Shown piece after piece: positions 1-64,000 of a stretch of DNA of 64,000 bases. A program made the translations under genes and the position numbers. Positions within the stretch are counted from its first letter, which is position 1; each line of letters opens with the position of its first letter. The notes under the pieces were generated by a model that saw nothing but the letters and a program-made list of their open reading frames with translations, had not been told where the DNA came from and did no database searches. The stretch comes from Massilia oculi (GTDB taxonomy: Bacteria > Pseudomonadota > Gammaproteobacteria > Burkholderiales > Burkholderiaceae_D): positions 4,278,001 to 4,342,000 of the forward strand of contig NZ_CP029343.1 in the NCBI RefSeq assembly GCF_003143515.1, read 5' to 3'.

Positions 1-98
1 AACATATTCCAGTCGAACAGGAGGAAGAACAGGATGACGATGACCGTGATGCCGAGCAGGATCCAGCCGACGATCTTGAGAGGTCTTGATGTTTTCAT
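1..98 (-). CDS. AsmA-like family protein, N-terminal fragment
   Basis: Only the first 32 codons lie in the window; the gene continues past base 1. The start is ATG at 98. The visible residues have a short basic N-terminus (MKTSRPLK), one hydrophobic segment (about residues 9-28) and then an FDWN motif. This is how AsmA/DUF748-type inner-membrane proteins usually begin, with a large periplasmic domain after the anchor. Those proteins take part in envelope lipid or outer-membrane homeostasis. The family call is inference from a very short fragment. Confidence 0.45.
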   Translation of the reverse strand, partial: MKTSRPLKIVGWILLGITVIVILFFLLFDWNM

Positions 99-282
99 GT
101 CGATAGCGGCCACATGCATGGCTTGGTGGAGGCGCTACGGCCCCTGGGACATTCAGGCTACCCCTGCCATGCGGTTTTGTTTGTTGGCTAAGTAGCATTA
201 GGCGTCAAAAGATGGCTTTTCGGCATCCGGGCTCTGGCCAAGGACGTAAGTACAGCTTGCTGTCATACAACCTTGTCCGGAA

Positions 283-288
283 TATAAT
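283..288 (+). promoter_or_regulatory. -10 element (TATAAT) of the CPBP protease gene
   Basis: A perfect TATAAT lies 8 bp before the ATG at 297. Transcription would start at about 295, so the mRNA would have almost no leader. No good -35 is visible at 16-18 bp spacing; TTGCTG at 257-262 is 20 bp away. Confidence 0.4.
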
Positions 289-296
289 CTCGTCCC

Positions 297-1178
297 ATGA
301 TCATTCCCGCCCACGTCCTGCTCACTTTCGGCCTGCTGGCCCTGGCCGTCCTGTCCCTGTGGGCGCCGCTGCCCGCCATCCGCGGCAACCGCGCCTGGCC
401 CTGGTGCGGCGGCCTGGTGCTGGCGACGCTGGCCGGCCTGCATGGCGGCATCCTCGACTGGCGCGCGCCGCTATCGATCGCGGTCTTCGCCGCGCTGGCC
501 TGGGCCGCGCGCGAGGCGCGGGGCAGGTACCTGCGCTCGCTGCTGCTGGCGCTGACCGCGCTCGCCGCCCTGGCGCTGGCGCTGCACAAGGCGCCGGGCT
601 TCCACAATCCCATGCTGGCCGACGGCATCCGTTTTTCAGGCGACGGCATTCCGTTCGCGCTGTGGGCCAACTTCGACAAGGCAGTCGTGGGCATCGTGCT
701 GGTGGGGGTGTTCTGTGAACGGATCGGCAGCGCGGCCCAATGGCGGGAGATGCTGCGCCGGATCGCGCCGGTGGCGGCGTCAACCCTGGTGGTCGTGCTG
801 GGACTGGGGTGGCTGCTGGGGTTGGTCCGGCCGGACCTCAAGTGGACGCCGTATTCGGCCTGGTTCCTCGTTTCCAACCTCTTGATCACCTGCGTGGCGG
901 AAGAGGCGTTCTTCCGAGGCTTCCTGCTCGAGAAGATGGCCCATGCCATGCGCGGCTGGCGTGGCGGCGTGGCCGTCGCCACGCTCGTGACGTCGGTCCT
1001 GTTCGGCCTGGCGCACCTGGGCGGCGGCGGCCTGCTGGCGCTGCTGGCCACGATCGCGGGCCTGCACTATGCGGCGTCCTACCTGCTGTCGAAGCGGGTG
1101 GAAGGGGCGATCCTGGCGCACTTCGCCCTCAACGCGGTGCACTTCCTGGCGTTCACCTATCCGGCGCTGGCGCGTTGA
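297..1178 (+). CDS. CPBP family intramembrane metalloprotease (CAAX-type)
   Basis: This is a 293-residue polytopic membrane protein with about eight hydrophobic segments. The C-terminal half carries the CPBP/Abi signature: E202-E203 with R207 (EEAFFRGF), H240 at the end of FGLAH, and H275 with N279 (HFALN). In this family these residues form the intramembrane glutamate/histidine active site. The substrate cannot be inferred; bacterial members range from prenyl-protein proteases to maturation factors for secreted or bacteriocin peptides. The gene stands alone, upstream of and in line with a MarR-GNAT gene that has its own promoter. No ribosome-binding site precedes the ATG, which fits the leaderless promoter at 283-288. 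Confidence 0.85.
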   Translation: MIIPAHVLLTFGLLALAVLSLWAPLPAIRGNRAWPWCGGLVLATLAGLHGGILDWRAPLSIAVFAALAWAAREARGRYLRSLLLALTALAALALALHKAPGFHNPMLADGIRFSGDGIPFALWANFDKAVVGIVLVGVFCERIGSAAQWREMLRRIAPVAASTLVVVLGLGWLLGLVRPDLKWTPYSAWFLVSNLLITCVAEEAFFRGFLLEKMAHAMRGWRGGVAVATLVTSVLFGLAHLGGGGLLALLATIAGLHYAASYLLSKRVEGAILAHFALNAVHFLAFTYPALAR

Positions 1179-1199
1179 GTTTCTATCGTAACAAGCCGA

Positions 1200-1227
1200 T
1201 TGACGTTTTCCGCAACACGAATATACA
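1200..1227 (+). promoter_or_regulatory. sigma-70 promoter of the MarR-GNAT gene
   Basis: TTGACG (1200-1205) and TATACA (1222-1227) are separated by 16 bp. The -10 is inside an AT-rich imperfect inverted repeat (ATATA at 1221-1225, TATAT at 1232-1236) that could be an autoregulatory operator. The promoter covers the codons an upstream TTG start would use, so that start is excluded. Confidence 0.55.
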
Positions 1228-1256
1228 CTGTTATATATCGCGTTATGGGGATGATG

Positions 1257-2225
1257 ATGTCGGATTTATTGACCGAACTGGGACCCACCTTCCTGGGCAG
1301 CCGCCTCAAGCGTCTGGGAGAGCGGATGCAGGCGGGCGCCGCCAGGGTTGCCTCCGACGCCGGCCTGCCGGTGCAGCCGGCGCACATGCCCTTGCTGGCC
1401 GCCTTGGACGGCCAGGCGCTGACCATCGGGCAACTGGTCCAGGCGGTGGGCATCAGCCAGCCCGGCATCACGCGCGGCATCGGCCAACTGGTCGACCTTG
1501 GCCTGGCCGAATCCCGGCAAAGCCAGGATGGGGACGGGCGCCAGCGCACGATATCGCTGACGACCGAAGGCAATGCCGTGCTGGCGCGCGCCAAGCTGTA
1601 CATGTGGCCGCAGATCGGCGAAGCCGTCAAGGCCTTGTTCGGCGGCCATCCGGAAGCATTCATGGCGCAGATCGCCGCCATCGAGACGGCGCTGGCGGAC
1701 AACCCGATCGACGTGCTGGCGGCGCGGTCGACGCCGCAAATCCTCACGATCCACGAATTCAGCGACGAGCTGGCCCACCACTTCCACGACATCAATGCCG
1801 AGTGGATCAACGCCATGTTCCGGCTCGAGGCGACCGACCGTGAGGTGCTGGAAAACCCGCGCGCGAAGATCGTCGATCCGGGGGGCGTGATCCTGTTCGT
1901 GGAGGCGCGCGGCCTGGGCGTCGTGGGCACCTGCGCCCTGCAAAAGACGGGCGCGCACAGTTTCGAGCTGACCAAGATGGGCGTGCGCGAAAGCGCGCGC
2001 GGCCTGAAGGCCGGCGAGTTCCTGCTGGAGGCAATGATCGCGCGCGCCATGCAGCTGGGGGCCGAGCCGCTCTACCTGCTCAGCAACGCCAGGTGCGCCG
2101 CCGCCATCCACCTGTACGCGAAGCTTGGCTTCCAGCATGACGCCGGGATCATGGCGGATTATGGCGCGCGCTATGCGCGCTGCGATGTCGCGATGCGTTA
2201 CCAGGCGCCGGCCGCCAACGCTTGA
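1257..2225 (+). CDS. MarR family regulator fused to GNAT acetyltransferase
   Basis: The N-terminal half (about residues 1-140) is a MarR-type winged helix, with a recognition region (ISQPGITRGIGQLVDLG) and a charged wing (QDGDGRQ). The C-terminal half (about 175-315) is a GNAT fold, with LFVEARGLGVVGTCAL, a segment LKAGEFLLEAMIARA in the place of the acetyl-CoA loop, and the closing AAIHLYAKLGFQ motif. Such fusions are a known domain architecture; the substrate is unknown. The third of three ATGs (1257) is chosen because GGGG at 1247-1250 is correctly spaced for it. Its end faces fliR with a 13-bp gap. Confidence 0.85.
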   Translation: MSDLLTELGPTFLGSRLKRLGERMQAGAARVASDAGLPVQPAHMPLLAALDGQALTIGQLVQAVGISQPGITRGIGQLVDLGLAESRQSQDGDGRQRTISLTTEGNAVLARAKLYMWPQIGEAVKALFGGHPEAFMAQIAAIETALADNPIDVLAARSTPQILTIHEFSDELAHHFHDINAEWINAMFRLEATDREVLENPRAKIVDPGGVILFVEARGLGVVGTCALQKTGAHSFELTKMGVRESARGLKAGEFLLEAMIARAMQLGAEPLYLLSNARCAAAIHLYAKLGFQHDAGIMADYGARYARCDVAMRYQAPAANA

Positions 2226-2238
2226 GCCGGGACCGGCG

Positions 2239-3075
2239 TCAGCCCGGCGCCGGCGTCGGCTGCGCAGGCTGTGCCCCCGGCGCGCCCGGCTGCGGATTAC
2301 CGGCGCGCGGCAGCGAGCGGGTGGCCTCGATGCCCTGGTTGAACAGGTTGACGATCGGCGCGCTGAGGTAGGGCAGGGCCAGGCTCAGGGTCAGGAAGCC
2401 CACCCCGAGCGTGATCGGGAAGCCGATGCCGAAGATGTTCAGTTGCGGCGCGGCGCGCGTCAGGATGCCGAGGGCGACTTGCGTGATCAGCAGGGCGGCG
2501 ATGATCGGCATCGCGATCTGCAGCCCGGCCGAAAAGATGCGGCCGCCCCAGCGCACCAGTTCCAGCGCCGCGTTCGAGGAAAACGGCGTCTCGGTGATCG
2601 GCATGGTGAAGAAGCTTTCGGCCAGCGCCTCGAGCAGCACCAGATGGCCGTTCACGGCCAGGAAGGCCATGGTCGCGACCAGGGCCATGAACTGGCTGAC
2701 GGCCGACGAACGGCCGCGCGTGCTGGGGTCGAAGAAGACGGCGAAACCCAGGCCCATGGTCTGGCTGGCGACCTCGCCCGCGTACTCGACGGCGGCGAAC
2801 ACGAGGCGCATGGCGAAACCCATCGCCAGCCCGATGATCATTTCCTTGACCAGGATGAGCAGGCCAGCCCACGAGGTCGGATCGACGGCCGGCACCGCCG
2901 GCACCAGCGGCGCGATCACCAGCGCCAGGAACACGCCCAGCAAGACCTTGACGCGCAGCGGCACGCCGGCGTTGCCGAACAGCGGCGCGGCCGCGATCAG
3001 TCCCAGGATGCGCGACAGCGGCCATAGCAGCGCCGCGATCCAGGTATTGATCTCCGCCGATGTCAGCGTCAACAC
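2239..3075 (-). CDS. fliR: Flagellar type III export gate protein FliR
   Basis: FliR is an inner-membrane part of the flagellar export gate and sits with FliP and FliQ in the MS ring. The 278-residue protein has the usual run of hydrophobic segments and the FliR start pattern (WPLSRILGLIAAAPLFG). The C-terminal 25 residues are a Pro/Gly/Ala-rich cytoplasmic tail, longer than in many homologues. It is the last gene of the leftward fliLMNOPQR operon, 7 bp after fliQ. Confidence 0.96.
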   Translation of the reverse strand: MLTLTSAEINTWIAALLWPLSRILGLIAAAPLFGNAGVPLRVKVLLGVFLALVIAPLVPAVPAVDPTSWAGLLILVKEMIIGLAMGFAMRLVFAAVEYAGEVASQTMGLGFAVFFDPSTRGRSSAVSQFMALVATMAFLAVNGHLVLLEALAESFFTMPITETPFSSNAALELVRWGGRIFSAGLQIAMPIIAALLITQVALGILTRAAPQLNIFGIGFPITLGVGFLTLSLALPYLSAPIVNLFNQGIEATRSLPRAGNPQPGAPGAQPAQPTPAPG

Positions 3076-3082
3076 GCCGGCC

Positions 3083-3352
3083 TTACCCGATCAAGCCCGG
3101 AATCCCGGTAAACACCTGCCGCATATAATCGAGCATCACCGACAGCATCCACGGTCCGGCCACCACCAGGGCGACGAACACGCCGACCAGTTTCGGAATG
3201 AAGGACAGGGTCGCCTCGTTGATCTGGGTCGCGGCCTGGAAGATGCTGACGATCAGGCCGATGATCAGCGCCACCAGCAGCAGCGGGGCCGCGATCATCA
3301 GGGTCACCTCCATGGCCGTGCGGCCCATCGTCATCACGCTTTCGGGTGTCAT
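3083..3352 (-). CDS. fliQ: Flagellar export gate protein FliQ
   Basis: An 89-residue protein with two transmembrane helices, the normal size for FliQ. The central motif (LIVSIFQAATQINEATLSFIPKL, split here at about residues 38-60) is diagnostic for FliQ/YscS/HrcS. FliQ joins FliP and FliR in the secretion gate of the flagellar type III apparatus. It lies between fliP (10-bp gap) and fliR in the expected order. Confidence 0.97.
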   Translation of the reverse strand: MTPESVMTMGRTAMEVTLMIAAPLLLVALIIGLIVSIFQAATQINEATLSFIPKLVGVFVALVVAGPWMLSVMLDYMRQVFTGIPGLIG

Positions 3353-3362
3353 GGACGCATCC

Positions 3363-4100
3363 TCAGTAGAAACTCTGGGACAGCGAGCCCAGCAGTAACT
3401 GCCAGCCGTCGACCAGCACGAACAGCATCAGCTTGAACGGCAGGGCGATGACGGCGGGCGACATCATCATCATGCCCATCGCCATCAGCACCGACGCCAC
3501 CACCATGTCGATGATCAGGAACGGTATGAAGATGGCGAAGCCGATCTGGAACGCGGTCTTGAGTTCGCTGGTGACGAAGGCCGGGATCAGGACCCGCAGC
3601 GGAATGTCTTCGGGCCCCTGCAGCGCTTCGGAGCGCGAGATCTTGACGAACAGCGCCAGGTCGGACTGGCGCGTCTGCTTGACCATGAATTCCTTGAGCG
3701 GCACCGCGCCGCGGTTCATCGCATCAAGCATCTGGATCTCGTTGCGCTGCAGCGGCAGATAGGCCTCGCTGTAGATGCGGTCGAACGTCGGCCCCATCAC
3801 GAAGAAGGTCAGGAACAGCGCCAGCCCCACCATCACCTGGTTCGGCGGCGCGGTCTGGGTGCCCAGCGCCTGGCGCAGCAGCGACAGCACGATGATGATG
3901 CGGGTAAACGCCGTCATCATCAAGAGCGCGGCCGGCAGGAAGGTGAGGGAGGTCAGCAGCAGCAGGGTCTGGACCGGCAGCGAATACGACGCGCCGCCGC
4001 CCGGCACCGGCCTGCTCTCGAATGCGGGGATGCCGGGCTGGGCCGCTGCGATCAGCGGCAGGGCCAGTGCGCCGGCCAACAGGATGTATTTAACTCGCAT
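3363..4100 (-). CDS. fliP: Flagellar export gate protein FliP
   Basis: FliP forms the core pentamer of the export gate. The 245-residue sequence starts with a cleavable-type signal peptide ([21 protein letters not shown]), typical of FliP, followed by four membrane segments. Conserved blocks include [25 protein letters not shown] (about 90-115) and [20 protein letters not shown] near the C-terminus. The start overlaps the end of fliO by 11 bp, which suggests translational coupling. Confidence 0.97.
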
Positions 4101-4860
4101 TGCGTTTGTCGATCGTCTTCTTGAGCCAGTCCGAGAAGTTATTCGCCGGGATGGCGCCGTGGGCGGCAGCCGGCGTCAGGTCCGTTTCCTGGCGCGGCAT
4201 GGTATGCAGGGCGTTGACGCGGCCCGGCGCGGCGCCGACCACGATCCACTGGTCGCCGACTTCGACCACCATGATGCGTTCGCGTCCGCCCAGGTTCAGG
4301 GCGCCGACCACGCGCAGGTTGGCGCTGCCGCCGCTCATCTTGGGGCCATAGCGCTTCATCAACCAGGCCAGGCCGGCCAGCAGGCCAAGCACCAGCATCA
4401 GCGCCATGATGGTCTTGAGCAGACCACCGGCGCCGGGGCTGGCGGTGGACGCGGTGGGCATCGAGGCCGGCATCGACACCCTCGGCGCCTCGCTCAGCGG
4501 CGCGCTGGAGGTCGGCGACACGGGCGCGGTGGCGACCGGTGGGGTGGTGTCGGCGGCAGCGGCGCCATCGCCCGGCAGCGGGGCGGTCGGCGGAGCCGTG
4601 GTGGCAGGTGTGGCGGCCGGGGCCGGCACTGCCGGCGCGGGTGGGCGGCCGGTGGTGGTTTCGCCGGGACGGCGTGGGGTTTCGGCATCCTCGTGGGCGG
4701 CCGGGGCCGGTGCGGCCGAGGTGCCGGCCATGCTGGCCGGCGTCGCTGGCTTTGATGTGGCGTCGGTGGCTTGCTGGGCAAAGGCCAGGCAAGGTGCGAG
4801 CAATAACGAGGCGGTGATGGCTCGTATGCGATCAAGGACAGGGGCGCGGCGCGGGGTCAT
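4090..4860 (-). CDS. fliO: Flagellar biosynthesis protein FliO
   Basis: FliO helps assemble the FliP ring. The 256-residue protein is long for the family. It has an N-terminal hydrophobic signal-like segment (about 11-29), a Pro/Ala/Thr-rich low-complexity linker of about 100 residues, one transmembrane helix (about 150-170: [19 protein letters not shown]) and the conserved C-terminal FliO domain ([26 protein letters not shown]). The start overlaps fliN by 4 bp (ATGA). Confidence 0.92.
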
Positions 4861-5300
4861 TTATTCAGTTTGCGAATCCGTTCGGAGGGCGTGATGATAT
4901 CAGTGAGCCGGATCCCGAACTTGTCATTCACGACCACCACCTCGCCCTGGGCGATCAGGCAGCCGTTGACCAGCACGTCCATCGGCTCGCCGGCCAGGCC
5001 GTCCAGCTCGACCACCGAGCCCTGCGCCAGCTGCAGCAGGTTCTTGATGGCGATCTTGGTGCGGCCCAGTTCCACCGTCAATTGCACCGGGATGTCGAGG
5101 ATGAAGTCGATGTCGTTCGGCGTATCGTTGCGCGCGCCCTTGTTCGAGAAATCCTTGAACACGGCGGCAGCCGCGGCCGGGGCGGTCGCCTGTTGCTGTT
5201 GCTGGCGCTCGAGCGCCGCGGCTTCGGCCGCGGCCTGCTCGGCGATGGCCGCGCCCCAATCGTCGTCGATGTGGTCCTGGTCTTCCTGGTTGTCCGACAT
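4857..5300 (-). CDS. fliN: Flagellar motor switch protein FliN
   Basis: FliN builds the lower part of the cytoplasmic C-ring with FliM and FliG, and acts in rotor switching and export. The 147-residue protein has an acidic N-terminus, a Gln/Ala-rich linker (about 28-47) and a C-terminal SpoA/SPOA domain (about 65-145), with the conserved DIPVQLTVELGRT and LDGLAGEPMDVLVNG blocks. ATG at 5300 is the start because the residues upstream in the same frame are out-of-frame fliM. It follows fliM after 65 bp. Confidence 0.95.
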   Translation of the reverse strand: MSDNQEDQDHIDDDWGAAIAEQAAAEAAALERQQQQQATAPAAAAAVFKDFSNKGARNDTPNDIDFILDIPVQLTVELGRTKIAIKNLLQLAQGSVVELDGLAGEPMDVLVNGCLIAQGEVVVVNDKFGIRLTDIITPSERIRKLNK

Positions 5301-5365
5301 GGTGTTCTCCTGTATTGCTTCTATCTTGCCTCGGCCGGCGCCCTGCGCCTGGCCAGTCATATCGA

Positions 5366-6349
5366 TTACTTGCTGAAGGTGTCGCTGTTGGCCAGCAGCT
5401 TCTCGACCTTCAGCGCATATTGCCCGTTGTGCACGCCGTAGCTGCAATCCATCACCGGCACGCCGTCGACCGTGGCCTGCAGCATTTCCGGCACCACGAT
5501 CGGGATCACGTCGCCGATCTTCATGTTCAGGATCTCGTCGAAGTTCGCCTTGCCGTTGCCCAGCACCGCGACCAGCTCGACCTCGGCGACCTGGATCTGC
5601 TGCGTCAGCAGGCGCACCCAGCGCTTGTCGACTTCCAGCGCCTCGCCCTGGATGCTCGAGGTCAGCGCATCGCGGATCGGCTCGATCATCGAGTAGGGCA
5701 TGCAGAAGTGGATCTGGCCTGACACCGAGCCCAGCTCGACCGTGAAGGTGCAGGACACCACGACTTCGTTCGGGGTCGCGATGTTCGCGAACTGCGTGTT
5801 CATCTCGGAGCGGATGTACTCGAACTCGATCGGGTACACCGGCTCCCACGACTTGCCGTAGGCCTCGAACACGATGTCGAGGATGCGCATGATGATGCGC
5901 TGCTCGGTCTGGGTAAAGTCGCGGCCCTCGACGCGGGTGTGGAAACGCCCGTCGCCGCCGAACAGGTTGTCCACCAGCAGGAACACCAGGCCCGGATCGA
6001 ACACCATCAGGGCGGTGCCGCGCAGCGGCTTCATGTGGATCAGGTTGAGGTTGGTCGGGACCACCAGGTTGCGGATGAACTCGCTGTACTTGGAGACCCG
6101 CACCGAACCGACCGAGACCTCGGCGCTGCGCCGAAGGAAGTTGAACAGGCCGACCCGCAGATACCTGGCGAAACGCTCGTTGATGATCTCGAGCGTCGGC
6201 ATGCGGCCGCGCACGATGCGCTCCTGCGTTGCCAGGTTATAGGTGCGTACCCCCGAGGTGTCTTCAGGCGTCGCAATGTCGTCCTGATCGCCGTTGACCC
6301 CTTTTAGGAGGGCATCGACTTCTTCCTGGGAGAGGAAATTATCGGCCAT
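5366..6349 (-). CDS. fliM: Flagellar motor switch protein FliM
   Basis: FliM is the CheY-P receptor and middle layer of the C-ring. The 327 residues show the N-terminal CheY-binding motif (LSQEEVDALLKG, about 5-16), the central CheC-like domain (containing GGDGR) and the C-terminal SpoA domain (about 240-320). Length and domain order match the family. It lies 23 bp after fliL and leads into fliN. Confidence 0.97.
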   Translation of the reverse strand: MADNFLSQEEVDALLKGVNGDQDDIATPEDTSGVRTYNLATQERIVRGRMPTLEIINERFARYLRVGLFNFLRRSAEVSVGSVRVSKYSEFIRNLVVPTNLNLIHMKPLRGTALMVFDPGLVFLLVDNLFGGDGRFHTRVEGRDFTQTEQRIIMRILDIVFEAYGKSWEPVYPIEFEYIRSEMNTQFANIATPNEVVVSCTFTVELGSVSGQIHFCMPYSMIEPIRDALTSSIQGEALEVDKRWVRLLTQQIQVAEVELVAVLGNGKANFDEILNMKIGDVIPIVVPEMLQATVDGVPVMDCSYGVHNGQYALKVEKLLANSDTFSK

Positions 6350-6372
6350 GTTTCTTCGTACTTACTGGATGC

Positions 6373-6897
6373 TTACTGGATGATAAACGAAGTGAATAAT
6401 ACGTCGGACACTTCCTGTTCGTCGCCCTGTTTTTCAAACGGCTCGGTAATCGCCGCCTGGATTTCGGACGCCAATTGCTGTTTGCCCTCCACCGTATTGA
6501 TTTCGGACGCTTTTTTGCTCGACAACAGGAGCAGCACGCGATTGCGCACCATCGCCATATTGTCCTTGACCAGGGTCGCCTGTTCCGCGCCCTCGACCTG
6601 CAGGGTGAACTGTACCTGCAAATACTGCTCGCCGTTTTCCGGCTGCAGATTGACGGTGAAGGCCTCGATCGGCACGTATTCCGGCTTGGCCGCAGGGTCT
6701 TTCTTTTTCTTCTTCTTGGTTTCCTTGGCCGGGGCTTCTTCTTCGCCATGGGCGGCCGAGGACTGGCTGAAATACCAGCCGCCGCCGGCGCCCGCGCCAA
6801 GCACGAGGATCGCGGCGACGATCATGATGATGAGCTTTTTCTTCGAGCCAGTCGGCGCCGCTGGTGCAGCCGCGTCCGCTTTCGGATCAGCCTTCAT
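6373..6897 (-). CDS. fliL: Flagellar basal body-associated protein FliL
   Basis: FliL is a single-pass inner-membrane protein around the stator-rotor interface. With the ATG at 6897 it has 174 residues: a charged N-terminus, a transmembrane helix (about 23-43: LIIMIVAAILVLGAGAG), a Lys-rich linker (TKKKKKKDP) and the periplasmic FliL domain. An in-frame TTG at 6915 would add six residues and has a slightly better upstream purine stretch, so the start is uncertain. It is the first gene of the second leftward fli operon, after the fliK terminator. Confidence 0.9.
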   Translation of the reverse strand: MKADPKADAAAPAAPTGSKKKLIIMIVAAILVLGAGAGGGWYFSQSSAAHGEEEAPAKETKKKKKKDPAAKPEYVPIEAFTVNLQPENGEQYLQVQFTLQVEGAEQATLVKDNMAMVRNRVLLLLSSKKASEINTVEGKQQLASEIQAAITEPFEKQGDEQEVSDVLFTSFIIQ

Positions 6898-7049
6898 TTT
6901 CGGATTCGCTTTCAAAATAAGTCTTCAATGCCAGGTTAATGGGATACAACATTATGGCATTGTCGCGGAAAGATGCACCCCAGCAAGCCTAGAAAAGAGG
7001 GAGGAAGAGGCAGTAAATCCGGAATTGTTGCAGGCGCGCGATGACGGAA

Positions 7050-7076
7050 AGTAAAAGGGCGGCCATCCAGCCGCCC
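7050..7076 (-). terminator. Rho-independent terminator after fliK
   Basis: On the minus strand, 24 bp after the fliK stop, a GGGCGGC / GCCGCCC stem (7057-7063 and 7070-7076) with a 6-nt loop is followed by TTTTAC. It separates the fliFGHIJK and fliLMNOPQR transcription units. Confidence 0.85.
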
Positions 7077-7099
7077 CATGCGCGCTGTGTCGTCCGGGA

Positions 7100-8410
7100 T
7101 TACGCGAACAGGTCCACCATCCCACGGTCGCCCAGCCCCACGGTACGGGTACGCGGCGCCACTTCGTTCACCGCGGCCTCGCCCTCGTCGCCGGCGCCGG
7201 CGCCGGCCAGCTTGCCATTGCCGCCCGCGCCGCCCGGCGCACGGCGTTCGCCATCCTGCTGCTGGCGTGCGCCGGCATCGACCGTCGCGTTGTTCAGGGC
7301 GATGCCGCTTTCACTCATCATCTCGCGCAGGCGCGGGAGGGCGTTTTCCAGCGCCTGGCGCACTTCCATCTGCTCGGCCGAGAAGGCCACGGTGGCCTGG
7401 TCGTTGCTCACGTTGAGCACGATCTGGACCGGGCCCAGGTCGGGCGGATTCAGCGTCAGGGTGGCGGCCTGCTCCTTGCCGACCATGTAGACGATGCGCT
7501 GGCTGACCTGGTTGTCCCAGGCCTGGCTGCCCACCCGGGCCGGAATGCGGTCGCCCGGCACGGCGGCCGGGTTGCCGACCGCGTCCGCCATCTTGGCGGC
7601 CTGGGCCTGCAGCTGGGCCAGCGGGGCAGGGGCTTCCTCGGCGCTCGTCGCCAGCTGCTGCTGGCTCTCGCGCAGCTGGGTCTGGAACTGGGCGGCATCC
7701 TGCTGGCCTTCCGGCTGGGCGCCCGGATGAACCTGGGATGCGTTCGGGTCGACCGGGGCGCGCTGCACGCCGGCGGCCAGCGTCACGCCCGTGCCGAGCT
7801 CGTCGGTGACGGCGGCGCCGGCCGCGGCGTCATCGCCCGCGGCGGCGGTCGCGCCGGTCATGTGTTCCAGCGCGCTTGCCAACGCCTTCAGTTGCGGGTC
7901 GACGGCAGCGGCCGCAGCCTCGGCCGGAACGGCTGCGGTGTCGGCGGCCGCCGGCCTGGTCAGGCTGGCCATGAAGGCCAGCATGTCGGTGACGGGCGTC
8001 GTGGCGGCAGCGGCGGCCTCGGCCGCGCCTTCGGCCGGGTCTTGCGCTGCCTCGGCTTCTTGCGCGCCTTCTGCGGACGTGGTCTTCGCGGTCTGCGCCT
8101 CGCCATCCTGGCTGGCCGGCCTGGCGCCGGCCTTGCTCGCCTGCTCACGCACCGGCTCGCGGTTGGCGGGTTTGTCGGCCGCATTCGGTTTCGATTGCTG
8201 CTGCGCGGCCGGCTTCGACTGCTGGGCAGCCGGAGTCGGGGACTGCGGCTGCGGCGCCTGCTGGCGCGCCGCCAGTTCGCGCGACAGGGTGGCGCCGAAG
8301 GCGCCATTGTTGCGTGCGCTGTCGGCCAGCCGGTCCGGGCTCGCGCTGCGTGGCGCGCTGGCATTGGCGCCGGTGGTCTGGAACAGGAGATTGGTGGTCT
8401 GCGTCGTCAT
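7100..8410 (-). CDS. fliK: Flagellar hook-length control protein FliK
   Basis: FliK is the secreted molecular ruler that sets hook length and switches export specificity through FlhB. The 436-residue protein has an Ala/Gln/Pro-rich N-terminal ruler region and a C-terminal Flg_hook domain (about 310-390), with LTLNPPDLGPVQIVLNVSND and the following VAFSAEQMEVRQALENALPRL helix. ATG at 8410 is preferred over one at 8443, which would overlap fliJ by 26 bp. It is the last gene before the terminator at 7050-7076. Confidence 0.93.
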   Translation of the reverse strand: MTTQTTNLLFQTTGANASAPRSASPDRLADSARNNGAFGATLSRELAARQQAPQPQSPTPAAQQSKPAAQQQSKPNAADKPANREPVREQASKAGARPASQDGEAQTAKTTSAEGAQEAEAAQDPAEGAAEAAAAATTPVTDMLAFMASLTRPAAADTAAVPAEAAAAAVDPQLKALASALEHMTGATAAAGDDAAAGAAVTDELGTGVTLAAGVQRAPVDPNASQVHPGAQPEGQQDAAQFQTQLRESQQQLATSAEEAPAPLAQLQAQAAKMADAVGNPAAVPGDRIPARVGSQAWDNQVSQRIVYMVGKEQAATLTLNPPDLGPVQIVLNVSNDQATVAFSAEQMEVRQALENALPRLREMMSESGIALNNATVDAGARQQQDGERRAPGGAGGNGKLAGAGAGDEGEAAVNEVAPRTRTVGLGDRGMVDLFA

Positions 8411-8417
8411 GTTTCGC

Positions 8418-8861
8418 TCAGCGTTGTTTGTAACGGGCGCCACGCGCCGCGTGGTCGTCCATCTGTTTCTGGTCGCGCTTGTTCTGCACCTTGAGCGCCT
8501 CGCTCGCGGCGCGTTCGTTCAGCGTGCGATACGACAAGCGCTTGCGTTCGCTTTCCTGCAACGTCTTGCGCTCGGACTCTGCCTTGAATCGGGCATGCTT
8601 CAACACGTCGCGTTGCCCATTCAAGGCATTGTCCAGCTTGCCAATAAAGGCAACGAAGTTGTGGTACGCGAAAGGCGTGATGCCTGCCACCTGGGCCGCA
8701 TCCAGCTTGCGCGCATATTCGTCGCGGTAGCCGACCAGCATCTCCAGCTTCTGCTCGGCTTCCTCGACCAGCTTGTTGGCCGCGCCCAAACGCCTGGCGG
8801 CGGCATCGGAATCCTTCTGCGCCAGGTCGATCAGTGTTTCAAGTGCGGATAATTGGGCCAT
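8418..8861 (-). CDS. fliJ: Flagellar export chaperone FliJ
   Basis: FliJ is the coiled-coil stalk of the FliHIJ ATPase complex. The 147 residues are almost entirely predicted coiled coil, rich in Ala, Lys, Glu and Arg, with the usual FliJ ending (ESERKRLSYRTLNERA followed by a charged tail). It lies between fliI and fliK in canonical order. Confidence 0.93.
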   Translation of the reverse strand: MAQLSALETLIDLAQKDSDAAARRLGAANKLVEEAEQKLEMLVGYRDEYARKLDAAQVAGITPFAYHNFVAFIGKLDNALNGQRDVLKHARFKAESERKTLQESERKRLSYRTLNERAASEALKVQNKRDQKQMDDHAARGARYKQR

Positions 8862-8897
8862 GGTGCAGCGATTCTACCGCTGAGCAATTCTCGCCAA

Positions 8898-10313
8898 TCA
8901 GTTGAATAGCGAGGAAAGTTGCCCCAAGCTCTGGGGAAGCGTGGCGTTGTCGTGGATTTCCTGGCACAGGAACTCCTCGATGGCCCCATGCTTCGCGATG
9001 GCCTGGTCGAGCACCGGATCGCTGCCGGCGGCATAGGCGCCGACATTGATCAGGTCGCGCGAGCGTTGATAGCGCGAATACAACTGTTTCAATTTGCGCG
9101 CCGCCAATTGGTGTTCGTGGGTCGTGATCGTGTGCATCGCCCGCGAAATCGACTGCTCGATGTCGATCGCCGGATAATGCCCGGCCTCGGCCAGGTGCCG
9201 ATTGAGCACGATGTGGCCGTCGAGAATGCCGCGCGCCGCGTCCGCGATGGGGTCTTGTTGATCGTCGCCCTCGGACAGCACGGTATAGAAGGCCGTGATC
9301 GAGCCGCCGCCTTCCAGGCCGTTGCCGGCCCGTTCGACCAGCACCGGCAATTTGGCGAACACCGATGGTGGATAGCCCTTGGTGGCCGGCGGCTCGCCGA
9401 TCGCCAGCGCGATCTCGCGCTGCGCCATCGCGTAGCGGGTCAGCGAATCCATGATCAGCATCACGTTCTTGCCCTGGTCGCGGAAGTGTTCGGCGATCGC
9501 CGTGGCGTAGGCGGCCCCCTGCAGGCGCAGCAGCGGCGGCGAGTCGGCCGGGGCCGCCACGACGGCCGAGCGGGCGCGGCCTTCGGGTCCCAGGATCTGG
9601 TCGATGAATTCCTTGACCTCGCGGCCCCGTTCGCCGATCAGCCCGACCACGATGACGTCGGCTTCGGTATAGCGCGCGATCATGCCCAGCAGCACCGATT
9701 TGCCGACGCCGGTGCCGGCGAACAGGCCCAGGCGCTGGCCGCGGCCCACGGTCAGCATCGCATTGATGGCGCGCACGCCGACGTCGAGCGTGTCCTTGAT
9801 CGGCGCGCGGTCGAGCGGATTGACCGGCCGCGCATTGAGCGGCCCCACCTCGGTCGTGGCGAGCGGGCCGAGGCCGTCGAGCGGACGGCCGGCGCCGTCG
9901 ACCACGCGGCCCAGCAGCTGCATGCCGACCGGCAGGTGGCGCGCGCGGTCTTGCGGACGGCGGCGTCCGTGCGGCACGGTGCCCGGCGGCGGCAGCACGC
10001 TCTCGACCGGGAACACGCGCGAACCGGGCACCACGCCCTCGGTATCGCTTTGCGGCATCAGGAACAGGCGTTCGCCCTCGAAGCCGACCACTTCGGCCTC
10101 GATGAAGCCGCTAGCGGTCGGGATCGTGGCGGCGGCGCCCACCGCGAGGCGCAGGCCGACGCATTCCATCACCAGCCCGGCCACGCGCGTGACGCGGCCC
10201 GACACTTGCAGCGGATCGGCAAAGCTGACCAGGGTGTCGCAATCGCGCAGGAAAGACTTCCAGCGCCCGGTGTGCGGGTCGCTGCCGTCGTGGGGCGGGA
10301 CGTGGTCGTCCAT
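8898..10313 (-). CDS. fliI: Flagellum-specific ATPase FliI
   Basis: FliI is the hexameric ATPase that energises unfolding and delivery of export substrates. The 471-residue protein carries Walker A GTGVGKS (about 200-206), the Walker B region ([13 protein letters not shown]) and the F1-beta-like signature [16 protein letters not shown]. The start at 10313 shares one base with the fliH stop (TGATG), so the two are translationally coupled; an earlier in-frame GTG would lie inside fliH. Confidence 0.97.
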
Positions 10314-11044
10314 CAGTCGCCCAACCACTCGACGTTGGCGCCCAGCGCGTGGGTCAGGCGGTTCCAGCGCGCCGCGGCCTGCGCGTCGATGTGATTGGTC
10401 GCGGTCTCGACCTTGCAGCCGCCGCGCGTGATGGAACCGTTCTCGACGATGCGCCAGCCGCCTTTCGTCAATTCCTCGGCCATGCCATGGCGCACCAGTT
10501 CGGCGTCCTGCGGGTTCAGGGTGAGCACGGCCGGCTGTTGCAGCACGGGCAGCTGGTCGATGGCGTCGCGCACCACCGACAGGACGAGTTCGGGACGCAC
10601 GTCGAAACCGGTGCGCACCATGCCGCGCGCCAGGCGCAGGGCCAGGTCGAGCACGTCGCGGGCGATGGTCTCGTCGGCCTGGGCGATGGCGTCGCCGAAG
10701 CTGGCGGCCACCTGGCGCACCTGCTCCAGCTCGGCCGCGGCCTCGCGCTGGCCGGCCTCGGCGCCTTCGGCGTAACCCTGTGCACGGCCCTCTTGATGGC
10801 CCTGGGCGCGGCCTTCTTCCAGTCCTTGCGCGTAACCTTCCTGGCGCGCCGCTTCGCGCATCGCTTCCAGCTCTTCGACGCTCGGCAGGTTGAATCCCGG
10901 CGGCAGGGCAGGCGTGGCTTCAGCAGGCGGCGCCGCCGCCGCGGCCTCGGCCGCGCGGCGAGCGAGCGTGCTGGGGCGGTCGTCGCCGAACGACGCCATT
11001 TCCCAGCGCTGGTAGGCGCTCTGCTGTTCTTTCGGTAGTGCCAT
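10313..11044 (-). CDS. fliH: Flagellar assembly protein FliH
   Basis: FliH is the negative regulator and stator of FliI. The 243 residues include repeated GlyxxxGly-type heptads ([19 protein letters not shown], then [11 protein letters not shown], about 90-120), the hallmark FliH helix-packing segment, followed by the conserved C-terminal domain that binds FliI. Its start overlaps the fliG stop by one base and its stop overlaps the fliI start by one base. Confidence 0.95.
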
Positions 11045-12048
11045 CAGACGAACGAATCCTCACCTTTGCCGCCCAGCACGATCTGGCCTTCGTCGGACAG
11101 ACGACGCACGATCTGCAGGATCTGTTTCTGCTGCGATTCCACTTCGGACAGGCGCACCGGACCTTTCGATTCGAGGTCTTCGCGCATCATCTCGCTGGCA
11201 CGCTGCGACATATTCTTGAAGATCTTCTCGCGCAGATCCTGCGAGGCGCCCTTCAGTGCGATGATCAGCATCTCGGACTGCACTTCACGGAGCAGCAACT
11301 GGATGCCGCGATCGTCGATGTCGATGATGTTGTCGAACACGAACATCTCGTCCATGATCTTCTGCGCCATGTCGTTGTCGTAGTTCTTGATATTGTCCAT
11401 CACGGCCTGCTCTTGCTCGCCGCTCATGAAGTTCAGGATCTCGGCCGCGGTGCGCACGCCGCCCAGCGAGGACTTCTTGATGTGTTCGTTACCCGACAAC
11501 AGCTTGGTCAGCACGTCGTTCAGCTCGCGCAGCGCGGCCGGCTGCACGCCGTCCAGGGTGGCGATGCGCAGCACGACGTCGTTGCGCAGTCGTTCGGTAA
11601 AGTTTGCCAGAATTTCGCAGGCCTGGTCGCGCTCGAGGTGGACCAGGATGGTGGCGATGATCTGCGGGTGCTCGTTGCGGATGAGTTCGGCTACCGAGAC
11701 CGAGTCCATCCACTTCAGGCTCTCGATGCCCGAGGCGTCCTTGCCACCGAGAATACGGTTCAGCAAGACTGCCGCCTTGTCGTCGCCCAGGGCCTTGGTC
11801 AGCACCTGGCGGATGTACTCGTCCGAGTCGAGGCCGACGGTCGAGTGCAGATTGGTCTCTTCGACGAACTCTTCGAGCACCGTGACCACCTGGCCGTGCT
11901 GCACCGCCTTCATCTGCGCCATCGCGGCGCCCAGCTTGAGCACTTCGCGCGGGCCGAGGAATTTCATCACCTCGGCCGCTTCCGCTTCACCCAGGGCCAG
12001 CATCAGGATTGCCGCCTTGTTCGTGCCGTCCTTGTCTTTATCACTCAT
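11044..12048 (-). CDS. fliG: Flagellar motor switch protein FliG
   Basis: FliG couples the MS ring to the C-ring and contacts the stator. The 334-residue length is standard. The N-terminal FliF-binding domain, the middle domain with its conserved EHPQIIATIL segment and the C-terminal torque domain with the charged helix (VFDNIIDIDDRGIQLLLREV) are all present. Its start lies inside the end of fliF (8-bp overlap). Confidence 0.97.
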   Translation of the reverse strand: MSDKDKDGTNKAAILMLALGEAEAAEVMKFLGPREVLKLGAAMAQMKAVQHGQVVTVLEEFVEETNLHSTVGLDSDEYIRQVLTKALGDDKAAVLLNRILGGKDASGIESLKWMDSVSVAELIRNEHPQIIATILVHLERDQACEILANFTERLRNDVVLRIATLDGVQPAALRELNDVLTKLLSGNEHIKKSSLGGVRTAAEILNFMSGEQEQAVMDNIKNYDNDMAQKIMDEMFVFDNIIDIDDRGIQLLLREVQSEMLIIALKGASQDLREKIFKNMSQRASEMMREDLESKGPVRLSEVESQQKQILQIVRRLSDEGQIVLGGKGEDSFV

Positions 12049-13741
12049 TTGAACCCAACCATGCTTTGATCACGTTTGCGACGATGCGCGGATCCTGGTT
12101 CGCCAGGTCTTTCGCCAGTTTCAGGTTGGCGCGGTAACCCATGTCCCGGCGAATCTTCTCTTCTTCCTCGAGGTCTTCCTCGTTTTCCTCGGCTTCCTCT
12201 TCGCCTTCCTCGCCCTCGGCCTTCTCGTCTTCCTTCGGCTCTTCCGGAATGGCCGTCGCTTCGTCGAACTTCTTGATCGCCGGACGCAGCAGCGGGCGCA
12301 GGAAGCGGAAGTACAGGAAGGCGATCACTGCGGCAACGAAAGCGTAGCGGGCCAGGTCCTTGAACAGCGGCATATTCGCCGGGTCACGCCACCAGTCCGG
12401 TTCTACCACTGGTTCGGCCGGCTTGTCCACACCGTCGAACGGTGCGTTGGTCACGTTCAGGGTGTCGCCGCGTGCCTCGCTGTAACCCATTGCCTGCTTG
12501 ACCAGCTCGTTGATCTGGGCCACTTCGTTGGCCGCCAGCGGACGCACGGTGACCTTGCCGGTGGCCGGGTCGACGATGCGGCGGTAGTTCACCACCACGC
12601 CGACCGTCAGGCGCTTGACGCCGCCCATCGGACGCTGTTCGTAGCGGATGGTCTTGTCCAGCTCATAATTCATGGTGGCATTCTTGGTGCTCGGCCCTAG
12701 GGCGGCAGGCGCTTCGGCCGGCGGCGCGCCATCGATCGGCGCGGTGTTCACGCCCGGCGGCTGGTTCGACAGCGCGCCCGGGATGCCCGACGGGCCGGCG
12801 CCGGCGCCTTGCGTTTCCGACGTCTGCTGGCTGCGGATCGCCTGCGGCTCCGGCGGCGAGTTCGGCTTGTACATCTCGGCCGCGGTATCCACCTGGGCGA
12901 AGTCGATCTCGGCGGTCGCCTGGGCGCGCACATTGCCCTCGCCGACCAGCGGCTTGATCATCGCCTCGACCTGCTTGATGATGTTTTCCTGCACCTGGTC
13001 CACGTATTTCAGCTGGGTGGCGTCGAGCATCTTGTTGCCCGCGCCCTTGTTTGCCTGCTCCGACAGCAGCGCGCCGGTCTGGTCGACCACGGTCACGTTG
13101 CCGAAGGTCAGTTCAGGCACGCTGGAGGCGACCAGGTGGACGATGGCGTTGACCTGGCCCTGGTCCAGGGCGCGGCCCGGCTGCAGGTTGAGCAGCACCG
13201 AGGCGGTCGGCTTTTGCTGGTCGCGCACGAACACGGACGGCTTCGGCAGCGCCAGGTGGACGCGCGCGGCGCTCACCGAACCCAGCGACTGGATCGAACG
13301 CGCCAGCTCGCCTTCGAGCGAACGCTGGTAGTTGACCTGTTCCAGGAACTGGGACACGCCCAGCTTCTGGTTCTCCATCAGCTCGAAGCCGACGTTGCCG
13401 CCCTTCGGCAGGCCTTGCGCGGCCAGCTTCAGGCGCAGGTCGTGGATCTGCTCGGCCGGCACGAGGATCGCCGTGCCGCCTTCGGAAAACTTGTATTGCA
13501 CACCCATCTGGTCGAGCGAGGCGGTGATGGCGCCGCCGTCGCGATCGCTGTAGTTCGAGAACAGCACGCGATACTCAGGCGCCTGGCTCCACATCCAGAC
13601 AGCGATCATCAGCGCCAGGATCAGCGCGATGCCGCCGCCGATGGCGACGCGCTTGCCCATGGTCGTCTGGAAAAACGACGGGGGCGCTGCCGGAGGCTGG
13701 CCCTGGGGGGTGTCGAGAAGGTCTTCCGCAGTTGCTGCCAT
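12041..13741 (-). CDS. fliF: Flagellar MS-ring protein FliF
   Basis: FliF forms the MS ring in the inner membrane. The 566-residue protein has two transmembrane segments (about 29-50 and 449-469), the ring-building motifs between them (including GNVGFELMENQKLGVSQF) and the C-terminal FliG-binding helix (IVANVIKAWLGSNE). An unusually acidic segment of about 45 residues (Glu-rich, about 485-530) lies between the second membrane helix and the FliG-binding end. It heads the leftward fliFGHIJK operon. Confidence 0.96.
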   Translation of the reverse strand: MAATAEDLLDTPQGQPPAAPPSFFQTTMGKRVAIGGGIALILALMIAVWMWSQAPEYRVLFSNYSDRDGGAITASLDQMGVQYKFSEGGTAILVPAEQIHDLRLKLAAQGLPKGGNVGFELMENQKLGVSQFLEQVNYQRSLEGELARSIQSLGSVSAARVHLALPKPSVFVRDQQKPTASVLLNLQPGRALDQGQVNAIVHLVASSVPELTFGNVTVVDQTGALLSEQANKGAGNKMLDATQLKYVDQVQENIIKQVEAMIKPLVGEGNVRAQATAEIDFAQVDTAAEMYKPNSPPEPQAIRSQQTSETQGAGAGPSGIPGALSNQPPGVNTAPIDGAPPAEAPAALGPSTKNATMNYELDKTIRYEQRPMGGVKRLTVGVVVNYRRIVDPATGKVTVRPLAANEVAQINELVKQAMGYSEARGDTLNVTNAPFDGVDKPAEPVVEPDWWRDPANMPLFKDLARYAFVAAVIAFLYFRFLRPLLRPAIKKFDEATAIPEEPKEDEKAEGEEGEEEAEENEEDLEEEEKIRRDMGYRANLKLAKDLANQDPRIVANVIKAWLGSNE

Positions 13742-13795
13742 GGTCGATGGATTCAGGTGAATGGGTGGGTACAGGCAGCATTATGGAGCTGTGGG

Positions 13796-13809
13796 GCAAC
13801 ATTCAAACC
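13796..13809 (-). promoter_or_regulatory. Possible sigma-54-type -24/-12 element upstream of fliF
   Basis: On the minus strand GG (13809-13808) and GC (13797-13796) are exactly 10 bp apart, with TTGC at the -12 side and GAAT in the spacer. A start near 13784 would leave a leader of about 43 nt before fliF. The -24 box otherwise matches TGGCAC poorly, and related bacteria usually drive this operon through FlhDC, so this is only a candidate. Confidence 0.2.
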
Positions 13810-13930
13810 CCGAAATAGGGGGCGTTTACCGGCCTAACTCACGGGTGAAATTGGCGCCTGCGCTGATATTCTGCTTTCCTGAGTGCATTTGTAGATGATT
13901 CTGCAAGGCAATAACATGCAGGAGGGTAAC

Positions 13931-14308
13931 ATGAGTATTGGCGGTATCGGCGGCATCGACAGCAGCCGCATCCAGGCCATGATGGAGCAGCTCAAGGCGG
14001 CGGCCACCAAGCCGGACTCGGCGGGGCCGGTCGCGCCTGCCGGGCTCGGCAATGCCAGCGCGGTCGGCGGCAAGTCCGCGGTGAAGCTCGACTTCGCGGA
14101 GGCGCTGCACAATTCCTTGCAGGGCGTGAGCGACCGCTCGGCCGAGGCGCAGGCGCTCAGCAAGCGCTTTACCATGGGCGACGACACGGTCAGCCTGTCG
14201 GACACCATGGTCGCGATGCAGAAATCGAGCATCGCGTTCCAGGCGACGGTGCAGGTGCGTAACAAGCTGGTGTCGGCCTATCACGACATCATGAATATGC
14301 AGGTGTGA
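13931..14308 (+). CDS. fliE: Flagellar hook-basal body complex protein FliE
   Basis: FliE joins the MS ring to the rod. The 125-residue protein starts MSIGGIGGIDSS at 13931, preceded by a strong AGGAGG Shine-Dalgarno sequence; an in-frame ATG 36 bp earlier has none. The conserved C-terminal block (VSLSDTMVAMQKSSIAFQATVQVRNKLVSAYHDIM, split over about 90-122) is diagnostic. It is transcribed divergently from fliF, the usual betaproteobacterial arrangement. Confidence 0.96.
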   Translation: MSIGGIGGIDSSRIQAMMEQLKAAATKPDSAGPVAPAGLGNASAVGGKSAVKLDFAEALHNSLQGVSDRSAEAQALSKRFTMGDDTVSLSDTMVAMQKSSIAFQATVQVRNKLVSAYHDIMNMQV

Positions 14309-14310
14309 CG

Positions 14311-14340
14311 GCATTGGCGGGACGCCGGTCCCGCCAATGC
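14311..14340. terminator. Bidirectional hairpin between fliE and the histidine kinase gene
   Basis: A perfect 13-bp inverted repeat (GCATTGGCGGGAC at 14311-14323, its complement at 14328-14340) with a GCCG loop begins 2 bp after the fliE stop and faces the convergent kinase gene. There is no T-tract, so termination could be partial or Rho-assisted. Confidence 0.6.
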
Positions 14341-14366
14341 GATGACATCGGGGTGGCGGCGTCGCC

Positions 14367-16463
14367 TCAGCCGGAATGCGGTGGCGCGCCGTCTGCGACC
14401 GGCAGCGAGACGGTCAGCGTGCTGCCGGCGCCCGGTCCATCGCTATGCGCGGTCACCAGACCGCCGTGTAACAAGACAATTGTTTTTACCAGGGCCAGCC
14501 CAATGCCCAGGCCGCCTTGCGCCCGGTCGGGCGTTCGTTCGGCCTGGCTGAACAGGTCGAAGATCACCGGCAGCAGCTCGGCCTTCATGCCGATGCCGTT
14601 GTCCCGCACCTTGACCACGACGGTGCCGCCATCGCGTGCGACGTGCACGACGATCGTCCCGCCATCGGGCGTGTATTTCGCCGCATTGTTCAGCAGGTTG
14701 GTGAAGGCCTGCACCAGCCGGTTCGGGTCGCCCGATACCTGCGCGCCGCCAGCATGGCCTTCGATCAGCAGGACGTGTCCGCGCGCCGCGACCAGCGGGT
14801 GCGATTGCTCGACAGCGCTGGCGATGATCGTCATCGGGTCGAGCAATTCTCGATCCAGTTCGATCTGGCCACGGGTGACGCGCGACACGTCGAGCAGGTC
14901 GTCGACGAGCGATGTCAGGTGCCGCACCTGGCGCCCGATCACGTCGCTGGAGCGCCGGATTCGCTCTTCGCTTGCAGTGCCCAGCTTGAGCATCGCCGCC
15001 GCCGCCGATATCGGCGCCAGCGGGTTACGCAGTTCGTGGGCCAGCATGGCGAGAAATTCGTCCTTGCGCCGATCCTGTTCCTGCAACGATTGATAGAGCC
15101 GCGCATTCTCGAAACCGTTTGCAGCAATCGATGCCAGCTGCACCAGGATGGCTTCGTCCTCCGCCGAGAATTCACCTTGCAGCTTGTCCGAGGCCTGGAT
15201 CAGGCCGATATTCTTGCCCGTACGGTCGATCAGCGGCACTGCCAGCCAGCCGCGAATCGGAGGGTGGGCGTGCGCGTGCGCGCCAAACCCCTTCCAGCGC
15301 GGATGCGCCTCCAGCTCCGCCTGGGTCAGGCGCATGACCCGGTTCGAACGACATACCTCCGCATAGATGCCGGTGCCGTCGGTGGGAGTGGCGTAGTCAC
15401 GATAGGCGGCGTACTTGTCCGATAGCGAGACCGCGCTGATCGCCTGCGACCATCCCGTGCCTTCGGTCAGGGAAACGACTGCCTGATGTACCTGCAGGAT
15501 ATCGCGCACCTCGCCGACGAGCACACCGGCAATCTCGCCATCCCTGAGGACGGTCTGCAACTTTCGCGCGGCATGGGCGACCTTGGCGAGGAGGGCGGCA
15601 TTACGCTTCTCGCGTTCCAGCCGTTGTGCGAGTTCCACTTCGGCCAGGACGATCTCATGGATGTCGGTATTGGTGCCGATCCACTCGCGCGTCGTTCCCT
15701 CCGCATCGATGATCGGGACGCCTCGAACCTCGGTCCAGCGGTAGTTGCCGTCGGCACGGCGCAGGCGGTAGCGCACTTCGAACAACGATTTCGTTGCCAC
15801 GCATTCGAGCCATCGCGTCTTGGCCTCGTGCCGGTCGTCCGGATGCACCGCTTCCAGCCATCCGAAGTCTCGCCACTCTTCGTAGGTCTGTCCGGTGAAC
15901 GCACGCCAGGAAGGCGAGTCTTCGTCGACCCGGCCGTCAGGCGTGTTGCTCCAGACAATTTGGGAAGTTGCCATCACCAGGGAGCGGAACCGCTCCTCGC
16001 GGATACGCAAGGCATTTTCCGAATGAATTTTCTCGGTGATGTCTTCTTGCATGAGCATAATTTCGAGCACCTTGCCATCCGTGTCCTTGATGGGGTGTGC
16101 CCTTGCCGCTACCCAGCGTGCCGGGCCGGAACCACCCAGACGGCCAACGTCGTAGAGGACGACCGGTATCTTGATCGACTCGCCCTGGCAAGCCCGTTCC
16201 AGCAGTGCGGCGATGCCGCTTTCAAGGAGCTGGGGGTCCCGCAGAACGTTGTAATCCTCGCTCAGGACGAACCGCTTCAGTCCGGAACCCTCATGGATCT
16301 GCCAAAGGGCTTCCCAGGCCTTGTTGACCCGCATCGTCCGCCCGTTGGGCGCGAGTATCTGGATGCTCAGCGGAGACTGTTCGAACAATTCCCTGAAGCG
16401 ATGATCGGCGCCCGCGTCGGCGTTGGCAGGGAATTGCGACCCAAGGACGGTAGTCGACATCAT
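14367..16463 (-). CDS. PAS/PAS/GAF sensor histidine kinase
   Basis: A 698-residue soluble sensor kinase with no membrane segments. Domain order: PAS (about 20-140), a second PAS/PAC (about 150-275), a GAF domain (about 290-460), then the kinase core. H-box: MLAHELRNPLAPIS. N-box: NAAKYTP. G-boxes: DNGIGM and GGLGIGLALVK. It autophosphorylates on His after sensing an unknown signal; the PAS and GAF domains suggest a redox, gas or small-molecule ligand. No response regulator is adjacent. The start at 16463 (tandem ATG ATG) is preferred over upstream codons because the PAS alignment begins soon after it. Confidence 0.85.
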   Translation of the reverse strand: MMSTTVLGSQFPANADAGADHRFRELFEQSPLSIQILAPNGRTMRVNKAWEALWQIHEGSGLKRFVLSEDYNVLRDPQLLESGIAALLERACQGESIKIPVVLYDVGRLGGSGPARWVAARAHPIKDTDGKVLEIMLMQEDITEKIHSENALRIREERFRSLVMATSQIVWSNTPDGRVDEDSPSWRAFTGQTYEEWRDFGWLEAVHPDDRHEAKTRWLECVATKSLFEVRYRLRRADGNYRWTEVRGVPIIDAEGTTREWIGTNTDIHEIVLAEVELAQRLEREKRNAALLAKVAHAARKLQTVLRDGEIAGVLVGEVRDILQVHQAVVSLTEGTGWSQAISAVSLSDKYAAYRDYATPTDGTGIYAEVCRSNRVMRLTQAELEAHPRWKGFGAHAHAHPPIRGWLAVPLIDRTGKNIGLIQASDKLQGEFSAEDEAILVQLASIAANGFENARLYQSLQEQDRRKDEFLAMLAHELRNPLAPISAAAAMLKLGTASEERIRRSSDVIGRQVRHLTSLVDDLLDVSRVTRGQIELDRELLDPMTIIASAVEQSHPLVAARGHVLLIEGHAGGAQVSGDPNRLVQAFTNLLNNAAKYTPDGGTIVVHVARDGGTVVVKVRDNGIGMKAELLPVIFDLFSQAERTPDRAQGGLGIGLALVKTIVLLHGGLVTAHSDGPGAGSTLTVSLPVADGAPPHSG

Positions 16464-16616
16464 TTCTGAACGATGAGAAAGGGCGCACATGATGGCACAA
16501 CCCGTCAATTGGCGCTCGATTACCGTGTGCTTTTCGCCGAGCCGCTGATGACTTCGGAAAAATACAATGTAGCGCTCGTCTTGCATCCACGACGGGCTAC
16601 GCGGGGCGCGTTCATT

Positions 16617-16937
16617 TCAGGTCGAGCTCGCCAGCTTGAGGCCGACGATGCCGGCCGCGATCAGGCCGATGCAGGCCAGGCGCGCCGGGTTGGCCGATTC
16701 GCCGAACAGGACGATGCCGACCAGGGCCGTGCCGACCGCACCGATGCCGGTCCAGATCGCATACGCCGTGCCCAGTGGCAGCGTCTTCATGGCCTGGGAC
16801 AGCAGGCCGAAGCTGACCGCCATCGCCGCCACGGTGCCGACCGTCGGCCACAGGCGGGTGAAACCTTCCGTGTACTTCAGGCCGACGGCCCAGCACACCT
16901 CGAACAATCCCGCCAAAAACAAGACCAGCCACACCAT
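16617..16937 (-). CDS. gdx: SMR family guanidinium exporter Gdx (SugE)
   Basis: A 106-residue, four-helix small multidrug resistance protein. It has the essential Glu13 in helix 1 and the Gdx-type sequence [17 protein letters not shown] instead of the EmrE-type one; [14 protein letters not shown] and GESANPARL also match Gdx. Members work as dual-topology dimers exchanging guanidinium for protons. ATG at 16937 follows a good GAGGAG. No guanidine riboswitch was recognised in the 105 bp upstream. It diverges from a LysR gene that may regulate it. Confidence 0.88.
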
Positions 16938-17042
16938 GATGCTCTCCTCGAAAGATACGGCAGACATTGCCGTCGATGTACAGCGCATCTTATGTGAATC
17001 GAGGTGATGGAAAAAGTCAGAAGCTATCAGTATCATTGACAG

Positions 17043-17945
17043 ATGGCTTTCGATCTCGATCACCTGCGCATCCTGCTCGCCGCCGTCGACCACGGCTCAT
17101 TCTCCGCTGCCGCGCGCGCACTGGGACGCGTTCCGTCCGCCGTCAGCATGGCCATCGCCAACCTGGAAGCAGAACTCGGCCTGGAACTGTTCGACCGCGG
17201 CGGCCGCGAGCCGCGGCCCACCGGGCACGCGCTGGCCCTGCTGCCGCAGGCGCGCCTGCTGCTCGAGCAATTGCGGCTGCTGAACCAGCATGCGCTGTCG
17301 CTGAGCCAGGACCTCGAACCCTCCCTGACCCTGGTGCTGGTGCCCGAGCTGATGGCTGCCGCGCCCTGGCACGATGCCTTGCGCGCGCTGTCCGACGAGT
17401 TCCCCTTGCTGGAGGTGAACGTCCTGAGCGCGGCGCAAGCCGATGCGCTGGCGATGTTGCAGGATGGCCGCGCCGACCTGGCGCTGGTGTTCGAGCGCTA
17501 TGGCATGGACCCGCGCGAAGGCTTCCAGGAAGTGGCCCACGAGACGCTGGTGGCCGTGCTGGCGCCCGATCATCCGCTGCTGGCGCGGGTGGCGGCCGGT
17601 GAGATCCGCGACCAGCACCTGCTGGGCGAGCGCCAGATCGTGATGGCCGGCCGCCACGCCGACCAGGTCGACAAGCGCATCGCCATGTCGCGCCTGCAGT
17701 GGAAGACCGACAATCCGGTGGCGGCGCTCAGCCTCGTCACTGCCGGCCTGGGCTGGGCCTGGCTGCCTGCCGGCTTCGTGCGCGCGCCGCTGGCGGACGG
17801 CCAGCTGGTGCAGATCCCTTCCGCCAACTTCACCAACATCATGAAGCTGTTCGTCGACGTGGTGTGGGCCAACAACCGTCCGCAGGGATTGGCGGCGCGG
17901 CGCTTCGTGGCCCTGCTGAACGAGCGCCGCGTCCATTCGACCTGA
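17043..17945 (+). CDS. LysR family transcriptional regulator
   Basis: A 300-residue LysR-type regulator. The N-terminal winged helix (about 3-62) includes [23 protein letters not shown] and [12 protein letters not shown]; the rest is the periplasmic-binding-protein-like effector domain. The divergent position to gdx, 105 bp away, suggests that it controls gdx, itself or both, as is usual for LysR pairs. The effector is unknown. Confidence 0.88.
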
Positions 17946-17989
17946 GGCCGGGGCGGCCCGCACGGCTGGCCGAACGCGCTGCGCGTAAA

Positions 17990-18012
17990 AAGAGGCATAA
18001 CGTTTGCATCTT
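17990..18012 (+). promoter_or_regulatory. NsrR-type operator upstream of the hemerythrin-like gene
   Basis: An 11-1-11 palindrome: left arm AAGAGGCATAA, one base, right arm GTTTGCATCTT. Each arm matches the enterobacterial NsrR half-site (AAGATGCATTT) at 8 of 11 positions. It overlaps the -35 of the promoter at 18004-18032, as expected for repression. nsrR is the next gene but one. A nearly identical site lies at 28750-28772. Confidence 0.75.
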
Positions 18013-18032
18013 TAAGGGAATCGCATTACACT
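18004..18032 (+). promoter_or_regulatory. sigma-70 promoter of the hemerythrin-like gene
   Basis: TTGCAT (18004-18009), 17 bp, TACACT (18027-18032). The -35 is inside the right arm of the NsrR-type palindrome. The leader to the ATG at 18078 is about 40 nt and holds a GAAGGAAG ribosome-binding site. Confidence 0.65.
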
Positions 18033-18077
18033 TGGTTAACTGCTGAGCACAAGCCTCGGTACACGAAGGAAGCGATC

Positions 18078-18497
18078 ATGAACATCGACAGATTCAAGCA
18101 TCAGCACCTCGACATCCTCGACGGCATCGACCGCCTGCGCGCCCGCAGCCGGGAGGGCGTGGCCGAGCACGCGGAAGAGATCGCCGCGCAGATCGTCGCG
18201 ATGAGCGGCGTGGTGCGGCTGCACCTGGCGGTTGAGAACGACACCCTGTATCCGGCGCTGGCCAGGGGCGACCTGCGCCTGGCGCGCATGGGCCGGGCCT
18301 ACCAGAACGAGATGGGCGACATCGCCGCCGAGTACCTGGCGTTCGCCGGGCGCTGGAACCTGGCCAGCCGGCTGGTCAAGGCGCCGGAACAGTTCAGGCA
18401 AGAGGCGAATCGGGTGCTGCGCAAGCTGCACGGGCGCATCCGGCGCGAGGACCGGGAGTTCTATCCGGCGATCGAGGCCGGCGCCGTCGCCGCCTGA
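18078..18497 (+). CDS. Hemerythrin HHE domain protein, NsrR-regulated
   Basis: A 139-residue four-helix protein resembling hemerythrin-like domains. Candidate diiron ligands are H8 or H10 (KHQH), H49 and E53 (RLHLAVENDTLYP), H115 and the late EFYPAIE. Proteins of this type under NsrR control (YtfE/DnrN relatives) act in nitric oxide defence or iron-sulfur repair. This one lacks the N-terminal ScdA domain of YtfE, so it is a single-domain member whose exact role is open. The operator at 17990-18012 and the convergent nsrR support a nitrosative-stress role. Confidence 0.78.
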   Translation: MNIDRFKHQHLDILDGIDRLRARSREGVAEHAEEIAAQIVAMSGVVRLHLAVENDTLYPALARGDLRLARMGRAYQNEMGDIAAEYLAFAGRWNLASRLVKAPEQFRQEANRVLRKLHGRIRREDREFYPAIEAGAVAA

Positions 18498-18510
18498 AGG
18501 CTCAGGCGGC
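18489..18510. terminator. Hairpin formed by two convergent stop codons (hemerythrin-like / nsrR)
   Basis: A perfect 9-bp inverted repeat (GCCGCCTGA at 18489-18497, complement at 18502-18510) with a 4-nt loop. Each arm is the last Ala-Ala-stop of one of the two convergent genes. It could act as a short bidirectional terminator; there is no T-tract. Confidence 0.5.
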
Positions 18511-18951
18511 CTTGCGCCGGTGCACCGTGACCGGCACGTCGCGCGGACGCGGCTCGGGCAGCAGGGAAGCGAGGGTGTGGCGGTCGAGTTCGGCCAGATA
18601 GGCGGCGGTGGCATTGCCCAGGACGCCCTTCAGGCCGCAAGCCTTGACCAGGCCGCAGGGCGCGCCATTGGGGTCGAAGCACTCGGCCATGTAGAAGTCG
18701 CTTTCGCTCATGCGCACGATGGCGCCGACATTGATGTCCTTCGGATCGTGTGCCAGGCGGAAACCGCCGTTGCGGCCACGAATGGTTTCGATCGTGCCGT
18801 TACGTGCGAGCTCGTTCACCACCTTCATCAGGTGGTTCTTAGAAATATTGTGCAGGTCTGCGATCTCCTGGATCGTCACCAGGCGACCGGGGTTGCTGCC
18901 CAGGTGCAGCAGCGTGCGCAACGTGTAATCGGTGAAGGAGGTCAGACGCAT
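18502..18951 (-). CDS. nsrR: Nitric oxide-sensing repressor NsrR (Rrf2 family)
   Basis: A 149-residue Rrf2 winged-helix regulator that begins MRLTSFTDYTLRTLLHLG, as NsrR proteins do. The cluster-binding cysteines are C91, C99 and C105 in the order seen in NsrR (CFDPNGAPC, then ACGLKGVL). In the family, NO reacts with the Fe-S cluster and releases DNA, inducing NO-detoxification genes. Two matching operators lie in this window (17990 and 28750). ATG at 18951 is only 9 bp after a TATACT -10, so the mRNA would be nearly leaderless. Confidence 0.92.
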   Translation of the reverse strand: MRLTSFTDYTLRTLLHLGSNPGRLVTIQEIADLHNISKNHLMKVVNELARNGTIETIRGRNGGFRLAHDPKDINVGAIVRMSESDFYMAECFDPNGAPCGLVKACGLKGVLGNATAAYLAELDRHTLASLLPEPRPRDVPVTVHRRKAA

Positions 18952-18960
18952 GATCGCCCA

Positions 18961-18966
18961 AGTATA
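18961..18966 (-). promoter_or_regulatory. -10 element (TATACT) of nsrR
   Basis: TATACT on the minus strand ends 9 bp before the nsrR ATG, so the transcript would start only 2-4 nt upstream of the start codon. No convincing -35 or NsrR palindrome accompanies it. Confidence 0.4.
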
Positions 18967-19041
18967 ACGCATCCGACTCAATGCCGACCGGGGACCGGCC
19001 GGCGCAATTTTTACATGTATTAACTTGCCGGACTTGACTTG

Positions 19042-19059
19042 TCGTTCCAATATGAACGA
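19042..19059. promoter_or_regulatory. Perfect inverted repeat upstream of the LuxR-type regulator
   Basis: TCGTTC, 6 bp (CAATAT), GAACGA. It lies 40 bp before the ATG at 19100, just after a TTGACT hexamer (19034-19039). It is a candidate operator of the regulator or of a neighbour; no known consensus was recognised. Confidence 0.35.
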
Positions 19060-19099
19060 ACGGGTAGCGAGCCCGACGCAGCCAAACCAGGAGTACACC

Positions 19100-19726
19100 A
19101 TGCCTACCATTCCATCCGCCGTTCATATCATCCACACCGATCCGGTGATGACCGCCGGCCTGCACGCCATCCTCGCCGACCGCCCCGAATGGCGCGTCAG
19201 CACCCACCTGGGCCAGCCTGAGGCGCGGCAGGTGGCGCGGGTGCTGGTCGCCGACTACGACACCGGCCTCGCGCTGGCGCGCCAGCCCGAGCATGCGGGC
19301 CTGCGCCGACCCAGTGTCCTGATCGTCACCCAGCTCGACAAGGAATGGGAAGTGCGCCTCGCGATGGACGCGGGCGTGCATGGCTACGTGCTGCAGTCGT
19401 GCAGCCAGGACGAGCTGCTCAGGGCGGTCGCCTCGCTGGCCCAGGGCCAGCGCTACCTGAGCGAATCGGTGACGCGCAGCGTGGCCGATAGTCTCAGCCG
19501 CGAGAACCTGACCGGCCGCGAGACCGACGTGCTGCAATTGCTGGCCGAAGGCTGCTGCAACAAATCGATCGCCCGCAAGCTGGGCATCGGCGTCGGCACC
19601 GTCAAGACCCATGTGAAAGGCGTGATGAGCAAGCTCGACGCCACCGCGCGCACCCACGCGGTGGTGGTCGCCACCCAGCGCGGCCTGATCCGTCCCGGCA
19701 GCGGCATCCGCAGCGCGTATAACTGA
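19100..19726 (+). CDS. LuxR/FixJ family response regulator with atypical receiver
   Basis: A 208-residue protein with a receiver-like domain (about 7-120) and a LuxR-type HTH (about 136-198: LTGRETDVLQLLAEGCCNKSIARKLGIGVGTVKTHVKGVMSKL, in short blocks). The phosphoacceptor region (VADYD, D52 or D54) is kept. The N-terminal acidic pair is reduced to one Asp (D14) and the conserved Lys of the KP/KD loop is Gln99, so phosphorylation-dependent switching may be altered. ATG at 19100 follows an AGGAG. No partner kinase is adjacent. It diverges from nsrR and converges on the oxidase operon. Confidence 0.82.
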   Translation: MPTIPSAVHIIHTDPVMTAGLHAILADRPEWRVSTHLGQPEARQVARVLVADYDTGLALARQPEHAGLRRPSVLIVTQLDKEWEVRLAMDAGVHGYVLQSCSQDELLRAVASLAQGQRYLSESVTRSVADSLSRENLTGRETDVLQLLAEGCCNKSIARKLGIGVGTVKTHVKGVMSKLDATARTHAVVVATQRGLIRPGSGIRSAYN

Positions 19727-19727
19727 G

Positions 19728-19763
19728 CAGTCCCGCTGAGTCAGTCCCGCTGAGTCAGTCCCG
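19728..19763. repeat. 14-bp tandem repeat, about 2.6 copies
   Basis: The unit CAGTCCCGCTGAGT occurs at 19728-19741 and 19742-19755, followed by a partial copy (CAGTCCCG) to 19763. It fills the space between the response regulator stop and the convergent CtaG-like gene, and its last copy encodes the end of that protein, including the stop codon. It looks like a recent slippage duplication. Confidence 0.8.
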
Positions 19764-20336
19764 GATGCGGCCGCTCCCTGGCGGCCGCTCCGGCTGGTCG
19801 GCGACATGGCGTGCGTTGACGCCGCACCAGGCCACGCCCAGCAGCAGCGCCAGCGTCACGAGGGCGGTGCCGGTGACGGTCTGGTCGTCCAGCAGGTAGG
19901 CGTTGCACAGGCGCTGCGGCAGTTCGCGGTACAGCATGCCGGCGATCGCCATCATGGCGCAGATATTGGCGACAAAGAACAGCTGGACCACCACGTGGGC
20001 CCGGCGCAGGGCGCCCGGCAAGGCGGCGCCGAGCAGCAGCAGGCTGGCGAACTTGGCGCCGGCCGCGAGCGGCTCGAACAAGGCCTGTTCCAGCGCCTGC
20101 GGGATCATCCAGTAGGTGGTAATGAAGGCGGCCGCGGTGAAGGTCGCCAGTCCATGCGCGTCCCAGCGCGCCAGTCCCGCCGGCAGGCTCAGCCAGGGCC
20201 GCAGCAGCGCGCCGCAGACCAGCAGCAGCGGCAGTTGCACCAGCATGTGGCGCAGCATCGACGCCTCGAGCGGCGCGCGGGTGGCCAGCAACATTCCCAG
20301 CAGCGCGGGGCCGCTCCAGCGCATCAGGCGCGCCAT
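19755..20336 (-). CDS. CtaG-like (caa3-type) oxidase assembly membrane protein
   Basis: A 193-residue membrane protein with about five helices. It resembles the CtaG/caa3 family of oxidase assembly factors in the SMLRHMLVQLPLLLV segment near the N-terminus (about 26-40) and the late DDQTVTG (family: DQ-x-x-G) before the last helix. The family is implicated in copper delivery to the CuB site of haem-copper oxidases. It is the last gene of the oxidase operon, 3 bp after the SCO gene, which supports an assembly role. Family assignment is from motif resemblance only. Confidence 0.6.
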   Translation of the reverse strand: MARLMRWSGPALLGMLLATRAPLEASMLRHMLVQLPLLLVCGALLRPWLSLPAGLARWDAHGLATFTAAAFITTYWMIPQALEQALFEPLAAGAKFASLLLLGAALPGALRRAHVVVQLFFVANICAMMAIAGMLYRELPQRLCNAYLLDDQTVTGTALVTLALLLGVAWCGVNARHVADQPERPPGSGRIRD

Positions 20337-20339
20337 CGC

Positions 20340-20984
20340 CTACGTCCTTTCCATGGCTCGTGCCAGCGCGTCGTCGAGCGCCGTGCCGGGCTCCGTATAG
20401 TCGAGGATGCGCACCAGGCGCCCGTCGCGGCCGACCACGTGGAAGGCCGCATTGTGCTCGAACTCGCCCAGCGGCGCCGGCACCACGACCACGCCGAAGG
20501 CGTCGAGCAGGCGGCGCCGTTCGGATTCGACCGGTATCCCGTACAGGCGCCACACGTCCGGATCGCTGTTCATCATGCGGCCGTACCGGGTCAGCGCGCG
20601 GGCATCGTCGCGCGGATCGAAGCTGATCGTCACCAGGCGCACCTTGTCCGCCGCGCCGCGTGCGCGGATCTGCTCCTGCATCTGCTGCAGTTCGCTGCCC
20701 ACCACGCGGCAGATCGACTGGCAGCGCGCATAGATGAAGGTGACCAGGGCGATGCGGCCGTCGCGGGCCAGTTCGTCGGCGAGCGGGCGCGCGGTGCCGT
20801 CGGCGCCGCTCAGGGTCGCCGGCGGCAGCCGCAGCGGACGTTCGGCCACCTCGATGCGGCGCGCGGCCTCGGTCGAGATCGCGCGAAAGCCACTGCTGCC
20901 GTGGTACAGGGCGCCGCTGCCGGCAATCAGCACGGCCAGCACGGCAAGCAGGGTTGCCCGGCTACTTGAAAGAGGCGAGTTCAT
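20340..20984 (-). CDS. SCO1/SenC family copper chaperone
   Basis: A 214-residue protein with an N-terminal membrane anchor or signal (about 10-28) and a thioredoxin-like SCO domain. The copper site is visible: C88-x3-C92 (CQSIC) and a distal His in AAFHVVGRDG. SCO proteins deliver copper to, or reduce thiols of, the CuA or CuB site of terminal oxidases. The neighbouring oxidase has no CuA subunit, so the target would be CuB of the CcoN-like protein. The start overlaps the preceding cytochrome gene by 23 bp. Confidence 0.85.
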   Translation of the reverse strand: MNSPLSSSRATLLAVLAVLIAGSGALYHGSSGFRAISTEAARRIEVAERPLRLPPATLSGADGTARPLADELARDGRIALVTFIYARCQSICRVVGSELQQMQEQIRARGAADKVRLVTISFDPRDDARALTRYGRMMNSDPDVWRLYGIPVESERRRLLDAFGVVVVPAPLGEFEHNAAFHVVGRDGRLVRILDYTEPGTALDDALARAMERT

Positions 20985-21564
20985 CGTCGCCCTTCCACGG
21001 CGCCGTGCGATCGGCGCTGGCGCTGCGCGCATCAAGCACCAGTTTGGCGTCGACGGCTTGGGCGCGGTTGCCGAACTGGCTGCGGATATGGGTCAGCAGG
21101 GCGGCCAGTTCGGCGTCGTCCAGCTTGTCCTTGAAGGACGGCATCATGCCGTTGTAGGCGGCGCCTTTCACCGTCAGGGGGCCGGAGACGCCGTGCAGCA
21201 CGATCTGCGCCAGGCGTTTCGGATCGCCCGTCACCCATTCCGATTCCGCCAGCGGAGGGAACACGCCGGCCAGGCCCAGGCCGCTGGCCTGGTGGCAGGC
21301 CACGCACTGGGCGTTGTAGATCTGTGCGCCGTCGACCCTGGCGCCCGGCGCCGGCCCCTGCAGGGTGGCCAGGGTGCGGTGGTCGCCGAAGGCGGCGTCG
21401 TCGTTGCTCTGGGTGACGTAGATATAGCCGATGCCCCAGGCCACCAGGCCGATCACCACGGCCATCAGCGGTTGCGGGAACGGGCGCTCGCCTTCGGTCG
21501 GATCCGGGTTCTCGCGGCGCTGGGCGCGTTCGTGGTCGACCTGCCGTTGCTGTTGCTCGTTCAT
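20962..21564 (-). CDS. Membrane-anchored monohaem cytochrome c (CcoP-like position)
   Basis: A 200-residue protein with a cytoplasmic N-terminus, one membrane helix (about 33-50) and one class-I cytochrome c domain: CVACH haem site (C87, C90, H91) and probable Met ligand in YNGMMPSF (about 137-143). A true CcoP has two haem domains, so this is a reduced version. It probably passes electrons to the CcoO-like subunit. ATG at 21564 overlaps the ccoO-like stop by 4 bp. Confidence 0.85.
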   Translation of the reverse strand: MNEQQQRQVDHERAQRRENPDPTEGERPFPQPLMAVVIGLVAWGIGYIYVTQSNDDAAFGDHRTLATLQGPAPGARVDGAQIYNAQCVACHQASGLGLAGVFPPLAESEWVTGDPKRLAQIVLHGVSGPLTVKGAAYNGMMPSFKDKLDDAELAALLTHIRSQFGNRAQAVDAKLVLDARSASADRTAPWKGDDELASFK

Positions 21565-22163
21565 TTGCGCTCCCGCTGCGTACCCAGGGTCTCGACCGCC
21601 GGATAGGTGTGATCCAGGCCCACCAGGTAGGCCACCAGGTCGAGCGCCTCCTGGCGCGCCACCACCACCTTGCCGGCCGGCGTATAGCCGCGCGGCAGCG
21701 TCACCACCCGGTCGCCTTCGTCCGCCTTGTCCTTGACCTCGAACAGGTAGGGATAGGCCGGCATGATCGAGCCTGCGACGTAGGCGCGCGGCTGGTACAG
21801 GTGGCCCAGATGCCAGTCGACGCTGGGCTGGCGCGCGCCGATGTTGAACAGGTCGGGCCCGGTGCGCATGGTGCCCAGCAGGTGCGGCTTGTCGTAGTGG
21901 TAGTCGGCCGCCACCGAGGCGCGGCCCCAGCCGCGCTTGTCGTCCGGCGCCTGTACGGGATCGCGCGGCTGCTGCGAGTGGCAATAGATGCAGCCGTTGG
22001 CAATGTACACCTGGCGTCCGCGCAGCTCGGCCGAGGAATAGGGCTTGAGTCCCGGCGGCGGTTCGCCGTCCTTGAGCTGCATGTGCGGCACCACCACCAG
22101 CGCCGATGTCGCCAGCGCCAGCGTCACCATCGCGCCGCCCAGCAGTTTGAGTTCGTCTTGCAT
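21561..22163 (-). CDS. CcoO-like monohaem cytochrome c subunit
   Basis: A 200-residue CcoO/FixO-type subunit: N-terminal membrane anchor (about 7-27) and a haem c site CIYCH (58-62) in the CcoO context (NGCIYCHSQQPRDP). The later GPDLFNIGARQ and DWHLGHLYQPR blocks and the MPAYPYL motif with the axial Met also match CcoO. It would transfer electrons to the CcoN-like catalytic subunit, whose gene ends 10 bp upstream. Confidence 0.88.
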   Translation of the reverse strand: MQDELKLLGGAMVTLALATSALVVVPHMQLKDGEPPPGLKPYSSAELRGRQVYIANGCIYCHSQQPRDPVQAPDDKRGWGRASVAADYHYDKPHLLGTMRTGPDLFNIGARQPSVDWHLGHLYQPRAYVAGSIMPAYPYLFEVKDKADEGDRVVTLPRGYTPAGKVVVARQEALDLVAYLVGLDHTYPAVETLGTQRERK

Positions 22164-22173
22164 GATCTTCCTT

Positions 22174-23832
22174 TCAGGCGGCCTCGGGTACCGTCGTGGC
22201 CTTGAGCGGTTCGTTCAGCAGCGCCGCGCCCTCGCGCGCCACGCCGCGGCGGGTCGCCATCAGCACGAAGTGGATCGCGAACACCAGGTGGCCGAGTGCC
22301 ATGATGGCGCCGCCCACCGAGCGGCTCTTGAGCCAGGGGATGGTCACGCCCACCGAATCCATGAACGGCTTCGCCGCGTCCAGCATGGCCAGGCCCTGCA
22401 GCCAGCCGCCGATCGACAGGCCGACGAAATAGATGCCAAAACCGACCACCACCAGCCAGAAGTGCATCGAGATCAGGTTCGGATACGGCCACTCCCAGTC
22501 CATCACGCGCGGCATCACGAAGTACACCGCGCCGAACATCACGAGGGTGAAGAAGCCGTACAGGCCGAGGTGGGCGTGGGCCACCGTGAAGTGGGTGAAG
22601 TGCGCCACCGTGTTCACGCTGCGCAGCGCTTCGATCGAACCCTGGATGGAACTCAGGGTGTACATCATCCCGCCCAGCACGATGAAGCGCAGCGTGGGCG
22701 AATCCCACAGGCGCCTGAAGTGGCCCTTCATGGTCAGGTGCTGGTTGATCGAGAACGCCAGCACCGGCACGATCATCATCACGCTCTGCACGATCGACAG
22801 CGTGATCAGCCAGCCCGGCACCGGGCCGCCGATCAGGTGGTGGCCGCCGACCTGGCCGTAGAAGAAGGCCAGCGACCAGAAGCCTACCAGCGACAGGTTG
22901 TACGACTGGATCGGGCGGCCGATGATCTTCGGCAGGAAGTAATACACGCAGGCCAGCGCCATCGGCGTGTAGAACAGGCCCAGTACGTTGTGCCCGAACC
23001 ACCAGTTCATGGCCGCCTGCTGCACGCCGAAGTGCATCGCCGGCAGGTTACCGACCAGGAACAGGGTGGGGAACCAGAACAGCGCCGCGCCCATGTACCA
23101 GACCGACACGTACAGGTGGCGCACGGTGCGCGCCTGCAGCGTGTAGACCAGCGGCAGGCCGACCAGGGCGCCGCCGACCACGAACAGGATGTCGACCTGC
23201 CACGGGATCTCGAGCCACTCCATGCCGTCGGACAGGCCTACCGCGATGCAGCCCAGGCCCGCGATCAGGCCCGCATTCCACACCATGGCGCCGGCGATCG
23301 CGTAGCGCGCGCCGACCAGCGGCGTCTTGAGCAGGCGTGGCAGCAGCCACATCGCCAGCCCCAGCGCCGCCATCGGCGCCCAGCCATAGGCCACCGCGTT
23401 CAGGTGGATGGTGCGCATGCGCCCGAAGGTGAGCCAGGCCTGGTTGACCAGCAGGTCGGGCTCGTGCAATTTGATGGAGCTGAGCAGGCCTGCGGCAGTC
23501 GCCACCAGCAGCCACACGACGGCGCAGGCCAGGAACAGGAAGGTCACGAGCGAGCTGGAACGGTCGGCTTCGACCCGCGCCTGCAATTCCGCGTTCAACT
23601 GCCGCGCCTCGTCCTCGGTAAGGGGCGGCGCGGCGTCGTGCGCGGCCTGGGCGGCGGCTTGTCCCGGCGTGGCGGCGGGGTCGTCGCTGCGGCCGATCTC
23701 GCCTTCCGAGAAGATGGTGCGGGCCGCGGCGGGGCTGGCCTCGAACAGGCGGTTGCGCAGCGACCAGATGAAGATCGCCAATCCCGTCACCGAAAGGATG
23801 AACGAGGACAGCAGGATGGTCATGGTATTCAT
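22174..23832 (-). CDS. C-family (cbb3-like) haem-copper oxidase catalytic subunit with CcoS-like N-terminus
   Basis: A 552-residue CcoN-like protein. Low-spin haem ligand H143 (RTIHLNA); CuB and haem b3 ligands H281 (FGHN), H331-H332 (GGHH), H411, H419 and H421 (VAHAH). The helix-VII Tyr that crosslinks to a CuB His in cbb3 oxidases is present (Y325), favouring oxygen reduction. The active-site Glu of cbb3 enzymes (FEG) is Gln397 (IQG). Residues 1-48 form an extra helix plus a W-x2-R-x3-F pattern resembling CcoS, followed by a 40-residue linker. ATG at 23832 is chosen; an upstream TTG lies in the promoter region. It heads a five-gene operon. Confidence 0.85.
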   Translation of the reverse strand: MNTMTILLSSFILSVTGLAIFIWSLRNRLFEASPAAARTIFSEGEIGRSDDPAATPGQAAAQAAHDAAPPLTEDEARQLNAELQARVEADRSSSLVTFLFLACAVVWLLVATAAGLLSSIKLHEPDLLVNQAWLTFGRMRTIHLNAVAYGWAPMAALGLAMWLLPRLLKTPLVGARYAIAGAMVWNAGLIAGLGCIAVGLSDGMEWLEIPWQVDILFVVGGALVGLPLVYTLQARTVRHLYVSVWYMGAALFWFPTLFLVGNLPAMHFGVQQAAMNWWFGHNVLGLFYTPMALACVYYFLPKIIGRPIQSYNLSLVGFWSLAFFYGQVGGHHLIGGPVPGWLITLSIVQSVMMIVPVLAFSINQHLTMKGHFRRLWDSPTLRFIVLGGMMYTLSSIQGSIEALRSVNTVAHFTHFTVAHAHLGLYGFFTLVMFGAVYFVMPRVMDWEWPYPNLISMHFWLVVVGFGIYFVGLSIGGWLQGLAMLDAAKPFMDSVGVTIPWLKSRSVGGAIMALGHLVFAIHFVLMATRRGVAREGAALLNEPLKATTVPEAA

Positions 23833-23886
23833 GGCGGGTCCGGGCGAAGGAAGGTCGGCCCTGGCGGGAATGCGCAGGCCTTTGAA

Positions 23887-23927
23887 AAGATGCTTCAAAG
23901 ATACGAAATAGGAACGGGGCGCGGCAA
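23887..23927 (-). promoter_or_regulatory. Promoter of the oxidase operon with a partial NsrR-like motif
   Basis: On the minus strand TTGCCG (23927-23922), 18 bp, TATCTT (23903-23898). Overlapping it, plus-strand 23887-23897 matches the NsrR left arm at 8 of 11 (AAGATGC then TTCA), while the other arm matches only about 5 of 11. The motif AAAGATRC also occurs twice as a direct repeat, 11 bp apart. Both promoter and operator are tentative. Confidence 0.35.
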
Positions 23928-23973
23928 TACGCCTTTGGGTAGAGCGGCGCGCGCCGCCCCCGTGTGCCCTGGA

Positions 23974-25410
23974 TTAAGGGAGAGGCGCGTCCATCGCCTG
24001 CGCCACCCGCCGCGCCAGTTCTTCGGCCTGGGCGGCGCTGGCGACGTTGGCGAAGTTCAGCAGGAGCGCGCTGCGCGTGGGCGTGCCGGCATGGAAATCG
24101 GCCAGCGCCAGCGGCGCCAGGCCGTGCTCGCGCAGGCGCGCGGCGAGCAGGCGGTCGGCGCCCGGCGCGACTGCGGCCACCAGGTGCAGGCCGCCGGCCT
24201 GGGGCAGGATCGTGGCGCGCGCGCCGAACGCCGGGGCCAGCGCGCGCGCCGTGAGCTCGCAACGCTCGCCGTACAGGCGGCGCATGGCCTGGACGTGGCG
24301 CACGAAATGGCCGTCCTGCATGAACTCGCACAGGATGGACTGGGTGAGCGCCGGGCAGCCGTTGCCGAGCAGGCTGGCGGCGTCCTCGAAGCGCTCCACC
24401 AGCTCCGGCGGCACCACCACATAGGACAGGCGCAGCCCCGGGAACATCACCTTGCTGAAGCTGCCGCTATAGATCACGCGGCCGGCGCGGTCCATGCTGG
24501 CCAGGGCCGGCAGCGGACGCCCGCTGTGGCGGAACTCGCCGTCGTAGTCGTCCTCGACGATCCAGGCATCGTGGGCGCCGGCCCAGTCCAGGAGCGCCTG
24601 GCGCCGCGCCGGCGGCATGCTGACCGTGAGCGGGCATTGGTGGCCCGGGGTGACCACCGCCATGCGCGCGCCAGGCGCCAGCAGCGCGGCGCGCGCCACG
24701 TCCAGGCCGTGCTCGTCGACCGGGGCCGGACGCGGCACGTAGCCCAGGCCCGCCAGCAGGTGGCGGGTGGGCGGAAAGCCCGGCTCCTCGGCCCACACCA
24801 TGTCGCCCGGCGTGAGCAGGGCGTGCGTGACCAGGCCCAAGGCCTCGCGGTAGCCGGCGCTGACGAATACCTGGCACGGCATGCAGTCGATCCCGCGCGC
24901 GAGCTTGAGGTAGCTGGCGATCGCGGTGCGCAGGGCGGGCGCGCCGAAGCTCGATTCCTTCAGCAGGTTGCGCGTCTGCAGCGAACGCGCGGTGCGCGCG
25001 GCCATGCGCGCCCACACCTTGCGCGGAAAGGCGTCCAGCGCCGGCAATCCCATCTGGAACGGCAGCGGCGCGACGGCGCCGCCGACGTCCAGCGGCAGCG
25101 GGCGGGCGCGCGGCGCCACCTTGGCGCGCGCCGGCGGCCCATGCGGCGCGCTGCGGCGCGCGACCACCGAGCCGGCCGCGCCGCGCACCTCCAGGTAGCC
25201 TTCGGCCGACAGTAGCGCGTAGGCGGCGGCCACGGTGCCGCGCGCCAGCCCGAGTTCCTCGGCCAGCACGCGGGTCGCGGGGATGCGGTCGCCGGCCTTC
25301 AGCACGCCGGTGTCGACCGCTTCGCGCACGCGGGCGTGGATCTGGCGGTACAGCGGAACAGGGCTGCTGGTGTCGAATCTCAGGTAGTCGCTGACGGACA
25401 GGTCTTGCAT
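23974..25410 (-). CDS. MocR/PdxR-type GntR regulator with aminotransferase domain
   Basis: A 478-residue MocR protein: GntR winged helix (about 15-80: PLYRQIHARVREAV, IPATRVLAEELGLARGTV) fused to a fold-type I aminotransferase-like domain. The PLP-binding Asp and Tyr (EDDYDGEFR) and the Schiff-base Lys (SGSFSKVMFPG) are present. Such regulators sense PLP or amino compounds and often control vitamin B6, taurine or GABA genes; no such gene is adjacent. A TTGGACTTA motif like the TauR half-site lies upstream at 25445. The start at 25410 has GGAGG 12 bp upstream. Confidence 0.88.
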   Translation of the reverse strand: MQDLSVSDYLRFDTSSPVPLYRQIHARVREAVDTGVLKAGDRIPATRVLAEELGLARGTVAAAYALLSAEGYLEVRGAAGSVVARRSAPHGPPARAKVAPRARPLPLDVGGAVAPLPFQMGLPALDAFPRKVWARMAARTARSLQTRNLLKESSFGAPALRTAIASYLKLARGIDCMPCQVFVSAGYREALGLVTHALLTPGDMVWAEEPGFPPTRHLLAGLGYVPRPAPVDEHGLDVARAALLAPGARMAVVTPGHQCPLTVSMPPARRQALLDWAGAHDAWIVEDDYDGEFRHSGRPLPALASMDRAGRVIYSGSFSKVMFPGLRLSYVVVPPELVERFEDAASLLGNGCPALTQSILCEFMQDGHFVRHVQAMRRLYGERCELTARALAPAFGARATILPQAGGLHLVAAVAPGADRLLAARLREHGLAPLALADFHAGTPTRSALLLNFANVASAAQAEELARRVAQAMDAPLP

Positions 25411-25444
25411 GTGCTTGCGTATCCTCCTTTGGTCGATTATGCAC

Positions 25445-25453
25445 TTGGACTTA
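25445..25453 (+). promoter_or_regulatory. Candidate MocR/TauR-like half-site
   Basis: TTGGACTTA resembles the TauR-type direct-repeat unit CTGGACTTAA and lies 35 bp upstream of the mocR start. Other TTGG or GGTC/CCAAG words occur in the same 100 bp, but no clean second copy was found. Confidence 0.25.
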
Positions 25454-25650
25454 TCGTCACGGAAGCGATGACTGGGCCAAGAACGGTTTGGCTCAGCGTC
25501 AAATGCAGATCTTGGTCCAGGACGCGGGTAGCGCCCCATGCGACTTCGCATCGGCGCCGCGATGGACCCAGCCATTGGCCCGATCTTGGCTCTTTATCCA
25601 GCGCGCGTTCGGCGCGACGATGGCAGTCCCTCATCCATGATGGAGCAGCC

Positions 25651-26223
25651 ATGCAGATTTCTTCCAGCCTGTCGTCGGCGCTGTCGTCGTCGCTGTCGTC
25701 GGCGATGCCCCGCGTCGCGGGTGCGAAGCCGTCGGCCAGCCAGGTCCCGTTCGCGATCGCCCGGGCGCGCGCCGACTCGGCCGAAGACCGGCGCCGCCTC
25801 GAAGAGAACGCGGCGCGCCATGCCGATGCGATCGCCGGTTTCGCCGCCAAGGGCATGACCCTGACCCAGGGGTCGTACACCATGCTGTACAAGCAGGAGG
25901 CGGCGAAGTCGATCGATACCGACGGCGACGGCATCATCGGCATCGACGAACTGGCGAGCGGGCTTGGCGGCAATGAAAGCATGGAGCGCGCCAGGCAGCT
26001 TCATTCCTTGCTCGACGTCGATGGTGACGGCCGTATCGGGCTGGACGAATTCGGCGACAGCGTGCGCGACCCGTTCCGCGACGCGGATTTTCGCCGCCAG
26101 CTCGAACAGCGCGGCGCCATGGACCCGGCCGCGATCGGCGCGCTGCACCGGCGCCAAGCGGCGCAGTACGACGCCGCGGCGGTGCTGGGGGCGATGGCGC
26201 GCGCGATCGATACCGCGGCATGA
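25651..26223 (+). CDS. Two-EF-hand calcium-binding protein
   Basis: A 190-residue protein without a signal peptide. Two canonical EF-hand loops are visible: 89-100 (DTDGDGIIGIDE) and 122-133 (DVDGDGRIGLDE), each with Asp at 1, 3 and 5 and Glu at 12, so both should bind calcium. The N-terminus is a low-complexity Ser/Leu/Ala repeat (about 3-19). The rest is mostly helical and unknown. It may be a cytoplasmic calcium sensor or buffer. ATG at 25651 follows GGAG; it diverges from mocR. Confidence 0.82.
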   Translation: MQISSSLSSALSSSLSSAMPRVAGAKPSASQVPFAIARARADSAEDRRRLEENAARHADAIAGFAAKGMTLTQGSYTMLYKQEAAKSIDTDGDGIIGIDELASGLGGNESMERARQLHSLLDVDGDGRIGLDEFGDSVRDPFRDADFRRQLEQRGAMDPAAIGALHRRQAAQYDAAAVLGAMARAIDTAA

Positions 26224-26263
26224 TCAATGGTGCCCCCAAGCCGCGTCATGCAGGAGAACGACA

Positions 26264-26587
26264 GTGAACACAGGTTGGCGCATCGGACCATGCGTGCTGT
26301 TTCCGCGCCGGCGCCGGCTGGAAGCCGGTGGGCGCGAAGTGGCGCTGGGCTCGCGCGCCTTCGACCTGCTGGTGTGCCTGATACGGCGCGCCGGCGAGGT
26401 GGTGGGCAAGGATGAACTGCTGCGCCAGGTGTGGCCGGGCCTGGTGGTGGAAGAAGCGAACGTGCGCGTGCACGTCTCGAACCTGCGCAAGGCGCTGGGC
26501 GCGGTGGCGCCCGATGCCGGCGCCTGGATCGTCAACGTGCCGCTGCGCGGCTATATGTTCCGCGGTCCGATCGAACGGATTTTGACC
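26264..26587 (+). pseudogene. OmpR-type winged-helix gene, truncated against the HD/LuxR gene
   Basis: Starts GTG at 26264 with a good AGGAG 7 bp upstream. Residues 1-105 are a complete Trans_reg_C winged helix (GSRAFDLLVCLIRRAG, KDELLRQVWPGLVVEEANVRVHVSNLRKALG, then VNVPLRGYMF). The frame has no stop here. It runs on past 26587 antisense through the convergent HD/LuxR gene to 28081, where the translation is meaningless. In relatives this domain usually heads a long ATPase or TPR regulator. The natural reading is a gene whose 3' part was deleted at about 26580; a stand-alone wHTH protein with a long junk tail cannot be excluded. The end given is where recognisable sequence stops. Confidence 0.55.
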
Positions 26588-28111
26588 TCAGATCAGGCCG
26601 AGGGTCAGGGCCTTGAGGGTGGCGGCGGCGCGGGTCGAGCAATCGAGCTTGCGGAAGATGCTCTCGACGTGGGTGCGCACGGTGCTGGGGCTGATGCGCA
26701 TGGCGCGCGCGGCCTCCTTGTTGCTCTCTCCGAGGCTGATGCGCTGCAAGACCTCGGCTTCGCGCGCCGACAGCGTGGCGCGCACCGGCGCGCCGGCGGC
26801 GCCGTTCGCGCCATTCGAACCATTGCCTGGCGCCGCGTGAACGCCGGTCGCCGCGGCCAGCACGGCGTCCACCGTGGCGCGGTCGAAGCGGCCGCCCGTC
26901 ACCTGGGCCTCGAGCAGGGCGCGGGCCGCCTCCGGCTCGTGGGCCGCGCGCCATGGCCGCGGCGAGCGCAGCGCCGCCCAGGCGGCGGCCGCGCCCAGCA
27001 GGCGCTGCGGCGCCCCGAGGGCGCCCGCGTCCAGGCTGCGGAAATACCCGCTGCCGTCGAGCCGCTCGTAGACGTGCGAAGCCAGTTGCGCATCCGGCCC
27101 CAGGCCGTCGATGCGGCTGCCGGCGCGCGCGGTCCAGTAGGGCACCAGGCGCACCGCTTCCCAGTCGGCGGCGCCCAATCTGCCGTTGCGTTCCCATACC
27201 GTGTTGGTCACCGCCGCGCGCCCGATCCCGTGCAGCAGGGCCGCCCTTGCCAGGGCGCGCTGCTGCGCATCAGGCAGGCCCGCCAGCCGCGCCGCTTCCT
27301 GCGCCAGCAGCGCGACGCGGCGCGAATAGCCGGCCAGCCAGGGCAGTTTCAGTTCGATCATGTCGGCCACCAGGGTGAGCGGCACGGATACCGGAAGAAA
27401 ATCCGGTGGCGGCGATGGCGTTTCGGCGGCCTCCAGCTCGTCGAGCCAGGCGCGCGCGTGCGGCGCCACGAGCGCCACCAGGCGCGCCGGATACTTGACG
27501 TCGCCCAGCTGCGCGATCATCTCCAGCGCGCGCTCGATGCCATGCACGCGCGCCAGGATCTCGAGATCTCCGCCAAGCACCGCGTGGTACACCACGGTTG
27601 GCACTTCGTCGCCGCGCAGGTGGAGCGGGAGGCCGCTGCCGTCATAATGCTCCCACACGTGGCGCAAGCCGCTTTCGACCGCGGCCGGCAATCCCATCAT
27701 GGCGGCGATGTCGCCCGCGACTTCGCAGTGGACTTCGGCCAGCTCGGTGGTGTCGCGCAGGCGCGCCGTCTGCTGGGCATTGAGGGTGCGGCTCACCAGC
27801 GCATGGCGCGCGCCGACGTCGTCGCCCATCATCGCGGCGAAGCCGGCCGCGTTGGCGGTGCAGCCCGACCAGCGCAGCAGCGCCACCATGCGCGCATGCC
27901 CGCACGCCGCGGCATTGGCGCCGGCCGCGGCGGCCACGCGCGCCGCCAGGCGCGCGGCGCGTTCCGAACCGTCGATCGGCTGGCCCATGCTCAGGTCGCC
28001 GACGATGGCGAGCAGTCCCATCGCCTGGGACAGGGTGGCGGTGTCGTGGCCGTGCAGGCAGGCCGCGGGAAGCGACAGTGAAGAAGAAGTTTCGCGCGCG
28101 GCCGTGTCCAT
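26588..28111 (-). CDS. Degenerate HD-GYP-like protein with C-terminal LuxR HTH
   Basis: A 507-residue protein with two HD-GYP-like regions (HYDGSGLPLHLRGDEVP at about 155-172; ALLHGIGRAAV and ERLDGSGYF at about 291-357) and a LuxR-type HTH (about 445-505: LSAREAEVLQRISLGESNKEAARAMRISPSTVRTHVESIFRKL, in short blocks). The catalytic HD pair is His294-Gly295, and the GYP is GYF, so c-di-GMP hydrolysis is unlikely and a binding role is possible. There are no membrane segments. It sits 10 bp after the AhpD-like gene but is probably transcribed with it (same strand). Confidence 0.78.
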   Translation of the reverse strand: MDTAARETSSSLSLPAACLHGHDTATLSQAMGLLAIVGDLSMGQPIDGSERAARLAARVAAAAGANAAACGHARMVALLRWSGCTANAAGFAAMMGDDVGARHALVSRTLNAQQTARLRDTTELAEVHCEVAGDIAAMMGLPAAVESGLRHVWEHYDGSGLPLHLRGDEVPTVVYHAVLGGDLEILARVHGIERALEMIAQLGDVKYPARLVALVAPHARAWLDELEAAETPSPPPDFLPVSVPLTLVADMIELKLPWLAGYSRRVALLAQEAARLAGLPDAQQRALARAALLHGIGRAAVTNTVWERNGRLGAADWEAVRLVPYWTARAGSRIDGLGPDAQLASHVYERLDGSGYFRSLDAGALGAPQRLLGAAAAWAALRSPRPWRAAHEPEAARALLEAQVTGGRFDRATVDAVLAAATGVHAAPGNGSNGANGAAGAPVRATLSAREAEVLQRISLGESNKEAARAMRISPSTVRTHVESIFRKLDCSTRAAATLKALTLGLI

Positions 28112-28121
28112 CGATCGTCGT

Positions 28122-28580
28122 TTACATGCCCGGGGCGGGATGCACCGGGATCTGGTTGCGCAGACTCAGGTTGATGACGTTCCAACCACGAATCGCTGCG
28201 ATAGTATAGCCAAGTTCGGCGATCTCGTTCTCGCTGAAATGCTCGCGCAGGGCAGGCCATGCGGCGTCGGTATCGTCGCGGTGCGGCAGCGCATTGACGG
28301 CGTCGGCCCAGGCCAGGGCGGCGCGTTCGCGCTCGCTGAAGAACGGCGATTCGCGCCATGCGGCCAGGGAGTTCAGATGGCGTGGGTCAAGACCCTGCTT
28401 GATCAGGTCGCGCCAGTGCATGTCGATGCAGACCCCGCAGCCATTGACTTGCGAGACGCGCAGCTGCACCAGCTCGAACAGGCGTTCGCCGATCGAGCTC
28501 TGGCGGTTGGTCATCGACAGGTTGACCATGGCTTTCAGGTTGGCGGGGGCCAGGGTGAACAGGTTCAGACGTGCGGACAT
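28122..28580 (-). CDS. AhpD-like / carboxymuconolactone decarboxylase family protein
   Basis: A 152-residue CMD-family protein with the redox CxxC-x3-H motif (CGVCIDMHW) typical of AhpD-like alkylhydroperoxidases. It probably acts as a peroxidase or disulfide reductase rather than a decarboxylase. ATG at 28580 follows AAGGAA. It diverges from the SDR gene; the NsrR-type operator at 28750 lies in the shared 242-bp region, though much nearer the SDR gene. It precedes the HD/LuxR gene by 10 bp. Confidence 0.85.
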   Translation of the reverse strand: MSARLNLFTLAPANLKAMVNLSMTNRQSSIGERLFELVQLRVSQVNGCGVCIDMHWRDLIKQGLDPRHLNSLAAWRESPFFSERERAALAWADAVNALPHRDDTDAAWPALREHFSENEIAELGYTIAAIRGWNVINLSLRNQIPVHPAPGM

Positions 28581-28749
28581 GATGTGTTCCTTTCAGGTGG
28601 CGAGGGCGCACTGTGCGGCCTTCTTGCCGATAAGACGAGCCAGCATGCGCGGCTGTGACATGGAACGCGCTTTTTTTTCGAGGCTCTCCCATCCGGAAGA
28701 GACGCCCTTCAGGCCCTGCCGATGTCGCATGCCGGGCTCCCTCCGATTA

Positions 28750-28772
28750 AAGAGGCATCGTTATTGCATCTT
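28750..28772 (+). promoter_or_regulatory. NsrR-type operator upstream of the SDR gene
   Basis: An 11-1-11 palindrome: left arm AAGAGGCATCG, one base, right arm TATTGCATCTT. It has the same core (AAAGAGGCAT, 7 bp, TGCATCTTTAA) as the site at 17990-18012 and the same position relative to its promoter. Confidence 0.72.
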
Positions 28773-28792
28773 TAAATGCGGCTGGCTAGACT
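28764..28792 (+). promoter_or_regulatory. sigma-70 promoter of the SDR gene
   Basis: TTGCAT (28764-28769), 17 bp, TAGACT (28787-28792), followed by TTG. Spacing and -35 are identical to the hemerythrin-like gene promoter, and the -35 is inside the NsrR-type palindrome. Confidence 0.62.
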
Positions 28793-28822
28793 TGTTTCGG
28801 TCGATAACTGAAAGGGACATCC

Positions 28823-29635
28823 ATGACGCAAGCAAACAAGGGAACCGCCGTCATTACCGGCGCATCGACGGGCATGGGCGCGGTGTATGCCGACCGCCTG
28901 GCGCGCCAGGGCTACGACCTGGTGCTGATCGCGCGCGACGAAGAGCGCCTGGGACGCGTGGCGAGCCTGGTGCGCGCCGCCACCGAACGCAAGGTCGAAG
29001 TGCTGGCCGCCGACCTGGTCGATCCGCAGGCGCTGCGCCGCGTCGAAGCGCTGCTGCGCGTGCGCGCCGACGTCACGCTGATGGTGAACAACGCCGGCAT
29101 CGGTTCGGTCGCGCCGCTGCACGGCGACGACGTCGATGCGATGGAGCGGATGATCGCGCTGAACGTCACCGCGCCGACCCGCCTGACCTACGCGGTGGCG
29201 CCGGGCATGGCGGCGCGCGGCGCAGGCGCCATCGTCAACGTGTCGTCGATCGTCGCGATCGCGACCGAGATGATGAATGGGGTGTACGGCGCCAGCAAAT
29301 CCTATGTGCTGGCGTTTACCCAGGCGCTGCAGCACGAGTTCGGCGCCAAGGGCCTGCGCATCCAGGCGGTGCTGCCAGGCGTGACCGCCACCGGTTTCTG
29401 GGACACGCTGGGCCATCCCCTGGAGCGCCTGCCGGCCGGGGTCATCATGAGCGTGGACGACCTGGTCGACGCCGCGCTGGCGGGCCTGGCGCAGGGCGAG
29501 CGGGTCACCATCCCGGGCCTGCATGATGGAGAAAAATGGACTGCCCACGATGCGGCGCGGCGCGAGCTGGCAGGGCTGTTCGGCAATGCCGCGCCGGCGC
29601 CACGCTACGCCGTGCCGGCGCGGCAGGCCGCCTGA
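28823..29635 (+). CDS. SDR family NAD(P)-dependent oxidoreductase, NsrR-type promoter
   Basis: A 270-residue short-chain dehydrogenase. Rossmann motif TGASTGMG (about 13-20), NNAG (about 91-94), catalytic Ser in NVSSIV and YGASK (Tyr-x3-Lys). The coenzyme is probably NADP, judged from the Arg-rich end of strand 2 (ARDEERLGR). The substrate is unknown. The NsrR-type operator suggests it is induced by nitric oxide, perhaps to reduce a toxic carbonyl. An AAAGGGA ribosome-binding site precedes the ATG. Confidence 0.85.
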   Translation: MTQANKGTAVITGASTGMGAVYADRLARQGYDLVLIARDEERLGRVASLVRAATERKVEVLAADLVDPQALRRVEALLRVRADVTLMVNNAGIGSVAPLHGDDVDAMERMIALNVTAPTRLTYAVAPGMAARGAGAIVNVSSIVAIATEMMNGVYGASKSYVLAFTQALQHEFGAKGLRIQAVLPGVTATGFWDTLGHPLERLPAGVIMSVDDLVDAALAGLAQGERVTIPGLHDGEKWTAHDAARRELAGLFGNAAPAPRYAVPARQAA

Positions 29636-29645
29636 AGGTTCAGGC
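29630..29645. terminator. Hairpin formed by convergent SDR and ycgR stop codons
   Basis: GCCTGAA, 2 bp, TTCAGGC: both TGA stop codons are inside the stem. It is the same design as at 18489-18510. There is no T-tract. Confidence 0.45.
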
Positions 29646-30398
29646 CAAGCCCGCCAGCTTCGCGTTGCGCTCGCGTTCGAGCTTGGTGATGTAGCGCTGC
29701 ACCGCGGCCAGGCCGCCGCGCGAGATGTCGACGAACTGGCAGCCCAGGCGGCGGCTGGTCTTGTGGTTCAGGAGGGTGAGGTCGAGCGAGTTGCGGATTT
29801 CGAGCGAGGTCGCGATCGGACCGATCTCGGGCAGCTCGATGCGGCAACCCTCGATCACGCGGCCGATGCTGGCGCCCAGCTGCAGCTTGTTGTCGAGCAG
29901 GGCGATGCCGCCGACGCTGATGTCGTGCAGCGGGAACACGCCCATGCCGCCGCCGGCGTCGATCGGCACCGGGATCAGCGCGCGCACGGGATTGCTCACC
30001 GGCGTCGGCATGCGGTAGTACTCGCGCCGCTGCAGGCGGATCAGGGTGGGCGGGATGTCGGCGCGCAGCGCAGGCTCGCCGCGCCAGGTGGTGGGGCCCA
30101 GGCCGTCGGCGCCGAACAGGATGCGGATCTTGTCGAGCGAAGTTTCGCACTTGACGCGGCCGGCGGCCACGATGCGCTCGTTCTGGGCGCGGTCGACCGA
30201 GCGGTCGAGCACCACGGTGCCGCTGTCCTCGTCGACCGCCAGGATCGAGGTCACGCAGACATCGGCCTCGCCCTTGATCAGCATGCGAATCAGCTGGTTC
30301 TTTTCTCCGATCTGGCGCAGCAGCGCCACGATCTCGCGGCGCGATCCGACTTCGTAGTCGTGCCAGTCTTCCAGTTCTGCTTCAATCATCGCTTGCAT
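29640..30398 (-). CDS. ycgR: Flagellar brake protein YcgR (PilZ domain)
   Basis: A 252-residue protein with the N-terminal YcgR domain (about 10-115) and a C-terminal PilZ domain (about 120-240). The c-di-GMP-binding residues are present: RRxxxR (QRREYYR) and DxSxxG (DISVGG). On binding c-di-GMP, YcgR slows or biases the flagellar motor by contacting FliG/FliM or MotA. It is the last gene of the fliD-to-ycgR series, overlapping the preceding flhB-like gene by 17 bp. An AAGGA precedes the ATG. Confidence 0.93.
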   Translation of the reverse strand: MQAMIEAELEDWHDYEVGSRREIVALLRQIGEKNQLIRMLIKGEADVCVTSILAVDEDSGTVVLDRSVDRAQNERIVAAGRVKCETSLDKIRILFGADGLGPTTWRGEPALRADIPPTLIRLQRREYYRMPTPVSNPVRALIPVPIDAGGGMGVFPLHDISVGGIALLDNKLQLGASIGRVIEGCRIELPEIGPIATSLEIRNSLDLTLLNHKTSRRLGCQFVDISRGGLAAVQRYITKLERERNAKLAGLA

Positions 30399-30741
30399 CT
30401 GTCCTTGCCGCTAATTCCGTTGGGAGGTGGGGCGTCGGATCGGGCGCGGGAGGCAACAGCCCACCATGTTGTCGAGCCGACTCTATATGATATAGCCATG
30501 CCAACAGTTCCGCAATTGCCCGATACAGGGCCGGCGGAATCTCGCGGTCGAGATCGACCTGCATCAGCAGCGACACCAGCTCCTTCGATTCGTGCACGAA
30601 TACCCCGGCGTCCTGGGCGCGCCGGATGATCTGTTCGGCCACCATGCCGGACCCCTTGGCCACCACGGTCGGGGCGCGCTCGCCGGCGCCATAGGCCAGC
30701 GCCACGGCGTTCTGGCGCCGCTTGTCGGCCGGATCAGTCAT
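30382..30741 (-). CDS. FlhB C-terminal domain paralogue (FlhX/EscU family)
   Basis: A 119-residue protein matching only the cytoplasmic domain of FlhB/EscU/YscU (AVALAYGAGERAPTVVAKGSG, then AEQIIRRAQDAGVFVHESKELVSLL). No membrane segments. The NPTH autocleavage site is missing: the chain begins just after that point (RRQNAVALAY). It may act like the cleaved C-terminal fragment of FlhB in substrate-specificity switching with the FliK-like protein encoded immediately upstream (8-bp overlap). Confidence 0.85.
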   Translation of the reverse strand: MTDPADKRRQNAVALAYGAGERAPTVVAKGSGMVAEQIIRRAQDAGVFVHESKELVSLLMQVDLDREIPPALYRAIAELLAWLYHIESARQHGGLLPPAPDPTPHLPTELAARTDASDD

Positions 30742-31870
30742 CGCCCGCGTCCTTCGAATCCGGCTTGCCGGCACGCGCGCGCGCATCGAAGCCGGCCAGC
30801 GGCGTGCCCACCGCGTCGAGCGCCCCGGCCAGTTGCGGCATGTGTTCGCGCAGCAGGCCGGCGGTGGCGTCGTCGGCCGCCGCGAACTGCACCTGCAGGG
30901 CGCCGTTCACCATGCGCAGCTGCGCCTCGAGTTCGCCCAGCTGGGCAAAGCGCAGGCGCAGGCGCGAGTGCCAGATCGCCTGTTCTCCCTCGCCATCCTT
31001 GCCGCCATGGGCCTCGCGCTGCACGTCCCATTCCATCGGCTGGCCCGGCCACAGCTGGCCTTTCCAGGCCAGGTGCGATTGTTCCTGGGCCGCCAGCTGC
31101 ATACTGATGAACTGGGCGGTGGCGGGATCCTGCGGATTGGGGCGCACGCCGCCCTGCGCGGCCTGCTGCTGCGGCTCACCGGCCAGTTCGGACAGCGGCA
31201 GGGCGCCGCGCGCCCATTCCGCCACGTGCGATTCGTAGAACAGGCCGCTCTTGCCGAAGGCCTGCTGCAGGCCGGCGGCAAGCAGAGCCGGATCGGCCCC
31301 GGGACCGCCCACCAGCGGCGCGCGGCCGACGATGGCGGACAGCTGGCTGTCGGCCTTCTGGGCCGCGGCCAGTACGCCGGCCAGGGCCTGGGCGGTGGGA
31401 CTGAGGGTGGTGTTCTTCGCTTCGGTGCCGCCGGCGAAGACTTGCGCACCGAGCGCGGCGCTTGAGGCGAGCAGGGCGCCGGCGCGGCCGACGGCGGCGC
31501 CTTCGCGGTACGACAGCGGCGCATGGGCGCCATCGGCATCGTCCTGCGGCGCGGGGCCGGCTTCGGCGAAGGCCGTCGTCGTTTGCGAACCGACCTGGAA
31601 GGTGGGACGAGGATGCAGGCCCACCAGGGTCATCGGCACGTCGGCGCCGACCTGGGCGCCGGGCGGCAGCTGCATGCGGGCCTGGGTGTCGGCGAACCGG
31701 ACGACGAAAGTGCCGTCGGTCAGGCGGGCCTGGATGGCGCCGTGGATGGCCTTGCCCAGCAAGGGCGCCATCTCGCGCGCAAAGGCTTGCTGGCGCGGAT
31801 CGGCGGCCTGCTCGGCCGGCCGCGCCGGAGTGACGGGCGCGACGCTGCCGACGAGTTCACGCGGCAGCAT
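30734..31870 (-). CDS. Second FliK-like hook-length control domain protein
   Basis: A 378-residue Ala/Gln-rich protein with a C-terminal Flg_hook-like domain (about 270-350: WPGQPMEWDVQREA, RLRFAQLGELEAQLRMVNGALQVQFAA). The N-terminal segment (about 40-85) has a small beta-rich domain (GTFVVRFADTQARMQLPPG). It is a paralogue of FliK at 7100-8410, but lies in the filament operon beside an FlhB C-terminal paralogue. It could fine-tune export switching; this is inferred from domain and context. Confidence 0.75.
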   Translation of the reverse strand: MLPRELVGSVAPVTPARPAEQAADPRQQAFAREMAPLLGKAIHGAIQARLTDGTFVVRFADTQARMQLPPGAQVGADVPMTLVGLHPRPTFQVGSQTTTAFAEAGPAPQDDADGAHAPLSYREGAAVGRAGALLASSAALGAQVFAGGTEAKNTTLSPTAQALAGVLAAAQKADSQLSAIVGRAPLVGGPGADPALLAAGLQQAFGKSGLFYESHVAEWARGALPLSELAGEPQQQAAQGGVRPNPQDPATAQFISMQLAAQEQSHLAWKGQLWPGQPMEWDVQREAHGGKDGEGEQAIWHSRLRLRFAQLGELEAQLRMVNGALQVQFAAADDATAGLLREHMPQLAGALDAVGTPLAGFDARARAGKPDSKDAGDD

Positions 31871-31888
31871 CGCTCCCTCCCATCACGA

Positions 31889-32227
31889 TCAGACGCCGTA
31901 GGCGCGCACGACGCGGCGTTCGGTCGAGGTGCTCTTCATCAGCGACGACAGGTGCGCCATCCATGGCGTGGTGAGGTCGCGGATCTGGCGGTCGAAGTCG
32001 AGCATGCGGCGGATCGCGTCGACCTTGCGCAGGCGTTCCTGGCCACCCAGCGGCGCGCCGCCTTCATTCGCCTTCAGGCGATTCGCATGGCGCGCGCATT
32101 CCTGCTCCAGCTCGGCCAGGCGGTCCCACTCGTTGGCGCTGGCCGCATCCAGCATGCGCTCGGTGATGCCGACCATGGTTTCGTAGGTGGTCACGACTTC
32201 CTTTCCGCTCATCGTCATTGTCGTCAT
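31889..32227 (-). CDS. fliT: Flagellar export chaperone FliT
   Basis: A 112-residue, largely helical protein in the fliD-S-T order. FliT binds FliD as an export chaperone and in enterics also antagonises FlhDC. The sequence (YETMVGITERMLDAASANEWDRLAELEQECA) fits FliT. ATG at 32227 is 5 bp after the fliS stop with GAGGA very close; ATGs at 32218 and 32212 are also possible. Confidence 0.8.
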   Translation of the reverse strand: MTTMTMSGKEVVTTYETMVGITERMLDAASANEWDRLAELEQECARHANRLKANEGGAPLGGQERLRKVDAIRRMLDFDRQIRDLTTPWMAHLSSLMKSTSTERRVVRAYGV

Positions 32228-32232
32228 CTTCC

Positions 32233-32685
32233 TCAAACGCTCATCAGGGTGGGGGCTTTCTGGATCGCCGGCGGCATCGGCTCGGGCGCTTCCTGCTGCT
32301 CGCCGATCTGGACCCAGGCGCCGCGCAGGTCGGCCATCAGGCCGTGGACTTCCTCGACGATCGCCGCGTCGTTCTTGATGTTCGCTTCCAGCAGGCGGCG
32401 GCTCATGTAGTCGTACAGCGCGTCCAGGTTCTGGGCGATCTCGCCGCCGGCCTTCTTGTCGAGCGAAGCGCGCAGGCCGTTGTCGATGATCGTGATCGCC
32501 TTCGAGATCGAGGCGCCCTTGATGGCGATGTTCGACGACCTGATGCCGTTGATGGCGCTGAGCAGGGCGACGATCACGCCGTCGTACAGCATCACCACCA
32601 GCTTGTGCGGCGACGCGGCGGCGACGCCGGTTTCCAGGCCAACCGTGGCATAGGCGCCCACACCGCGTTTAGGGGTTCCAAACAT
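32233..32685 (-). CDS. fliS: Flagellin export chaperone FliS
   Basis: A 150-residue FliS. Conserved features: the N-terminal Y-x(n)-V pattern followed by SPHKLVVMLYDG (about 25-36), AISKAITIIDNGLRASLD and the Leu-rich helix LYDYMSRRLLEANI. It binds the FliC C-terminus and stops premature polymerisation. The last 15 residues are a Pro-rich tail. It lies 22 bp after fliD. Confidence 0.95.
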   Translation of the reverse strand: MFGTPKRGVGAYATVGLETGVAAASPHKLVVMLYDGVIVALLSAINGIRSSNIAIKGASISKAITIIDNGLRASLDKKAGGEIAQNLDALYDYMSRRLLEANIKNDAAIVEEVHGLMADLRGAWVQIGEQQEAPEPMPPAIQKAPTLMSV

Positions 32686-32707
32686 GTGATTCTCCAGTAA
32701 TGCTTAA

Positions 32708-35347
32708 TTAACCGTAGTTGGTCGACAGGGCGGCCAGCTGCTGGGTGAGATAGTTAGAAGTCGATTGCATCGAGGACAGCATGGCGTCGAGCGCGACGAA
32801 CTGTGCGCGGTAGCGTTTTTCCATGCTTTCCAGGCGCACCTCGAAGCGTGCACGCTGCGCGGCGACCGACTTGATCGAGGCGTCCAGGCCGTCGGTCTTG
32901 CTCTTGAGCAGACTGTCCTTGCCGATGAAGCCGGCCGCCAGGTTGGTCAGCTGGTAGGCGAAGCCTTGCGAGAAGGTGACCGTGCCGCGATCGCCGACCA
33001 GGCCGCCGGTGATCGACACCTGGATGCCTTCGGCCGCCGAGCCGGCGGCCGCGGTCAGCGACTGGCCGTTGCCGGTGGCGGCCACGCCGCCGATGGTGCC
33101 TTCGACGTCGGTGCCCTTGGTCGGCGTGGCGCCGCCGAAGATGCTGTCGACCGAGCTGCCGCTGACGCCGGCGATCGAGATGTTCGACACCTCGCCATAC
33201 TTGCTCGACGACAGCGTCAGCTTGCCGTCCTCGCCAATCTCGGACTCGACCGTGTCGCCGGCGCCGGCGAAGGTGGAGTTGCCGTTGATCGCCGAGCGGA
33301 TCAGCGCCGCCAGGTCGTCGTTGCTGTAGGTGCCGGCCTGGAGCTTGATCTCCTGCGTCTTGCTTTCGGTGACCGGATCGGTCTGGTTCAGCGTCACGCG
33401 CCAGACGGTATTCGGGGCGATCGTGGTCGAGCCGCTGAGCGCCGCGCTGCTGACCAGGTTGCCCCGGGTGGCCAGGCTGGTGATGTTGATTGCATATGTA
33501 CCCGCTTTCGTGGCGGAGCTCGACTGGTCGAATTTGATCAGATTGTCTGTGGTCGAGCCCATCGCGGCGAACAGGCCTCCAAAGTCGGTCGCGTTTTCGC
33601 TGATCGCCTTGTTGAGTTTGGTCGAATCGACTTTCAGTGTGCCGTCCTGCTGGAAACCAATGCCGATCTGGCTCAACGAGTTCAGCTTGCCGCCTGTGCC
33701 TTCCATGACAGCGCTGATCTGACGGCGAAGCTGGCTTTGAATCGAGCGCACACTGGCGTCACCCTGCAGGATGGCTCCCTTGCCGGTCTCGGTGTTGAAC
33801 GAGGTGAGGCTGCCGATCGTCTTGTTGAGCTCGTTATAGGCCTTGACGAAGTCATTGACCGCGGTGCTGATTGCTGCCGTGTCCTTGGACACGGTGAGCG
33901 TCGCGCTGCCGATTGCGGTCACGTCCAGCGTCACGCCCTGGATCGCTTCCGAGACGCTCGTACTGTCGCTCTTGATCTCGATGCCGTTCATGTTCAGCTT
34001 GGTGCTCTGGGCGCCGGCCGTCTGCGTCATGCCCTGCACGCCGGCCGGATCGTAGCCGAGCATCGCGGCGATGGTCGGATCGCCGGGCGCGCCATCTTCG
34101 CCGCCGACGGTGATCTTCATCGTCGTCGCTTCGCCGGTCTTGTTGGAGGTCAGCACCAGGTGATAGGGCTTGCTGCTGCCGTCCGACACGATGGTGGCGG
34201 TCACGCCCATGTCCGCCTTGTTGATGGCGTCGCGAATGCCCTGCAGCGACTGGTCGCCGGCCCCAAGCGTGATGGTCTTGCTGTTGATGGCGCCGTTCAG
34301 CGAAAAGCCGGAATCCATATGGGTGCCGATGCTGCCGGCAGTGAAACCGGCGGCGGCCGGATTGGTTCCGCCGACCACGATCTGGTTGCCGTCGTTCGAG
34401 CGCAGCGTCACGCCGGCGGTCGCCGTGCTGGTCGAGCCGGTATTCGCGGCGGTGTCGGCGCGCCCGATGCCGCCGCGCACGGTGCCGGTGACGGTTTCGG
34501 TCACGTCGATGGTCGAACCGTCGGCGGCGCTGAACTGCAGCGTGCCGTCGGCGGCGCTGCCGGTGACGGTGATGTTGGCGGCGGCCAGCGCGTTGCGGGT
34601 GTTGGTGCTGGCCAGTGCGGTGTCGAGGGCAGCGCCCGTCAGCGGTGCGCTGCCCGGGGTCAGGTTGGCCAGCTGCACGCCGCCCACCGAAAGCGCATAG
34701 CTCGAGCCCGCATCGACGCCGACCTGGCCGAAATTCTCGAACAGGCCGGCGGCGGTGGTGGTGGCGCCAGCGGTGGCGACCACGCCGGTCTTGTCGGATT
34801 GCGCATTGATGGCCTCGGCCAGGGCGCGGGCGCTGCGCGTGGTCGGGCCGGTGCCGATGGAGATGCCGTTCAGGCTCAGCGAACCGTTGCCGATACCGCT
34901 GGATGCGGCGGCCAGGCCCAGCGAACTGCCAGTGGCGCCAAAGGTGCCGCCGGTGACGGTGCCGAACTGGAAGGTCAGGGTGGTCGGTGCGCCGGCGCCG
35001 ATGGTCGACGAGGTGCTGGCGTAGCCGTTGGTCTTCAGGCTCTGGGCCTGCGCCAGCTGGGTCACGTTGATCTTGTACTTGCCCGGCGCAGCACCGCTGC
35101 CGGCAGTGCCGCTCAGTACATCCTTGTTGCTGGCGGAAGCGCTAAGACCCTGGAAGGTGGCAGGGGCATTCAACTTCGTCAGTGCGCTTTGAAAGGTGCC
35201 GACGGCAGCGCTGACTTGAGACAGCGCAACGCTACGTGCCTGGAAGGCGGCCGTCTTTTTATCATAGGCGGCAAGCGGCGCGGATTCAGCCTGCATCAAT
35301 TGGCTGACGATGCTGTTGATGTCGAGTGAGGTTGAACTGACGGCCAC
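32708..35347 (-). CDS. fliD: Flagellar filament capping protein FliD, extended
   Basis: FliD (HAP2) caps the filament and folds incoming flagellin. The N-terminal D0 (about 1-60: SLDINSIVSQLMQAESAPLAAYDKK) and the C-terminal coiled-coil D0/D1 (about 800-879) are clear. At 879 residues it is nearly twice the usual 450-480. The extra length is in the variable surface part, which is rich in Thr, Ser, Gly and Ala and has several segments like the flagellin-IN module (for example SLQGIRDAINKADMGVTATIV). Transcribed from the sigma-28-type promoter at 35381-35407. Confidence 0.95.
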   Translation of the reverse strand: MAVSSTSLDINSIVSQLMQAESAPLAAYDKKTAAFQARSVALSQVSAAVGTFQSALTKLNAPATFQGLSASASNKDVLSGTAGSGAAPGKYKINVTQLAQAQSLKTNGYASTSSTIGAGAPTTLTFQFGTVTGGTFGATGSSLGLAAASSGIGNGSLSLNGISIGTGPTTRSARALAEAINAQSDKTGVVATAGATTTAAGLFENFGQVGVDAGSSYALSVGGVQLANLTPGSAPLTGAALDTALASTNTRNALAAANITVTGSAADGTLQFSAADGSTIDVTETVTGTVRGGIGRADTAANTGSTSTATAGVTLRSNDGNQIVVGGTNPAAAGFTAGSIGTHMDSGFSLNGAINSKTITLGAGDQSLQGIRDAINKADMGVTATIVSDGSSKPYHLVLTSNKTGEATTMKITVGGEDGAPGDPTIAAMLGYDPAGVQGMTQTAGAQSTKLNMNGIEIKSDSTSVSEAIQGVTLDVTAIGSATLTVSKDTAAISTAVNDFVKAYNELNKTIGSLTSFNTETGKGAILQGDASVRSIQSQLRRQISAVMEGTGGKLNSLSQIGIGFQQDGTLKVDSTKLNKAISENATDFGGLFAAMGSTTDNLIKFDQSSSATKAGTYAINITSLATRGNLVSSAALSGSTTIAPNTVWRVTLNQTDPVTESKTQEIKLQAGTYSNDDLAALIRSAINGNSTFAGAGDTVESEIGEDGKLTLSSSKYGEVSNISIAGVSGSSVDSIFGGATPTKGTDVEGTIGGVAATGNGQSLTAAAGSAAEGIQVSITGGLVGDRGTVTFSQGFAYQLTNLAAGFIGKDSLLKSKTDGLDASIKSVAAQRARFEVRLESMEKRYRAQFVALDAMLSSMQSTSNYLTQQLAALSTNYG

Positions 35348-35380
35348 TTGTTTCTCCCGTGAAAGCGATATCGTAAGTGA

Positions 35381-35407
35381 TTATCGACAGAAACAAACGG
35401 GACTTAA
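35381..35407 (-). promoter_or_regulatory. sigma-28 (FliA) promoter of the fliD operon
   Basis: On the minus strand: TTAA (35407-35404), 15 bp, GTCGATAA (35388-35381). The -10 matches the FliA consensus GCCGATAA at 7 of 8. It lies 34 bp before the fliD ATG and beyond the flaG terminator. Confidence 0.75.
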
Positions 35408-35474
35408 GAGCGGTAAATGCGGCTTTATTCAGATTTTGCTGAACGGTATCTGGTCTTGCACGGTGTAGGCCGGT

Positions 35475-35509
35475 GAAAAAAGCGCCACATCCTCGCGGAT
35501 GCGGCGCTT
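35475..35509 (-). terminator. Rho-independent terminator after flaG
   Basis: On the minus strand: AAGCGCC and GCATCC arms pairing with GGATGT and GGCGCTT (stem 35480-35509 with a 4-nt loop), then a run of six T. Starts about 18 bp after the flaG stop. Confidence 0.9.
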
Positions 35510-35527
35510 CGTGGCGGAGCTGGCTGA

Positions 35528-35887
35528 TCAGGCGGTTTGCCGGATCAGCAATCCCTGCATCTTGTCGATGGCTTTCGCCATTTCCAAGGCTTCCTTGCTC
35601 GGCATCTGGCGCACCACTTCCCGTGTGTTCTGGTCGATGATCTTGACGACGACTTCCTTGCTGTCTTCGTCGATCTCGAATTCCAGGCTCTGGGCAGAGG
35701 GCGGCATCGCCTCGTTGAGCTTCTTGACTGCGGCCGACACTTCTTCCCGATCCGGTGTGGACTCCGGGACCGAGGCTGGCGTGTCCGGGATTGGCTGGCG
35801 GCCCGCGACCGCAGCTTGCCCGGTCACCGCAGCTGGACGTTCGTCCAGTTTCGGAGCGGGCGACGAACCAAGTGATTGGATCTGCAT
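35528..35887 (-). CDS. flaG: Flagellar protein FlaG
   Basis: A 119-residue FlaG: a Pro-rich N-terminus and the conserved C-terminal domain (about 55-115: LEFEIDEDSKEVVVKIIDQNTREVVRQMP in blocks, then the IRQIP-like end). FlaG affects filament length in some bacteria. ATG at 35887 is used; an upstream in-frame start would overlap the fliC terminator. With a terminator on each side, its expression probably depends on read-through from fliC. Confidence 0.9.
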   Translation of the reverse strand: MQIQSLGSSPAPKLDERPAAVTGQAAVAGRQPIPDTPASVPESTPDREEVSAAVKKLNEAMPPSAQSLEFEIDEDSKEVVVKIIDQNTREVVRQMPSKEALEMAKAIDKMQGLLIRQTA

Positions 35888-35902
35888 GTCGATTTCCCTA
35901 GT

Positions 35903-35935
35903 AAAAATTCCCCGGCTGAATTTCTTCAGCCGAGG
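35903..35935 (-). terminator. Rho-independent terminator after fliC
   Basis: A hairpin with stem CCCGGCTGAA / TTCAGCCGAGG (35910-35920 and 35925-35935), TTTC loop, followed on the minus strand by AATTTTTAC. Starts about 40 bp after the fliC stop. Confidence 0.9.
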
Positions 35936-35974
35936 AACCACTTACCTTGCGATGTTGTTACTACGCGTTAGCGA

Positions 35975-37426
35975 TTAGCCACGCAGCAGCGACAGGACAC
36001 CGTTCGGCAGCGAGTTGGCCTGGGCCAGCATCGAGGTACCGGCCTGCTGCAGGATCTGACCGCGGGTCATCTTGGCGGTTTCAGCAGCGAAGTCGGTGTC
36101 GACGATGCGGCTGCGCGATGCCGACAGGTTCTCGGTCGACGAACCCAGGTTCGAGATCGCCGATTCGAAACGCGACTGCAGTGCGCCGTATTCCGCGCGC
36201 TGGCCATTGACAGCCGCCAGGGCTGCATCGGCGGTCTTGATCGCTGCCTGGGCTCCTTCGAACGTACTGATGTCGAGATCTGCGACCGACTTCAGCTTCG
36301 ACGAGCTGGTTTGTGCCATGCCACTACCGGAATCGACGGTCGAGAAGCTCTTTTCCGAGTCCATGGTGACCTTGCCCATCGCCGTCGCGCCTTCACCGGC
36401 ACCTGCCGTCGAAGCGGTGGCGCCTGGTGCGCCGGCGTTCGTGTACGTGGCCAACGTGGCGGTCGCCGTAGCATCGGTCGAGACGTTCTTCACCTTGATG
36501 TCGTTGCCGTCGGCGTGGGTCAGCTTGATGCCGCCGTTTGCTGCATCGTAGGATGCAGTAACGCCGGTTTTGGCGGACTGTGCGTTGAAGGCGCTGATTG
36601 CACCCGCATGGCCGTTGGCATCGTCGGTGCCGATCGAGAACGAGATCTTGACTGCATCGGCGTTGTCCGATTTCAGTTCGAACGTGAACGATTTGCCAGC
36701 AACCGCGTCCAGGTTGGCTTCGGTCTTGGCCGAAGCGGTGACACCGGTATCGCCGCTCAGCTTGTTGATGTTGGCCGCCACGGCTTTCGCGGTGTCGTTC
36801 GCTTTGATGCCTACGTCTTTCGAGCCTTGCGGGCCGTTGATCGTGAGCGTGCCGGCAGCGACGCCGTTGCTTGCGCCGACAACAGCTGCTTTGGCAGCCA
36901 CGTCGGTATTGTTGTTGCCGTAGGTCGTCGTCGTGAAGTTCGAGCCGTTCATCGAGATCAGCTGGCCTGCATTGGCACCGACCTGGAAGTTCGCAGTACC
37001 CATCGAGCCGTCCATCAGCTTCTGGCCGTTGAATTCGGTGGTGTTAGCGATACGGTTCAGTTCCGAGGTCAGCTGGGTGACCTCTTTTTGCAGGTGTTGA
37101 CGGTCGCTGGCCGAGTTCGACGAGTTCGACGACTGGACTGCCAGTTCACGGACACGCTGCAGGATGTCGCCCGAGTTGGACAGGGCGCCTTCAGCGGTTT
37201 GTGCCATCGACACGCCATCGTTGGCGTTGCGGGTGGCTTGGGTCATGCCCTTGATTTGCGATTGCATGCGATCGGAAATCGCGAGACCGGCGGCGTCATC
37301 CTTGGCGCTGTTGATGCGCAGACCCGACGACAGGCGCTGGATCGAGGTGTTCAGCTGGGCTTGCGAGGTCGACAGGTTACGCTGCGAATTCAGGGATGGG
37401 ACGTTGGTGTTGATTACGGATGCCAT
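35975..37426 (-). CDS. fliC: Flagellin FliC
   Basis: The main filament subunit, 483 residues. The N-terminal D0/D1 ([41 protein letters not shown]) and C-terminal D1/D0 ([28 protein letters not shown], ending SLLRG) are canonical. The central 200 residues are a surface-exposed variable region. Only one flagellin gene is in the window. Transcribed from the sigma-28-type promoter at 37531-37557; a GGAG precedes the ATG. Its lysines are probable targets of FliB, encoded next to it. Confidence 0.98.
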
Positions 37427-37530
37427 GGTGTCTACTCCAGAGACGTGGTCTTACGGGGTGCAGCGACCTTGCTGCTGTGTACTTTGGTCCGTCGCGCTAT
37501 TCCGTGACGTTCAAACCGCTGTTGTTGCTG

Positions 37531-37557
37531 GTAACGGTGCCCTACGGAAAAAGTTTA
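37531..37557 (-). promoter_or_regulatory. sigma-28 (FliA) promoter of fliC
   Basis: On the minus strand: TAAACTTT (from 37557), 15 bp between TAAA and the -10, then ACCGTTAC (37538-37531). It matches the consensus TAAA-N15-GCCGATAA at all four -35 positions and 5 of 8 at -10. An A/T-rich tract lies just upstream (37567-37576). The leader to fliC is about 100 nt. Confidence 0.8.
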
Positions 37558-37566
37558 GGACCCGTT

Positions 37567-37612
37567 TAAAAAAAAATCTGGGTTTTCGAGGCCCGCCGCA
37601 GGCCATGGCCTC
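37567..37612 (-). terminator. Possible terminator after fliB, just upstream of the fliC promoter
   Basis: On the minus strand GAGGCC (37612-37607) and GGCCTC (37593-37588) can pair around a 13-nt loop that also holds a CCATGG palindrome. A run of nine T follows after about 11 nt (37576-37568). It would isolate fliC from fliB transcription. Confidence 0.4.
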
Positions 37613-37723
37613 TCTTGGCGGCAAATAAGAAAAGAACTTGAGGGCGAAAAAAATTTTAATTTGCGGGCATGTCCGACGCAGCAGGCCAGCGTATTGCGAT
37701 ACCGGTCGTTACGCTACGGTGGC

Positions 37724-38956
37724 TCAGGTCTTGAGCAGGGTGTATAACTTGCTCAGTTCAGCCCAGCCGCTCTCATGCAGGGAATCGTTGACACGCTTGG
37801 TATAGCTGGGCACATGCTGGAAACGCCTGCAATGCAGCTGCACCGTAGAAATCAAGGTATCGACTGGCGGCACATCCCCGTCGTTATTACACTGTACGGC
37901 GAGGACAAGGCGCAACAGGCCAAACCGCGCCATCAACTGCACATAGCTGTCATATGGCGTGCTGCCGTTGAACGGGATGATTTGGGAGAACACCTCATTC
38001 AACAAATAGTGCTCGAGAAGCCAGGGGGTCGACTCCAGCGCCGCCTCCATGCGCGCCAGGCCGCGCCGGTATGCGTTCACCAGTCCCTCGGCGCTGACCT
38101 GGCCATTCGCGTCCGCGCCAAACCTGGCGGCGATCTGATCCAGCAAAACTTGTTCACGGGGCGAATCGGCCTTGAAGCCCTTGGTCGCCCACAGGGTGGC
38201 AAAGACCATCGCCTGGGCGCCGTAGTCAGGTTGGATCATGTCAAGCGTGGTCGTCAGTTCGCCGCTCTCCACCAGGCGCATGAAGTCCTGGACCAGGACC
38301 GGGAGGTCGGTCTGTGCATTCCTGGCGCACAGTTCGCTCAAGGATTCGCAAAAGATTCCCAGTAGCGCCAGGCGCTGCCACAAGGCCAGTTCACGCGTTC
38401 GTAGCAGGTTCAGGCAGAAAAGGCGTGCCTCTGCCACCAGTGCAGGCGCCATCCCGAAGCGCGCACCGACTTCGCGTACGGCGGTCTTGCGCACCTGCAC
38501 CGGTGCCTCGACGAACTCGAACGCATCCTCGGCCAGCAAGGCAAGTCGGGCGGCTTCAGGACAGGACAGCGTGATCGACTGCTCCGCCATGCCGTCCATG
38601 CTGAGGTTAGTGCGTGGATAGACGTGGCAGACATCGGACAGATATGATTCTCCGAGGTTGGCCTGGACCGAGCAAATACCATCCTGTAGTGCTGGACATT
38701 GCTGCAACTCGCCGACCGCCCTGATCTCGGCGTAGGCGCCATTCGCCGCGCCATCTTCCAGGCGCTTCATGTTCGCCATCATCCGGTCGAGTCCGGGACC
38801 GGCGTCCTTGCGATAGGCCTTGTAGGTCTTCTTGTCGACATGAACCGTCCATCCGGAGCAGCAGGTGTCTTCGCAGCTGGCCCCGATGCAGCGGAAGCGC
38901 TCCACGAAGCGCGGCATGAGGGCTGAGATGGATTGGGTGCGGTGCAGGATGGGCAT
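37724..38956 (-). CDS. fliB: Flagellin lysine-N-methylase FliB
   Basis: A 410-residue FliB-type enzyme, which methylates surface lysines of flagellin. The conserved N-terminal cysteine cluster is visible: C23, C28, C32-C33 before GW (CIGASCEDTCCSGW), with later Cys in QCPALQDGICSV and DVCHVYPR and LSCPE, a set typical of the family. The site beside fliC fits the role. It lies 57 bp after the diguanylate cyclase gene with no clear promoter of its own, so it may be co-transcribed with it. Confidence 0.9.
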   Translation of the reverse strand: MPILHRTQSISALMPRFVERFRCIGASCEDTCCSGWTVHVDKKTYKAYRKDAGPGLDRMMANMKRLEDGAANGAYAEIRAVGELQQCPALQDGICSVQANLGESYLSDVCHVYPRTNLSMDGMAEQSITLSCPEAARLALLAEDAFEFVEAPVQVRKTAVREVGARFGMAPALVAEARLFCLNLLRTRELALWQRLALLGIFCESLSELCARNAQTDLPVLVQDFMRLVESGELTTTLDMIQPDYGAQAMVFATLWATKGFKADSPREQVLLDQIAARFGADANGQVSAEGLVNAYRRGLARMEAALESTPWLLEHYLLNEVFSQIIPFNGSTPYDSYVQLMARFGLLRLVLAVQCNNDGDVPPVDTLISTVQLHCRRFQHVPSYTKRVNDSLHESGWAELSKLYTLLKT

Positions 38957-39013
38957 GGATCAACGGCCTGGTCGAGGGTAACGTCACGCAGTGTACGCCA
39001 TGCAACACTTCTC

Positions 39014-40603
39014 TCAATCCGCGATCACCACCCGATTCTTCCCGCTATTCTTGGCTTGGTACATCGCCTTGTCGGCGCGCGCCATGAGCGACGCCTGGTC
39101 TTCGTTGGGCACCCTGAGCGCCACCCCGCACGAGAACGTAATGAGCATCTTCTCGTTATCGTGCAAGAAGAAGTGCTTGGTCAGCTCGCGCTGCACCCGC
39201 ACCATGGCCGCCGCCGCCGCCTCGACCGTGGTCTCCGGCAGCAGGATCAGGAACTCCTCGCCGCCGAAGCGGGCAATGACGTCCATCGAGCGCAGCGTCT
39301 CGCGCACCACCTTGACCAGGTGCTTGAGCGCGGCGTCGCCCGCCATATGCCCATAGGTGTCGTTCAGGCGCTTGAAATTGTCGAGGTCGAGCAGGGCCAC
39401 GCACAGCGGCGTCTGTCTCCGGTCGGCGCGGGCGCTCTCGCGCTCGAACACGTCGTCCAGGCCGCGCCGGTTGAGGCTGCCGGTCAGCTGGTCCTCGCGC
39501 ACCAGCTCGCTCATATGCTGCAGCTCGGCTTCCAGCTCGCGGATGCGCTGCTCGGCCTCCTGCACCTCTTTATGCGCGCCGACCATGCGGTCGCGCGAGG
39601 CCAGCGCCTCGTCCTGGGCGCTGCGCATCTCGCGCAGCACTTCGTCGAGCACGCCGTTGATCTCGTTCACGTCGGTGGCGCGACCGATGCGCTCCGAGAA
39701 GCCGCCCAGCCTGGCGTGATAATCGCTGGTCGAGGCCGCGGCCGAGCCAAGGCGGTCGATGAAGGTCATCATCATGTTCTTCATGGCCCCGCGCACGTCG
39801 TCGATGCCGTGCTTGAGGTGGCCCTGCTTGATGATCACGTCCTTCAGGCCACGGGTAACGTCTTCCAGCGCGCGCGTGTCGAGCGGGCCCTTGATCAGGT
39901 CCTGCACCACCAGCACCTGGCCGCGCATATAGTTGTCGTCGTCGAGCAGGCCTTCGATATTGTCGAGCAGCAGGCGGAACAGGCGCAGCAGCAGCTCCTG
40001 CTGTTCGGCGCCGTCGTCCTTGCGTAGCTCGATCTGGAAGCACAATTGCTTCAGGCGCGCCGCGATGTCCTGCAGTTCGGATTCGCCGACGGCGGTCTTG
40101 ACCGTTGCGCCCAGCGCCTCGGCCTCGGCCGACAGTTCGGCGTCGCCGCTCAGCAGCGAGGCGCAGGCGAAGGACAGGGTGCGCGCCAGCATCTCGCGCA
40201 GCAGGACGGTATCGGGTTCCTCGTCGCCCAGGGCCATCACCGGGGTGTTGCGACGCAAATGACGGTCAAGCATCTGCCCCAGCGCCTGGGTATAGCCGGT
40301 CCAGTCCTCGAGCTTGACCGCGCGCGCCATGCGCCGGCCATACTCGGACAGCTCGCCCGGGGTTTCGGCCATGCGGCGCGCGAAGCCGGCCAGGACCTCG
40401 GTCGCGCCGGTGTCTGGAGCCGATGCGAGCGCTGCTGCGGGCGGCGCCGGCGGGATGCCGGCGATCTCGTCATAGATGGCGCGGTAATTGTCCGGCGTTG
40501 GCGCGAGGCGGCGCGCGGCGAGGCGGCGGAAGGCCTCGCGTGCAATCTCAGCGGGGTTGGCTGGCGGGTTCACGGCGGGCGCGGCTGGACTTGAGGTGGA
40601 CAT
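39014..40603 (-). CDS. Diguanylate cyclase (GGEEF domain)
   Basis: A 529-residue soluble protein. The C-terminal GGDEF domain (about 365-527) has an intact active site GGEEF and substrate residues (LDLDNFKRLNDTYGHMAGD), so it should make c-di-GMP. No RxxD inhibitory site was seen five residues before GGEEF. The N-terminal 340 residues are helical and lack known sensor motifs; a coiled coil (about 315-360) leads into the cyclase. The product could act on YcgR, encoded nearby. A TTGATA-18-TATCAT promoter lies upstream. Confidence 0.92.
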   Translation of the reverse strand: MSTSSPAAPAVNPPANPAEIAREAFRRLAARRLAPTPDNYRAIYDEIAGIPPAPPAAALASAPDTGATEVLAGFARRMAETPGELSEYGRRMARAVKLEDWTGYTQALGQMLDRHLRRNTPVMALGDEEPDTVLLREMLARTLSFACASLLSGDAELSAEAEALGATVKTAVGESELQDIAARLKQLCFQIELRKDDGAEQQELLLRLFRLLLDNIEGLLDDDNYMRGQVLVVQDLIKGPLDTRALEDVTRGLKDVIIKQGHLKHGIDDVRGAMKNMMMTFIDRLGSAAASTSDYHARLGGFSERIGRATDVNEINGVLDEVLREMRSAQDEALASRDRMVGAHKEVQEAEQRIRELEAELQHMSELVREDQLTGSLNRRGLDDVFERESARADRRQTPLCVALLDLDNFKRLNDTYGHMAGDAALKHLVKVVRETLRSMDVIARFGGEEFLILLPETTVEAAAAAMVRVQRELTKHFFLHDNEKMLITFSCGVALRVPNEDQASLMARADKAMYQAKNSGKNRVVIAD

Positions 40604-40641
40604 GGATGACTGCGCAGTGACGAATTCGCGGGATTGGCGAC

Positions 40642-40671
40642 ATGATAATCAGCTTTTTTGCCGTGTATCAA
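40642..40671 (-). promoter_or_regulatory. sigma-70 promoter of the diguanylate cyclase gene
   Basis: On the minus strand TTGATA (40671-40666), 18 bp, TATCAT (40647-40642), with an A-rich spacer. The leader to the ATG at 40603 is about 30 nt. Confidence 0.5.
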
Positions 40672-40736
40672 TTAAAAAACGGTAACACAGCCCTGGAACG
40701 CACCGGTTGCCGCCGCGGCGCAACGGAATGTCACAT

Positions 40737-41384
40737 TCAGTCCACCAAACCGTTACGGATGGCGTAGGTCGTCAGCTCGGCGCTGGTCTTGAGTTTCATT
40801 TTGACCAACAAGCGGGTGCGGTATTCGCTGATGGTCTTGACCGACAGCGACAGCTCGCGCGCGATCTCGCTGACCGTCATGCCGGAGGCGATCATGGTCA
40901 GGGTCTGGTATTCGCGGTCGGACAGCCCTTCGTGCACCGCCGCCTCGTGGTCCGCGCCGATCGAGCTGGCCAGGGTCTGGGCCAGCGCCGCGCTCACGTA
41001 TTTCTGGCCGCCCGCCACCTGGCGGATCGCCGTCACCAGTTCGCGCGGCGCGCTCTGCTTGGTGAGATAACCGGACGCGCCGGCCTTCAGCGCGCGGATC
41101 GCGTACTGGTCTTCGCGGTGCATCGACAGCATCAGCACCGCCAGTTCGGGTCTGTCCTTCTTTATCTGTTTCAACACGTCGATGCCGTTGCGGTCGGGCA
41201 GCGAGATATCGAGCAGCATCACATTGGCCTTGGACTTGCCCACCAGCCGGGCGGCGTCGACGCCGTTCTCGGCCTCGCCGGCGACGTTGATGTCGCGCTG
41301 CTCGGCCAGGATCTGCTTGAGCCCCTCGCGCACGATGGCATGGTCGTCGGCGATGAAAACGCGGATGGTTATTTTCTCGGTCAT
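40737..41384 (-). CDS. NarL/FixJ family response regulator
   Basis: A 215-residue regulator. Receiver (about 8-125) with acidic pair D13-D14, phosphoacceptor D59 (MLLDISLPDRNG) and Lys in GYLTKQSAP; LuxR-type HTH (about 150-212: LSDREYQTLTMIASGMTVSEIARELSLSVKTISEYRTRLLVKM, in blocks). All key residues are present. Its start overlaps the kinase stop by 4 bp, so the two form a standard pair. Targets are unknown. Confidence 0.92.
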   Translation of the reverse strand: MTEKITIRVFIADDHAIVREGLKQILAEQRDINVAGEAENGVDAARLVGKSKANVMLLDISLPDRNGIDVLKQIKKDRPELAVLMLSMHREDQYAIRALKAGASGYLTKQSAPRELVTAIRQVAGGQKYVSAALAQTLASSIGADHEAAVHEGLSDREYQTLTMIASGMTVSEIARELSLSVKTISEYRTRLLVKMKLKTSAELTTYAIRNGLVD

Positions 41385-42493
41385 TCTTCTTGTGCTGTCT
41401 TGTGGCGCGCCGCCTGCTGCGCGGAGGTCCTGGGCGCCAGCCTGGTCCTGATGGTCACCATCGTGCCACCTCCGGGCGCGGACGACAAGGCCAGCGTGCC
41501 GCCCAGGGCGCTGGCGCGCTCGCTCATGCCGCGCAGGCCGAACGATTGCGGCTTGAGGCGGTCGGCGGGCTGGAGGCCGCGGCCGTTATCGCAGATCGAC
41601 AGGGTGAGCAGCTTGCGCTGGCGCCGCAGCGACACCGTGACGCGGGTTGCATCGGCATGCTTGGCGATGTTCGTGAGCGCTTCCTGGAAGATGCGGAACA
41701 GCGCGCTCGCATGGTCGGGCTCGAGCTCGAGGTCCCCATCGTCCCGATGCGGACAGCGCATGATGACGGCGATCCCCATCTGCTTCTCGAACTCGCGCGC
41801 CTGCCATTCGAGTGCGGCGACGATGCCGAGGTCGAGCGTGCTTGGGCGCAGGTCGAGCGAGATGCGGTGCACCGCCTCGATGGTGCGGTCGACCAGGTCG
41901 TCGACGTAGTTGGCCTTGTCGACCAGGTCCGGCTGGTCTTGCGGCAGACGCGCCGACAGCATGGCCAGCGCCATCTTGATCGCGGTGAGGTTGCCGCCCA
42001 GGTCGTCGTGGATCTCGCGCGCGATGCGGGTGCGCTCGTCTTCCTTGGCCTGCTCGATATGCGCGGTCAGCTCGGCCAGGCGCTCGCGCGAACGGTGCGA
42101 TTCTTCCTGCTCCTGCTTGCTTGCCGTGATATTGGTCATGATGCCATCCCACTGAACTGCGCCGTCCTCGCGGGTGTGCGGGGTGGCGCGCAGGTTGATC
42201 CACTTGACATCGTTCCAGGCCGGAATGCGGATGCGTCCTTCCCAGTTCCAGGCCGCCAGGGCGGCGGCCGACATCTGCATCGCCTCGTGATAGGCGCGGC
42301 GGTCTTCCGGCAGGATCAGGCCCTCGAACAGGGACGGATCGTCCTGCAGCTCGCCGGGCGCCAGGCCGAGCAGCGCGCTGCAGCCTTCGTTCAGGCAGGG
42401 GAAGCTGGTGCTGCCGTTGGGGTGCAGGACGAACTGGTAAACCAGGCCGGAGGTGGGAGGATGTTCGGTGTTGAAAGAGGAGGGCAGACTCAT
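41381..42493 (-). CDS. NarX-type (HisKA_3) sensor histidine kinase with PAS domain
   Basis: A 370-residue soluble kinase. A PAS/PAC domain (about 15-130) is followed by a HisKA_3 dimerisation domain with the phospho-His in EIHDDLGGNLTAIKMAL (about 155-172) and a HATPase domain (about 260-355: CDNGRG, FGLRGMSERASALGG). It pairs with the overlapping NarL-type regulator. There are no membrane segments, so the signal is cytoplasmic. ATG at 42493 begins the PAS alignment; the longer frame has no ribosome-binding site. Confidence 0.9.
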   Translation of the reverse strand: MSLPSSFNTEHPPTSGLVYQFVLHPNGSTSFPCLNEGCSALLGLAPGELQDDPSLFEGLILPEDRRAYHEAMQMSAAALAAWNWEGRIRIPAWNDVKWINLRATPHTREDGAVQWDGIMTNITASKQEQEESHRSRERLAELTAHIEQAKEDERTRIAREIHDDLGGNLTAIKMALAMLSARLPQDQPDLVDKANYVDDLVDRTIEAVHRISLDLRPSTLDLGIVAALEWQAREFEKQMGIAVIMRCPHRDDGDLELEPDHASALFRIFQEALTNIAKHADATRVTVSLRRQRKLLTLSICDNGRGLQPADRLKPQSFGLRGMSERASALGGTLALSSAPGGGTMVTIRTRLAPRTSAQQAARHKTAQEE

Positions 42494-42594
42494 TTTTGTC
42501 TCTTCACTTCTTTTTTTGTGTGCACTGCTTTGGGTTGTCTGCATGATACGTGAATCCCAGCGCAGGAGACGCCAAGTCTCGTTACAATGAGGCC

Positions 42595-43161
<567 letters not shown>

Positions 43162-43189
43162 TTTTCTGGTTCGCTGCTAAGATGCGGTC

Positions 43190-43774
43190 ATGAATCGACC
43201 TCACCAACCTGCGCCAGAGCTGGACGCCCTGGCCGCGCTGCGCGCCGCCACTTCCGAACGCCACGAGCGGCTCGACAGCGGCTTGCCGCTGTCCGGGCCC
43301 GCGCCCGACCTCAACGATTACGCTACCCACCTGACCATGGTGCGCGACTGGCTGGCGCCGCTGCAGGCCTGGCTGGATGGGTTCGCCGACGGTCCGCAAC
43401 GCGTGCTGCCGGCGGTGGGGCGGCTGGCGCTGACCGACGCCGACCTGAACGAACCAGGCATGCCGCCAGTGCGCGTGCCTTCGACACCGCATGCCTGGCC
43501 GCAGGATGCCAGCGCCGCCTACCGCTGGGGCGTGGCGTACGTGATCGAAGGATCGCAGCTGGGCGGGAAGGTGTTGTACGGGAAGCTCGCGGAGCGGCTG
43601 GCGCCGCACCCGCTGCGCTACCTGCGCGGGGCCGACGAAGGCCCGGGGCCGCGCTGGCGCGCGTTCATGCTGGCGCTGAAAGAGAACGTGAAGTCGCCGG
43701 ACGAAATCGGCGATGCGTGCGCGGGGGCGTGTGCGGCGTTTGACAGCATCCTGGAGCTGACGCCGCTGCGGTGA
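43190..43774 (+). CDS. Biliverdin-producing haem oxygenase (BphO-like)
   Basis: A 194-residue haem oxygenase-like protein. The proximal haem ligand is probably His25 (LRAATSERHERLD); the distal-helix motif GVAYVIEGSQLGGKVL (about 113-128) is typical of bacterial HO/BphO. It cleaves haem to biliverdin, CO and iron. Such genes often sit next to a bacteriophytochrome, but none is here, so iron recovery or a distant phytochrome are both possible. It follows greB after 28 bp and ends directly against spoT. Confidence 0.85.
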   Translation: MNRPHQPAPELDALAALRAATSERHERLDSGLPLSGPAPDLNDYATHLTMVRDWLAPLQAWLDGFADGPQRVLPAVGRLALTDADLNEPGMPPVRVPSTPHAWPQDASAAYRWGVAYVIEGSQLGGKVLYGKLAERLAPHPLRYLRGADEGPGPRWRAFMLALKENVKSPDEIGDACAGACAAFDSILELTPLR

Positions 43775-46018
43775 TTACGACCGCTCCCGCTCCACCCGAT
43801 TGACCCCCGCCACCCGGCGCAGATTGCGAATCAGCTGCGCCAGATGCACCCGGTCCTTGATCTGGATCGTGAAGCGCAATTGCGTCATGCTGTGCTCGTC
43901 ATCCTCGTCCATGCCCACATAGGTGATGTTGGCGTCCGACTCGCCGATCTCGGCGGCCACGCGGGCGAGAATGCCTTTTTCGTTGTTGATCAACAGGCGG
44001 ATGCGACAGTCGAAACGGCGGTTGAGTTCGTCGCCCCATTGCACCGCGATCCAGCGGTCGGGTTCCTTGGCGCGGATGCGCTTGGCCGGCAGGCAGTCGC
44101 AGGTGTGGACCACCAGCGCCTGGTCGCGCCGCAGCTGGCCGGTGATCTGGTCGCCCGGGATCGGCAGGCAGCATGGCGCCAGCTGCACCGCCACGCCTTC
44201 GCTGCCGTAGATCGTGACCGGCGCGATCTCGCTGCTGGGGATCGGTTTGCTCGACGGCAGCAGCTCGGGGTCGCCTTCCATCAGGCCGAAGATGTGGCGC
44301 GCCACCAGCGCCGGCATGCGCTTGCCGATGCCGATGTCGGCATACATTTCTTCCATCGACTTGGCCGAGGTCTCGGCCAGCAGGCGCTCGATGACGGCCT
44401 CCGACAGGTCTGGCTTGATATTGCGCACCGCGAGGGCCTGGGCCAGGAGTTCCTGGCCCAGCTCGACCGATTCGTTGACGTCGATCGCGCGCAGGTGGTG
44501 GCGAATCGCCGAGCGCGCCTTGCCGGTGCGCACAAACGTGAGCCAGGTCGGGCTCGGACGCGATTCAGGGTCGGTGATGATCTCGACGATGTCGCCGTTG
44601 TGCAGCTCGGTGCGCAGCGGCTGGTCTTCGTTGTTGATCTTGACGCCCACCGTATGGTCGCCGATGCCGGTGTGGATCGAGTAGGCGAAGTCCAGCGCCG
44701 TGGCGCCGCGCGGCAGGGCGATGATCTTCGACTTGGGTGTGAACACGTAGACCGAATCCGGGAACAGGTCGACTTTCACGTGCTCGAGGAACTCGGCCGA
44801 GTCGCCGGTCTGCTGCTGGATGTCGAGCAGCGACTGCAGCCAGGCATGGGTGCGGTGCTGCAGGTCGGTGATGTTGGAGTCGCCCGTCTTGTACAGCCAG
44901 TGCGCCGCCACGCCGCTTTCGGCGGTGCGGTGCATCTCCTGCGTGCGGATCTGGAATTCGACCGGGGTGCCGTAGGGGCCGATCAGGGTGGTGTGCAGCG
45001 ACTGGTAGCCGTTGATCTTGCCGATCGCGATGTAGTCCTTGAACTTGCCGGGCATCGGCTTGTACAGGGCGTGCAGGGTGCCGAGCGCCACATAACAGTT
45101 GGGCACGCTGTCGACGACGACGCGGAAGCCGTACACGTCCAGCACCTGCGAGAACGACAGGTGCTTGTTGCGCATCTTCTTGTAGATGCCGTACAGCGTC
45201 TTTTCGCGGCCATCGACTTCGAACTGCAGTCCGCTCGAGGCCAGCTGGTTCTTGACCGCCTCGAGGATCTTCTTGACCACTTCGCGGCGGTTGCCGCGCG
45301 CGGCCTTGATCGCCTTCGACAGGGTCTGGTAGCGCAGCGGATACAGGTGCGAGAACGACAGGTCTTGCAGCTCGCGGTAGATATTGTTCAGGCCGAGGCG
45401 GTGGGCGATCGGCACATACACTTCCATCGTCTCGCCGGCGATGCGGCGTTTCTTGGCCGGCACCATGACGCCCAGGGTGCGCATATTGTGCAGGCGGTCG
45501 GCCAGCTTGATCAGGATCACGCGCACGTCGGAGGCCATCGCCAGCAGCATCTTGCGGAAGTTTTCCGCCTGCGCTTCGAGCTGGCTCTGGAACTCGATCT
45601 TTTCGAGCTTGGACAGGCCGTCGACGAGGTTGGCGACCTGGGCGCCGAAGCGCTCGATCAATTCGTCCTTCTTGACGTCCTGGTCTTCGATCACGTCGTG
45701 CAGCAGGGCGGCCATGATGGCTTGCGCATCGAGCTTCCACTCGGCGCAGATCTCGGCGACGGCGATCGGATGGGAGATATAGGGCTCGCCCGACTTGCGG
45801 ACCTGGCCCAGGTGCATCTCGTCGGAGAAGCGGTAGGCTTCCTTGACCTTCTTGAGTTCGGCGGGCGTGAGGTATTCGGACAGCTTGCTGATCAGCTGCG
45901 TGACCGAGGCGACGCCGGGAGCGACCGTCTCGAGATAATCCGGGGGACGATTGTCGGCGCGCCGCTCGCGTGGAGCGGCAGGGTTGCGAGAATTGGTCGA
46001 ATCTGGAGACAGGTTCAT
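43775..46018 (-). CDS. spoT: Bifunctional (p)ppGpp synthetase/hydrolase SpoT
   Basis: A 747-residue RelA/SpoT homologue. HD hydrolase domain (HDVIED, about 95-100), synthetase domain (about 230-350: YGFRVVVDS, INGYQSLHTTLIGP), TGS domain (about 400-460) and a C-terminal ACT domain. The intact HD motif indicates hydrolase activity, as in SpoT; synthetase activity is likely. It controls the stringent response. ATG at 46018 is used; the longer frame adds residues with no ribosome-binding site. Next to rpoZ and gmk, as in many proteobacteria. Confidence 0.95.
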   Translation of the reverse strand: MNLSPDSTNSRNPAAPRERRADNRPPDYLETVAPGVASVTQLISKLSEYLTPAELKKVKEAYRFSDEMHLGQVRKSGEPYISHPIAVAEICAEWKLDAQAIMAALLHDVIEDQDVKKDELIERFGAQVANLVDGLSKLEKIEFQSQLEAQAENFRKMLLAMASDVRVILIKLADRLHNMRTLGVMVPAKKRRIAGETMEVYVPIAHRLGLNNIYRELQDLSFSHLYPLRYQTLSKAIKAARGNRREVVKKILEAVKNQLASSGLQFEVDGREKTLYGIYKKMRNKHLSFSQVLDVYGFRVVVDSVPNCYVALGTLHALYKPMPGKFKDYIAIGKINGYQSLHTTLIGPYGTPVEFQIRTQEMHRTAESGVAAHWLYKTGDSNITDLQHRTHAWLQSLLDIQQQTGDSAEFLEHVKVDLFPDSVYVFTPKSKIIALPRGATALDFAYSIHTGIGDHTVGVKINNEDQPLRTELHNGDIVEIITDPESRPSPTWLTFVRTGKARSAIRHHLRAIDVNESVELGQELLAQALAVRNIKPDLSEAVIERLLAETSAKSMEEMYADIGIGKRMPALVARHIFGLMEGDPELLPSSKPIPSSEIAPVTIYGSEGVAVQLAPCCLPIPGDQITGQLRRDQALVVHTCDCLPAKRIRAKEPDRWIAVQWGDELNRRFDCRIRLLINNEKGILARVAAEIGESDANITYVGMDEDDEHSMTQLRFTIQIKDRVHLAQLIRNLRRVAGVNRVERERS

Positions 46019-46096
46019 TACGTTAATCGTCAAGCCGTAGTGATCACAGAATAACAGAAGACGGGATAACGCTAATTCAGGCAACCCCGAAGGGAA

Positions 46097-46300
46097 TTAC
46101 ATCGGCACTTTTTTCAGCATTTCCAGGCCAACCTTGCCGGCGGCGATCTCGCGCAGGGCGACCACGGTCGGCTTGTCCTTGGCTTCGACCTTCGGAGTGT
46201 GGCCTTGCAGGAGCTGACGAGCACGATAGGTAGCGGCCAGGGTCAGCTGGAAGCGGTTCGGGACGTTCTTGAGGCAGTCTTCAATGGTGATGCGGGCCAT
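46097..46300 (-). CDS. rpoZ: RNA polymerase omega subunit RpoZ
   Basis: A 67-residue omega subunit, starting [19 protein letters not shown], with [14 protein letters not shown] near the end. It stabilises core RNA polymerase and forms one ppGpp site with beta-prime. An AGGAG precedes the ATG. It is encoded between gmk and spoT in the usual order. Confidence 0.97.
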
Positions 46301-46357
46301 GGTGTGCTCCTAAATTTCAGTGAATACGGTAACAACGCGGACAACGACAACAGTGAA

Positions 46358-46378
46358 AGCGCGCCACAATGGCGCGCT
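46358..46378 (-). terminator. Hairpin after gmk
   Basis: AGCGCGCC, 5-nt loop, GGCGCGCT (46358-46365 and 46371-46378), starting 2 bp after the gmk stop on the minus strand and followed by TTTCACTG. The weak T-tract suggests partial termination before rpoZ. Confidence 0.55.
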
Positions 46379-46380
46379 GG

Positions 46381-47028
46381 TCAGGATTGAGGTTGATGCG
46401 CGTGGATTCCCAGCTGGGCAAACAGCGTAGCGTTGCGGGCAGCCTGTTGGGCGAATCGGCAACGTGTCGCTTTGACAATCGCCTGCAGTTCGGCCAGGGC
46501 GACGTTAAACTCTTCGTTGATGATAGCATATTCGAACTCCGGAGCGTGAGCGATCTCGCCGCCAGCCGCCAGCAGGCGGCGCGTGATGATGTGCGGCTCG
46601 TCGGTGCCACGCTTGTGCAGGCGTTCTTCCAGCGCCTCGATCGATGGCGGCAAGATGAAGATGCCGGCCGCGTCCGGGAACAGTTTCTTCACCTGGCGGG
46701 CGCCCTGCCAGTCGATCTCGAGCAGGATGTCGGTGCCGTTCTTCATTTGCTGTTCCACCAGCAGGCGGCTCGTCCCGTAGTAATTGCCGTGCACCTCGGC
46801 CCATTCCAGGAATTCGCCGCGTTCGGCGCGGGTGACGAAATCCTCGGCGGTGGTGAAATGATAATGCTCGCCATCCAGCTCGCCCGGACGCGGCTGGCGG
46901 GTTGTGGTCGAGATCGACAGCTTGATGCCGGGTTCCTGCGCCAGCAGTGCGTTGACCAGGCTCGACTTGCCGGCGCCGGACGGGGCGGCGACGATGAACA
47001 GGCTGCCGGAGAAAGCTTGTGGGAGCAT
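46381..47028 (-). CDS. gmk: Guanylate kinase Gmk
   Basis: A 215-residue guanylate kinase (GMP + ATP to GDP + ADP). P-loop APSGAGKSS (about 13-21), GMP-binding [11 protein letters not shown] and the lid/GMP residues HGNYYGT (about 78-84), and [14 protein letters not shown] are present. ATG at 47028 has AAAGGAA upstream and is preferred over a longer frame. It supplies GDP in the same neighbourhood as ppGpp metabolism (spoT). Confidence 0.96.
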
Positions 47029-47104
47029 GTTGGTTCCTTTGTTAATACGTTTTTTCGCGAGTTCGTATCGCGATACTGATGACAATCACGCTAGCATAAA
47101 TACG

Positions 47105-47129
47105 TTATTTTTTGCACTGCAAAAAATAA
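47105..47129. repeat. Perfect 25-bp palindrome upstream of gmk
   Basis: Two 12-nt arms around one central base: TTATTTTTTGCA (47105-47116) and its exact complement (47118-47129). It directly adjoins the GC-rich inverted repeat at 47131. It could be an operator or part of the repeat element. The stem is AT-rich, unlike a normal terminator. Confidence 0.8.
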
Positions 47130-47130
47130 C

Positions 47131-47226
47131 TTCCCGCGAAGGCGGGAACCCAAGTTTCATGCGCTGACGCTACATATGACGTCAGTAGCTGCGCGAAGGA
47201 CTTGGGTTCCCGCCTGCGCGGGAACG
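47131..47226. repeat. Inverted pair of REP-like elements (BIME-like)
   Basis: TTCCCGCGAAGGCGGGAACC plus CAAGT at 47131-47155 is repeated in inverse orientation at 47200-47226 (ACTTGGGTTCCCGCCTGCGCGGGAACG). Each arm is itself a short hairpin, and a 44-bp spacer separates them. The whole can fold into a large cruciform. Extragenic GGCGGGAA-type palindromes are often dispersed in many copies in betaproteobacteria; copy number cannot be checked in one window. Confidence 0.75.
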
Positions 47227-47281
47227 ACGGTTTTGGGGCTGACCAAAAAATAAATCGACGGGCTGAACAACGTCAGCCGGA

Positions 47282-48184
47282 TCACTCCAGATTCTGCACC
47301 TGTTCCAGCATCTGCTCGATGAGCAGCTTCAGTTCCATCGATGCATCCGCCAGCTCCTTGACCGAGGCCTTGGCGCCGAGCGTGTTCGCTTCGCGGTTCA
47401 GTTCCTGCATCATGAAGTCGAGGCGCTTGCCGACCTGGCCGCCTTTTTTCAGGATGTGGCGGGTTTCGTTCAGGTGGGCCGACAGGCGCGACAGCTCTTC
47501 GGAGACGTCGATGCGGATGCCGTACAGCGTCACTTCTTGCCTGATCCGCTCCAGCACTTCCTGGCGCGTGAGCGTGGACGGATTGCCGTGGCCGGCCAGG
47601 CCCAGTGCATCCTGCATGCGCTCGATGGCCTTGTGCTGGAATTGCGAAATGACTTGCGGGATCAGCGGCGTGATGCGCTTGACGATCGCTTCCATCGATT
47701 CGATCCGCGATTGCAGCATCGTTTCGAGCGCCGCGCCTTCGCGCTTGCGGCTGTCGACGAAAGCGGCGATGGTGGTGGCGGTGAGGGCGGCGACATCAAG
47801 CTGCAGCGACTCCTGGCCGATCGTCGATTCTTCGATGACGCCGGGCCAGCGCAGCAGTTCGGCCACCGTCATCGGGGATGCCTGGGCAAAGTGACGCGTC
47901 ACCTCGCCTTGCAGGCGCGCGAGATCGGCCAGCAGTTCCTGGTTCAGCGCCGAGGAGCCGCCGCTGACCTTGCGGCCGAACGACAGGCGTACCTCGACCT
48001 TGCCGCGCGTGATCGCGGCCATGATCGCCGAACGCAGGTCGGGTTCCAGCGCGCGCAGTTCGTCATTGATGCGGAACTGCAGATCGAGGAAGCGCGAGTT
48101 GACGCTCTTGATTTCGATCGTGAGGGTTCCGGCAGCGCCTTCGCTGGTGGCGACCGCATAACCTGTCATGCTTGAAATGCTCAA
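47282..48184 (-). CDS. yicC: YicC family endoribonuclease
   Basis: A 300-residue YicC/YloC protein, a family now known as endoribonucleases. SMTGYA near the start, EIKSVNSRFLDLQFR (about 25-39) and the C-terminal block GKRLDFMMQELNREANTLGAK are conserved. The usual first residues are M-x-x-SMTGYA, so a TTG start at 48184 (with GGGGA upstream) fits better than the ATG at 48169, which starts inside the motif. Divergent from the kinase gene. Confidence 0.9.
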   Translation of the reverse strand: MSISSMTGYAVATSEGAAGTLTIEIKSVNSRFLDLQFRINDELRALEPDLRSAIMAAITRGKVEVRLSFGRKVSGGSSALNQELLADLARLQGEVTRHFAQASPMTVAELLRWPGVIEESTIGQESLQLDVAALTATTIAAFVDSRKREGAALETMLQSRIESMEAIVKRITPLIPQVISQFQHKAIERMQDALGLAGHGNPSTLTRQEVLERIRQEVTLYGIRIDVSEELSRLSAHLNETRHILKKGGQVGKRLDFMMQELNREANTLGAKASVKELADASMELKLLIEQMLEQVQNLE

Positions 48185-48263
48185 TGGGATCCCCGGTTTT
48201 TATTCTTTACAAAGCCGACATTTATCCACACAATCGCCCTGTTTAGCAAGGAAACCCACTTGG

Positions 48264-49271
48264 ATGGCTGCACAGAATAACGCTCCCCTGCCCGATGGGC
48301 TGGACATTGCCGGATACCGCATTGTAAAGAAAATTGCGTCCGGTGGGTTCAGTATTGTTTACCTTGCCTATGACGGCGAAGGCAATGCGGTCGCCATCAA
48401 GGAGTATTTACCGAGCGCGCTCGCGCTGCGCCAGCCGGGCGAACTGGTGCCCGTCGTCGCCAAGCCGCACCTGGCCGTGTTCCGTATCGGCCTCAAGTGT
48501 TTCTTCGAGGAGGGCAGGGCGCTGGCGCGCATCGTGCACCCGAACGTGGTGCGCGTATTGAATTTTTTCCGCGCCCACGACACCGTGTACATGGTGATGG
48601 CCTACGAATCCGGCCACGCGCTGCAGGAGCACATCGCGCGCGCTGCGGCCAAGGGCAGCCGCCCCGGCGAACAGTTCGTGCGCCAGGTATTTACGGGCGT
48701 CTGCGCCGGCCTGCGCGAGGTGCACGCCAACAAGCTGCTGCACCTCGACCTCAAGCCGGCCAACATCTATCTGCGGTCCGACGGCTCTCCCTTGCTGCTC
48801 GACTTCGGCGCCGCGCGCCAGACCCTGCACAGCGATGCGCCGATGCTGGCGCCGATGTACACGCCGGGTTTCGCCGCGCCCGAGCTGTCCACGCGCGGCG
48901 CCAGCCTCGGGCCGTGGACCGATATCTACAGTCTCGGCGCCGCCATGCTGGCCTGCATGAGCTGCTCGACCCCGCAGTCGGTCGAGGCGCGCCGCGCCGG
49001 CGACAAGCTGCTCGAGCAGCTGGATTCACTGGTGGGCCGCTATTCGCCCGAGCTGATCGACCTCGTGCAGGCATGCCTGGCGCTCGATCCGCTCGCGCGT
49101 CCGCAGAGCGTGTTCGCGATCCAGAAAGCGCTGCAAGCCGCACCGGCGAAGCCGCTCGCGGCGGCGTCCGCATCGGGATCGATGAAGACATCGGCGCGGC
49201 AAGGCGAGGCGCGCGGCGGCTGGCGCGGACTCGTCGACCGTCTCGGCGCACTCGGGCGCGGCCAGGGATAA
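48264..49271 (+). CDS. Serine/threonine protein kinase (Hanks type)
   Basis: A 335-residue soluble kinase. Gly-rich loop ASGGFSIVY (about 25-33), catalytic Lys K46 (VAIKEY), catalytic loop HLDLKPANIYL (H160, D162, K164), DFG (D180) and APE (FAAPE) are all present, so it should be active. Unlike many bacterial Hanks kinases it has no membrane helix or sensor domain; the C-terminal tail is a basic Ser/Ala linker. It is followed after 2 bp by a PP2C phosphatase, forming a kinase/phosphatase switch. Targets are unknown. Confidence 0.9.
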   Translation: MAAQNNAPLPDGLDIAGYRIVKKIASGGFSIVYLAYDGEGNAVAIKEYLPSALALRQPGELVPVVAKPHLAVFRIGLKCFFEEGRALARIVHPNVVRVLNFFRAHDTVYMVMAYESGHALQEHIARAAAKGSRPGEQFVRQVFTGVCAGLREVHANKLLHLDLKPANIYLRSDGSPLLLDFGAARQTLHSDAPMLAPMYTPGFAAPELSTRGASLGPWTDIYSLGAAMLACMSCSTPQSVEARRAGDKLLEQLDSLVGRYSPELIDLVQACLALDPLARPQSVFAIQKALQAAPAKPLAAASASGSMKTSARQGEARGGWRGLVDRLGALGRGQG

Positions 49272-49273
49272 CC

Positions 49274-50200
49274 ATGCAATTTTCCGTCTACCAGCAAAGC
49301 CATATCGGCGGCCGCAAGGTCAACCAGGACCGCATGGGCTACTGCTTCACGCGCGATTCGCTCCTGCTCCTGCTGGCCGACGGCATGGGCGGGCACATGA
49401 ACGGCGAGATCGCCGCGACCATCGCGCTGCAGACGGTGTCGATGATGTTCCGCACGCAGGCGCGTCCCTACGTAAAACGGCCCGAGCGCTTCCTGGAAGA
49501 AGCGCTGCTGCAGGCCCACCACGACATCCAGGCCTACGCCGCCACCCACGGCCTGCCCGAGATGCCGCGCACCACCGTCGTGGCCTGCCTGGTGCAGCAC
49601 AACTGCGCCGTGTGGGCCCATGCCGGCGACTCGCGGCTGTACTGGGTGCGGCGCAACCAGGTGCTGGCGCGCACGCGCGACCATTCGCATTTCGAATACC
49701 TGGTCGACCGCGGCCGCGCCGATCCAAACGAGCGCGCGACCCACCCCGACCGCAACAAGCTGTATAACTGCCTGGGCGCTTCGAGCGCGCCGAAGATCGA
49801 GCTGTCGCACCAGGTCAGCCTACAGCCGGGCGACGTGCTGCTGCTGTGCTCCGACGGCCTGTGGTCGATGCTGCCCGAGGCCGAGATCGTGCACCGCCTG
49901 GCCACCGGCAGCGTGGTGCAGGCGGTGCCCGAGATGGTGCAGATGGCGGCCGCGGTCGGCGGCGCCCAGGCCGACAACACGACCGCGCTGGCCATCGCCT
50001 GGCAGGGCGCCGACACCGCGCATGCGGACCTGCCCAATGTCATCTCGACCCAGCTGCTGGGCGAGGACATGGTCAGGTCGACCATCGCCCGTGCCGATGC
50101 CGCTCCGGGCGACGCGGACGCCTTCGGCGACGACGATATCGAGAAAGCGATCGCCGAGATTCGTGCGGCGATCGAAAAGTCATCCCAAGTCATCAAATAA
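49274..50200 (+). CDS. PP2C family serine/threonine phosphatase
   Basis: A 308-residue PPM/PP2C phosphatase. Metal-binding residues: VNQDR (D19), ADGMGGH (D36, G37), HAGDSRLY, SDGLWSML and ADNTTALA. The C-terminal 60 residues (about 245-308) are an acidic helical extension beyond the catalytic core. It probably reverses the action of the kinase encoded 2 bp upstream. ATG at 49274. It lies 12 bp before rph, so the pair may be co-transcribed with housekeeping genes. Confidence 0.92.
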   Translation: MQFSVYQQSHIGGRKVNQDRMGYCFTRDSLLLLLADGMGGHMNGEIAATIALQTVSMMFRTQARPYVKRPERFLEEALLQAHHDIQAYAATHGLPEMPRTTVVACLVQHNCAVWAHAGDSRLYWVRRNQVLARTRDHSHFEYLVDRGRADPNERATHPDRNKLYNCLGASSAPKIELSHQVSLQPGDVLLLCSDGLWSMLPEAEIVHRLATGSVVQAVPEMVQMAAAVGGAQADNTTALAIAWQGADTAHADLPNVISTQLLGEDMVRSTIARADAAPGDADAFGDDDIEKAIAEIRAAIEKSSQVIK

Positions 50201-50212
50201 GAAAGCACTACC

Positions 50213-50944
50213 ATGACATTTGAACAGCGCCCCAGCGGCCGCGCGGTCGATCAGCTGCGTCCGATTACCATCACGCGCAATTACACGCGTCACGCCGAAG
50301 GCTCGGTGCTGATCGGGTTCGGCGACACCAAGGTGATCTGCACCGCCAGCATCGAAGAGAAGGTGCCGGGCTTTTTGAAAGGGAAGGGCCAGGGCTGGCT
50401 GACCGCCGAATACGGGATGCTGCCGCGTTCGACCCACAGCCGCATGGACCGCGAAGCCGCGCGCGGCAAGCAGAGCGGCCGCACCCAGGAGATCCAGCGC
50501 CTGATCGGCCGCTCGCTGCGCGCCGCCTTCGACCTGGAAGCCTTCGGCGAGCGTACCCTGCACCTCGATTGCGACGTGATCCAGGCCGACGGCGGCACCC
50601 GCACCGCAGCCATCACGGGCGCCATGGTGGCGGCGCATGACGCCTTCGGCAAGCTGGTGGCGGCCGGCCTGATCCCGGCGATCCCGGTGCGCCATTTCGT
50701 GGCCGCCGTTTCGGTGGGCGTGTATCGCGGCATGCCGGTGCTCGACCTCGACTATCCGGAAGATTCGGATTGCGATACCGACATGAACGTGGTGATGACC
50801 GAGGCCGGCCACTTCATCGAAGTGCAGGGCACGGCCGAGGGCGCGGCCTTCGACCGCGCCGGCATGAACCGCCTGCTGGACCTGGCGCAGCAGGGCATCG
50901 CCGACCTGATCCAGCTGCAGAAGCAGGCCTTGCAGCTGCTGTAG
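50213..50944 (+). CDS. rph: Ribonuclease PH
   Basis: A 243-residue 3'-5' phosphorolytic exoribonuclease that trims tRNA 3' ends. The start ([28 protein letters not shown]), [32 protein letters not shown] and the [30 protein letters not shown] blocks are canonical, with intact catalytic Asp residues. Full length, in the usual rph-rdgB-hemW order. Confidence 0.97.
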
Positions 50945-51005
50945 CCTGCGTTGCGTAATCGAAGCCGGTAAAATAGCCGGCTCATTCAATCCAACCCGCA
51001 TAACC

Positions 51006-51596
<591 letters not shown>

Positions 51597-51597
51597 C

Positions 51598-52833
51598 ATG
51601 ATCCCGATTAAAGTCGCCGCCCCCGGGCCGAGCGAGCCGCGTTCGCCGGCCAGCGCCGCGCTGCAGTATCTGCAGCCGGGCGCGCTCAACCTCGCCGCCT
51701 TGCCGCCGCTGTCGCTATACGTGCACTGGCCCTGGTGCGTGCGCAAATGCCCGTACTGCGACTTCAATTCGCACGAGGCGAAGGGCGAGCTGCCCGAGCA
51801 GGCCTACCTGGACGCGCTGCGCCTCGACCTCGAACAGTCGCTGCCGCTGATCTGGGGCCGCAAGATCCACACCGTCTTCATCGGCGGCGGCACGCCGAGC
51901 CTGATGTCGGCCGCCGGCCTGGATCGCCTGATGTCCGACCTGCGCACCCTGCTGCCGCTGGAACTGGACGCCGAGATCACGATGGAAGCCAATCCCGGCA
52001 CCTTCGAGGCCGGGCGCTTCAAGAGCTACCGCGCGAGCGGCATCAACCGGCTGTCGATCGGCATCCAGAGCTTCAACCCGGCGCATCTGAAGGCGCTGGG
52101 CCGCATCCATGATGGCATTGACGCGCTGCGCGCGGTCGAGATCGCGAAGAACACCTTCGAGAACTTCAACCTCGACCTGATGTATGCGCTGCCGTCGCAG
52201 ACATTGGAAGAGGCACGCCGCGACCTGGAGACGGCGCTGTCGTTCGCGCCGCCGCACCTGTCGCTGTACCACCTGACGATGGAACCGAACACGGTATTCG
52301 CCAAGTATCCGCCGGCGCTGCCGGACGACGACCTCTCCGCCGACATGCAGGACATGATCGCCGAGGTGACGGGAGCAAAGGGCTACGAGCACTACGAGGT
52401 GTCGGCCTATGCCCAGCCGGGGCGGCGCGCGCGCCACAACCTGAACTACTGGAAGTTCGGCGACTACCTCGGCATCGGCGCCGGCGCCCACTCGAAGCTC
52501 TCGTTCCCGCACCGCGTGCTGCGCCAGGCGCGCTTCAAGCAGCCGGCGTCCTTCATCGAGGCCGCCAGGCGCGGCAACCCGGTGCAGGAAGAACACGAGA
52601 TCGGCCGCGCCGACATGGGCTTCGAATTCATGCTCAACGCGCTGCGCCTGACCGGCGGCTTCGACCCGAACCTGTTCGGCGAGCGCACCGGCATGAACAT
52701 CAGCGCGATCACCAAGGCGCTGAACGACGCTGAAGCGAAAGGGCTGATCTACCGCGACCACCAGCTGATCAAGCCGACCGAACTGGGGCAGCGCTTCCTG
52801 AACGACCTGCAGGAGATGTTCCTGGCAGGCTGA
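51598..52833 (+). CDS. hemW: Radical SAM haem chaperone HemW
   Basis: A 411-residue radical SAM protein. The cluster motif is C-x3-C-x2-C (WCVRKCPYCDFNSH, about 47-57), followed by GGGTPSLM and the SAM-binding blocks. The extra Cys after the motif seen in true coproporphyrinogen dehydrogenase (HemN: CxxxCxxCxC) is Phe here (YCDF), which marks HemW. HemW binds haem and inserts it into respiratory enzymes. A 35-residue N-terminal extension is longer than usual. Confidence 0.93.
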   Translation: MIPIKVAAPGPSEPRSPASAALQYLQPGALNLAALPPLSLYVHWPWCVRKCPYCDFNSHEAKGELPEQAYLDALRLDLEQSLPLIWGRKIHTVFIGGGTPSLMSAAGLDRLMSDLRTLLPLELDAEITMEANPGTFEAGRFKSYRASGINRLSIGIQSFNPAHLKALGRIHDGIDALRAVEIAKNTFENFNLDLMYALPSQTLEEARRDLETALSFAPPHLSLYHLTMEPNTVFAKYPPALPDDDLSADMQDMIAEVTGAKGYEHYEVSAYAQPGRRARHNLNYWKFGDYLGIGAGAHSKLSFPHRVLRQARFKQPASFIEAARRGNPVQEEHEIGRADMGFEFMLNALRLTGGFDPNLFGERTGMNISAITKALNDAEAKGLIYRDHQLIKPTELGQRFLNDLQEMFLAG

Positions 52834-52836
52834 AGC

Positions 52837-53679
52837 CTACGCTTCGACCACGCCGGCCAGCGCAGCCAGGGTGCGGGACAATCCGCCGACGATGCGCGCC
52901 ATGCCGTTGTAGTCGTTGCGGTCCTGCGCCTGGCCGGGTGGCGTTTCGGCGTGGAAGTAGGGAAAGCGCAGGAAGCCGGCGTCGGTGATCACCAGCGCAG
53001 GCCCGTCTCGCGGCCCGCTCCCGTGTCCCGACAGGGTAAGCCCCATCACATGGGCCGGCGCCGCCAACCCGCCGCGGGCCAGCATCGGATCGCTGCGCAG
53101 GGCGGCCAGCGCCTGGCGCACCTGCGCCGACGATTCACGCGTTCCAATGAAAGCCATGAAGTTGCCGCCATCGCGGCGGCCGGCGATTGCGCGCCGCTCC
53201 GCGCTTGCGGAGGGTTCATCGTTCACGAAAAAGACGAAGCGGATCTCGGTGCCGTAGGCGGGACGCAGCGCTTTGGCCGCGCGCGCCAGTTCGAGCACGG
53301 CGGCGGCGCCCGCGCTGCCCGCAGCGGCGTCGCGGCCGAGGTGGGCCCCGACGATGAAAGTGCGGCTGGGGCGCTCGCCGGGCGCCAGCCTTGACACCGT
53401 CACCTCGATGCTGCGGCCTGGATGCGCCGTGTCGCCACCTTGCCGGACACGAGGGGAATAGCCATAACGTCGCAGGGAGGTTTCCACATGGCGCAGCGCG
53501 CCATGTCGTGTGTCATTCGAGGCGCCCGGTGAAGCCGAGGCCAGCGCCTGCGTGTGCGCGTGCAGGCGCGCCGCCAGCGGCGGCACGCTCGAACTCGTGT
53601 CCATGGTGAACATCGCCAGCACGATGGCCAGCAGGATCGCGAGGATGACTTTCCAGTGTGAGTTGAAAAAATTGCGCAT
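52837..53679 (-). CDS. M28-like peptidase homologue, probably inactive
   Basis: A 280-residue protein with an N-terminal membrane anchor (about 10-25) and a periplasmic domain resembling M28 aminopeptidases. GAHLGRD keeps the first zinc His (H113), FVNDEP keeps the acidic pair region (D154-E155), and PYFH near 240 keeps a late His. The bridging Asp of GADDN is replaced (GSAGAAA), so a two-zinc site cannot form in the usual way. It is probably a non-catalytic or altered-metal member. Convergent with hemW. Confidence 0.65.
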   Translation of the reverse strand: MRNFFNSHWKVILAILLAIVLAMFTMDTSSSVPPLAARLHAHTQALASASPGASNDTRHGALRHVETSLRRYGYSPRVRQGGDTAHPGRSIEVTVSRLAPGERPSRTFIVGAHLGRDAAAGSAGAAAVLELARAAKALRPAYGTEIRFVFFVNDEPSASAERRAIAGRRDGGNFMAFIGTRESSAQVRQALAALRSDPMLARGGLAAPAHVMGLTLSGHGSGPRDGPALVITDAGFLRFPYFHAETPPGQAQDRNDYNGMARIVGGLSRTLAALAGVVEA

Positions 53680-53841
53680 GGCGTCACACTGCGCCGCGGG
53701 GCGCATTGGCAGCAGTCGGTGAACCCAGTGTATCCAAATCGCCGGCCGTCTGCGCCGCAGCGCCGGCAATTCCGCGTTACAACTTGGACAAGACTTGCTC
53801 GGCCAGGCTGCACGAGATCCTGGGAGAGTCGGGCGCGCCAT

Positions 53842-53869
53842 AAAAAAACCGGGCCACGCGGGCCCGGTT
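53842..53869 (-). terminator. Rho-independent terminator of the RND efflux operon
   Basis: AACCGGGCC / GGCCCGGTT stem (53847-53855 and 53861-53869) with a 5-nt loop, followed on the minus strand by seven T. It lies 23 bp after the stop of the outer-membrane gene. Confidence 0.92.
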
Positions 53870-53892
53870 CCGGATCACGACAGGTGATGTGC

Positions 53893-55341
53893 CTAGCGGG
53901 CCGCCACCGGCGTAGCGCCGTCCGCCGGCGTGGCAGGCTCAATCCACCCCCCACCCAGCACGCGGTACAACACCACCTGATTCTGCAACCTCAGCAGATT
54001 CGCCTGCACCGACAACTGCTGCGACTGGAACAGCGAACGCTGCGCATCGAGCAGGTCGAGCTGGCTGGCCGCGCCGCTGCGGTAACGCAGGTCGGACAGG
54101 TTGAAGCGGTCGGCTTCGGCCTCGGTCACCGCGGCTTGCGCGCGCAGCTGTTCGCTGTAGGTCGCCTGGCCGGCCAGGGCGTCCGCCACTTCGCGGAACG
54201 CGGTCTGGATCGACTGCTCGTACTGCGCCACCGCGATGTCGCGCTGTGCGCGGGCGCTGCCCAGCGTGGCGCTGTTGCGGCCGTAGTCGAAGATCGGCAG
54301 GAGCGCCTGCGGCGCGAAGGTCCAGCCCCAGGTGCCGCTGTCGAACAGGCCCGACAGCTCGGTGCTGGCGCTGCCGGCGCTGCCGGTCAGCGTGATGCGC
54401 GGGAAGAAGTTCGCGCGCGCCGCGCCGATGTTGGCGTTGGCCGCGATCAGCTGCTGCTCGGCCGAACGGATGTCCGGACGGTTGGCCAGCAGGTCGGACG
54501 GCAGGCCGGCCGGGATGTCCGGCAGCTCGGTCTTGGCCAGGGTGGCGCCGGCGCTCACGTCGGCCGGCAGCGGGCCGCCGACCAGCAGGGTCAGCAGGTT
54601 GATGTCCTGGGCCCGCAGGCGCTGCTGCTGGGCCAGGGTGGCGCGGGCCGTCTCGACCAGCGAGCGCGATTGCTGCAGTTCCAGGCGCGACGCCACGCCG
54701 TTCTCGAAGCGCAGCTGGAACAGCTTGTCCGATTCCAGGCGGGTGTTCAGCGTGTCTTGCGTGATGCGCAGCAGCTCTTCATCGGCCAGTAGTTGCAGCC
54801 AGGCGCTGGCCACCGACGAGATCAGGCTGATCTGCGTGGCCTTGCGCGCCTCTTCGGTCGCCAGGTATTGCGCCAGCGCCGCGTCGGACAGGTTGCGCAC
54901 CCGGCCGAACAGGTCCAGCTCGAAGGCCGACACCTGCAGGCCGGCCTGATAGGTGCTCTCGATCGGCGCGTCTTCACCCACGGTGCGGCGGTTGCCGCTC
55001 ACGCCCAGGCCCACCGACGGCAGGCGGTCGGCGCGGGTGATGCGGTATTGCGCACGCGCCTGCTCGATATTGGCGATCGCCACGCGCAGGTCGCGGTTGT
55101 TGACCAGCGCGGCGTCGATCAGCGAGCGCAGGCGCGCATCGGCGAAGAACGACTGCCAGGCGACCGTGCTCGGCGCCGCGGCCAGCACCGGGCTGGTCGA
55201 CTCGCTGGCCGCCTTCGGGGTTTCCGGGAAGGCGGCGGCCACCGGGGCCGCCGGACGTTCATAGTCCGGGGCCAGCGAGATGCAGCCGGCCAGCGTCATC
55301 GCCAGCGCCAGCGGCGTCAAGAATTTGATGTGCTTGATCAT
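53893..55341 (-). CDS. Outer-membrane efflux lipoprotein (OprM/NodT family)
   Basis: A 482-residue outer-membrane factor of an RND pump. The signal peptide ends in a lipobox (LAGC, Cys20). Two OEP repeats follow, with the family motifs FELDLFGRVRNLSDAAL (about 155-170) and RPDIRSAEQQLIAANANIGAARANFFPRITLTGS (about 290-322, in blocks). It forms the trimeric exit duct for the adaptor and permease encoded upstream. It lies 2 bp after the permease gene. Confidence 0.94.
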   Translation of the reverse strand: MIKHIKFLTPLALAMTLAGCISLAPDYERPAAPVAAAFPETPKAASESTSPVLAAAPSTVAWQSFFADARLRSLIDAALVNNRDLRVAIANIEQARAQYRITRADRLPSVGLGVSGNRRTVGEDAPIESTYQAGLQVSAFELDLFGRVRNLSDAALAQYLATEEARKATQISLISSVASAWLQLLADEELLRITQDTLNTRLESDKLFQLRFENGVASRLELQQSRSLVETARATLAQQQRLRAQDINLLTLLVGGPLPADVSAGATLAKTELPDIPAGLPSDLLANRPDIRSAEQQLIAANANIGAARANFFPRITLTGSAGSASTELSGLFDSGTWGWTFAPQALLPIFDYGRNSATLGSARAQRDIAVAQYEQSIQTAFREVADALAGQATYSEQLRAQAAVTEAEADRFNLSDLRYRSGAASQLDLLDAQRSLFQSQQLSVQANLLRLQNQVVLYRVLGGGWIEPATPADGATPVAAR

Positions 55342-55343
55342 GG

Positions 55344-58300
55344 TTAGCTTCCTTCTTCTACGTGCTTCTGATGTTGAGTCGCATACATCTTCTGCTGGCG
55401 GTCGCTGCCCTTGAAGAGCGTGCGGACCACCACGAAGAAGACCGGCACGAAGATCACGCCCAGCACGGTCGCGGTGATCATGCCGCCCATCACCCCGGTA
55501 CCGATGGCGCGCTGCGATGCCGAACCGGCGCCGCCCGCGATCACCAGCGGCAGCACGCCGAGGATGAAGGCCAGCGAGGTCATGATGATCGGACGGAAGC
55601 GCAGATGGGCCGCTTCCAGCGCCGCCTCGTACGGCGTCTTGCCCTCGGCCTGCAGGTCCTTGGCGAATTCGACGATCAGGATCGCATTTTTCGCCGCCAG
55701 GCCGATGATGGTGATCAGGCCGACCTTGAAGTAGACATCGTTCGGCAGGCCGCGCATATTGGCCGCGATCAGCGAGCCGAGCACGCCCAGCGGCACCACC
55801 AGCATCACGGAAACCGGAATCGTCCAGCTTTCATACAGCGCGGCCAGGGCCAGGAACACCGCCAGCAGCGAGAAGGCGATCAGGATGCCCGCGGTCGAGC
55901 CGGACAGGATTTCCTCGCGCGACTGGCCGGTCCATTCGAAGGCGAAGCCGGCCGGCAACTGGCCCGCCAGGCGCTGCATTTCTTCCAGCGCATCGCCGCT
56001 CGAGTAACCCGGGGCCGGTTCGCCGGTGAGCTTCATCGCCGGATAGCCATTGTAGCGGTTGGTCTGCATCGGGCCGGTGGTCCACTCGGTGCTCGCGAAC
56101 GACGACAGCGGCACCGGCTGGCCCTGGGTATTCAGTGCATTGATGCGCAGCAGGTCGTCCGGCTGCATGCGCTGCGGCGCATCGGCCTGCACGATCACGC
56201 GCTGCAGGCGGCCGGCGTTCGGGAAGTCGTTCACATACGACGAACCCAGCGAGGTCGACAGTGCGGTATTGATCGCGCCGAACGTCACGCCCAGGGCTTG
56301 CGCCTTGTCGCGGTCGATGTTCAGCTTGAGCTGCGGCGCGTCTTCCAGGCCTTCCGGACGCATGCCGGTCAGGACCTTGCTCTGCATGGCCATGCCCAGC
56401 AGCTGGTTACGTGCGGCCAGCAGGGCGTTGTGGCCATTGCCGCCACGGTCCTGCAGGCGGAACGAGAAGCCGGTGCCGGTACCCAGTTCGGGGATCGGCG
56501 GCGGGCTCACCACGAAGATGAAGGAGTCGCGCACCGCGCCCATGTGGCCGGTGATGCGGCCTGCGAACGATTGCGCGTCCTGGCCGTCTCCCTTGCGGTC
56601 GTCCCATGGCTTCATCGGGATGAACGCCAGGCCCATGTTCTGGCCCTGGCCCGAGAACGAGAAGCCGGTCACGGCCACGATGTTGGCGGTCTCGGGCTGC
56701 TTCATCACGAACTCTTCCAGCGAACGCAGCACGGCGCCGGTACGCTCGGCGGTGGCGCCTGGCGGCAGCTGGATGTTGGCGATCACATAGCCCTGGTCTT
56801 CGTTCGGCAGGAAGGCGTTCGGCATGCGGGTGAACATCAGGGCGACCACGGCGACCAGCACCGCGAACACGACCATCCAGCGGCCGGCGCGTTTCAGGAT
56901 CGCACCGACGAAGCCTTCATATTTCTTGGCGCCGGCGGTGAAGTTGCGGTTGAACCAGCCGAAGAAGCCCTTCTTGTCCATGTGATGGCCGGCTTCGACG
57001 GGCTTGAGCAGGTGCGCGCACAGCGCCGGGGTCAGGGTCAGCGCCAGGAAGGCCGAGAAGCCGATCGAGGTCACCATCACCACCGAGAACTGGCGGTAGA
57101 TGTTGCCGACCGCGCCGGCGAAGAAGGCCAGCGGCACGAACACCGCGATCAGCACCACGGTCACGCCGATGATGGCGCCCGAGATCTGGCCCATCGCCTT
57201 GCGCGTGGCTTCCAGCGGCGGCAAACCTTCCTCGCTCATGATGCGCTCGACGTTTTCCACCACCACGATGGCATCGTCGACCACGATACCGATCACCAGC
57301 ACCATGCCGAACATGGTCAGCACGTTGATCGAGAAGCCCAGCGCCAGCAGGCAGGCGAACGAGCCCAGCAGGGCGATCGGCACCACGATGGTCGGGATCA
57401 GCGTATAGCGGATGTTCTGCAGGAACAGGTACATCACCAGGAACACCAGCACGATCGCTTCGACCAGGGTGTGCACCACTTGTTCGATCGAGATGTCGAT
57501 GAAGGTGGTCGAGTCGTAAGGAATCGAGTACTTCATGCCTTTCGGGAAGTACTTCTGCAGCTCGGCCATGCGGGCCTTGATCAGCTCGGCAGTCTGGAGC
57601 GCATTGCCCGACGGCGCCAGCTGCACGCCGATACCGGCCGACGGCTTGCCGTTCAGGCGGGCGGTGGTGGCATAGGCCTGGCCGCCGATCTCGATGCGCG
57701 CCACGTCCTTCAGGCGCACGGTCGAGCCGTCCGGATTCGCGCGCAGCACGATGTTGCCGAACTGTTCGACGTTCGACAGCTGGCCGGTGACGATCACGGT
57801 GGCGCTGATCTGCTGGCCCTTGGCCACCGGCAGGTCGCCGATGGTGCCGGAAGCGACCTGGGCATTCTGCTGCGAGATCGCGGCGGTGACGTCGGCCGGC
57901 GACAGGTTCAGGCCGACCAGCTTGGTCGGGTCGATCCAGACGCGCATCGCCTTCTCGGTGCCGAACAGCTGGGCCTGGCCAACGCCGGTGATCCGCTGGA
58001 TTTCCGGCAGCACGTTGCGCGAGGCATAGTCGCCCAGTTCGATATTGGTGATGTTCGGGTCATCCGACGACAGGATCGTAAACAGCAGGAAGTTCGAGCG
58101 CGCCTGGTCGACGCGCACGCCCTGCTGGGTCACGGCCGGCGGCAGGCGCGGGGTGGCGCGCGACAGCCGGTTCTGGACGTCGACTTGCGCCAGGTTCGGG
58201 TCGGTGCCGGTTTCGAACGAGATGGTGATCGAGCCGCTGCCGTTGGCCTGGCTGGTCGATTCCATGTAGATCATGCCTTGGGCGCCGTTCATCTCGCGTT

Positions 58301-58496
58301 CGATGATCGAGATGACGGAGTCTTCGAGGGTCTGCGCCGATGCGCCCGGGTAGGCGACGTTGATGACGATCGAGGGAGGCGCGACGGTCGGGTACTGCGC
58401 GATCGGCAGTTGCTTGATGGCGACGCCACCGAGCACCATGATGAATAGCGCGATCACCCATGCAAAAATTGGGCGGTCAATAAAAAAACGTGCCAT
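55344..58496 (-). CDS. RND multidrug efflux permease (AcrB/MexB, HAE1 family)
   Basis: A 1050-residue inner-membrane pump with 12 helices and two large periplasmic loops. Start MARFFIDRPIFAWVIALFIMV is typical of HAE1 permeases. The proton-relay Asp pair is in helix 4 (GIVVDDAIVVVENVERIM, about D407-D408), and the late Lys in GLAAKNAILIVEFAKD is present. It exports hydrophobic and amphiphilic drugs, dyes or solvents by proton exchange. It is the second gene of the operon. Confidence 0.96.
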   Translation of the reverse strand: MARFFIDRPIFAWVIALFIMVLGGVAIKQLPIAQYPTVAPPSIVINVAYPGASAQTLEDSVISIIEREMNGAQGMIYMESTSQANGSGSITISFETGTDPNLAQVDVQNRLSRATPRLPPAVTQQGVRVDQARSNFLLFTILSSDDPNITNIELGDYASRNVLPEIQRITGVGQAQLFGTEKAMRVWIDPTKLVGLNLSPADVTAAISQQNAQVASGTIGDLPVAKGQQISATVIVTGQLSNVEQFGNIVLRANPDGSTVRLKDVARIEIGGQAYATTARLNGKPSAGIGVQLAPSGNALQTAELIKARMAELQKYFPKGMKYSIPYDSTTFIDISIEQVVHTLVEAIVLVFLVMYLFLQNIRYTLIPTIVVPIALLGSFACLLALGFSINVLTMFGMVLVIGIVVDDAIVVVENVERIMSEEGLPPLEATRKAMGQISGAIIGVTVVLIAVFVPLAFFAGAVGNIYRQFSVVMVTSIGFSAFLALTLTPALCAHLLKPVEAGHHMDKKGFFGWFNRNFTAGAKKYEGFVGAILKRAGRWMVVFAVLVAVVALMFTRMPNAFLPNEDQGYVIANIQLPPGATAERTGAVLRSLEEFVMKQPETANIVAVTGFSFSGQGQNMGLAFIPMKPWDDRKGDGQDAQSFAGRITGHMGAVRDSFIFVVSPPPIPELGTGTGFSFRLQDRGGNGHNALLAARNQLLGMAMQSKVLTGMRPEGLEDAPQLKLNIDRDKAQALGVTFGAINTALSTSLGSSYVNDFPNAGRLQRVIVQADAPQRMQPDDLLRINALNTQGQPVPLSSFASTEWTTGPMQTNRYNGYPAMKLTGEPAPGYSSGDALEEMQRLAGQLPAGFAFEWTGQSREEILSGSTAGILIAFSLLAVFLALAALYESWTIPVSVMLVVPLGVLGSLIAANMRGLPNDVYFKVGLITIIGLAAKNAILIVEFAKDLQAEGKTPYEAALEAAHLRFRPIIMTSLAFILGVLPLVIAGGAGSASQRAIGTGVMGGMITATVLGVIFVPVFFVVVRTLFKGSDRQQKMYATQHQKHVEEGS

Positions 58497-58517
58497 TGGA
58501 AAGTCCTATCGTTGTTC

Positions 58518-59840
58518 TTAGCGGCTGCTGTCGGCTGGCGTGGTCGCGCCCGCGGCCGGAGAACCGGCGTTCGGGGTGCGCGCGCCCGGCGCCTCGGTGC
58601 CGGCGGCTGCCTTGGCGCCGGCGGCATTCGGCTGGGCCGCCGGTGCGCCCGCCTGGGCCGGAGCCTGCTGCGCGCCCGCCGGCGTCCATTGCACGGGCTT
58701 GACCGGGGTGCCTGGCGGCAGCATCTGCAGCTTCTGGAAGCCGTCGACCATCACTTTTTCGCCTTCCTTCAGGCCGCCGGTGACGACCCAGCTCTCGTCC
58801 TGCTGCGAGGCGATCTTGACCTGGCGTGGAACCGGCTTGTTGTCGGCGCCGATCACGGTGACGGTGTCGCCGTTCTGGCCGCCGCGGGTGACTGCCTGCT
58901 GGGGAATCAGGATGCCGTTCGGCAGCGTGGCCTGCGCAACGCGCACGCGCACGTACTGGCCCGGTAGCAGGGCGTTGTCCGGGTTCGGCACGGTGGCGCG
59001 CAGCGTGACCTGGCCGGTGCCCTGGTCGACCGTCACGTCCGAGAACAGCAGCTTGCCGCGCTGCGCCAGTTCGGTGCCGTCTTCCAGCAGCACGGTCACG
59101 GGCACGTTGTCGGCGCCGCCGCCCTGCTTCTTGAGGCGCTGCAGCTCGGTGGCCGACTGGGTGATGTTGAGGTACATGCTGTCGGTCTGCTGGATCAGCG
59201 CCAGCTCGGTCGACTGGGTCGCCGACACCAGGGCGCCTTCGGTCACCAGCGCGCGGCCGATGCGGCCGCTGATGGGAGCGTTCACATTCGTGTAACCGAG
59301 ATTAATCTGCGCGACGCGCAATTGGGCCTTGGCTGCGGCGACTTCGGCCTCACCTTGCTTCTGGGCGGCGACGGCGTTGTCGAATTCCTGTTTACTGACG
59401 GCGTTGGCCTCGACCAGCGGCTTGTAGCGCTCGGCGATGGCGCGCGACGCCACCAGGTTGGCTTCGGCGCGCGCGACGTCGGCGCGCGCTGCGGCGAGCT
59501 GGGCCTGGTAAGGCGCCGGATCGATGGTGAACAGCGACTGGCCCTGCTTGACGATGCTGCCCTCGGTGAACGAGCGCTTGAGCACCACGCCGTCGACGCG
59601 GGCACGAACCTGGGCGGTGCGGATCGGTTCCACGCGCGCCGGCAGTTCGTTCTGCAGCGCGACGGTCTGGAAGGCGGCGGTGACGACGCCGACTGCGGGG
59701 GCCGGCATCTGCTGGCCGGCGGGAGCGCCGGCCTTGGCCGCTTCGTCTTTCTTGCCGCAGGCGGACAGCAGGACCACCGCAGCCATGGTGGCCGCTGCGA
59801 CCCGGGTGAGGGACATCGATGAGGAGTTGGCAGAGCGCAT
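58518..59840 (-). CDS. RND efflux periplasmic adaptor (AcrA/MexA family)
   Basis: A 440-residue membrane-fusion protein. The signal peptide ends in a lipobox (LSAC, Cys28). The lipoyl-like, alpha-hairpin and beta-barrel domains are in order: VEPIRTAQVRARVDGVV, the coiled hairpin (about 100-180) and GALVSATQSTELALIQQTDSMYLNI. A 60-residue Ala/Pro/Gly-rich tail after the conserved part is unusually long. First gene of the efflux operon, divergent from its TetR regulator. Confidence 0.94.
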   Translation of the reverse strand: MRSANSSSMSLTRVAAATMAAVVLLSACGKKDEAAKAGAPAGQQMPAPAVGVVTAAFQTVALQNELPARVEPIRTAQVRARVDGVVLKRSFTEGSIVKQGQSLFTIDPAPYQAQLAAARADVARAEANLVASRAIAERYKPLVEANAVSKQEFDNAVAAQKQGEAEVAAAKAQLRVAQINLGYTNVNAPISGRIGRALVTEGALVSATQSTELALIQQTDSMYLNITQSATELQRLKKQGGGADNVPVTVLLEDGTELAQRGKLLFSDVTVDQGTGQVTLRATVPNPDNALLPGQYVRVRVAQATLPNGILIPQQAVTRGGQNGDTVTVIGADNKPVPRQVKIASQQDESWVVTGGLKEGEKVMVDGFQKLQMLPPGTPVKPVQWTPAGAQQAPAQAGAPAAQPNAAGAKAAAGTEAPGARTPNAGSPAAGATTPADSSR

Positions 59841-59942
59841 TACGTGTGCATCCTTCTAGTTAGAAATACTTGTCGATGTCACACCCCGGTCAACAACATA
59901 TGCATGGGATGCGAGATCAACACTGGCTTTTGCGAATAGTTT

Positions 59943-59966
59943 TATATACTATCACGACTGTATGTA
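59943..59966. promoter_or_regulatory. AcrR/TtgR-type operator between the efflux operon and its regulator
   Basis: A 24-bp imperfect palindrome: outer arms TATATACT and CTGTATGTA around ATCACGA. It closely resembles the AcrR site (TACATACA ... TGTATGTA). It lies 43 bp before the TetR gene and 102 bp before the adaptor gene, inside AT-rich sequence that carries the likely promoters of both. Confidence 0.65.
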
Positions 59967-60009
59967 AAATGTTTTAAGCACCTTTTAATTCGAGGGTTAC
60001 TCAAAAGAA

Positions 60010-60627
60010 ATGGTTCGCAGGACGAAGGAAGAAGCAGCGGCGACCCGCGACAGCATTCTTGATGCAGCAGAAATCTTGTTCGCTAAACAGGGTGTTTCAC
60101 GAACGACATTACAGCATATCGCGACCGCGGCGGGAGTGACGCGCGGCGCGATTGATTGGCATTTTGTCGACAAGGGCGCACTGTTCAGCGCGATGATGGA
60201 TCGCGCCACGATGCCGATGGACACGGCCATCCAGCAACTGGGCGAGCGCGAGGTGGCCGACCCGCTGCAGCGCCTGCGCGACGAGCTGATGGCGGTGCTG
60301 CACATCGTCGTCAACGACGAGAAGGCGCGCCGGGTGTTCGAGATCGCCACCCTCAAGACCGAGTTCACCGAAGACGTGGACTCGGCCCGCGTGCGCAAGC
60401 GCGAAGCGGTGGCCGAGTGGCGCGCGCGCATGGAAGCCAACCTGGCCGAGGCGCGCGCCAAGGGCCAGCTGCCGACCAGCGTGGATCCGCACAACGCCGC
60501 GACCTGCATGTGGGTCATCGTCGATGGCTTGCTGCGCAACTGGCTGTTCGACCTGGAATCGTTCGACCTGATGGTCCTTGGTGGGGAGGTGATCGATACC
60601 TTCCTGGCGGGATTGAAGGCGCGCTGA
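60010..60627 (+). CDS. TetR family efflux repressor (AcrR/TtgR-like)
   Basis: A 205-residue repressor. N-terminal HTH (about 10-55: RDSILDAAEILFAKQGVSRTTLQHIATAAGVTRGAIDWHFVDKGALF, in blocks) matches the AcrR/TtgR/MexZ group, including the IDWHF(x)DK signature, and the C-terminal half is the TetR_C_2-type ligand domain. It probably represses the divergent RND operon and itself, releasing on drug binding. Confidence 0.92.
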   Translation: MVRRTKEEAAATRDSILDAAEILFAKQGVSRTTLQHIATAAGVTRGAIDWHFVDKGALFSAMMDRATMPMDTAIQQLGEREVADPLQRLRDELMAVLHIVVNDEKARRVFEIATLKTEFTEDVDSARVRKREAVAEWRARMEANLAEARAKGQLPTSVDPHNAATCMWVIVDGLLRNWLFDLESFDLMVLGGEVIDTFLAGLKAR

Positions 60628-60640
60628 CGGCGCATTTCCA

Positions 60641-60666
60641 ATAAAAAACCCGGCCACGGCCGGGTT
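60641..60666 (-). terminator. Rho-independent terminator of tal
   Basis: AACCCGGCC / GGCCGGGTT stem (60647-60655 and 60658-60666), followed on the minus strand by TTTTTTAT. It is 22 bp after the tal stop and also sits just after the convergent TetR gene. Confidence 0.9.
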
Positions 60667-60688
60667 CTCGTCGATCACGCCGTGGCGT

Positions 60689-61618
60689 TTAACGCATGCC
60701 TTCGATCATCTGCTTGAGCTTGATCGAATCGGCGACGAAGGCGCGGATGCCTTCGGCCAGCTTCTCGGTGCCCATCGCGTCTTCGTTCAGCATGAAGCGG
60801 AAGGTCTTTTCGTCGATCGCGATCTTCTCGATGTCGGCGCCGTCGTCCTTGACCAGCTTGCGCTCGACCGGCGCGTCGCTGTCGGCCAGCTTTTGCAGCA
60901 GGTCGGGCGAGATGGTCAGGAGGTCGCAACCGGCCAGCTCCAGGATCTGCGACGTGTTGCGGAAGCTCGCGCCCATCACTTCGGTGTCGTAGCCGAACTT
61001 GCGATAGTACTGGTAGATGCGCTTGACCGACTGCACGCCCGGATCGTCGGCGCCTTGATAATCGGTGCCGGTCGACTTCTTGTACCAGTCGTAGATGCGG
61101 CCGACGAACGGCGAGATCAGCTTGACGCCGGCTTCGGCGCAGGCCACTGCCTGGCACAGCGAGAACAGCAGGGTCAGGTTGCAGTGGATGCCGTCTTTTT
61201 CCAGGATCTCGGCGGCGCGGATACCTTCCCAGGTCGAGGCGATCTTGATCAGTACGCGCTCGCGCGACACGCCGTTCTTTTCATACAGGGCGATCAGCTC
61301 GCGGCCCTTGGCGACCGTGGCTTCGGTGTCGAACGACAGCGCGGCATCGATCTCGGTCGAGACGCGGCCCGGCACATACTTGAGGATTTCGACGCCGAAG
61401 GCGATCAGGAGGCTGTCGACAATCGCTTCTACCGACGCGTCAGGGGCGTCCGCGATCGCTTTTTCCAGCAGCGGGCGGTATTCGGGCTTCTGCACGGCCT
61501 TCAGGATCAGCGACGGGTTGGTGGTCGCGTCCTGCGGGGCATAGGCCTTGATCGACTGGAAGTCGCCGGTGTCGGCGACCACGGTGGTGTACTGCTTGAG
61601 CTGTTCGAGTTGGTTCAT
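60689..61618 (-). CDS. tal: Transaldolase
   Basis: A 309-residue class-I aldolase of the pentose phosphate pathway (sedoheptulose-7-P + glyceraldehyde-3-P to erythrose-4-P + fructose-6-P). [12 protein letters not shown] (about 29-40) and the Schiff-base Lys region [18 protein letters not shown] (Lys near 130) match TalB. Location near hexR is common, since HexR controls central sugar metabolism in this group. Confidence 0.97.
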
Positions 61619-61644
61619 GTGGGTCTCTGGATGGTGTGGCGCAA

Positions 61645-62142
61645 TTAGAAATCGGTGGCGGCAATGAATGCCGCGAGCATGGCTTCCAGGCCAGCGCGGT
61701 CTTCTTCCGAAAAACGGTCCGGCTTCGGGCTGTCGATATCGAACACGCCAATCAGCCTGTCGTCCTTGATCACGGGAATGACGATTTCCGAGGCCGACGC
61801 CGAATCGCAGGCGATGTGGCCCGGGAAGGCATGCACGTCCGGCACCACGATGGTCTTGCGTTCGACAGCCGTCGTGCCGCAGACGCCGCGGCCGAACGGG
61901 ATGCGGGCACAGGCGGGCTTGCCCTGGAACGGGCCGACCAGCAAGTCCTGGCCTTCGCCTTTTTTCGAGGCAACCGTGAAGTAGAAGCCGGCCCAGTTGA
62001 GGTCGGAGATCGTATCGTAGACCAGTGCCGAGAACTGGGATGCATTGGCGGTCAGGTCGCGCTCGCCCTCGAGGACGCTGGTCACTTGGCGCACCAGCAG
62101 GTCATAGTCGGGACGGTCGCTGCGTTCGGGATTGATGTGCAT
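61645..62142 (-). CDS. msrC: Free methionine-(R)-sulfoxide reductase (GAF type, fRMsr)
   Basis: A 165-residue GAF-domain enzyme that reduces free Met-(R)-sulfoxide. The three catalytic Cys are C78, C88 and C112 ([25 protein letters not shown]), with the same 10 and 24 spacing as in E. coli fRMsr. NWAGFYF and FDIDSP are also typical. It protects against oxidised methionine. Upstream of tal by 26 bp and possibly co-transcribed with it. Confidence 0.93.
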
Positions 62143-62170
62143 GTCGGGCGAAAATGCTGGTCGAAAACCG

Positions 62171-63169
62171 CTATTTTACAGCCACCGCAGCCTCAGGCGC
62201 TCCAGCGTCCGGCGGCGTCATCGAAATGACCAGCCGGAATCGCTGGCGCAGCCTCGGCTTGCCGTCGGGGAGCTTGCCAGGGTGATAATGCACGTCGATC
62301 TGCAGGCGCTCGCCGTTGACCCGCAGGCGCTGCACCGTCGCGTCGGCGCGCGCGTCGAGCGGCATCGCGACCCCGGTCTGGAACAGGTGCTTGCCGGTCG
62401 GGTCCAGCAGGTCGAGCAGCAGGCGCGCGCCGTCGCCCGACGCCACCAGGATGAAGTTGCCGGTGCAGGCAAAGCTGTCGACGTCGGACCAGGGCCGGAA
62501 CGACCACCCGCCAGCGTCGAACCGCCTGGGCGACGCCGTCGTGTCGATGTCGTAGGAAGGCGGACAGCCATCGCCTCCCTGGATGGGAGGGTCGACGCGG
62601 CCGGCCCGCAGCGGCGCGTGCGTGACGGGTGCTGCGCCATACGGCGGCTCGTCGCGCCGGCTGCCGGCCGGGGCCGCAGTGCCCAGCACCCTGCGCACGA
62701 AGGCCGTGGCATCTTCGCCAACGCGGCCGCGTCCTGCTTCGCCTTGCCGGGCGCGCAGGAATTGCCGGCCGAGCAGTTCCTGACTGTCGCGGTCGCTGAT
62801 GGACAGGCTGGTGATGCGATCCGGCCCTTCGTCGGACCGGTCCGCGTGTTCCTCGACCACGTAGCGCGCGCGCGCGTCGCCGCGGGGATGCACGACGAAG
62901 CTGCCCGGACCGGCGCGGCGATAGACCTGGTCGAGATGCAGCACGAACGGATAGTTGGCCAGCAATGCGTCGTCAAGGCCGAACAGCGGCTGGAACGGGC
63001 CCGCGCCGGGCTGGTCGAAGCCGATGTGGCGCAATTCGATCCCCTCGACGCCGCTCACGCTGCGCTTCACGATGGGAGCGGGCAGCCGCAGCTCGGACTT
63101 GGCCATGCACATCGTCAGGGCGGCGGCTGCAACAAGAGCCGATAGAAGAAGCTTGTAGAACGTCGGCAT
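62171..63169 (-). CDS. Secreted hypothetical protein
   Basis: A 332-residue protein with a signal peptide (about 1-23: MPTFYKLLLSALVAAAALTM). No known domain was recognised. The mature part is hydrophilic and rich in Arg, Asp and Gly, with two Cys that could form a disulfide (GDGCPPSYD near 200 and FACTGNF near 233). The C-terminal part repeatedly alternates hydrophobic residues, suggesting a beta-rich fold. Codon use is like its neighbours. It lies between fRMsr (28-bp gap) and hexR (111-bp gap). Confidence 0.6.
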   Translation of the reverse strand: MPTFYKLLLSALVAAAALTMCMAKSELRLPAPIVKRSVSGVEGIELRHIGFDQPGAGPFQPLFGLDDALLANYPFVLHLDQVYRRAGPGSFVVHPRGDARARYVVEEHADRSDEGPDRITSLSISDRDSQELLGRQFLRARQGEAGRGRVGEDATAFVRRVLGTAAPAGSRRDEPPYGAAPVTHAPLRAGRVDPPIQGGDGCPPSYDIDTTASPRRFDAGGWSFRPWSDVDSFACTGNFILVASGDGARLLLDLLDPTGKHLFQTGVAMPLDARADATVQRLRVNGERLQIDVHYHPGKLPDGKPRLRQRFRLVISMTPPDAGAPEAAVAVK

Positions 63170-63280
63170 TGGCTGGTCAGGACCGATCAGCCAGAGAGAA
63201 ATCGAAGACCATGGGTAAATCGGCGAGCGTCAGGAAGCGCCCATTCTAGACCAAATGCGCGCGCGGCCGTCAGCGCGGAT

Positions 63281-64000
63281 TCAGCCGATGAACGAATCGA
63301 ACTGCATGTCGAACTCCTGCAGCGCTTTTTGCGCGTTCTGCATCTTCTTGCGGAATTCCGGCCCGCGGCGCAGCGCCAGGCCCACGGCCAGCACGTCGAT
63401 CACCACCAGGTAGGCCAGCCGCGCCGAGATCGGCGTGTACGGGTCGGTGGCGAACACCAGGTCGATCGGGATCAGCAGGGTGGCCATCTCGGCCAGCGGC
63501 GTGCCGGACGGCGCCAGCACGATCACGTCGGCGCCGCCGGCCTTGGCCAGCTTGGCCGAACGGGTCAGCGCCGGGTTGTTGCCGCGCTGCGAGATCGCCA
63601 CCACCGCATCGCCTTCGCGCAGCAGGGCCGCCGCGATCGAGTGGATGGCCGGGTCGGTGTAGGCCACCGTCGGCACGCCCGAGCGGAAGAACTTGTGCTG
63701 TGCGTCGGCCGCCACGAAGCCGGACGTGCCCTGGCCGTAGAACTCGATCTTGTTGGCGCGCGCCAGGATCTCGAGCGCCTGCTGGACCAGTTCCGGCTTG
63801 AGGTTGTTGCGCAGGTCGAGCAGGGTGTTGATCGAGCGGCTGCAGATCTTGTTGATCAGGTCCGACGCCAGGTCGTCCTGGTGCGGCGCCTCGCTGGCGC
63901 CGGGCAGCGCCAGCGCCAGGCCTTGCGCCAGCTTGAGCTTGAACTCGTGCCAGCCGTCGTAGCCGAGCGTGCGGCAAAAGCGCACCACGGTCGGTTCCGA
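63281..64000 (-). CDS. hexR: HexR-type MurR/RpiR regulator, 5' end outside window
   Basis: The last 239 codons of an RpiR-family regulator. The visible part begins at the end of the HTH (SEPTVVRFCRTLGYDGWHEFKLKLAQ) and contains a full SIS sugar-phosphate-binding domain (about 85-215 of the fragment: KIEFYGQGTSGFVAADAQHKFFR, AISQRGNNPALTRSAKLAKAGGADVIVL, in blocks). HexR represses glucose and Entner-Doudoroff genes and responds to KDPG; transaldolase is a frequent neighbour. The start lies beyond base 64000. Confidence 0.85.
   Translation of the reverse strand, partial: SEPTVVRFCRTLGYDGWHEFKLKLAQGLALALPGASEAPHQDDLASDLINKICSRSINTLLDLRNNLKPELVQQALEILARANKIEFYGQGTSGFVAADAQHKFFRSGVPTVAYTDPAIHSIAAALLREGDAVVAISQRGNNPALTRSAKLAKAGGADVIVLAPSGTPLAEMATLLIPIDLVFATDPYTPISARLAYLVVIDVLAVGLALRRGPEFRKKMQNAQKALQEFDMQFDSFIG

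Follow-up and report, generated by a model that had tools for sequence, protein, structure and literature searches.

The window (the whole 64 kb stretch of DNA analysed here) carries two 23-bp palindromes that, judged by their letters, are NsrR-type operators (17990–18012 and 28750–28772, both on the forward strand); one lies 5′ of a gene for a hemerythrin-like protein and the other 5′ of a gene for a classical short-chain dehydrogenase/reductase (SDR). We consider it likely that NsrR operators cover the −35 boxes of both promoters, that repression would be relieved by nitric oxide (NO), and that the SDR is a lineage-specific recruit to this control. The SDR is a probable new enzyme added to the well-known NO stress response, and the fact that a classical SDR has a conserved NsrR-type site suggests that this response includes an NADPH-linked step. 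NsrR regulons are described as having a small known core, most targets either removing NO or repairing Fe–S centres (PMC1274295), and a full-text search of the openly available literature found no paper linking NsrR to a short-chain dehydrogenase or SDR, and nothing on-topic for NsrR in Massilia.

Operators and promoters

Operator 1 (AAGAGGCATAACGTTTGCATCTT) is an imperfect palindrome and operator 2 (AAGAGGCATCGTTATTGCATCTT) a palindrome, and both have 11-1-11 spacing. A preliminary description of this DNA had placed 7 bp between the arms; from AAAGAGGCAT to TGCATCTTTAA the gap measures 6 bp, and a genome search with the 7-bp pattern returned nothing even when three mismatches were allowed. 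In the 5.84-Mb genome, operators 1 and 2 are the only two exact matches to the pattern AAGANGCATN6TGCATCTT. Within the window, four matches were obtained at up to three mismatches (each site read on both strands), and 100 shuffles of the window gave a mean of 0.26 matches at the same threshold, with none reaching four.

Both operators overlap a sigma70-type promoter. In promoter 1 (18004–18032, +), TTGCAT at 18004–18009, in the right arm of the operator, is followed after 17 bp by TACACT at 18027–18032; in promoter 2 (28764–28792, +), TTGCAT at 28764–28769 is followed at the same distance by TAGACT at 28787–28792. The palindrome, the −35 box in its right arm, the spacer and the −10 boxes read as originally described, except that the TTG said to follow the −10 boxes is TG only (TGG and TGT). 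Among eight hemerythrin promoters aligned and compared by eye, this layout is also present in genomes G005, G035 and G027 and, with TAAACT, in G021, and is absent from G001, G028 and G014. For the SDR promoter, G033 keeps TTGCAT-17-TACACT despite unrelated flanks, G005 and G035 have the variants TTGCAC and TTGAAT with the spacing unchanged, and G054 has no such −10 box.

Likeness to hmp sites and extent of the regulon

A matrix trained solely on hmp promoters (39 hmp sites from 20 other related genomes) ranks operators 1 and 2 first and second in the window, with scores of 23.7 and 22.4, the next score being 6.3, which bears out the earlier suggestion that the arms are NsrR-like. The top score in 30 Markov windows was 16.7, and 11.7 Mb of Markov sequence held one match scoring at least 22.4. 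The consensus of this matrix is AAGATGCATTTAAAATGCATCTT; the ytfE site of E. coli, which ChIP-seq marks as NsrR-bound, has the identical sequence (PMC5320621).

The idea of a local regulon confined to 10.8 kb has to be given up, as hmp and nnrS elsewhere in the window's genome also carry sites: hmp, at a distance of about 0.92 Mb, has two that are stronger than the window pair, and nnrS, at about 1.4 Mb, has one that scores 25.6. (The relaxed genome scan missed the nnrS site, so its list of sites is incomplete.) In other genomes of the genus, those sites that could be assigned lie 5′ of hmp, norB-type NO reductase, nnrS and nsrR-like genes and of the hemerythrin gene, several other sites carrying no assignment. 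Occurrence of the palindrome at many promoters with no link to stress, named beforehand as an argument against the proposal, was mostly not seen, apart from a few exceptions. Given that the window sites score 22–24 against 32 for hmp, and that the closest relatives have SDR sites with even lower scores, repression at these sites may be loose.

In G001, one site lies about 0.4 kb 5′ of an RpoH-like gene (L083). In the window's genome (G000), a one-mismatch match at 789529 sits inside an FtsH-like coding sequence and recurs in many genomes of the genus, its counterparts there being equated by near-identical letters only; a match at 1995329 lies close to where a coding frame ends. Further matches, read as sequence, are located at 2366424, 4906574 and 2783618.

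The hemerythrin-like gene

The gene downstream of operator 1 (18078–18497, +) encodes a hemerythrin-like protein of 139 aa, in which the HHE domain (PF01814, 45.6 bits, cut-off 25.3) covers residues 3–132 and is the sole domain. In RIC/YtfE an N-terminal ScdA-type domain precedes the HHE domain; the window protein has the HHE domain alone, and its identification as RIC/YtfE was rejected. Of ten homologues in the genus, seven have a clear site and one (G014) a weak site, and no site was found at those of G056 and G019.

The SDR and its orthologues

The gene downstream of operator 2 (28823–29635, +) encodes a classical SDR oxidoreductase of 270 aa (PF00106, 142.3 bits) with the motifs TGxxxGxG, NNAG and YxxxK. 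Its best solved-structure matches are nearly full length (6zdz, residues 5–265, E 4.6e-61; 4bmv, residues 8–263, E 5.2e-57), and the catalytic Tyr and Lys are retained relative to both.

Comparison of promoters across the genus, which the preliminary description had called for, revealed that the operator is kept at the SDR orthologues, being clear at four of the five and degenerate at one (G035; 12 of 16 arm positions, equalled in 1 of 100 shuffles), although four of these five orthologues lie in a common gene neighbourhood and so do not count as independent cases. No operator was found at 17 other SDRs examined, and none at the SDR relatives from Mesorhizobium, Rhizobium, Azospirillum, Sphingopyxis and Pararoseomonas (eight of 11 such loci were covered). 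In all five genomes the SDR site starts 55–84 bp 5′ of the aligned SDR start, and in G054 the SDR gene adjoins nsrR, with 79 bp between them and the same strand used for both. Membership of the SDR in the NsrR regulon is indicated by a site that overlaps the promoter, encloses its −35 box and is conserved before orthologues; most likely, a lineage-specific SDR has joined this regulon, within which it probably acts as an NADPH-dependent reductase.

The SDR sites of G033 and G054 score 33.2 and 32.1, in the manner of hmp sites, and those of G000, G035 and G005 score 22.4, 19.4 and 17.1. This drop would be expected if the operator were decaying in the window's lineage, with useful NO control lost and the SDR roughly constitutive, and G010, in which the hemerythrin gene is lost and its promoter is still there, fits such a course of events. 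We regard decay as unlikely, however, since the 23-mers of G000 and G005 differ by four changes, three of them central and one in an arm, the classical target nnrS itself reaches just 25.6 in the window's genome, and the SDR promoter boxes and their spacing are retained. A working, if perhaps loose, NsrR operator at the SDR gene remains the reading that we prefer.

The regulator

The regulator gene adjoins the hemerythrin gene on the reverse strand (about 18502/18505–18951), and its earlier designation as nsrR agrees with our results. The 149-aa product belongs to the Rrf2 family (PF02082, 121 bits, cut-off 30, residues 3–131), shows 40% sequence identity with E. coli NsrR and has the NsrR structure 5n07 as its best solved-structure match; Cys91, Cys99 and Cys105, the cluster positions, align with both E. 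coli NsrR and 5n07. Neither NCBIfam cut-off is reached (NsrR, 118.1 bits against 182; RirA, 117.4 against 193), so that the protein is NsrR-like and not a certified equivalog. A search 5′ of the regulator gene in the window found no operator.

The Rrf2 clade of this regulator is present in 25 of 62 genomes, including all five that have the SDR. In 20 of 21 clade genomes examined (24 have an hmp match), the hmp site scored above each of 50 shuffles, and in G024 it ties with its shuffles. The hmp sites also exceeded all shuffles in six of nine examined loci of genomes outside the clade; in two of these genomes (G037 and G016), nothing matched the regulator at E 1e-30. In G020, such an hmp-type site is adjoined by a different Rrf2 protein; this type of site is therefore not tied to the regulator's clade alone. 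As candidates for the binder, other Rrf2 proteins of the window's genome were rejected: one resembles IscR (205.6 bits, cut-off 207.55), another (L028) scores 77.8 bits with NsrR and has a translation without the three-cysteine pattern, and three more gave no NCBIfam match at E 1e-15.

The near-equal NsrR and RirA scores raise the question of whether the regulator might respond to redox state or iron, in the manner of RsrR or RirA, instead of to NO, the SDR then belonging to an NAD(P)H/redox regulon. The cysteine numbers 91/99/105 also match those of RirA. Further, RsrR was initially named as an NsrR homologue and has NAD(P)-linked targets (PMC5015018). We nevertheless hold this to be very unlikely, considering the NsrR-type hmp sites throughout nearly all examined genomes of the clade, the nnrS site in the window's genome, the NsrR protein as top structural match, and the 11-3-11 repeats described for RsrR class 1 sites (PMC5015018), as against 11-1-11 here.

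The divergent neighbour

That operator 2 serves the divergent AhpD/CMD-like gene (28122–28580, −; PF02627, 71.1 bits; TIGR00778 above cut-off), with the SDR a bystander, is highly improbable: the site does occupy the intergenic space, about 170 bp from the CMD start, and each of the other four SDR genomes also has a CMD gene close to the SDR, but the −35/−10 layout at operator 2 points towards the SDR, and the CMD gene is separated by about 2 kb in G033 and is downstream of the SDR in G054, the site still preceding the SDR by 55–84 bp.

Proposed mechanism

Both palindromes probably serve as NsrR operators overlying a −35 box, to which the Rrf2 protein (NsrR by homology) would bind while its Fe–S cluster is intact, blocking RNA polymerase. 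NO would destroy or modify the cluster and the repressor would leave, whereupon the hemerythrin-like protein and the SDR would be made together with Hmp and NnrS; NsrR binding, release by NO and joint induction are what we infer from the sites and from the regulator's homology. The SDR would act as an NADPH-type reductase that probably clears an electrophilic product of nitrosative stress, conceivably a carbonyl or, as with human carbonyl reductase 1 (CBR1), an S-nitrosothiol. It is doubtful that the SDR goes as far as being a dedicated nitrosative-stress enzyme, such as an SDR-type reductase that uses NADPH on S-nitrosothiols or nitroso compounds, controlled by NsrR in one Massilia lineage and, in one genome, strung together with the genes for NsrR, an Ada-type DNA repair protein and an AhpD-like protein.

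Comparison with known systems

The window SDR aligns nearly end to end with SyADH-like short-chain alcohol dehydrogenases (6zdz and 4bmv). The latter is the Sphingobium enzyme for bulky ketones, and these enzymes are not known to have a link with NO. Human CBR1, also an SDR, has been reported as an S-nitrosoglutathione reductase (Bateman 2008, as cited in PMC8224097 and PMC5418329).

Repression of hemerythrin-like genes by NsrR is reported from several bacteria (PMC9268430). The window gene is like RIC/YtfE/DnrN in being hemerythrin-like with an NsrR-type site, and its product, at 139 aa with an HHE domain only, is unlike RIC in domain make-up. RsrR of Streptomyces venezuelae offers a parallel in being tied to the gene of an NAD(P)-binding protein, sven6562, of NmrA type; in contrast to the situation in the window, that partner is a regulator and not an SDR enzyme, the sites are 11-3-11, and redox sensing is by a [2Fe-2S] cluster (PMC5015018).

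Finally, the NsrR regulon of beta- and gammaproteobacteria comprises hmp, nnrS, hcp, dnrN/ytfE, norB and nirK. The window departs from it in the arm position at which both sites are off consensus (G for T) and in the SDR gene, a type not met with among the targets given in the literature consulted. It agrees with that regulon in its 23-bp sites with the spacing of gATGyAT-N5-ATrCATc (PMC1274295), in an Rrf2 regulator with three aligned cysteines, and in the hmp and nnrS sites of the same genome.

Twin promoters and their probable assignment to NsrR

The near-identical 23-bp palindromes before the hemerythrin-like gene (17990–18012; gene at 18078–18497, + strand) and before the SDR oxidoreductase gene (28750–28772; gene at 28823–29635, + strand) belong to two promoters separated by 10,760 bp. 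At both, TTGCAT lies inside the right arm and is followed, after 17 bp, by TACACT or TAGACT, so the twin layout proposed in the preliminary description is real, except that the gap between the arms measures 6 bp and not 7 bp. Across the whole genome (5.84 Mb) the motif AAGANGCATN6TGCATCTT is matched perfectly at these two palindromes and nowhere else, and with up to three mismatches the window holds four matches (both strands counted per site) against a shuffle mean of 0.26.

A matrix trained on hmp promoters only (39 sites in 20 genus genomes, with the window genome excluded) ranks the two palindromes first and second in the window, with scores of 23.7 and 22.4 and a third-ranked score of 6.3; the maximum in 30 Markov windows was 16.7, and 11.7 Mb of Markov sequence contained a single position at 22.4 or above. 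The consensus of this matrix, AAGATGCATTTAAAATGCATCTT, is identical in every letter to the E. coli CFT073 ytfE site, AAGATGCATTTAAAATGCATCTT, NsrR-bound in ChIP-seq according to an excerpt of PMC5320621, and agrees with the NsrR consensus gATGyAT-N5-ATrCATc, as excerpted from PMC1274295. Comparable sites elsewhere in the genus precede an NO reductase gene, nnrS, nsrR-like genes, hmp and the hemerythrin gene; two more precede small proteins that look like truncated globins and have no Pfam match, and one, in genome G001, lies ~0.4 kb upstream of an RpoH-like gene. To judge from the matrix ranks and the match to the NsrR-bound ytfE site, NsrR would, as suggested earlier, most likely be the regulator of both promoters. 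NsrR-type sites were also seen at loci L077:9650 (G011) and L078:9880 (G029), with matrix scores of 30.3 and 28.1.

The Rrf2-family regulator

The protein encoded at 18502–18951 (− strand) shares 40% identity with E. coli NsrR across 137 residues. The three cysteines align, and its best solved-structure match is the NsrR 5n07, which we take to be that of Streptomyces. It scores under the NCBIfam NsrR cut-off, with a nearly equal score for RirA, so that the name NsrR rests on the operators and the context. It is the sole protein of the window genome found at E 1e-30 with the regulator as query, and of the six Rrf2 proteins above the Pfam cut-off there it matches NsrR best. Its clade (at least 76% identity) is present in 25 of the 62 genomes of the genus. 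Thirty of 58 hmp matches were examined, 21 from genomes with the clade and nine from others: the hmp site exceeds every one of 50 shuffles in 20 of the 21 (G024 gave a tie) and in six of the nine, including G037 and G016, where a regulator match at E 1e-30 was not found. In G020 an NsrR-type site near hmp (7958) adjoins a different Rrf2 protein, unlike that of the window (L087:7438–7923). The sites outside the clade and this different protein argue that sites of this type go with NsrR in general and are not clade-specific; more than one NsrR-like clade seems to be present within the genus.

Conservation of the two genes and their sites

Hemerythrin homologues at E 1e-15 occur in 10 of the 62 genomes, with a clear site in seven, a weak one in G014 (11 of 16 arm positions, equalled by 5 of 100 shuffles) and none in G056 and G019. 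No Rrf2 match at E 1e-30 was found in G056; in G019 the homologue match starts at residue 12, and the site is absent from the preceding DNA. In G010 (L075:7850–8155) the operator and promoter persist before a short remnant, nearly all of the hemerythrin gene being deleted. Across the ten homologues, where aligned, histidines 10 and 49 are the only invariant ones, and the set of iron ligands usual for HHE domains therefore looks incomplete here.

The SDR has matches at E 1e-60 in 17 of the 62 genomes (22 matches). Its five orthologues (69–100%) have the site starting 55–84 bp upstream of the aligned SDR start, clear in four and degenerate in G035 (12 of 16 arm positions, equalled by 1 of 100 shuffles); no site was found at the 17 remaining SDRs (46–60%). 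Among the matches listed for 392 family genomes, with six candidates scored per genome, only these five reach E 1e-100. Their sites score 33.2 (G033), 32.1 (G054), 22.4 (window), 19.4 (G035) and 17.1 (G005), those of G033 and G054 being equal in strength to the hmp training sites (median 32.0). G033 retains TTGCAT-17-TACACT despite unrelated flanking DNA; in the G054 SDR promoter a −10 box of the TACACT type was not seen.

In G054 one strand (L035:8004–11476) carries the SDR gene and, 79 bp on, nsrR, then SnoaL-like, Ada-type (O6-methylguanine methyltransferase/regulator type) and AhpD/CMD-like genes, with an aldehyde dehydrogenase gene divergent from the string; in the other four orthologue genomes SDR and nsrR lie about 9–10 kb apart. 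An 18-kb stretch of G059 (L189) retains the LysR, Rrf2, LuxR, HD-LuxR and PilZ genes while having no match for the hemerythrin gene, the ORFs at 19806–25982, CMD (28122–28580, − strand) and SDR, which points to these as an accessory block. The block is set among the flagellar genes FliF, FliK and FliD (12041–35347). For its three + strand ORFs (387, 290 and 1056 aa) and one − strand ORF (181 aa) Pfam gave no match, yet relatives keep the same frames; these ORFs are putative genes.

Regulon extent and implications

In the window genome hmp has two sites (scores 32.7 and 32.1), and nnrS (L195, L196; G000:C1:5696835–5697946, outside the window) has one (25.6), starting 38 bp before the likely nnrS start. 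The nnrS Pfam match is split into two adjoining pieces, which may reflect a broken frame or a sequencing error. Since hmp and nnrS lie elsewhere on the chromosome, the idea of a local nitrosative-stress regulon gives way to a putative regulon of at least hmp, nnrS, hemerythrin and SDR, scattered over the chromosome.

The sites, their overlap with the promoter, their conservation and the homology of the regulator are observed. Most likely the regulator would occupy the −35 box and NO would release it; binding, release and induction are what we infer.

The SDR protein has the catalytic Tyr-x3-Lys and an Arg after the second strand, which in the SDR fold is of the NADP(H) type; closest among solved structures are 6zdz and 4bmv, the latter presumably SyADH. 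Recruitment of a lineage-specific SDR to a known regulon would be a modest surprise, and interest would grow if the enzyme acts on a nitroso compound, a substrate we can only guess at by analogy with CBR1, an SDR that an excerpt of PMC8224097 cites as able to reduce S-nitrosoglutathione.
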